From an uncultured Pelagibacteraceae bacterium (lineage in GTDB: Bacteria; Pseudomonadota; Alphaproteobacteria; Pelagibacterales; Pelagibacteraceae): 32,189 bases of DNA. The translations under genes were made by a program, and so were the position numbers. Each line of letters begins with the position of its first letter. Within the stretch, counting starts at the first letter, position 1. The DNA is taken from assembly GCA_902516395.1 (NCBI GenBank), contig CABXYN010000013.1, forward strand, positions 1-32,189, in the 5' to 3' direction. Below, piece by piece: positions 1 to 32,189 of this stretch. The notes under the pieces were generated by a model. That model saw nothing but the letters and a program-made list of their open reading frames with translations. It searched no databases and was not told the origin of the DNA.

Positions 1-202
1 AAATTCAAGTCCAGTTTTTCCTGGCATCATTATATCTAGCACTATTAAGTCAAATTTAATAATTTTAGTCTTTTCAAAAGCATCATTTGAATCTTTGGCA
101 GTTGAAACAAGATAATTATTTTGATTTAAGTATTCTTTTACTAAATCTCGTATTCTATCATCATCATCTACAATTAATATATGAGCTTTAAAGTTTTTTC
201 AT
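1..202 (-). CDS. petR: Response regulator, PetR-like (partial, start disrupted)
   Basis: N-terminal part of a two-component receiver domain, cut by the left window edge. The readable frame gives beta-1 with the acidic cluster (HILIVDDDDRIRDL) and the phospho-acceptor block (LIVLDIMMPGKTG) ending at base 1. The DNA-binding half is outside the window. It lies directly downstream of, and overlaps, the MarR-type gene, the arrangement of petP-petR in Rhodobacter, where PetR is an OmpR-class regulator linked to respiratory/cytochrome bc1 function; the name rests on that context. Oddity: the ATG at 202-200 reads into TAA after four codons, and the receiver frame has no ATG, GTG or TTG before the DDDD cluster. 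Removing one A from the A6 run (T6 at 194-199) would give a start reading MKNFKAHILIVDDDD. Receiver domain is certain; start and symbol are less so. Confidence 0.8.
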
Positions 203-632
203 TAATTATTTTCTTAAGCACTTTGTCGAAACTTATAACATCGTTAGAATCTGAACTTAAAAATGCATCATAAATTCTTTTCTTTTGTGCAGAAAAGATC
301 TCATCAAATATTTTTTTTCCTTCTTCAGTTAAATATACGTGCTTTACTCTTGTATCTATTTCGTCTCTTTTAAATTCTATTGCTTTAATCTCAATTAAAT
401 CGTTAAGAACCCTATTTAAACTTTGCTTTGTTACTTTTAGCTTTCTTAATAAACTTGAAATAGTTATTCCCTCATACAATGATATAAGGTGAATTACTTT
501 GTTATGGGCGGTTCCTAAAGCATGTTTATCTAAAACCTTTTTAGCATCAGCGACAGTTTCTCTATATCCATTGAATATTTTTTCGATATATTCTTTTAAT
601 TGATGATCTTTTAGATATAAAAGTTTTTTCAT
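174..632 (-). CDS. petP: MarR-family transcriptional regulator, PetP-like
   Basis: A 152-residue winged-helix protein of normal MarR length. The helix-turn-helix lies around residues 58-80 (recognition helix near VTKQSLNRVLNDL) and the wing near residues 92-105 (DTRVKHVYLTEEGKK), the DxR...LTxxG pattern of the family. It heads a two-gene minus-strand unit with the overlapping response regulator, matching PetP-PetR of alphaproteobacteria; this supports the symbol, not the ligand or targets. ATG at 632-630. The A6 run near its 3' end matters here too: with five A's it would end NEKL-stop just inside the response-regulator start, as an ordinary short overlap. Divergent from ilvE across 61 bp. 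Confidence 0.8.
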   Translation of the reverse strand: MKKLLYLKDHQLKEYIEKIFNGYRETVADAKKVLDKHALGTAHNKVIHLISLYEGITISSLLRKLKVTKQSLNRVLNDLIEIKAIEFKRDEIDTRVKHVYLTEEGKKIFDEIFSAQKKRIYDAFLSSDSNDVISFDKVLKKIINEKTLKLIY

Positions 633-646
633 AATGGTAAGTTATA

Positions 647-675
647 TTGACATATTATATATACAAAGATATTTT
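647..675 (+). promoter_or_regulatory. Predicted sigma-70 promoter of ilvE
   Basis: TTGACA at 647-652, a 17-bp spacer and TATTTT at 670-675 in the 61-bp gap between the divergent petP-like gene and ilvE. The -35 is a perfect consensus; the -10 is weaker. Transcription would begin near 682, leaving about 12 nt of leader, so there is no room for an attenuator or riboswitch. A TATAAT on the minus strand (659-654) could serve the petP side. Confidence 0.5.
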
Positions 676-693
676 TTCTAAAAAATAAATCAA

Positions 694-1575
694 ATGATAC
701 CTTACGATAAAAGAGACGGAAAAATCTGGTACAATGGTGATCTTGTTGAGTGGCAGGATGCAAAGCTGCATGTCATTAGTCATGGACTACACTATGCAAG
801 TTTAGTTTTTGAGGGTGTGAGGGTGTATGATGGTGAAATTTTTAAATTAGAAGAACATACAGATAGATTATATCATTCGGCTAAAAGAATGGATATGAAC
901 ATTCCTTACACAAAAGAAGAAATAAACAAAGCTTGTAATCAGATAATAAAAATTCAAAATGTACAGAATGGTTATCTAAGACCTTTTGCTTGGAGAGGTA
1001 GTGAAATGATGGGTGTATCTGCTCAAAAAACAAAAATAAATGTAGCGGTAGCTACTTGGGAGTGGGGTGATTATTTCGATCCTAAGTTGAAAATTGAAGG
1101 CATTAAATTAAATATTTCTAATTGGAGAAGACCAGCTCCAAATACTATACCTTGGGATAGCAAAGCTGCAGGATTGTATATGATTTGTACACTTTCCAAG
1201 CATGAGGCTGAAAGACAAGGATATAGCGAGTCGTTAATGTTAGATCACGAAGACAATGTTGCAGAATCAACGAGTGCAAACATATTTTTTAAAGATAAAA
1301 ATGGTGAACTTCATACTCCAATTCCAGATTCGTTCTTAAATGGTATCACGAGACAAACTGTTATTGAATTAGCAAAATCAAAAAATCTAAAAGTTCATGA
1401 AAGGAAAATTAAACCAGATGAATTAGCAAGTTTTGAAGGATGCTTTTTAACTGGGACAGCTGCTGAAATAACACCAATTTCTCAAATTGCTGAAAATAAC
1501 TATAAAGTTTGTGATACTATTTTAGATTTATCAGCAAGCTATGGTAAATTAGTTAGAAAAAAAAAAGCTGCTTAA
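694..1575 (+). CDS. ilvE: Branched-chain amino acid aminotransferase
   Basis: Fold-type IV PLP aminotransferase of 293 residues that catalyses the last step of isoleucine, leucine and valine synthesis, and the first of their breakdown, using glutamate/2-oxoglutarate. Visible family marks: the GLHYAS block near residue 41, the PLP lysine in PWDSKAAGLY (Lys157, close to Lys159 of E. coli IlvE), the cofactor-contacting glutamate in NVAESTSANIFF (Glu191), GITRQTV, and LTGTAAEITPI near the C-terminus. D-amino-acid aminotransferase and aminodeoxychorismate lyase share the fold, but the full-length match and the conserved blocks fit IlvE best. A monocistron facing the pgsA end, sharing the four bases TTAA for both stop codons. 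Confidence 0.9.
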   Translation: MIPYDKRDGKIWYNGDLVEWQDAKLHVISHGLHYASLVFEGVRVYDGEIFKLEEHTDRLYHSAKRMDMNIPYTKEEINKACNQIIKIQNVQNGYLRPFAWRGSEMMGVSAQKTKINVAVATWEWGDYFDPKLKIEGIKLNISNWRRPAPNTIPWDSKAAGLYMICTLSKHEAERQGYSESLMLDHEDNVAESTSANIFFKDKNGELHTPIPDSFLNGITRQTVIELAKSKNLKVHERKIKPDELASFEGCFLTGTAAEITPISQIAENNYKVCDTILDLSASYGKLVRKKKAA

Positions 1576-2150
1576 TCTTTATTATCCTCAGATATCGCAT
1601 GGTCGATACCTTTTCTTAAATACTCATACCCAGTATACAAAGTAAGAAAAGCAGAAAGCCACAATAAAATTATTCCAACTGTTTGAGCATTATAATCTTG
1701 AAAATTTATAATTTTATTTCCAGTTTCTCCAGTCAGCAAAACAGAAATACAAAACATTTGAAGAAAAGTTTTTACTTTTGCTAGACTTGAAACTGGAAGT
1801 TTGACACTTCCTTTAGCTAAAAATTCTCTTAAACCAGAAATTAATACCTCTCTTGTAAGTATTATTATTGCAGCAATAACCTCATAGTTTTTAATAGTGC
1901 CATCCATGACAAGCAATATTAATGCAGTAGCAACTATAATTTTATCTGCAATTGGATCTAATAATTCACCGAGTTTGGATTCCTCTTTAAACATTCTTGC
2001 TAATAATCCATCTAAGAAGTCAGTAAATGAGGCAATTACAAACAGTGCAAAAGGAATTACATCTCCATAAAACCCTGGCAAATAAAATGCAAAAACAAAT
2101 ACAGGAACAATTATAATTCTACCAATAGTTAGATAATTTGGAATTTTCAT
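1572..2150 (-). CDS. pgsA: CDP-diacylglycerol--glycerol-3-phosphate 3-phosphatidyltransferase
   Basis: Integral membrane enzyme making phosphatidylglycerol-phosphate, the committed step to phosphatidylglycerol and cardiolipin. At 192 residues it is family length. It carries the complete CDP-alcohol phosphotransferase signature: D44-x2-D47-G48-x2-A51-R52-x8-G61-x3-D65-x3-D69. Several hydrophobic helices surround it, starting at residues 10-28. The N-terminal MKIPNYLTIGRI is typical of PgsA. Last gene of the uvrB-uvrC operon, 3 nt after the uvrC stop; uvrC-pgsA adjacency is widespread in proteobacteria. Its 3' end overlaps the ilvE stop, so no terminator separates the convergent genes. Confidence 0.93.
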   Translation of the reverse strand: MKIPNYLTIGRIIIVPVFVFAFYLPGFYGDVIPFALFVIASFTDFLDGLLARMFKEESKLGELLDPIADKIIVATALILLVMDGTIKNYEVIAAIIILTREVLISGLREFLAKGSVKLPVSSLAKVKTFLQMFCISVLLTGETGNKIINFQDYNAQTVGIILLWLSAFLTLYTGYEYLRKGIDHAISEDNKD

Positions 2151-2153
2151 ATA

Positions 2154-3989
2154 TTACTCGTGGAAGTAATTATATATCTTTTTCGCAACTTTTTCCTCAA
2201 CTCCTTCGACTGTTTTTATCTCATCTAAGCTTGCGGATTCAACTGCCCTTGCTGAGCCAAAGTGATTTAAAAGCGCTCTTTTTCTAATAGATCCAATCCC
2301 ATCAATTTGATCAAGTAAAGACTTGCTAATACCTTTTTTTCTCCTTGCTCTGTGTGCACTTATTGCAAATCTATGAGACTCATCTCTTAATCTTTGTAAA
2401 AAAAAGAGAGTAGGATCGTTTTTTTCAAACTTATATTCTTTACCATTGTGAAAAAAGGTTTCATTACCACTATTCCTAAATTTACCTTTTGCAATTGCTA
2501 TCATTGGAATATCATGTAATCCTAATTCATTAAGTGTTTCTCTGGCTACAGAGTATTGTCCTTTACCACCGTCAACTATTACTAAGTCTGGCATTGTTAA
2601 ATAATTATCTTTTTCTTGAACAGCTCTTTTAAATCTTCTATTTAAAACCTCTCGCATCATACCATAATCATCTTGTTCATTTTTCTTAATTTTAATATTA
2701 AATTTTCTATACCTTTTTTTAATAAAACCCTCATCACCAAAAGTAATGAGTGCGCCAACACTATTAGTCCCTTGAATATGACTATTGTCATAAACCTCAA
2801 CTAGATTAATATTATTTTCTAAATTAAATTTTTTAGAAACATTTTCAAATAGTTCCTTATTATTTTGGCTCTCATAAATTTTTCTATTTAAGCTATCTTT
2901 TGCATTTTTTAAAGCTTGATTTACAACTTTTAGTTTAGAACCTCTTTTTGCAACAGAAATGTTTATTTCTTTATTTTCTTTTTGCGAAAGTGTTTTTTCA
3001 ATTAGGACTTTTTCCTTTATTTCATCACTTAAGATAATGGAGCTTGGTACACTTTTGTTTTCATAAAATTGTGAAACAAAAGAATTCAAAATTTCTTTTA
3101 GGTTATCGTCTGGGTCGTGTTTAGGAAAAAAGGCTTGGTTTCCCCAGTTTTGTTTTGATCTATAAAAAAATACTTGAATACAAGTTTTACCAGATTCTTT
3201 GTATCCAGCTATTACATCTGCCTCAACTAAATTTGCCTCATTTATTCTCTGAGATGATTGAATAATGTTTAAAGATTTAATCCTGTCTCTCAATATTGCA
3301 GCTTTTTCAAAATCTAAATCAGAACTTGCTTTTTCCATTTGACCTGATAAATTTTTTTGTATCTTCCTTGATTTACCAGATACAAATTCAATAGCACTTT
3401 CTACTGATAGTTTATAATCGTCTTTTTCAATGTATCCAACACATGGCCCAGAACATCTCTTAATTTGAAAAAGTATGCATGGTCTTTCTCTTTTTTTAAA
3501 TACTGTATCATCACAAACTCTGAGCTGAAAAATTTTCTGAATCATTTTAATAGTCCAATTTGCAGATCCAGCAGAGGCAAATGGTCCAAAGTAAAAACCT
3601 TCTTTAGTTTTTTTTCCTCTATGTCGTCTAATTTGTGGCCATTTATCCTCGTTACCAATGAAAATAAATGGAAATGATTTATCGTCTCGTAAAAGTATAT
3701 TGAATTTAGGTTTATATTTTTTTATTAGGTTTGCCTCTAGAAGAAGCGCTTCACTCTCATTTGAGGTACTTGTGATCTCAATTTTCCTGGTTTGAGATAG
3801 CATTCTTTCTGTTCTAATAATATGATTTTTCTCTGAAACATAACTCTTTAATCTGTTAGGTAAATTTTTTGCTTTACCAACATAAAGTATCACATTTTTT
3901 TCATTTAACATCCTGTATACACCAGGAAGTTTGGGTATAAGTGGTAGCTCTTTTTTTATTGCTTCTTTGCCTATTTCAGAACTTATCAT
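2154..3989 (-). CDS. uvrC: Excinuclease ABC subunit C
   Basis: The nuclease of UvrABC nucleotide-excision repair, cutting on both sides of the lesion; 611 residues, as expected. Domains in order: N-terminal GIY-YIG nuclease (GVYRML ... [13 protein letters not shown], residues about 22-50) for the 3' incision; a cysteine cluster region ([17 protein letters not shown], about 170-190); a UVR motif for UvrB contact (about 215-245, [14 protein letters not shown]); the RNase H-like 5'-incision domain with [12 protein letters not shown] and [10 protein letters not shown]; and a C-terminal helix-hairpin-helix pair ([29 protein letters not shown]). It shares an operon with its partner uvrB. Its start overlaps the folB-like gene by 14 bp and suggests translational coupling. 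Confidence 0.96.
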
Positions 3990-4401
3990 GACTTCTTTTT
4001 TTTGAAATTTGAATACCTACGGAAGAGCAATCTTTCATAATTTCTAATTTCTCAATTTGAAGACTTATTTTATCAATTCTTTTATCTTTGAATAGTTCAT
4101 CGAATACATCTTCCGCTAATGTTTCTAAAAAATTATAATGTTTATTTTTGATTAATTTTTTTATCAATCTTACAATTTTTGCATAATTTACAATTGACTT
4201 TATATCTTTATCGTCTGAAGGTTTCTTATCCTCATAATTTACTTCTATATTAAATTTTACTTTTTGAGGCTTTTCTTTTTCAAAGTCAAAATAACCAAGT
4301 TTTAAATCCAGAATAAGTTCTTTAATGATTACTTTTTTTTCGTAATTAAAAAGACTTTTGTTATTGCCAATTTTAATGATTTTAAAGTTATTTTTTTTCA
4401 T
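3976..4401 (-). CDS. folB: FolB-like dihydroneopterin aldolase family protein
   Basis: A 141-residue single-domain protein of the T-fold. Supporting motifs: [18 protein letters not shown] (the conserved I-G-x-x-x-x-E-x-x-x-Q-x-V block, about residues 32-50), NYAKI near 67, and [14 protein letters not shown] near 96 with the glutamate that anchors the pterin ring in the family. In folate synthesis FolB splits 7,8-dihydroneopterin to 6-hydroxymethyl-dihydropterin and glycolaldehyde; FolX-type epimerases look similar. The N-terminus has an extra stretch of about 25 residues. It overlaps the upstream pteridine-reductase-like gene by ATGA, which strengthens a pterin role. Symbol assigned by motif and context. 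Confidence 0.75.
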
Positions 4402-5131
4402 TCTTTACCACCCATAATGTCGGGTGTTTGCCAATTTAAATTTTGACCACTATCTATTGCTAGCACCTGTCCAGTAATAGATATATTTTTAATGAAAAAG
4501 TCAACTGCGTTGCATATTTGCTCAACATCTACTTGTTTTTTGAGAGGTGTTGCCATGTATTGTTTTTTAAAATGTTTTTCACTTTGTCTCTTATTTTTAA
4601 TTGTAGGACCAGGGGCAATTCCATTAACTCTTATTTTTGGTGCTAAGCTCATAGCGCTAGTTTTAGTAAGAGTATAAAGTCCAGTTTTACTAATGGTATA
4701 TGAAAAAAAGTAGGGAGTTAGCTTAAAAACTCTTTGATCTATTATATTGATAATATTATTGTTTTTACTTTTAATATTTTTAGCAAATTCTTTTGATAGA
4801 AGTGCAGGTGTTCTAAGATTTGTTCTTAAATGTTGTCCCCAACTATCTGTATTAAAGTTTTCTAACTTATCATTTTCAAACAGAGAAGCATTATTTATTA
4901 AACAATCAAAATATTTTAATTTAGTCTTTGCAAATTTAACAATCTTATTTACATCATTTTCAACACTTAGATCTCCTTTAACTAAATAAACTTTTGTACC
5001 ATTTGTAGATAATTTTTTTTTGAGTTTTTCAGCCTTTACTTTTGATTTATTAAAATGAATTACGATTTCTACTCCCTTACCTGAAAGTTTTCTAGCTATG
5101 GCAGCACCAATTCTAGTGGCTCCACCAGTAA

Positions 5132-5153
<22 letters not shown>
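4398..5153 (-). CDS. SDR family oxidoreductase, pteridine reductase / FolM-like
   Basis: Classical short-chain dehydrogenase of 251 residues. It shows the nucleotide-binding [12 protein letters not shown] near residue 9 (the arginine after the glycine pair suggests NADPH), NNASLFEN near 87, the catalytic pair in YTISK near 151-155, and the N-A/G-I-APGP block after it. The stretch [17 protein letters not shown] before the active-site tyrosine, with Asp where most SDRs have Ser, is what pteridine reductases and FolM-like dihydromonapterin reductases show. With the folB-like gene overlapping by 4 nt downstream, a pterin or dihydrofolate reduction is the likely reaction. Its start overlaps the uvrB end by 22 bp. 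The substrate is inferred. Confidence 0.75.
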
Positions 5154-9544
<4,391 letters not shown>

Positions 9545-9555
9545 TTCTTTGAAAA

Positions 9556-9939
9556 TTATTTAGTTTTTTTCTTTTTCTCTAAACCAAATACTGGAGAGTT
9601 TCTAAATCTTAAAACAAGTATTGCTATAGCGATTAAAACAATGGCACCTGCTTCATATAATAATACTTCTGGATTAATCGATTTTCCTTGTAAAATTATA
9701 AATCTAGAAAGGGCAGTAATCGCAATAAATAATGGAAGAGTTATTTGAATTGATTGACTTTCCCAAAATACTCTTACCATTGCTAAAACTTCTAGGTATA
9801 GAAAAAGTAATAGCAAATCGGCTAAAGTAACTTTTTGAACAACTATCATTTGATATATTTCAATACCAAACGCTATAACTGTAGCAGCAAGTATAATAAC
9901 TAAAGCTATTAATTGGATTTGTTTTACTATATTTTCCAT
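9556..9939 (-). CDS. PsiE-family (phosphate-starvation-inducible E) membrane protein
   Basis: Small inner-membrane protein of 127 residues with four hydrophobic segments, roughly residues 8-30, 37-58, 66-85 and 91-110, and a lysine-rich cytoplasmic tail ending KKKKTK. The central LLLLFLYLEVLAMVRVFWES and the following ITALSRFIIL are recognisable PsiE-family sequence. PsiE is induced by phosphate starvation in E. coli, but its biochemical role is unknown, and nothing here (no clear Pho box in the short upstream gap) shows phosphate control. It sits 24 nt after trxB and 11 nt before the SDR gene, apparently cotranscribed. Confidence 0.75.
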   Translation of the reverse strand: MENIVKQIQLIALVIILAATVIAFGIEIYQMIVVQKVTLADLLLLFLYLEVLAMVRVFWESQSIQITLPLFIAITALSRFIILQGKSINPEVLLYEAGAIVLIAIAILVLRFRNSPVFGLEKKKKTK

Positions 9940-9963
9940 GGATAACTTATAAATGATCTTAAA

Positions 9964-10911
9964 TTAATTTGAAGCTAAAAATTTTTCTGCTTCTAGGGCA
10001 GCCATACAGCCCATTCCTGCTGCCGTTACTGCTTGTCTAAAAATTTTGTCCTTAACATCTCCAGCAGCATAAACACCCGGAACATTTGTTTCTGTAGAAT
10101 CACTTTTTGTAATTAGATAACCTGTATTATCCATTTCTAATTGATCTTTAAATAACGAAGTAGCTGGGTCATGACCAATAGCTATAAATAAACCATCAAT
10201 TTTTAACTCTGACATTTCATTAGTTTTAATATTTTTGATTTTTAAACCTTTTACATTTTTTGGTTCATCATCACCAATTACTTCTTCAACAACTGAGTCC
10301 CAGATAATTTCAATTTTCTTGTTTTCCATTAATTTTTTTTGCAAAAGTTTTTCTGCTCTTAGCTCATTTCTTCTGTGAATTAACTGCACTTTTGATGCAA
10401 ATTTTGTAAGAAACATTGCTTCTTCAACTGCTGCATTACCACCACCAACTACAGCGACTGTTTTATCCTTAAAAAAGAAACCATCGCATGTTGCACATGC
10501 CGAAACTCCAAAACCTTTAAATTTTTCTTCTGAGTCAATATTTAACCACCTTGCTTGTGCACCTGTTGAAATTATAATCGAGTCTGCAGTATATTTCTGT
10601 CCTCCATCGCCGATGGCTTCAAAAGGTTTAGATTTTAAATTTACAGATTGAATATGATCTTCAACTAAATCTGTTCCCACTGCTTTTGCCTGCTCTCTCA
10701 TTTGTTCCATTAGCCATGGTCCTTGTATTACATCAGCAAAGCCTGGATAGTTCTCAACATCGGTTGTTATTGTTAGTTGACCACCTGGTTGCATACCTGC
10801 AACCAACATTGGTTTTAGCATAGCTCTTGCAGCATAAACTGCAGCAGTGTAGCCTGCTGGACCAGATCCAATTATTAACACTTTTGTATGTTTAGTTGGT
10901 TTTTCACTCAT
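9964..10911 (-). CDS. trxB: Thioredoxin-disulfide reductase
   Basis: Low-molecular-weight FAD/NADPH enzyme of 315 residues that keeps thioredoxin reduced. Visible: FAD-binding GSGPAGYTAA (residues 16-25), the redox-active CATC at 139-142 inside SACATCDGFFF, the NADPH-binding GGGNAAVEEA at 157-166, the HRRNELRAEK stretch that contacts the NADPH 2'-phosphate, and the second FAD block GVYAAGDVKD near the C-terminus. This is the complete set for a true TrxB and separates it from ferredoxin-NADP reductases that lack the CxxC. Start ATG at 10911-10909; 20 bp from the divergent ELM1-like gene. First gene of a three-gene unit. Confidence 0.95.
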   Translation of the reverse strand: MSEKPTKHTKVLIIGSGPAGYTAAVYAARAMLKPMLVAGMQPGGQLTITTDVENYPGFADVIQGPWLMEQMREQAKAVGTDLVEDHIQSVNLKSKPFEAIGDGGQKYTADSIIISTGAQARWLNIDSEEKFKGFGVSACATCDGFFFKDKTVAVVGGGNAAVEEAMFLTKFASKVQLIHRRNELRAEKLLQKKLMENKKIEIIWDSVVEEVIGDDEPKNVKGLKIKNIKTNEMSELKIDGLFIAIGHDPATSLFKDQLEMDNTGYLITKSDSTETNVPGVYAAGDVKDKIFRQAVTAAGMGCMAALEAEKFLASN

Positions 10912-10931
10912 AGAGGTCTATATAGTTAATA

Positions 10932-11876
10932 ATGAGCAAATTAAAAGGTATTTTATTGACCGAGGGTATGCACGGAATGCTGAGCCAGGTTGAAGGCTTA
11001 GCTAAAGCTTTAGATATAGATTTTACTCACCACAAGGTTGAACTAAATAATTTATGGAGGTTAATTCCACCAAAATTTACACCAATTTCTCAAAGTGTTT
11101 ATAAAAAAATAAATCATACAAATTATGATTTAATTATATCTTGTGGACGAAAAAGTATAATTCCATCTATCCATCTAAAAAGTATTTCAAATAAAAAAGT
11201 CTTTAATATCCACATTCAAGATCCTAAAATTAACTTTAATTACTTTGATTTTATAGTAGCTCCAGAACATGATGGAATAAATGGCTCAAATGTCATTACT
11301 ACAAAAGGTGCTATCCATTATCTTACAGAAAGCGAAATAGAAGAGAATAAGGGTTATCTAAATTCATTCATTAAAAAAGATGATAGAAAAATTTGGTGTT
11401 TAATAATGGGTGGACCCACAAAATACTATGATTATTCAACCAAAAATATGAAACATATTTTTTCAATTTTTTACAAGCTTTTAAAAAAACATGATTTTCA
11501 ACTTGTTGTCATACCGTCAATGAGAACACCAGAGAATACCATTCACTATGCTAAAGAATTTTTTGGCGAAAATCATACCGTTATAATGAACGTTGATAAA
11601 AAAGCTTACTTATCTGCCCTAGCTATTTCTGAAAATATTATTGTTACATGTGACTCTAGTTCAATGATTTCTGAAGCTGCTTTAACGGGAAAACCTATTT
11701 ATATTGCAAACATTTTACCTAGAAAAAATGATATAAGATTTCAAAGATTTAGAAATTTGTATAGAGAATTAAATATCACTAGAAACCTAGGAGAAGATAT
11801 GGAAACTTGGACCTATCAAAAACTTGATGAAACTAATAGAATTGCAAAAATTATAACAGAGAGAATAAGCAACTAA
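10932..11876 (+). CDS. ELM1-like (DUF1022/COG3660) protein
   Basis: A 314-residue protein opening with LLTEGMHGMLSQVEGLAKAL, the G-x-x-G-x-x-x-Q pattern at the start of the mitochondrial fission ELM1 family, a group widespread in alphaproteobacteria and shared with plant mitochondria. Later blocks (IIPSIHLK; VAPEHDGING; MGGPTKYYDY; TCDSSSMISEAALTGKPIYI) resemble the two Rossmann-like halves of GT-B glycosyltransferases; the last resembles the nucleotide-sugar-binding region. The bacterial function is unknown; in plants ELM1 helps recruit dynamin-like fission protein. Its TAA shares its last base with the ATG of the next gene (TAATG), so the two are probably translated together. Confidence 0.72.
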   Translation: MSKLKGILLTEGMHGMLSQVEGLAKALDIDFTHHKVELNNLWRLIPPKFTPISQSVYKKINHTNYDLIISCGRKSIIPSIHLKSISNKKVFNIHIQDPKINFNYFDFIVAPEHDGINGSNVITTKGAIHYLTESEIEENKGYLNSFIKKDDRKIWCLIMGGPTKYYDYSTKNMKHIFSIFYKLLKKHDFQLVVIPSMRTPENTIHYAKEFFGENHTVIMNVDKKAYLSALAISENIIVTCDSSSMISEAALTGKPIYIANILPRKNDIRFQRFRNLYRELNITRNLGEDMETWTYQKLDETNRIAKIITERISN

Positions 11877-12541
11877 TGTCTTATTTAAATTCCATACTTA
11901 ATAAATCAAAAAAATTTGATAGTCCATTCTTACATTGGGAGTTAAATAAGCCTCTTACAGATGGGCAAATAAATGAGATACTAACAGCCGATATCACTGA
12001 CCCTGCAAAACATAATCTCAATTATGATGGTACTAGAGCTATAGATGGAGGAGAAGGAAAATTTAGGGAAGGTATTTCAGATGGTGGGAAGGCCTTAAAA
12101 TTTAGATGTTTTGTCACAAAGGAAAATTCTAATGAATTCCCAGGACTTACTAATCTAATTAAAGAACTTCAAAATAAAAAAACATATCAAAAAATATCTG
12201 AATTAATTAATAAAGACCTATCAAATTCCTATGTAAGAGTTGAAGTGATTTGTGATCGAGAAGGTTTCTGGTTAAAACCACATTGCGATATCAAAGAGAA
12301 ACTTATGTCGTGTTTATTATTTGTTAATAAACACAATGAAAGTGAGGATTTAGGAACTGATTTTTATGATAGTGATTTGAAGCTTATAAAAACATTGCCT
12401 TATAAAGATAATTATGGATATTTTTTTTCTAGTGGGCCCGATACTTGGCATGGAATGGAAAAAAAAGAAATAATTAAGGAGAGAAGGTGCTTACAAGTAA
12501 ATTATGTTACTTTTAAAACTGATTGGAAGGTAGAAGATTAG
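11876..12541 (+). CDS. 2-oxoglutarate/Fe(II)-dependent oxygenase-like protein
   Basis: A 221-residue protein with a plausible 2-His-1-carboxylate iron triad: His136-x-Asp138 in KPHCDIKEK, distal His192 in DTWHGM, and an arginine around 203-204 (KERRCLQVNY) placed to hold 2-oxoglutarate. The double-stranded beta-helix between them is consistent in length. The substrate is unknown; relatives hydroxylate proteins, sugars or small molecules. Translationally coupled to the ELM1-like gene, which hints at a common pathway, perhaps cell-surface glycan work, though this is inference. Its stop overlaps that of the facing Anbu gene by 4 bp. Confidence 0.7.
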   Translation: MSYLNSILNKSKKFDSPFLHWELNKPLTDGQINEILTADITDPAKHNLNYDGTRAIDGGEGKFREGISDGGKALKFRCFVTKENSNEFPGLTNLIKELQNKKTYQKISELINKDLSNSYVRVEVICDREGFWLKPHCDIKEKLMSCLLFVNKHNESEDLGTDFYDSDLKLIKTLPYKDNYGYFFSSGPDTWHGMEKKEIIKERRCLQVNYVTFKTDWKVED

Positions 12542-13263
12542 TCTTCCCAATCGAATCTAGGAAAAGTATCAAAAACTTTAAAAATTCCCTCAGACCAAGT
12601 ATTACAAACTTTCGAATAATCCTCATCATTTATACTTAGACACTTTAAAGAGGCTAATTTATTTTCATCTTTCTTATAAATTGCAAAATCTATTGGTGGT
12701 CCAACAGTTAAATCACTTTTCAAAGTTGAGTCCATTGAAATCAATGCACATCTTGAAGCGTCACCAATTGATACATCTGGTTTAATAACTCTATCAAGAA
12801 TTGGTTTTCCATATTTAACTTCACCAATAACAAGATAAGGTTTACTATCTGCAGGCCTAATGTAATTTCCTTGAGGATAAATAAGATACAGTTCTGTTTT
12901 TTGGCCTTTTATTTGTCCACCAATAATAAAAGTTGAACCTAAAAGTACATTATCAGTATTAATTCCTTGAGGAGAAGAATGTTCAATATTTAAAGATCCA
13001 ACATATGAAGCTACTTGCTCAAAATCTTTACAGGTATTTAAATTCATTATACCAGACTCACTTTTTAAATCTTTTTCAATTGATTTATAAACTGCCTGTG
13101 ATGTTCCTAAATTTCCTGATGTAACAATTACTATTGTTCTATCCCCAACATCATGCGTAAACATTTTAGAATATATGTTCACGTTATCTAAACCAGCATT
13201 AGTCCTTGAGTCTGATGCAAATACCAATCCTTCATTTGTTTTAATTCCTATACAATATGTCAT
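12538..13263 (-). CDS. Anbu-type proteasome-like Ntn hydrolase (COG3484)
   Basis: A 241-residue bacterial proteasome-beta relative (Anbu, 'ancestral beta subunit'). The N-terminus MTYCIGIKTNEGLVFASDSR provides the expected catalytic Thr2 exposed after Met removal, with Asp18 (ASDSRT) and Lys33 (YSKMF) as supporting active-site residues. The remainder matches family length. Anbu forms open rings, and its substrates are unknown. In most genomes it is clustered with a circularly permuted ATP-grasp protein, an alpha-E protein and a transglutaminase-like protein. Here only the ATP-grasp gene is adjacent, on the opposite strand across 106 bp. Confidence 0.85.
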   Translation of the reverse strand: MTYCIGIKTNEGLVFASDSRTNAGLDNVNIYSKMFTHDVGDRTIVIVTSGNLGTSQAVYKSIEKDLKSESGIMNLNTCKDFEQVASYVGSLNIEHSSPQGINTDNVLLGSTFIIGGQIKGQKTELYLIYPQGNYIRPADSKPYLVIGEVKYGKPILDRVIKPDVSIGDASRCALISMDSTLKSDLTVGPPIDFAIYKKDENKLASLKCLSINDEDYSKVCNTWSEGIFKVFDTFPRFDWED

Positions 13264-13369
13264 ACGTAATTCTTATTTAAAAAAGGCACATTTTTCAAAT
13301 ATTTTACGACATAGCTGTTATTTGCTTTTAGCAATTGTTTTGTAAAATAATTTATTAAAAAATGTCAGA

Positions 13370-14815
13370 ATGGTCACTCCATTCTGGAAAAACTATGATG
13401 CCAAGTCCGCATATGACGGATATTTGACAGAAGATAACAAACTTAGAAAGCATGCTAGAATAATGTCAGGCATTCTAGAAAGGCACGGAAAAAAAAAATT
13501 ACAGGAAATTGAAAAAAATTGTCAAAGCACAATTAGTGCAAGAGGTATAAATTTTAGAGTTTATGCCGCAAATAATAGAGCAGAGGAAAAAAAGTGGCCT
13601 TTAGATATTATCCCTAGAATTATACCTAAGTCTCAATGGAATAAAATATCAAGAGGATTAACCCAAAGGGTTAAAGCGCTAAACTTATTTATTGATGATG
13701 TTTATAACAAGAAAAAGATTTTTAAGGATAAAGTTATACCTAAAGATTTGATATTTAATTCACCATACTATTTGAAAGAATGTGAAGGTTTTTCACCAAA
13801 GTATAAAGCTTGGGCAAACATTTCAGGTATAGATTTAATAAGAAATTATAATGGGGAGTATTTAGTCCTTGAAGACAATCTACGCGTACCATCTGGTGTT
13901 TCATACATGTTAGAAAATAGAATGGTTATGAGGGATGTATTCCCAGAATTATTTACAAGGTATAAAGTTTCATCAGTTCATCAATATTCTAATAAACTTT
14001 ACCAAAGTATGGTTGAGTGTATTCCAAAAAAAACAGATAATCCTCATATGGTTGTTTTGACACCAGGTATTTATAACTCTGCTTATTTTGAACACTCGTT
14101 CTTGGCTGAACAAATGGGAATAGCTCTTGTAGAGGGTAAAGATCTGTTTGTTGAAAATGATAATGTTTATATGAAAACTGTTAAAGGTAAATTAAAAGTT
14201 GATTGTATATATCGAAGATTAGATGACACATTTCTTGATCCAAAAGTGTTTAACAAAAGTTCTCTTATTGGAGTACCAGGATTATTTAAATGTTGGAAAA
14301 AAGGTAATGTTGGAATAATTAATGCAATTGGAACTGGTGTAGCAGATGATAAAGCTGTTTACGCTTATGTAAACAAAATGATTGTTTACTATTTAGGAGA
14401 ACAGCCAAAATTAAATCAAGTAGAAACATTTTTATGTGAAAATAAAGTTCATAGACAGCATGTGATTGAAAATATATCTAAGTTAGTTGTCAAACCTGCA
14501 AATGCTTCTGGAGGATATGGTATAATGATAGGTCCTAAAGCTCCAAAAAAAGAGAGAGAAGAAATGATAAAAAAAATTAAACAAAATCCAAGAGAATTTG
14601 TAGCACAACCTTTGGAAATATTATCAACAATTCCAACAATCTCTGAAAACGGAATAGAGCCTAGGCATTTAGATTTAAGACCGTTTATATTAAATGGTAA
14701 GACTACTTATGTTACAATGGGAGGACTGACTAGAGTTGCCTTAAGGAAAGGAAGTACTATTGTAAATAGTTCACAAGGTGGCGGATCAAAAGATACAATG
14801 GTTGTTGAAACCTAA
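13370..14815 (+). CDS. Circularly permuted ATP-grasp protein (COG2308)
   Basis: A 481-residue ATP-grasp ligase-like protein with permuted domain order, normal in length. Typical blocks: [33 protein letters not shown] near the N-terminus; [27 protein letters not shown] in the middle (ATP/metal region, around residues 160-185); [12 protein letters not shown] in the nucleotide-binding glycine loop near 373-384; HLDLRPFI and MGGLTRVAL near the C-terminus. The family is thought to make peptide-like amide bonds and goes with Anbu and alpha-E proteins; the product is unknown. ATG at 13370 is preferred; a nearby ATG at 13362 is in another frame. Convergent overlap of 4 bp with carB. Confidence 0.85.
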
Positions 14816-17800
14816 TTTTCTTGAAGGGGTTTGACCTTTAATTTTTTTTTCTTAAGCGAGATTATTGCCTCTAAAAATGAATAGGCTGTTGACATATTGG
14901 TACAATAAGGAATTTTATTTGCCAAAGTTCCTCTCCTTAAAGCCAAAGCATCATTAATTCTATTTTCACTATTCCCACCTCCAGTATTAATTACTAAAGA
15001 TATTTTTTTTGAATTTAGGATATCAACTATATGAGGTTTGCCACTACTTACTTTATTAATTTTTCTACATTTCATTCCATTTTTTATTAATATCTCAGCA
15101 GTTCCTTTAGTAGCTGATAAAGTAAATCCAAGTTTTACAAGTCTTTTAGCAACACCAATAATCTCTTGTTTATGGGAGTCTTTAACTGATAAAAAAGCCA
15201 AACCTTTGGTAGGAAGTGAGTTTGCTGCAGCAATTTGACTTTTAGCAATTGCCATTCCAAAATCATCATCAAATCCCATCACTTCACCTGTTGATTTCAT
15301 CTCTGGACCAAGTAATAGATCACTATCCGGGAATTTATTAAATGGAAACACAGCTTCTTTAACAGCAAATTTTTTATTGGTTTTATATTTTAATTTGTAC
15401 TTTGAAAGTTTTTCGCCTGCCATTATTCTTGATGCTATTTTGGCTAATGGTATTCCATTAGCTTTAGATACAAACGGTACTGTCCTGCTGGCTCTTGGAT
15501 TTACTTCAATAACAAAAATTTCATCTTTCTTAATTGCAAATTGTATATTTAAAAGCCCTTTAACTTTTAATGCTAAAGCTAATTTTCTCGTTTGAATTTT
15601 AATTTCTTTTAAAAGATTATCTTTAATAGAAACTGGCGGTAGACAACAAGCAGAATCTCCAGAATGTACCCCCGCCTCTTCAATGTGCTGCATAATACCA
15701 GCAACATAAACATCTTTACCATCAGAAATAGCATCCACATCAACTTCCATTGCGTGATCTATAAATTTATCAATTAAAATAGGATTTTGTTCTGAAGCTT
15801 TAAAAGCTTCATTGATAAACTTTTTAAGTTGGCTTTTATCATGAACAATCTCCATTGCTCTTCCACCTAAAACATAGGAAGGCCTAACAACAACAGGCAG
15901 TCCAATTTTTTCACTTATTTTAATTGCTTGATCAAATTTATTAGCAATTCCACTTTCTGCTTGTTTTAAATTTAATTTAATTAATAGATCTCTAAATCTA
16001 TCTCTGTCCTCTGCGAGATCAATTGAAGTATATTGAGTACCAAGTATTGGTAATTTATTTTCATATAAGAATTTTGCTAGTTTAATAGGAGTTTGACCTC
16101 CAAATTGAGCAATAACACCTATAAGATTTCCCTTTGATTTTTCTTTTAGAATTATATTTTGAACGTATTCTTCGACTAATGGCTCAAAATATAGTCTATC
16201 ACTTGTGTCATAATCAGTTGATACTGTTTCTGGATTGCAATTAACCATTATTGTTTCAAAACCACCTTCCTTTAAAGAAAAACTAGCCTGGCAACAACAA
16301 TAATCAAACTCTATACCCTGGCCAATTCTATTTGGACCGCCCCCAAGTATTATTATTTTTTTCTTATTGCTCGGATCGGCTTCACACTCAGTATTTATTG
16401 AAAAATTTCTTTGGTATGTTGAATACATATATGGAGTAAAGGATTTAAATTCTGCAGCACAAGTATCAACTTTTTTAAATACTGGTAAAACTTTAAGCCC
16501 AACCCTTTTGGATCTTACAATTTTTTCTTTTATCCCAGTAATTTTTGATAATTTTTTATCTGAAAAGCCAATTGATTTTATCCTATTAAATTCATTATAT
16601 GTTTTAGGAATGCCTCTCTTTTTTATATTCTTCTCTTCGTCGACAAGATCTTTAATTTGATTTAAGAACCAAGGATCAACCTTAGATAATTTGTAAATTT
16701 TATTTAATGATATATTTTTTCTAAAAGCTTCGGCAATCAATATTAGTCTATTCGGAATATTAATTTTTAAATTTTTTAAAATATTTTTTTTTGAGTAATT
16801 AAAAATATTATCTAATCCTGAAAATCCAGTTTCTAAAGATACCAAGGCTTTTTGAAAAGATTCTTTGAAGTTTCTTCCAATTGCCATTGCTTCCCCAACT
16901 GATCTCATTGACGTTCCAAGCACAGCTTTAGTGTCTGAAAACTTTTCAAATGTAAATCTAGGTATTTTTGTTACAACATAATCAATTGTTGGCTCAAATG
17001 ATGCTGGAGTTACCTTTGTAATTTCATTTTTCAATTCATCTAAAGTATATCCCACCGCAAGTTTAGCTGCCACTTTTGCAATCGGGAAACCAGTTGCTTT
17101 TGATGCAAGAGCGGAGGACCTTGACACTCTAGGATTCATTTCTATTATAACCATTCTCCCATTCTTTGGGTTTATGGCAAATTGAACATTTGATCCTCCC
17201 GTCTCAACTCCAATTTTTCTTAAGCAGGCAATAGATGCATTTCTCATTATCTGGTACTCTTTATCAGTTAAGGTTAATGCTGGAGCAACTGTAATAGAGT
17301 CACCAGTGTGTATTCCCATTGGATCCACATTTTCTATAGAGCAAATTATAATACAGTTATCTTTTTTGTCTCTAACAACCTCCATCTCAAATTCTTTCCA
17401 ACCTTCTAATGACTCTTCAATTAAAACTTGATTTTGAGGGGACTCATTCATCCCAGTTTTGACAAGCTTGAAGAACTCTTTAGTATTTTTTGCAATTCCC
17501 CCACCTAAGCCACCCAATGTAAAAGAAGGTCTTATAATTGCTGGTAAACCAATTTCTTTTAAACACTTAGATGCATCCTTAAAATTATTTAAGATCTTTG
17601 ATTTAGGTAGATCTAAACCAATGTCAGACATATTTTTTCTAAATTTTTTACGATCTTCTGCATTTTCTATTGCTTTGGACTTTGCACCTATTAATTCAAT
17701 TTTGTATTTTTTAAGCAGCCCAGCTTTTTCTGCACTTATTGCTAAATTTAATGCAGTCTGTCCCCCCATTGTTGGTAAAATTGCATTAGGTTTTTCTTTT

Positions 17801-18036
17801 TTAATAACCTCTTCTAAAACAGGAATTGTGATGGGTTCAATATAGGTTTTATCAGCAACTCCGGGATCAGTCATAATAGTTGCAGGATTTGAATTTATTA
17901 GGACTACCTCGAAACCTTCATCTTTAAGAGCCTTACACGCTTGTGTACCTGAATAATCAAATTCACATGCTTGTCCAATTATTATTGGACCCGCGCCGAT
18001 AACTAATATTTTTTTAATATCTTTTCTTTTTGGCAT
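14812..18036 (-). CDS. carB: Carbamoyl-phosphate synthase large subunit
   Basis: Large synthetase subunit, 1074 residues, full length. It joins bicarbonate, ammonia from CarA and two ATP into carbamoyl phosphate for pyrimidine and arginine synthesis. Two homologous ATP-grasp halves are evident: first half beginning [21 protein letters not shown] with [13 protein letters not shown] and [18 protein letters not shown]; second half beginning [21 protein letters not shown] with [13 protein letters not shown] and [18 protein letters not shown]. The C-terminal MGS-like allosteric domain follows ([35 protein letters not shown]). Its ATG overlaps the carA end by 23 bp, so expression of the two subunits is probably coupled. 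Confidence 0.97.
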
Positions 18037-19207
18037 GTTTTTTTACATCTTGAATAAAGTTGTTGAATAAATATTGACTATCTTGGGGGCCTGGATTTGC
18101 CTCTGGATGATATTGAACAGAAAAGATAGGTTTATTTTTTAATTTTATCCCTTCAATACTATCATCAAAAAGTGACTTGTGAGTAATTTGAATATTTTTA
18201 GATAGGCTTTTTTCTATAACAACAAAACCATGATTTTGACTTGTAATCTCAACTGAATTGTTAATTAAATTTTTAACTGGATGATTGGCACCTCTATGAC
18301 CTAATTTCATTTTTTTAGTTTTAGCATTTAAGGCTAAAGCTAATATTTGATGACCAAGGCAAATTCCAAATATAGGAAAATTTAATTTGATTAACTTTTG
18401 AACAGTTTCAATTGCATATTTTCCAGTCGCTGCTGGATCTCCTGGTCCATTTGATAAAAAAATACCATCTGGTTTTAATTTCAAAATTTCACTAGCAGTA
18501 GATTTGCAAGAGATTACTTTTACCTCACAATTATAATCAGAAAAATATCTTAAAATATTTTTTTTAATTCCATAATCAATTGCGATAATTCTAAATTTCT
18601 TTTTTGTATTCTTTTTATATCCAACATCCTTTTTCCAAGTTTTAAATCCTTTCCAGGTATAAGTTTTTTTTGTTGATACTTCTTTTGCAAGATCAAGTCC
18701 ATTTAAACCAGGCCACTTAATTGACAAATTAATTAGTTTTTTAACATTAAATTTACCTTTTTTATTACTTGAAATAGTACCTTTTGGAGCGCCTTTATCT
18801 CTAATAAAATTTGTTAGGCTTCTAGTATCTAATCCAGTTAGACCGACAATCTTATTTTTTTTTAGCCATTCATCCAAATTCTTCAAAGCTCTATAATTTG
18901 ATGGTGATGTTATTTCAGAATTGAATATTGCACCCCTCGTCCAAATTTTATCCGACTCCAAATCTTCATTGTTGGTCCCAACATTTCCAATATGAGGAAA
19001 TGTAAAATTTATAATTTGTCCAGAATAAGATGGGTCTGATATAATTTCCTGATATCCTGTTAGAGATGTATTAAAACAGACCTCTCCAGTTGAAGTTCCC
19101 TGGTATCCAAGTCCAATACCTCTAAAAACTAGCTTATTATCTAGAACTAAAATGCCTGTAGAAAATTGATGTTTAATTGCAATTTTTTTTTTTTGTTTTT
19201 TGTTCAA
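18014..19207 (-). CDS. carA: Carbamoyl-phosphate synthase small subunit (glutaminase)
   Basis: Small subunit, 397 residues, hydrolysing glutamine to feed ammonia to CarB. The N-terminal CPSase small-chain domain ([38 protein letters not shown]) precedes a class I glutamine amidotransferase domain with Cys283 in FGICLGHQ and the His367/Glu369 pair in [19 protein letters not shown] supplies the oxyanion region. The start is TTG at 19207-19205: the codon before it is TAA and there is no early in-frame ATG. The first residues are almost all lysine, from a long A-rich stretch, so the exact N-terminus is uncertain. A promoter and palindrome lie just upstream. Confidence 0.94.
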
Positions 19208-19211
19208 TTAC

Positions 19212-19223
19212 AACTCATGAGTT
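19212..19223. repeat. 12-bp perfect palindrome at the carA transcription start
   Basis: AACTCATGAGTT is self-complementary across all 12 bases. It lies 5 bp upstream of the carA TTG codon and covers the predicted transcription start (about 19222). It could be a repressor operator or the 5' end of the leader. The regulator is unknown. Confidence 0.5.
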
Positions 19224-19228
19224 AAAGG

Positions 19229-19257
19229 TCTATACAATAAAACCTTTTTTTGCGCAA
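19229..19257 (-). promoter_or_regulatory. Predicted sigma-70 promoter of carAB
   Basis: On the minus strand TTGCGC (19257-19252), a spacer of exactly 17 bp, and TATAGA (19234-19229). Initiation near 19222 leaves a leader of about 15 nt. TTGCGCAA (19250-19257) is itself palindromic, so a -35 hexamer is presented to both strands; on the plus strand the best -10 is TATTTT at 19271-19276 with a short 15-bp spacer, possibly for yqeY-dnaG-rpoD. Confidence 0.55.
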
Positions 19258-19330
19258 CACATCTAATGTATATTTTGTAAAAAAAATATTTTTCTTTTTG
19301 AAGAATATTCTTAATACGCTAAAATTAAAT

Positions 19331-19795
19331 ATGCCACTAAGAGAAAGTATAGAGTCAGACTACAAAACAGCTTTAAAAGCTAAAGATAAAAATAAAATAT
19401 CAACTTACAGGTTAATATTATCTGGGATTAAGGATTTGGATATTAACAATAGATCTGGGTCAGAAAAAAAAGAAACAGGCGATGAGGATATTAAGAAGCT
19501 ATTAAAAAAAATGATTAAACAACGTAACGAATCAATTGAATTGTATAAAAAAAATAATCGTAAGGATCTCCAGGATATAGAAGAAAGTGAAGTGGGAGTA
19601 ATTAGTCAATATTTACCTAAGCAGATTAGTGAAGAGGATACTAAGAAAATTTGTGAAGAATTAATTAAATCATCAGGAGCAAACTCAATTAAGGATATGG
19701 GAAAAGTTATGGGTGAATTAAAGAAAAATAATGCTGATAGTATTGATTTTTCTAAAGCAGGAGCGATTATAAAAGAATTGTTAAATCAAAAATGA
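19331..19795 (+). CDS. yqeY: GatB/YqeY domain-containing protein
   Basis: A 154-residue protein related to the C-terminal tail domain of GatB, the amidotransferase subunit that recruits tRNA. Supporting features: N-terminal LRESIESDYKTALKAKDKNKISTYRLI, helical middle KKLLKKMIKQRNESIELYKKNNRKDL, then EVGVISQYLPKQISEED and the C-terminal DMGKVMGELKK motif. The free-standing role is not settled. The ATG at 19331 (MPLRES) is chosen; the frame stays open back to a TTG at 19250, but that would add a poorly conserved hydrophobic stretch. Its stop overlaps the dnaG start (ATGA), as in the common alphaproteobacterial yqeY-dnaG-rpoD order. Confidence 0.85.
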   Translation: MPLRESIESDYKTALKAKDKNKISTYRLILSGIKDLDINNRSGSEKKETGDEDIKKLLKKMIKQRNESIELYKKNNRKDLQDIEESEVGVISQYLPKQISEEDTKKICEELIKSSGANSIKDMGKVMGELKKNNADSIDFSKAGAIIKELLNQK

Positions 19796-21567
19796 AATAC
19801 CCAAAAGAGTACTTACAAGAAATAAAAACTAGATTAAAAATTTCAACTGTAGTTTCAAAAACTGTTAGTTTAAAAAAGAGAGGAAAGGAATACGTTGGCC
19901 TTTCACCATTTAAAACAGAAAAAACACCTTCTTTTACGGTAAATGATGAAAAGGAATTTTATCATTGCTTCAGTACGGCCGAACATGGAAATATTTTTGA
20001 TTTTGTAATGAAGACCCAAAATCTTAAATTTGGAGAGTCAGTAAAATATTTATCTAATTTAGCAGGAATGAGACCATATACTTTTTCAAAAGAGGATAAA
20101 ATCCGAGAAGAGAAATGGAATAAGTATAAATTGCTATATGAAAAATATGTTGAATTTTATCATAAAACTCTTTTTAAAAGTTCCCTCGCAAAAGATGCAA
20201 AGGATTATTTAAAAAACAGAGGTTTAACCATTGATGAAGTAAAGAAATTTAAAATTGGATATGTATCAAATGATGAAAAATTTAAAGATGAGATTTTTAA
20301 AGAATTTACTGAAAGTGAAATTAGAGATACAGGATTATTTTATTTTGATGAAAACAAAAAAAAATATGTAGATAGGTTTAGGGAAAGAGTAATTTTTCCA
20401 ATAAATAATATTTCAGGTGACCCAATAGCCCTTGGAGGAAGAATTTTAAAAGATAATAAATATCTTGCTAAGTATATTAACTCGCCAGAGACAACATTTT
20501 TTAAAAAAGGATCAAATCTTTATAATTTAGATATTGCTAGAAAACTTTCAAACAATGCTGACAAAATATTTCTCGTTGAAGGTTATATGGATGTCGTTGG
20601 TCTTAGTAAAAATAGAGTAGATAATGTAGTTGCTAATCTTGGGACTTCTTTAACTACAAGACAAATATTAATTCTTAACCAATTCTTTCAGCATATTATA
20701 GTTTGTTTTGATGGTGATGAAAGTGGATACAAAGCTGCTTTAAGAGCCGCTGAAAATTCTATTATCGAATTAAAACCTGAAAAAGAAATTTCATTTTTAT
20801 TTTTACCAGACAATCATGATCCAGATAGTTTTGTTAATGAAAAAGGAAAAGATTTTTTTGAAGATTTTTCTATAAATAATTCAGTGCCTATTCATAAATT
20901 TATCTTTAATCATTATTCTAGAGGTATTGACGATAAACCTTCATCAAGAGCTGTTTTTGAGAAAAAATTAAGATTAATTTCATCAACTATTAAAGATGAA
21001 TTTATTAGAAAGTATGTGCTTGAATATTTTCTAGGAAAAGTTTCTGAATTAACACCGAATACAAATTTTAAATATAAAAAAAATTACAACAAGCCTGCCA
21101 AGTCACTTAAATCAACTCAAAACTATTATAATGAGACAAAATCATTAAAAGCTATCGATATTAAAGAATTCTCTTTTTTATATGTTTTATTAAAAAAATC
21201 TGAACTTATAAAAGATAATTTTAATTTAATTGAAAATGTAAAATTATTTAGCAGTGAAAATAAGTTGTTATTTAGCGAAATTAAAAATCAAACTAATAAT
21301 TTTGAAAATAATGATATTGAAAGTTTAAAAATTGAACAGAGTTTGATTGATAGGGTTTTTAAATATGCATCTATTAAACATATATTAGTTAAAAACTTAA
21401 ACGATGATCAAAAAATTCTTGAAATTCTATCTGAACTAGTAAGAGACCTAAAAAATTATGAGCTTGAATTAAGAATAACAGATTTAGAATCAAGATTATC
21501 AAAGGATTTAAGCGAGGCAACATTTAATGAGTTAAAAGAGCTTAAAAAACAGCAAAAAATCAATTAA
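19792..21567 (+). CDS. dnaG: DNA primase (zinc-ribbon ligands largely lost)
   Basis: Bacterial primase of 591 residues, making RNA primers at the fork. Domain order: N-terminal CHC2-like domain (about 1-95), TOPRIM catalytic core, and a diverged C-terminal helicase-binding region. The core is sound: [12 protein letters not shown] fold signature, [26 protein letters not shown] with the catalytic Glu, [14 protein letters not shown] with the metal-binding DGD, and HDPDSFV. Oddity: the usual zinc ligands C-x2-H ... C-x2-C appear as Ser38, Lys41, Cys59 and Thr62, so only one of four remains and zinc binding is unlikely. Fold-defining residues around them ([19 protein letters not shown]) are kept. 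Between yqeY (4-nt overlap) and rpoD. Confidence 0.95.
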
Positions 21568-21632
21568 ATTTTAACCAGAATACCATAGATTTTTTTAATT
21601 TTAGCATTATATACATTCTGAACTTTTTTATT

Positions 21633-23474
21633 GTGGAACGTATAATTACAAAATCATTTGCAAGATTGATGGGCAGAGGTGTCCACAGAGGTTTTATCAC
21701 TTACGAAGAGTTAAACAAATCCCTAGGAAAAAGAAACTTATCCGATGACAATTTGGAACAAGCTTTTCTTCATATTTTAGATGAAAAAATAATTTTAGTT
21801 GAAAAGAAAGCTGATTTCAAAGTTCTTAGAAAAAAAGATAATGGCTCAAAAGAAGAAGGTAAATCAATTGAAAAAAGTGATGACCCAATTAGAATGTATT
21901 TAAGAGAAATGGGAGGAGTTGAACTTCTCTCGAGAGAAGGTGAAATTGCAATTGCCAAAAGAATAGAAGCTGGAAAAGATGTAATGTTAAATGCACTTTC
22001 TCAAAGCCCAATTACCGCTCAACAGTTTTTTGAATGGAATACAAAACTTCAGAATGATGAAATATTGGTTAGAGAGATAATCGATATAGATACAAATTAC
22101 ATGGAAGATGAGGATACAGGTCAAAGTGCAAAACAAAAAAAAGCCGATGATGGAAACGATAACCAAAATAACAATGGAGATGGATCAAGCAATAATGAGG
22201 ATGACGAATTTAATCCTACTCTGGCTGCGATGGAAACCGAGATTAAACCTAAAGTTTTACAAACTGTTTATAACCTGACGAAAGAATACAATAAACTAAT
22301 AAAGTATCAAAAAGAGAAATTAGATTGTTTATTAAATTCTAAACAATTTTCAACCTCAAAAGAAAAAAATTATAAAAAAATCGTAGATGATATTTTAGAA
22401 AATATTAAAACACTTCAATTATCTCCATCTGTTTTAGAAGAATTGGTTCAAAAGCATTATTTAGAAAACCGTAAGATCATATCATTAGAAGGAACTCTTT
22501 TAAGACTTGCTTTAAACGAAAAAATTCCAAGAGATGAATTTATAAAGTTCTATGTTGGTAATGAAATTAACCCTAAGCTAAAAACTTTTTTAGACACAAA
22601 TGAAGTATGGAAAAAATTTTTTTCAAAATATAAAATAGAATTTATAAATATTAAAGACAGATTAATAGAAATAAGCAATAAGCTTGGTATATCAGTCACA
22701 GACTATAAACAAATGGTTAGCCGTATCCAAAAAGGTGAAAAAGAGTCTCGCATAGCTAAAAAAGAAATGGTTGAGGCAAATCTTAGATTGGTAATATCAA
22801 TTGCTAAAAAATACACAAATAGAGGTCTACAATTTTTAGACTTAATTCAAGAGGGTAATATTGGATTAATGAAAGCAGTTGATAAGTTTGAGTATAGAAG
22901 AGGATATAAGTTTTCAACATACGCAACGTGGTGGATAAGACAAGCAATCACAAGATCAATTGCAGATCAAGCTAGAACAATCAGAATTCCAGTTCATATG
23001 ATTGAAACAATCAATAAAATTGTAAGAACACAAAGATTAATTCTAAGTGAATTTGGTAGAGAAGCTACACCTGAAGAATTGGCAAAAAAATTAAGAATGC
23101 CACTTGAAAAAGTTAGAAAAGTTCTAAAAATTTCAAAAGAACCAGTTTCGCTTGAGAAACCTGTAGGTGATGAAGAAGATAGTAGCTTAGGAGATTTCAT
23201 AGAAGATACCAAAGCGCTGGCTCCTTTAGAGCAAGCAATAAAATCAAATTTAAGTGAAGCAACTACAAAAATTTTATCTACTTTAACACCGAGGGAAGAA
23301 AGGGTGCTCAGAATGCGTTTTGGTGTTGGTATGAATACAGATCATACTTTAGAAGAAGTTGGACTTCAGTTTTCTGTAACTAGAGAAAGAATTCGACAAA
23401 TTGAGGCAAAGGCACTCAGAAAATTAAAACATCCAAGTAGATCTAAACAGCTTAAAAGTTTCTTAGAAAGTTAA
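21633..23474 (+). CDS. rpoD: RNA polymerase primary sigma factor (sigma-70)
   Basis: Housekeeping sigma factor, 613 residues. Order: a short region 1.1 ([19 protein letters not shown], residues about 15-35); region 1.2 ([21 protein letters not shown]); an acidic, asparagine-rich stretch near residues 155-195; the large non-conserved region; region 2 with [19 protein letters not shown] and the -10 reader [19 protein letters not shown]; region 3 ([12 protein letters not shown]); region 4 with [14 protein letters not shown] and the -35-reading helix [17 protein letters not shown]. Start is GTG at 21633; an in-frame ATG at 21669 is the alternative. Compared with E. coli the N-terminus before region 1.1 is trimmed. 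65 bp after dnaG; a tRNA starts 1 nt after its stop. Confidence 0.97.
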
Positions 23475-23475
23475 A

Positions 23476-23550
23476 GGGCCGTTAGCTCAATAGTAGAGTA
23501 CTGCATTGACATTGCAGGGGTAGTTGGAGCGTAACCAACACGGCCCACCA
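23476..23550 (+). tRNA. tRNA-Val (anticodon GAC), unusual D- and T-loops
   Basis: Cloverleaf with encoded CCA: acceptor 23476-23482/23540-23546 (7 bp), D stem 23485-23488/23496-23499 (one G-U), anticodon stem 23501-23505/23513-23517, anticodon GAC at 23508-23510, T stem 23523-23527/23535-23539. All stems pair. The loops are abnormal: the D-loop is only AATAGTA (one G, no GG) and the T-loop is AGCGTAA instead of a TTCRANY type. C56 and one D-loop G remain. It starts one base after the rpoD stop, so it is presumably cut out of the rpoD transcript. Valine identity bases A35, C36 and A73 are present. Either a functional tRNA with a rebuilt elbow or a decaying one. Confidence 0.8.
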
Positions 23551-23569
23551 TTAGAGTAATTATCTACAA

Positions 23570-23596
23570 TTGATAACCGAACAAAAATGATATAAT
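23570..23596 (+). promoter_or_regulatory. Predicted promoter for the CAU-anticodon tRNA
   Basis: TGATATAAT at 23588-23596 is an extended -10 (TGn plus perfect TATAAT); TTGATA at 23570-23575 is a possible -35 with a short 15-bp spacer. Initiation would fall near 23603, about 7 nt before the tRNA. This gives the second tRNA its own promoter, independent of rpoD. Confidence 0.6.
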
Positions 23597-23609
23597 TATT
23601 GGATGTTTT

Positions 23610-23686
23610 GGGCCTGTAGCTCAGTTGGTTAGAGCAGTACACTCATAATGTATTGGTCCCAGGTTCGAGTCCTGGCGGGCCCACCA
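23610..23686 (+). tRNA. tRNA with CAU anticodon (Ile2 or elongator Met)
   Basis: Complete, canonical tRNA with encoded CCA. Acceptor GGGCCTG/CGGGCCC, D-loop with GG, anticodon CAT at 23644-23646 in loop CTCATAA, T-loop TTCGAGT. It is not the initiator: the first acceptor pair is a normal G-C and there is no run of three G-C pairs in the anticodon stem. The variable region (TGGTC after the stem) and GGGCC-type acceptor resemble tRNA-Ile2, whose C34 is turned to lysidine by TilS, but elongator Met cannot be excluded from sequence alone. Confidence 0.93.
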
Positions 23687-23699
23687 AATACAAATAAAA

Positions 23700-23764
23700 T
23701 CAACGTTTAAGAGTCTTAAATAATCTTAATTAAGATAAAAACGCTTAAAAATATTTTTCGTTGA
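23700..23764. repeat. Nested and tandem inverted repeats downstream of the tRNAs
   Basis: Two adjacent palindromes share the TCTTAA/TTAAGA core: TTTAAGA-G-TCTTAAA (23706-23720) and the perfect ATCTTAATTAAGAT (23723-23736). They are enclosed by a 6-bp outer pair TCAACG (23700-23705) / CGTTGA (23759-23764). No classic U-tract follows, so a simple terminator is not the obvious reading. They begin a 508-bp stretch (23687-24194) with no intact recognisable gene. Confidence 0.45.
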
Positions 23765-23846
23765 GAGCGGGGGTGGGTCATGATGTTTTTTGCAATGTTA
23801 TGGTCGCTTGCTTGTGTAGAGCTATTGAATTTGTTAATCTAATACT

Positions 23847-24118
23847 ATGAAAACGCTTCCAAGAAATATTTAGGGAATGAGAGGATCATGGTTTGCTGAT
23901 GCAACTGGTTATACAGAATATTTGCCAATCATTTGGAGCTGTGGGTGTAATGGAAAAATTATCTTTTAGAAACTGGCTGGATGACAAATGAGAGTGTTCC
24001 ACAATCAAAAAGAAAAAGTTTTAAAAATTTTTATAGAGAAAATATTAACAAAGAAATACCTATAGCATTAGCAGAAGGAAAAGATAAATTTAAGTATTTA
24101 CATGAAATAAAAGAATAA
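23847..24118 (+). pseudogene. Broken small gene of unknown function
   Basis: Two reading-frame pieces join into one protein-like sequence. From ATG 23877 a 30-residue frame reads MRGSWFADATGYTEYLPII then WSCGCNGKIIF-stop. In the next frame, NYLLETGWMTNESVPQSKRK and onward runs to TAA at 24118. One extra A in the A5 run at 23954-23958 would fuse them as GKNYLLETGW, giving about 80 residues. The first frame also continues upstream past a TAG (23871-23873) to an ATG at 23847 (MKTLPRNI). I do not recognise the family. It is read as a relic with one indel and perhaps one nonsense codon. The 45-residue ORF from ATG 23981 could still be translated. Confidence 0.4.
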
Positions 24119-24194
24119 AAAGGAGTATTTATACTAGAGGTAATTATTTTTAAACCTCAAATTAAATTAAAATTAAAAAAAAGGGTATAAAAAA

Positions 24195-25346
24195 ATGAAA
24201 AAACAAAAAAAAAATACAGTAAGCTTTATGAATTGGATTAAAGTTATATCTATTAATATTTTGGTTGTTTTCACTTTAATTATAGTTTTTGAATTATTAT
24301 CAGGCTTGGGGAGAGTTTTGATTGGTAAAGATTTTAGATTACCTTTAACAGCTCTTATAGGCAAAAATCTTAATCACCCGGCTCATCCGTGTAATGAAAT
24401 GCGAACGGATGTTCTTTTAAGTCATGCTCCAAATATTTCAGAGTCCTGCTACGTAAAACAAGGATTTTCACAAGGAGAATATGTGATTTATAATTTTAGA
24501 GATTTAAAAAAACCTGTAATATTAACACTCGGTGGTTCTACCACGAGTGGTTTTTATCAATCTCTCTCTGATGGAGATACTTATCCCAAAGAACTTGCAA
24601 ATTTAGCACAGAATGAATATTTCGTATTGAATGGAGGTGTGGGTGGATATACGTCACTTCAGGAATTGTTAAAATTTATGCGAGATGGTCCACGTATTAA
24701 AAACCTTGAATTGGTAATATCTTTAAATGGAATTAATGAGGTTTCTAATTACCATGGAAACAATTATATTAGAGAAAAAAATTTCCCTTTTTTAACTGAT
24801 ATACAAGTAGAAATGAATGAAAATCAATATTGGGTTGATCAGCGAATTTCTAAAGTAAGACTTTACATACCTAATTTATATTCAATATTCAGTTATCTTG
24901 TTGTGGGTAAATCTGGTAAAAATAATAGAGATTTTCCATCAATAAATCAAAGGCATTTGGGTAATATGCTTCCAATTAATGTTATCAATGCCGCTGAACG
25001 TTGGGAGAAAAATGTAAAAAGACTTAATGCACTTGTTGAGCTAGAAGGATCTAGATATATGCTGTTTCTTCAACCTACTCTTGGTTTAAAGGGACCACAA
25101 TCCAATCCATTAAATAATTCTAATGATGCAGAATTATTTAATAAAATGAATCCAGAATATTTAAATGAAATAAGAGACCTTTACAAACAATTAAAATTTA
25201 GATGCAGTAAGCTACAGTTTTGCATTGATATATCTGATGAAGTTAAACCAACAGGAAATGTTTATTCAGATCCACGCCATCATAATTCAGAGGGTAACAG
25301 GATATTAGCTAAAATTATTTACGATTATCTTATGAAACTAAATTAA
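24195..25346 (+). CDS. Membrane-anchored SGNH/GDSL-like hydrolase
   Basis: A 383-residue protein with one N-terminal membrane segment (about residues 14-36) after a lysine-rich start, so the rest faces the periplasm. SGNH blocks are visible: block I LTLGGSTTSG with nucleophile Ser115, block II VLNGGVGGYTS, block III as SLNGINEV (Asn178/Asn181 region), block V SDPRHHNSEGN with Asp359-x-x-His362. Such proteins are often O-acetyl esterases acting on polysaccharide or lipid; the substrate here is unknown. The gene lies in the accessory-looking pocket between the tRNAs and mlaC, 70 bp before a PhyH-like gene. The weak AAGGG upstream of the ATG is a possible ribosome site. Confidence 0.75.
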   Translation: MKKQKKNTVSFMNWIKVISINILVVFTLIIVFELLSGLGRVLIGKDFRLPLTALIGKNLNHPAHPCNEMRTDVLLSHAPNISESCYVKQGFSQGEYVIYNFRDLKKPVILTLGGSTTSGFYQSLSDGDTYPKELANLAQNEYFVLNGGVGGYTSLQELLKFMRDGPRIKNLELVISLNGINEVSNYHGNNYIREKNFPFLTDIQVEMNENQYWVDQRISKVRLYIPNLYSIFSYLVVGKSGKNNRDFPSINQRHLGNMLPINVINAAERWEKNVKRLNALVELEGSRYMLFLQPTLGLKGPQSNPLNNSNDAELFNKMNPEYLNEIRDLYKQLKFRCSKLQFCIDISDEVKPTGNVYSDPRHHNSEGNRILAKIIYDYLMKLN

Positions 25347-25416
25347 TAATTGACTTTTTATAGATTATTTTTCAATTTAAATTATTGTAATCTAAGTTTA
25401 ATAAAATAATAATTAC

Positions 25417-26232
25417 GTGGTCTTTAAAAATTTACATAAAATTGAAAATTTATTTAATCATGGTTTTTGTAAAATAAATCTCCCTAAAAAAAATCTATCT
25501 CATTTAAAAGAAAATATTAATTTTATAGATGTAGAAAAAGAAGACCAAGAGAATGGCTACTCAACAAAAATAAATCACAGAATAGATACTGCAAGTAAAA
25601 AAATAATTGAAGATTTAGTAAAAGATACTAAAATGTTATATGAAGTTAAAAAATATTTAAGATTTGCCTCAGAAGTAAATGTTCTGCTCTTAAAGACAAA
25701 ATATAATCATAAAGCTTTAGAAAATCCTACTGGTGCCATGTTGTGGCATAGAGACTTAGATGACTACTTTAGACAGCTCAAAATTTTGATACCTTTAAAT
25801 GAACATAACTTAGATAATGGTTGTTTTTCAGTAGCCTCCAGAAAAATTGCTGATAGAAAAACTATTTTCATTGACAGAACTCTAAAAGAAAGAAAAGACA
25901 ATAAAAACGAAGACTTTAAATTTAGAGTTTCTGACAAAGTTTTTAGAAAAAATTTTTCACATTATATATATGATTTTGAAGCAAAAGAAGGAGATTGTTT
26001 AATTGTTGACACAAATCATTGTTACCATAGAGGTGGTCAAATTTTAAAACCAAATTTGGAACGCAACTTTATTCATATTCATTTAGGTTACTTTACAAAT
26101 ATTCATCACAAGTTCATGAAAAATAAAAAAATGATACTTCCATTTCTTTTTGTTAAATCAATGAGAGCATTTATCAAAATTTTAAGAGCTCCAGTGGGAA
26201 ACTTTAATTCAAAAAAAAAAATTATAAGTTGA
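25417..26232 (+). CDS. Phytanoyl-CoA dioxygenase (PhyH)-like protein
   Basis: A 271-residue 2-oxoglutarate/Fe(II) dioxygenase-like protein. Iron ligands are seen as His111-x-Asp113 in MLWHRDLDD and distal His204 in NHCYHRGGQ; an arginine at about 216 (NLERNF) fits the 2-oxoglutarate carboxylate. The middle KILIPLNEHNLDNGCFSVASR is the usual PhyH strand pair that frames the pocket. The substrate is unknown; bacterial relatives hydroxylate lipids, amino acids or secondary metabolites. Start is GTG at 25417. It ends 14 bp before a strong hairpin and faces mlaC. With the SGNH gene it may form a two-gene surface-modification unit, which is inference from proximity. Confidence 0.75.
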   Translation: MVFKNLHKIENLFNHGFCKINLPKKNLSHLKENINFIDVEKEDQENGYSTKINHRIDTASKKIIEDLVKDTKMLYEVKKYLRFASEVNVLLLKTKYNHKALENPTGAMLWHRDLDDYFRQLKILIPLNEHNLDNGCFSVASRKIADRKTIFIDRTLKERKDNKNEDFKFRVSDKVFRKNFSHYIYDFEAKEGDCLIVDTNHCYHRGGQILKPNLERNFIHIHLGYFTNIHHKFMKNKKMILPFLFVKSMRAFIKILRAPVGNFNSKKKIIS

Positions 26233-26246
26233 AGATTATTATTTTT

Positions 26247-26265
26247 AAATGGTGGTCCACCATTT
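26247..26265. terminator. Bidirectional hairpin terminator
   Basis: AAATGGTGG-T-CCACCATTT is a 19-base inverted repeat (8-bp stem with a 3-nt loop), flanked by TTTTT on the left and ATTTATTTAATT on the right. It can stop transcription from both the PhyH-like gene and mlaC, which converge here. Its right arm enters the mlaC stop codon (26264-26266). It is the only strong hairpin at any convergent pair in the window. Confidence 0.7.
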
Positions 26266-26854
26266 ATTTAATTATGAATTCTTCTAAAGATTTAAAAAGG
26301 TATTTTATGTCCCCATTATTATTTTGAATGATGGATTTAAACTCTTCTTTTTGAGTTCTTGCTAAACTCAATCCCTCAACAATAAGATCTCTAATTAATG
26401 GTCTTTCAGGATTTTTTGTATAAATTCTCCAATCTATTTTTATTTTTGGATTTTTAGATGTTTCTTCTAATACGGTATTTACAATTGTATAATTCTCGTT
26501 AATTTTTTTTTCAGATACAACATTTATTTTTGGATCTGAGTAATCCACTAATCTGCTTGAAAAACTTTTTAAGAAGTAGCTTTTAAATAATTTTCTATAT
26601 TTAATTTTTTGATTTTCGTTAAGACTTTTCCGATACTTGCCAAGTGTATACATCCCGATACCATTAATATCTACACTTCGTTCTGCTATATCATTTAATC
26701 TTATTATTTTAGATTCAACAGGATCGGAACTTGATAAAATTATTGAAGCTTCATTAACTATTTCAGTTATTAATTTACTTGGCTCTTTAGCCTCTAAAGG
26801 AAGGACAAGAACAGATATCAGTAATATTAGTGCAGTGAATTTGGTTTTGAACAT
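26264..26854 (-). CDS. mlaC: MlaC/Ttg2D-family phospholipid-binding protein
   Basis: Periplasmic carrier that shuttles phospholipid between the outer-membrane MlaA complex and the inner-membrane MlaFEDB transporter; 196 residues, normal for MlaC. A signal peptide occupies about residues 1-22 (hydrophobic LILLISVLVLPLEA, cleavage after LEA). Family blocks follow: DINGIGMYTLGKYRKSLNENQ near 70-90, FKSYFLKSF, and the terminal half with IDWRIYTKNP ... IRDLIVEGLSLARTQKEEF, where the IVEGLS/T-x-R-x-E-F pattern is typical. It lies 6 nt after mlaA as the second gene of a pair; mlaFED are not in this window. Confidence 0.88.
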   Translation of the reverse strand: MFKTKFTALILLISVLVLPLEAKEPSKLITEIVNEASIILSSSDPVESKIIRLNDIAERSVDINGIGMYTLGKYRKSLNENQKIKYRKLFKSYFLKSFSSRLVDYSDPKINVVSEKKINENYTIVNTVLEETSKNPKIKIDWRIYTKNPERPLIRDLIVEGLSLARTQKEEFKSIIQNNNGDIKYLFKSLEEFIIK

Positions 26855-26860
26855 TAATAG

Positions 26861-27664
26861 CTATTGAGTATCTATTTCTTCCCAATCATCATCATTCATA
26901 GTCTCTGTTGTCTCATCCGAGTTTAGAATTTTTCTTTTTCTGTCTTGTAAATATAAACTCCTAACAGACGCATATAAATCCATGGAATTATTTTCAAGAC
27001 TATTAAAAGCTTCTAGGTTTTTAGCTCTAAAATCTATACCAGCTGTTAGTCTCGAATAATAATAATCTGAATTTTCAAAGTACTTAGTGTCATTTGCTAT
27101 TGTAACATTGTACCACGCATTACCTCCTCCAAAATTAGCTAATGAACCAATTGTATCTCTTACTGTTGTCGGACCAAGCACTGGTAAAACAAAATAACAT
27201 CCTTCTTTTACACCCCAAGTACCCAGAGTCTGTCCATAATCCTCTTTATCAAGTTTATTTAATCCATAATATGAGGCTACATCAAAAATTCCAGCAATAC
27301 CAAGAGTGGTATTAATTGAAAATCTTAAAGTATTTATTCCAGCTTCTTTAAATTGACCCTGTAAAATATTGTTTGGCACTGTTACAACATTTGACAAATT
27401 GCTTAGAGCATTACTTGTTCCTGATCTGATTGGTTTGGGTAAGTACCTATAACCTTTTGCCACTGGCTTAAAAAAAATTTTATCTAATCCCTGATTAAAG
27501 GCGAAAATACCTCTATTTACAGTTTCAAAACAATCTTTTACTTCAGTGCTTTGATCTTTTCTCTTATTATTTAAATCTAAAGTGCCATCTGATCCTGCAT
27601 AAACATTTAAATTTAAAGCTTGTGAAATTACTGAAATTATAATTATTGTTAAAATTTTATTCAT
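26861..27664 (-). CDS. mlaA: MlaA/VacJ-family protein
   Basis: Outer-membrane component that removes phospholipid from the outer leaflet and hands it to MlaC; 267 residues. After a signal peptide (residues 1-23, ending VYA) come family motifs: FETVNRGIFAFNQGLDKIFFKPVAKGYRYLP, NLSNVVTVPNNILQG, TLRFSINTTLGIAGIFDVA, DYGQTLGTWGV and VLPVLGPTTVRDTIG. Unlike E. coli MlaA there is no lipobox cysteine at the signal-peptide end, so it is probably not a lipoprotein. The C-terminal tail is acidic (ETTETMNDDDWEEIDTQ). A TATAAT on the minus strand at 27683-27678, within the 55-bp divergent gap to the amidase gene, may be its -10. Confidence 0.9.
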   Translation of the reverse strand: MNKILTIIIISVISQALNLNVYAGSDGTLDLNNKRKDQSTEVKDCFETVNRGIFAFNQGLDKIFFKPVAKGYRYLPKPIRSGTSNALSNLSNVVTVPNNILQGQFKEAGINTLRFSINTTLGIAGIFDVASYYGLNKLDKEDYGQTLGTWGVKEGCYFVLPVLGPTTVRDTIGSLANFGGGNAWYNVTIANDTKYFENSDYYYSRLTAGIDFRAKNLEAFNSLENNSMDLYASVRSLYLQDRKRKILNSDETTETMNDDDWEEIDTQ

Positions 27665-27719
27665 TAAACTCGTTTATATTATATCTTTTACTTATTTAAA
27701 GATTTAATTGTTTAAAATA

Positions 27720-28454
27720 ATGCAGAAAAATGTTGAAAAAATGACTATTAATTATTCTCCAAATTTTGATCTAAAAAAAAGAGATAAAAATAAAATAAAG
27801 TATTTAATTTATCATTATACTGGAATGAAAAATGATAAATTAGCAATTAAAAAATTAACTAGCCCTAATTCTAATGTAAGTTGTCATTATTATATAACTG
27901 CACATGGAAAAATTATTCAAATTGTTCCTGATTTATATGTTGCGTGGCATGCAGGTAAATCTTACTGGGGGAATGATAAATCCTTAAATAGCAAATCTAT
28001 TGGTATTGAAATTTCTAATCCTGGTCATCAATATGGGTACAGAAAATTTAGTGATAAGCAAATAAAATGTTTAATTAGAATTTCAAGATTTATAATTAAA
28101 AAATATAGTATTAATAAAAACAAAATTTTAGGTCATTCAGACATAGCTCCCTTAAGAAAAAAAGACCCAGGAGAAAAATTTCCTTGGAAACTACTAAGTA
28201 AAAAAAAAGTTGGAATATGGCATAATATAAATCCAAAAATACTTAAATCATTAAGGGGAGAAAAGTCAGAAATAAATTTAAATAAATTTATAATTTATTT
28301 AAAAAATTTAGGCTATAATGTGGAATACTCGAATTTGAATGAATTAAGAAAAATTATAAAAATCTTTCAGATGAAATTTAGACCTGAGTTGATTGATGGA
28401 AAATTAGACTCAGAGTGCTATAAGATAGCAAAATCTCTTTTAAATCTTAGATAA
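27720..28454 (+). CDS. N-acetylmuramoyl-L-alanine amidase, AmpD/AmiD type
   Basis: Zinc amidase_2 protein of 244 residues that cleaves the bond between MurNAc (or anhydroMurNAc) and L-alanine in peptidoglycan or its fragments. Zinc ligands are visible in YLIYHYTGM (first His) and ILGHSDIAPLRKKDPGEKFPW (second His plus the Asp of the DPG signature). The substrate-binding SIGIEISNPGHQYGY lies between. The last ~70 residues look like a peptidoglycan-binding domain. No signal peptide is seen, favouring cytoplasmic recycling as for AmpD. ATG at 27720 is chosen; ATG at 27741 (MTINYSP) is an equally good start, and a TTG at 27708 is less likely. Next to rnpB and mraZ. Confidence 0.88.
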   Translation: MQKNVEKMTINYSPNFDLKKRDKNKIKYLIYHYTGMKNDKLAIKKLTSPNSNVSCHYYITAHGKIIQIVPDLYVAWHAGKSYWGNDKSLNSKSIGIEISNPGHQYGYRKFSDKQIKCLIRISRFIIKKYSINKNKILGHSDIAPLRKKDPGEKFPWKLLSKKKVGIWHNINPKILKSLRGEKSEINLNKFIIYLKNLGYNVEYSNLNELRKIIKIFQMKFRPELIDGKLDSECYKIAKSLLNLR

Positions 28455-28495
28455 TAAATAATTGAACTTCGTATAAAATTTTATATTGTCTAACA

Positions 28496-28851
28496 GCCAG
28501 ATAAAAGACTTATCGCTTTAATTTATTAAAGAGGAAAGTCCGGGCTCTACAAAGACACAGTGCCAGTTAATGGCTGGCGGGGGCGACCCTAGGGATAGTG
28601 CCACAGAAAATAAACCGCCTTATCAAGGCAAGGGTGAAAAGGTGTGGTAAGAGCACACCGGCTAAGTTGGTAACAGCTAGTGCATGGAAAACCCCACTGG
28701 GAGCAAGACTGAATAGGGATGACACTGTTAGAAATAACAAAAAGCAGTCTTTGGCTAGTCATCTGGGTTAGTTGCTTGAACCTTAAAGTGATTTAAGGTC
28801 TAGAGAAATGATAAGTTTAAACGACAGAACCCGGCTTATATTTTATCTGGC
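28496..28851 (+). ncRNA. rnpB: RNase P RNA (bacterial type A)
   Basis: Catalytic RNA that trims tRNA 5' ends. It shows the universal 5' block GAGGAAAGTCCGGGCTC (near 28541-28557) and the 3' block ACAGAACCCGGCTTAT (near 28825-28840), which pair in the P4 core. P1 is an 11-bp helix: GCCAGATAAAA (28496-28506) with TTTTATCTGGC (28841-28851), which fixes both ends. Length of about 356 nt and G+C content far above the surroundings fit. A possible promoter is TTGAAC (28462-28467) with TATTGT (28484-28489) 16 bp later. Confidence 0.96.
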
Positions 28852-28956
28852 ATTTACAAGTTAAGAAAAATCTAAAAACAATATTATTTTTAAAAAATAA
28901 AAAATTTGGATCTTTTTTTTGAGAACAAAATAAGAATAAATAATATATTTTATATA

Positions 28957-28985
28957 TTGACGATATAATATAAAACCCATATGAT
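28957..28985 (+). promoter_or_regulatory. Promoter of the mraZ-ftsZ-rsmH-ftsL division operon
   Basis: TTGACG at 28957-28962, exactly 17 bp, then TATGAT at 28980-28985, a near-consensus sigma-70 promoter. Initiation around 28992 gives a leader of about 27 nt before the mraZ ATG at 29019. The -10 hexamer lies within the MraZ boxes, so bound MraZ would block polymerase. The remaining 28852-28956 is plain A+T-rich spacer after rnpB. Confidence 0.75.
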
Positions 28986-29000
28986 CCCATAAAATCCCAA
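28976..29000. promoter_or_regulatory. MraZ operator: three CCCA(T/A) boxes at 10-bp spacing
   Basis: CCCAT (28976-28980), CCCAT (28986-28990) and CCCAA (28996-29000) repeat at exactly 10-bp steps. On the other strand each reads (A/T)TGGG, separated by 5 bp. MraZ of other bacteria binds directly repeated TGGG-type boxes of this period upstream of its own operon. The third box is also part of an inverted repeat TCCCAAATTGGGA (28995-29007). Confidence 0.78.
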
Positions 29001-29018
29001 ATTGGGAAATTATGGATT

Positions 29019-29474
29019 ATGTTTTTATCTACATTCGAAAACAAATTGGACAAAAAGGGAAGGGTATCAGTGCCTGCTAGTTACAGAGCTTATCTCTCTA
29101 ATCTAGGATATAATGGTGTTATATGTTTTCCATCTTTTAATAATCAATCAATTGAAGCATGGTCTCAAGATAGGATAGAAAGAATTTCTAATTCAATAGA
29201 TTCAATTAACCCCTTTGATGAAAAAAAGGATTATTTTGCAACATCAATTCTTTCGGAAAGTATAAATTTACAATTTGATGGAGAAGGGAGAATACTACTT
29301 TCTCAAAAATTATTAAATCATACAAAAATAAAAAATAGTATGTTGTTTGTTGGTCAGGGAAAAACATTTCAGATATGGGAACCAACTGCGTTTGAAAAAT
29401 TTAGGGTCAATGCGAGAAAAAAATCAAATATTAATAGGACTAGCCTTAAATGGGAGCAAAAACTTAATAACTAA
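29019..29474 (+). CDS. mraZ: Transcriptional regulator MraZ
   Basis: DNA-binding protein of 151 residues made of two AbrB/SpoVT-like halves. The first carries FENKLDKKGRVSVPASYRAYL (residues about 6-26), the second LQFDGEGRILLSQKLLNH (about 85-102); the D-x-x-G-R-(V/I) core in each is the family hallmark. It represses its own division-cell-wall operon by binding TGGG repeats, which are present just upstream and overlap the -10. It lies between rnpB and ftsZ, with only 12 nt to the ftsZ start. Confidence 0.93.
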   Translation: MFLSTFENKLDKKGRVSVPASYRAYLSNLGYNGVICFPSFNNQSIEAWSQDRIERISNSIDSINPFDEKKDYFATSILSESINLQFDGEGRILLSQKLLNHTKIKNSMLFVGQGKTFQIWEPTAFEKFRVNARKKSNINRTSLKWEQKLNN

Positions 29475-29486
29475 AACGGGGGATAA

Positions 29487-30950
29487 ATGACAATTAATTT
29501 TAAAGCACCAGATATAAAAGAGTTAAAGCCAAGAATATTAGTTCTTGGAATAGGAGGAGCTGGAGGAAATGCTATCAATGGCATGATAGAGTCAGGTTTA
29601 CAAGGAGTAGAGTTTATAGCTGTAAACACTGATGCTCAGGATCTAAGATTGAGTCATGCACAAACTAAAATTCAAATGGGTTTAAATTTAACAAAAGGAT
29701 TAGGTGCTGGAGCAAAATTAGATATAGGAGAAGCTGCTGCAGATGAGTCCTTAAATGAAATTGTTAACGTACTTCAAGGGTCTAACATGGTTTTTATAAC
29801 TGCAGGAATGGGAGGTGGAACTGGAACAGGTGCTGCTCATGTTATTGCCCGTGCTGCTAAAGAATTAAATATTCTAACGATTGGGGTTGTAACTCTTCCT
29901 TTCTTATACGAAGGTCCCTCAAGAATGAGAAAAGCAAATCAAGGTCTTGAGGAATTAAGAAAACATGTAGATACAATTATTGTTGTTCCAAATCAAAATT
30001 TATTCAAGATTGCTAGTGAGCAAACTACATTTGAAGAATCTTTTTTGCTATCCAATGATGTATTAAAGCATGGAGTCCAGAGTATTACAGACTTAATGGT
30101 AAGACCTGGATTGATAAACTTGGACTTTGCTGATGTTGAAACGGTTATGAGTTCAATGGGTAAAGCTATGATGGGAACTGGCCAAGCCGAAGGCGAAGGT
30201 CGAGCGGTTAAAGCTGCAGAGATGGCAATAAGCAATCCATTAATTGATGACTACACATTAAAAGGAGCAAAAGGTTTGTTAGTTAATATTACTGGCGGAA
30301 AAGACCTTAAGTTATTTGAGGTTGATGAAGCTGTTAATAAAGTTAGAGCAGAGGTAGATCCAGATGCAGAATTAATAATAGGTGCAATAACTGACGAAAA
30401 TCTTGATGGTTTAATGAGAGTATCGATTGTAGCTACTTCATTGGACGGTCAGCAACCCGAGCCAAAATCAGTAATTAATATGGTACATAGGATACAAAAT
30501 AGAAATCCTGGATATTCTGATTTTTCTAATACAAGCTCTTCACAGGCATTCACATTTTCAAACCAAAATAACTCAATTATGACTAACGGCGCAAATGCCC
30601 TAAAAATCGAGGAAGAAGTTAAGGCAGAAACTGAAAATCACTCAACATCTGAAATTAATCATTCAGAGGAATTGGAAAATTCATCAAATGTCGAAGAAGA
30701 AATAAATTCAGTTGAAAGTGAATTATCTTCTTTTTCTGAAGATTCTTTAGAAACAGATAAAGGTATCACGTCTCCATCCAATGGACTAGAGAACTTTGAT
30801 TTTGATGAAGAAACACCTGAAATGTTTAACTCTGATGGATCAATTAACGAAACTGATAGTGAAACACCTTCAACACTTGAAATCAGCAAGAGAAATGATG
30901 AAGAAGATGAATTAGAAATTCCTGCATTTTTGAGAAGACAAAAAAATTAA
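29487..30950 (+). CDS. ftsZ: Cell division protein FtsZ
   Basis: Tubulin-like GTPase that forms the division ring, 487 residues. GTP-binding [10 protein letters not shown] (21-30) and the tubulin signature GGGTGTG (109-115) are intact, as is the T7 synergy loop NLDFADV (211-217) whose aspartate completes the active site of the next subunit. After the globular core (to about residue 330) comes an acidic, serine/asparagine-rich linker of some 140 residues, and then the C-terminal peptide [10 protein letters not shown] that binds FtsA-type anchors. The ribosome site GGGGG (29478-29482) is unusually strong for this window. In most bacteria ftsZ closes the dcw cluster; here it is second, behind mraZ. 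Confidence 0.97.
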
Positions 30951-30968
30951 TGGTCTTCAAAAAAATAA

Positions 30969-31964
30969 ATGAATGCCACCATAAATCTGGAACACAAACA
31001 TTTTCCAGTTCTGCTAAACGAATTAATTAGCATTATTTCCCCTCTTTATGGTGGCACATTTATTGATTGCACCTTCGGTCAAGGTGGGTATTCAGAAAAA
31101 ATTCTTGAGAATAAAAAAAATAACATCATTGCATTAGATAGAGATAAAGATGTTTTAAGCAGCACATCAAAATTTAAAAAAAAATATAATAAAAGATTTA
31201 AGTTTTATAATCTTAAATTTTCTCAATTAGATCAAATCAAATTAAAAGATCGTAAAATAAAAGGAGTAATTTTCGATTTAGGGTATTCACTTAACCAAAT
31301 CAAAAATTCTCAAAAAGGTTTATCATTTTCTGACAAAGGAGAGCTTAACATGAAAATGGGATTAAATGATTTTTCAGCGAACGAGATTATATCCAATATG
31401 GATGAAAATAATCTTACTAAAGTGTTCAAAGTATTTGGTGATGAAAAATATTCAAAAAAAATAGCAAGAGAAATCGTAAAAAAAAGAGTACACAAAACCA
31501 TAAAAACTGAGGATCTAGTTCAAATTATAGATATTGTTAAAAAATATCAAAAAACAAAAACGCATAATTCCACTAAAGTTTTTCAGGCTTTAAGAATTAT
31601 AGTGAATAAAGAAATTAGCGAACTGATAAATGGTTTGATTAATTCATTTAGTATAATTCCCATAGGTGGCATAATAGCCGTAGTTAGTTTTCACTCAATA
31701 GAGGATAGAATTGTCAAATTTTTTTTCAAACACTATTCTGAACAAATAAATTCCTCGAGATATTTACCTGAGGCCAAGGTTTCAGAAAGATGTTTTAAAT
31801 TAATTAATAAAAAACCTATTTTACCAAGTTTGAGTGAAATAAAGCAAAACCCACCTTCAAGATCAGCTAAATTAAGGTATGGAATTAAAACTAATAATAA
31901 ATGTGATTTTAAAGAATTTAGAGAAAAATTTAATAACTTAATTAATGTTGAGGATCTAAGATAA
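30969..31964 (+). CDS. rsmH: 16S rRNA (cytosine(1402)-N4)-methyltransferase
   Basis: RsmH (MraW), 331 residues, methylates N4 of C1402 in the ribosomal P site using S-adenosylmethionine. Signs: HFPVLLNELISII at the N-terminus, the SAM-binding FIDCTFGQGGYSEKIL (about residues 32-47), GVIFDLGYSLNQI with the catalytic-region aspartate, GLSFSDKGELNMKM, VFQALRIIVNKE, IAVVSFHSIEDRIVKFFF, and the terminal NPPSRSAKLR. All standard blocks are present. It keeps its usual place ahead of the ftsL-like gene (4-nt gap), but follows ftsZ rather than mraZ. Confidence 0.96.
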   Translation: MNATINLEHKHFPVLLNELISIISPLYGGTFIDCTFGQGGYSEKILENKKNNIIALDRDKDVLSSTSKFKKKYNKRFKFYNLKFSQLDQIKLKDRKIKGVIFDLGYSLNQIKNSQKGLSFSDKGELNMKMGLNDFSANEIISNMDENNLTKVFKVFGDEKYSKKIAREIVKKRVHKTIKTEDLVQIIDIVKKYQKTKTHNSTKVFQALRIIVNKEISELINGLINSFSIIPIGGIIAVVSFHSIEDRIVKFFFKHYSEQINSSRYLPEAKVSERCFKLINKKPILPSLSEIKQNPPSRSAKLRYGIKTNNKCDFKEFREKFNNLINVEDLR

Positions 31965-31968
31965 TCAA

Positions 31969-32189
31969 ATGAAAAAATTATTTTTTTTAATACCTATAAT
32001 TTTTTTAATATTTGCAACAACTTTAACTAAAAACTCAACGAAGAAACTTGATAAAGAAATTTTTCAATTAAAAGAAAATATTAGAATATTAGAAGATCGT
32101 TATGAACTGACTTTACTTGATTATAGTATTTTAACTTCACCAAAAAAACTAATGGAGTACCAACAATTTTACTTTGTGGATAAATTTGT
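31969..32189 (+). CDS. ftsL: FtsL-like division protein (partial)
   Basis: The first 73 codons of a small protein run off the right edge. It begins MKKLFFLIPIIFLIFATTLT, a single membrane segment, followed by a coiled-coil-prone helix (KKLDKEIFQLKENIRILEDRYEL) and TSPKKLMEYQQ. This is the layout of FtsL, which joins FtsQ and FtsB and activates FtsW-FtsI; the position right after rsmH is the standard ftsL slot. FtsL sequences are poorly conserved, so the name depends on topology and neighbourhood. The ATG lies 4 nt after the rsmH stop. Confidence 0.7.
   Translation, partial: MKKLFFLIPIIFLIFATTLTKNSTKKLDKEIFQLKENIRILEDRYELTLLDYSILTSPKKLMEYQQFYFVDKF

Follow-up and report, generated by a model that had tools for sequence, protein, structure and literature searches.

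The tRNA-Val(GAC) gene described here is predicted from its sequence to give a working tRNA for the valine codons GUU and GUC, and its elbow has very probably moved from the usual state (G18-U55, U54-A58, a loose 16/59 combination and a pyrimidine at position 60) to a different, co-evolved one. This state is termed type II, and it is defined by A18/G55, A54/U58, A60 and one of four 16/59 combinations, U/A, A/U, U/U or C/C; a half-way elbow, with A18/G55 and U54/A58, is termed type I, both terms being coined here. A broader proposal, on which the balance is about even, is that type II represents a second elbow fold, built from A18/G55, A54/U58, a 16-59 pair, A60 and a 19-56 platform, which does without m5U54 and Psi55, originated repeatedly, in different tRNAs, among marine Alphaproteobacteria with streamlined genomes and is in wide use among the tRNAs encoded by viruses. 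The elbow is deemed near-invariant, as it is touched by RNase P, modification enzymes, the ribosome and EF-G; type II suggests that this part of tRNA, though near-universal, can be built in a second way that works.

The window, that is, the whole stretch of 32,189 nucleotides that was analysed, has the following features at and around the gene:

21633-23474, + strand: rpoD, RNA polymerase sigma factor (NF004208 RpoD, 775.5 bits)
23476-23550, + strand: tRNA-Val(GAC), 75 bases, CCA encoded, type II elbow (ARAGORN, Rfam, RNAfold)
23489-23495, + strand: D-loop AATAGTA, read as A14 A15 U16 A18 G19 U20 A21
23508-23510, + strand: anticodon GAC (ARAGORN)
23518-23522, + strand: variable loop GGGTA, with A48
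23528-23534, + strand: T-loop AGCGTAA, read as A54 G55 C56 G57 U58 A59 A60
23610-23686, + strand: tRNA with a CAU anticodon and a canonical elbow, called tRNA-Met and presumably tRNA-Ile(CAU)

Regarding its fold, positions 23476-23550 scored 53.6 bits with Rfam RF00005, for which the gathering score is 29; all 21 stem pairs form, and the four-helix cloverleaf is the minimum-energy structure, with a z of -3.74 equalled by 1 of 200 shuffles (RNAfold). An earlier note on this DNA had reported four paired helices, a D-loop AATAGTA devoid of the G18-G19 doublet and a T-loop AGCGTAA, and all of this was borne out. The frame is that of an elongator class I tRNA, with stems of 7, 4, 5 and 5 bp, U8, A14, A21, U33 and a CCA end. 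The seven-base D-loop has one G left, best read as G19, so that A18 replaces G18 and G19-C56 is possible: the usual G18-U55 and U54-A58 are gone, replaced by A18/G55 and A54/U58, and G19-C56 is kept, in agreement with the note's view that G18-Psi55 cannot form and that G19-C56 still can. Hence, of the canonical elbow set (G18 G19, U54 U55 C56 and A58), G18, U54, U55 and A58 are replaced, and with U16/A59 and A60 the gene has all the features of type II; as neither 54 nor 55 is U, m5U54 and Psi55 cannot be made. The replaced positions had been listed correctly, but the partner change at 16-59 and A60 had been overlooked. As for A48, which the note had singled out, it is present and lies opposite A15, but A15/A48 is not a rule for type II, A15/C48 being commoner in viruses (167 of the 214 viral tRNAs with A18, G19, G55, C56 and A54/U58).

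As for its context, the tRNA starts one base past the rpoD stop codon. A scan of 23300-23900 for promoters and terminators returned one promoter-like match, against 1.6 in shuffles, and no terminator. The spacing between the tRNA-Val and the CAU tRNA is about 60 bases in the window and about 1-2 kb in L016, L022 and G003:C1:1025231-1027291, where an insertion may lie between the two. Further along the window, a bacterial RNase P RNA of class A (28497-28854, 292.5 bits) is ordinary. In the assembled genome (1.07 Mb in 47 contigs, 76.9% complete, 28 RF00005 matches) a single Val(GAC) was found and the other tRNA-Val is a canonical UAC; likewise, the relative G003 (99% complete, 33 RF00005 matches) has one GAC and one UAC tRNA-Val, so that the single copy supposed by the note holds in both, and the pairing of a second, canonical GAC gene with unconserved loops in relatives, its argument for a pseudogene, occurs in neither. 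GUU and GUC make up 176 of the 287 valine codons of ten window ORFs.

The gene is conserved well beyond this contig. In a search of 99 family genomes, its 75 bases were found unchanged in 12 further genomes of the genus; they also recur at 148 collected loci, in which some genomes are represented twice, and at at least 110 loci among the matches listed in a genome scan. The named genomes that carry the same gene are Pelagibacteraceae (SAR11) records, and the window is accordingly assigned to SAR11. A base-calling error, raised by the note as a caveat, is thus unlikely, since these loci come from many separate assemblies. Within the genus, a covariance-model match at E 1e-16 was obtained in 144 of 151 genomes, and 138 of them score at least 95 bits, a band that is type II wherever the sequence was read; of the six below 95 bits, the two that were read are canonical (G105, G109), and the four intermediate scorers are known by score alone.

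Among eight distinct Val(GAC) orthologues from five genera, aligned as the note had suggested, 168 of 168 stem cells are paired, 12 of the 21 pairs show changes on both sides, and the covariation score is 0.510 against a shuffle mean of 0.119; their D- and T-loops vary just at 16, 57 and 59, plus one inserted base. In a larger set, comprising 21 distinct Val sequences with the type II elbow, the D-loop is AAWAGTA in 18 and AATAGAA, AATAGTG or AATAGTTA in the rest, while 16/59 is U/A in 14 and A/U in seven, with no other combination. In the other genera of the family, where reading was guided by score and does not amount to a census, Val(GAC) is canonical in g2, g5, g6, g7, g9 and part of g3 and g4, and type II in the other part of g3 and g4, in g10 and in three g12 genomes; in the sister family f2, the three Val(GAC) genes read are all canonical. 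G051 also has, at L268 5211-5266, an exact copy of 56 bases from the 3' part of the tRNA-Val, which is remote from the intact gene and on the opposite strand.

Other cellular tRNAs also have the elbow of the tRNA-Val(GAC). The tRNA-His(GUG) of G003 (L287 101-174) has D- and T-loops identical to those of the tRNA-Val(GAC), and it is the one GUG tRNA among the 33 RF00005 matches of that genome. Thirty-one His genes were read, 27 of them at genus loci that were selected around Phe or His matches and the remainder from other genera and f2: eight have A54/U58, two G54/G58, two are type I (G208, G009) and 19 canonical. A His model score of at least 97.9 bits was reached in 19 genus genomes, of which eight were read, giving six type II and two G54/G58 (G149, G194); outside this high-scoring list, the G176 tRNA-His places the loops AATAGTA and AGCATAA on different stems. 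The tRNA-His of G174 has the D-loop AAAATTA and the T-loop AGAGTTA, in which U19/A56 replaces G19/C56, with A16/U59 and 21 of 21 pairs. The same or further changed His elbows in the genus are found at L287 (G003), L293, L295, L305-L310 and L322.

Outside the family, tRNA-Thr(GGU) is type II at 11 of 11 loci read in the sister family f2, and in 19 of 23 matches in the alphaproteobacterial family f10, in which 32 genomes were searched; the remaining four f10 genes, from other genera, have G18/U55 with G54/G58, and the Thr(GGU) of G003 is canonical. The half-way state is represented by the Val of G092, of one Armatimonadota record and of one Amesbacteria record, and by tRNA-Phe(GAA), which is type I in 24 and canonical in 11 of the 35 loci read (L057 1501-1575, L292-L331), a count that excludes L310 and L315 because they hold a different GAA tRNA. 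The latter (G194 and G238, respectively) has another D-arm and a canonical GG/TTC elbow, and it lies about 650 bases from the tRNA-His, at the site of the tRNA-Phe of relatives; perhaps it has replaced the tRNA-Phe.

Type II is rare across sampled cellular genomes: of 385 class-sampled genomes, seven matched its pattern (three from SAR11 and four from f10), a backward control pattern giving one match, and the narrower U16/A59 pattern was matched in 1 of 349 phylum-sampled genomes, namely the genome studied here. Pairs of positions were tabulated for tRNAs with seven-base D-loops, which comprise 75 of 139 distinct cellular and 697 of 1586 distinct viral sequences. These were collected with a cloverleaf scan requiring at least 20 of 21 pairs, U8, A14, A21, U33, R37, 7-10 bases in the D-loop and 4-5 in the variable loop, criteria that exclude damaged genes, tRNAs with long arms and loops like AATAGTG. 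Among the 75 cellular tRNAs, 18/55 is A/G in 43 and G/U in 32, and each of the 28 distinct A54/U58 sequences in the cellular cloverleaf set combines A60 with a complementary 16/59 (U/A 20, A/U 8).

As for viruses, the set comprises 325 loci (2.88 Mb) obtained with four pattern scans, among the matches listed, and the cloverleaf scan recovered 1586 distinct class I tRNAs from it but none when the sequences were reversed. The type II pattern had at least 120 matches on viral contigs, and more than 200 distinct type II tRNAs were found on the contigs listed. At 18/55, the 697 viral tRNAs have G/U in 408, A/G in 278 and other combinations in 11; at 54/58, they have U/A in 406, A/U in 236, G/G in 27, A/A in 15, C/A in 12 and G/A in one. 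Thus, the swap of 54 and 58 that the note had suspected is a true covarying state, seen in 236 of 697 distinct sequences, although these loci were picked by type II patterns and the type II share among them is no estimate of frequency. Within the 236 A54/U58 tRNAs, 16/59 is A/U in 105, U/A in 85, U/U in 44 and C/C in two, with A/A in none, and A60 is present in 233; in the viral U54/A58 tRNAs, 16/59 is mixed. Once the scan-pattern matches are removed, 18/55 in the remaining 511 tRNAs is G/U in 408, A/G in 92 and other in 11, and the 50 A54/U58 sequences left have 16/59 as A/U (29), U/A (10), U/U (9) or C/C (2). In a separate control of the pattern matches, with a looser cloverleaf (at least 19 of 21 pairs and, of the base criteria, just U33 and G53-C61), cloverleaves backed 112 of 127 U16/A59, 117 of 132 A16/U59 and 76 of 84 U16/U59 matches, and none of the five A16/A59 ones.

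The anticodons of the 214 viral tRNAs with A18, G19, G55, C56 and A54/U58 correspond to 15 amino acids and one stop codon. Known viruses are represented by Acinetobacter phage Ac42, with the type II tRNA-Met annotated as Ac42t06, and, by contig identity, by Halogranum tailed virus 1, with a GUC-anticodon tRNA in the A16/U59 form. Canonical and type II tRNAs stand together in 127 of 265 viral loci (fifteen classes, de-duplicated sequences), hence the state is a property of the individual tRNA rather than of the whole virus. Arginine is missing from the 214 (0 of 214), against 148 of 1122 tRNAs with GG and U55-C56, where the GG label of the D-loop class counts also catches D-loops such as AGGAGTA, a fault that does not affect the seven-base tables. 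ArgRS perhaps needs a D-loop base.

Taken together, the contacting residues of the elbow change jointly, and the restricted 16/59 combinations and A60 appear once 54/58 departs from U/A. The 18/55 and 54/58 contacts are not welded together, since A54/U58 also occurs with G18/U55 (19 of 236 viral tRNAs). The ordinary U54/A58 viral tRNAs show a weak 16/59 association too (0.083 bits, above all 1000 shuffles), so that shuffles alone are no proof of pairing, and relatedness inflates such tests. In the proposed fold, G19-C56 would be retained as the outer platform; position 16 of the D-loop would pair with 59 of the T-loop and add support, a three-dimensional contact suggested by the covariation; 54/58 and 18/55 would still touch, in a different geometry. 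The resulting tRNA-Val(GAC) would be charged and used. A strictly Watson-Crick 16-59 pair is weakened as a description because U/U is common in viruses, and a pair U20-G55 between the D- and T-loops was dropped, as the type II Val of two genomes has A20 and the type II His of two has C20. If the fold exists, viruses could benefit from it by not depending on host modification or by evading defences that attack tRNAs.

A search of the open-licence literature found no description of the type II elbow in SAR11 or phages. Escherichia coli suppressor tRNAs selected in the Steinberg laboratory are reportedly active with non-standard 54-58 and D/T contacts; these are laboratory selections that may include parts of the type II state. 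The paper on SAR11 tRNA signatures dropped sequences whose secondary structure was unusual, and its main text has neither "D-loop" nor "T-loop" (PMC3937112). Among the nearest natural cases are eukaryotic AGC-tRNA-Ala and initiator tRNA, which have A54/A58 and a D-loop that gains U17, and in which 16 and 59 are proposed to form a trans pair (Westhof et al. 2020, PMC7566577). In common with these, the tRNA-Val(GAC) has A54, a purine at 15 with A48, a purine at 60 and a 16-59 partner; the eukaryotic tRNAs, instead, keep A58, and the available text of that paper mentions no 18/55 change, whereas the tRNA-Val(GAC) has U58, A18/G55 and a seven-base D-loop, thus lacking both the A54/A58 combination and the extra D-loop base (PMC7566577).

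Contacts between 16 and 59 of the D- and T-loops are described, in the accessible portions of the sources, for tRNA-Cys (PMC7566577) and tRNA-Sec (PMC7609411), and the U/U and C/C combinations of viral type II tRNAs match these pyrimidine-pyrimidine contacts (PMC7566577, PMC7609411). In tRNA-Sec, however, 16/59 adds to the canonical D/T contacts, whereas in type II both 18/55 and 54/58 are replaced (PMC7609411). Finally, tRNA-Pyl likewise lacks G18 G19 and T-Psi-C and is yet functional, but, according to the same partly available article, it has a five-base D-loop, an elongated anticodon stem and no G19-C56, while the tRNA-Val(GAC) has an ordinary frame, with a seven-base D-loop, a 5-bp anticodon stem and G19-C56 (PMC7609411).

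The elbow was probably switched in place, since canonical and half-way versions exist. Of the 20 genus loci tested, 15 have rpoD next to the Val gene, namely 13 of 18 type II loci and both canonical ones (G105, G109); at the other five type II loci, rpoD is absent from the stretch read. When the loops are set aside, the 53 remaining body positions of the window tRNA are 85% identical to those of the canonical G105 and G109 genes and 74% identical to those of the type II Val of G154 and of a canonical Val of f2; no viral tRNA with a body of the same length exceeds 74%. The states found suggest an order in which A18/G55 came first and A54/U58 second.

As for what may have permitted the change, the TruB model TIGR00431 had no match in any of eight genus genomes (G000, G003, G017, G035, G043, G051, G063 and G078), one of which is 76.9% complete and the others at least 99%, while it matched G009, G457 and 14 of 14 controls, 10 of the controls over the cut-off. 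The T-arm sequence of TruB substrates is given as GUUYRANYC, and Psi55 is called universally conserved, in the available text of PMC7912444. Loss of TruB in the genus, a likely setting for the change, would remove one reason to keep U55, and its absence fits a relaxed need for this base; as the sole cause it was rejected, because G457 combines TruB with a type II tRNA-Thr and G009 combines it with a type I tRNA-His.

An unlikely but arguable alternative is relaxed drift, by which the elbow, after TruB was lost, wanders among near-neutral states with no fold of its own. It would account for TruB going undetected in eight of eight genus genomes and for elbow types being mixed, within the genus for His and Phe and within viral loci. 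However, drift predicts mixed states, and these are rare: just 11 of 697 viral tRNAs depart from G/U and A/G at 18/55, and 54/58 is confined to five states and one single sequence. Moreover, A54/U58 goes with A60 in 233 of 236 cases and with four 16/59 combinations only, and genomes that do have TruB contain A18/G55 or type II states as well.

That type II is a phage type of tRNA taken over by SAR11 is very unlikely, even though it is abundant on viral contigs and rare in the sampled genomes (7 of 385 and 1 of 349): in its body, the gene most resembles canonical copies from the genus that share its rpoD site (85%, against 74% or less for viral tRNAs), exact scans with its 69-base core or its 31-base 3' part had no match on viral contigs, and blastn at E 0.01 had none to named phages. 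A swap of the loops alone by recombination may have occurred. Two viral type II tRNAs searched against named phages by blastn at E 0.001 gave no match. An integration site as the cause of the conservation was rejected too, given the lack of viral matches to the 31- and 69-base exact queries and the single 56-base 3' fragment, in one genome.

Slimmer still are the chances of the recent decay that the note had put forward as its second option, that is, a pseudogene in a genome in which Val(UAC) decodes all valine. A canonical Val(UAC) is indeed present; in G003 just a UGC tRNA was found for Ala and just a UGG tRNA for Pro, so that UNN tRNAs may read NNY codons there. Val(UAC) may read GUU and GUC, in which case tRNA-Val(GAC) could be dispensable. 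In addition, 7 of 151 genus genomes have no covariance-model match at E 1e-16, most genomes being incomplete, and one type II copy, that of G180, has a stem mismatch. In G157, an intact canonical Val(GAC) is accompanied by a type II copy (L094, near 501-575) that has decayed, its stems mismatched and its C56 changed, so loss also happens. Against decay of the gene studied here stand its 21 of 21 pairs, the covariation of its stems across genera, loops that are near-constant over the genus, and the same loops in tRNA-His, the lone GUG tRNA among the 33 matches of G003, and in tRNA-Thr(GGU). The marks of a pseudogene, broken stems and no conservation in relatives, are lacking, and covarying stems together with conservation make a pseudogene unlikely: judged by its letters and those of its orthologues, the tRNA-Val(GAC) is not decaying. 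The note's other option, a compensated elbow, is the one that prevails, given the covarying orthologue stems, the near-constant loops and the recurrence of the joint replacement in tRNA-His, tRNA-Thr(GGU) and viral tRNAs.

Finally, a non-decoding job (regulation or aminoacyl transfer), with the elbow keeping the tRNA from the elongation factor or the ribosome, has precedent in specialised tRNAs of other bacteria, and the 18-55 contact reportedly matters for translocation, but it is extremely improbable, as the same elbow serves viral tRNAs for 15 amino acids and one stop codon and cellular His, Val and Thr, and its presence in so many anticodon classes suits general decoding.

The co-evolved elbow matters beyond valine decoding because canonical, half-way and rebuilt versions exist within one genus, which makes the elbow contacts that are needed directly testable; the same series bears on whether loss of Psi55 synthesis permits change, and on why many viral tRNAs use type II. 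It should also be noted that such tRNAs escape gene finders: of the 305 viral cloverleaves that the pattern-match control confirmed, ARAGORN called 113, and it missed the tRNA-His(GUG) of G003. Other coupled states occur in viruses, namely T-loops with A54 U55 C56 and GG D-loops (78 distinct), G54/G58 and C54/A58; as for 19/56, variants among the 697 viral tRNAs are A/U in 21 and U/A in two (L340-L664).
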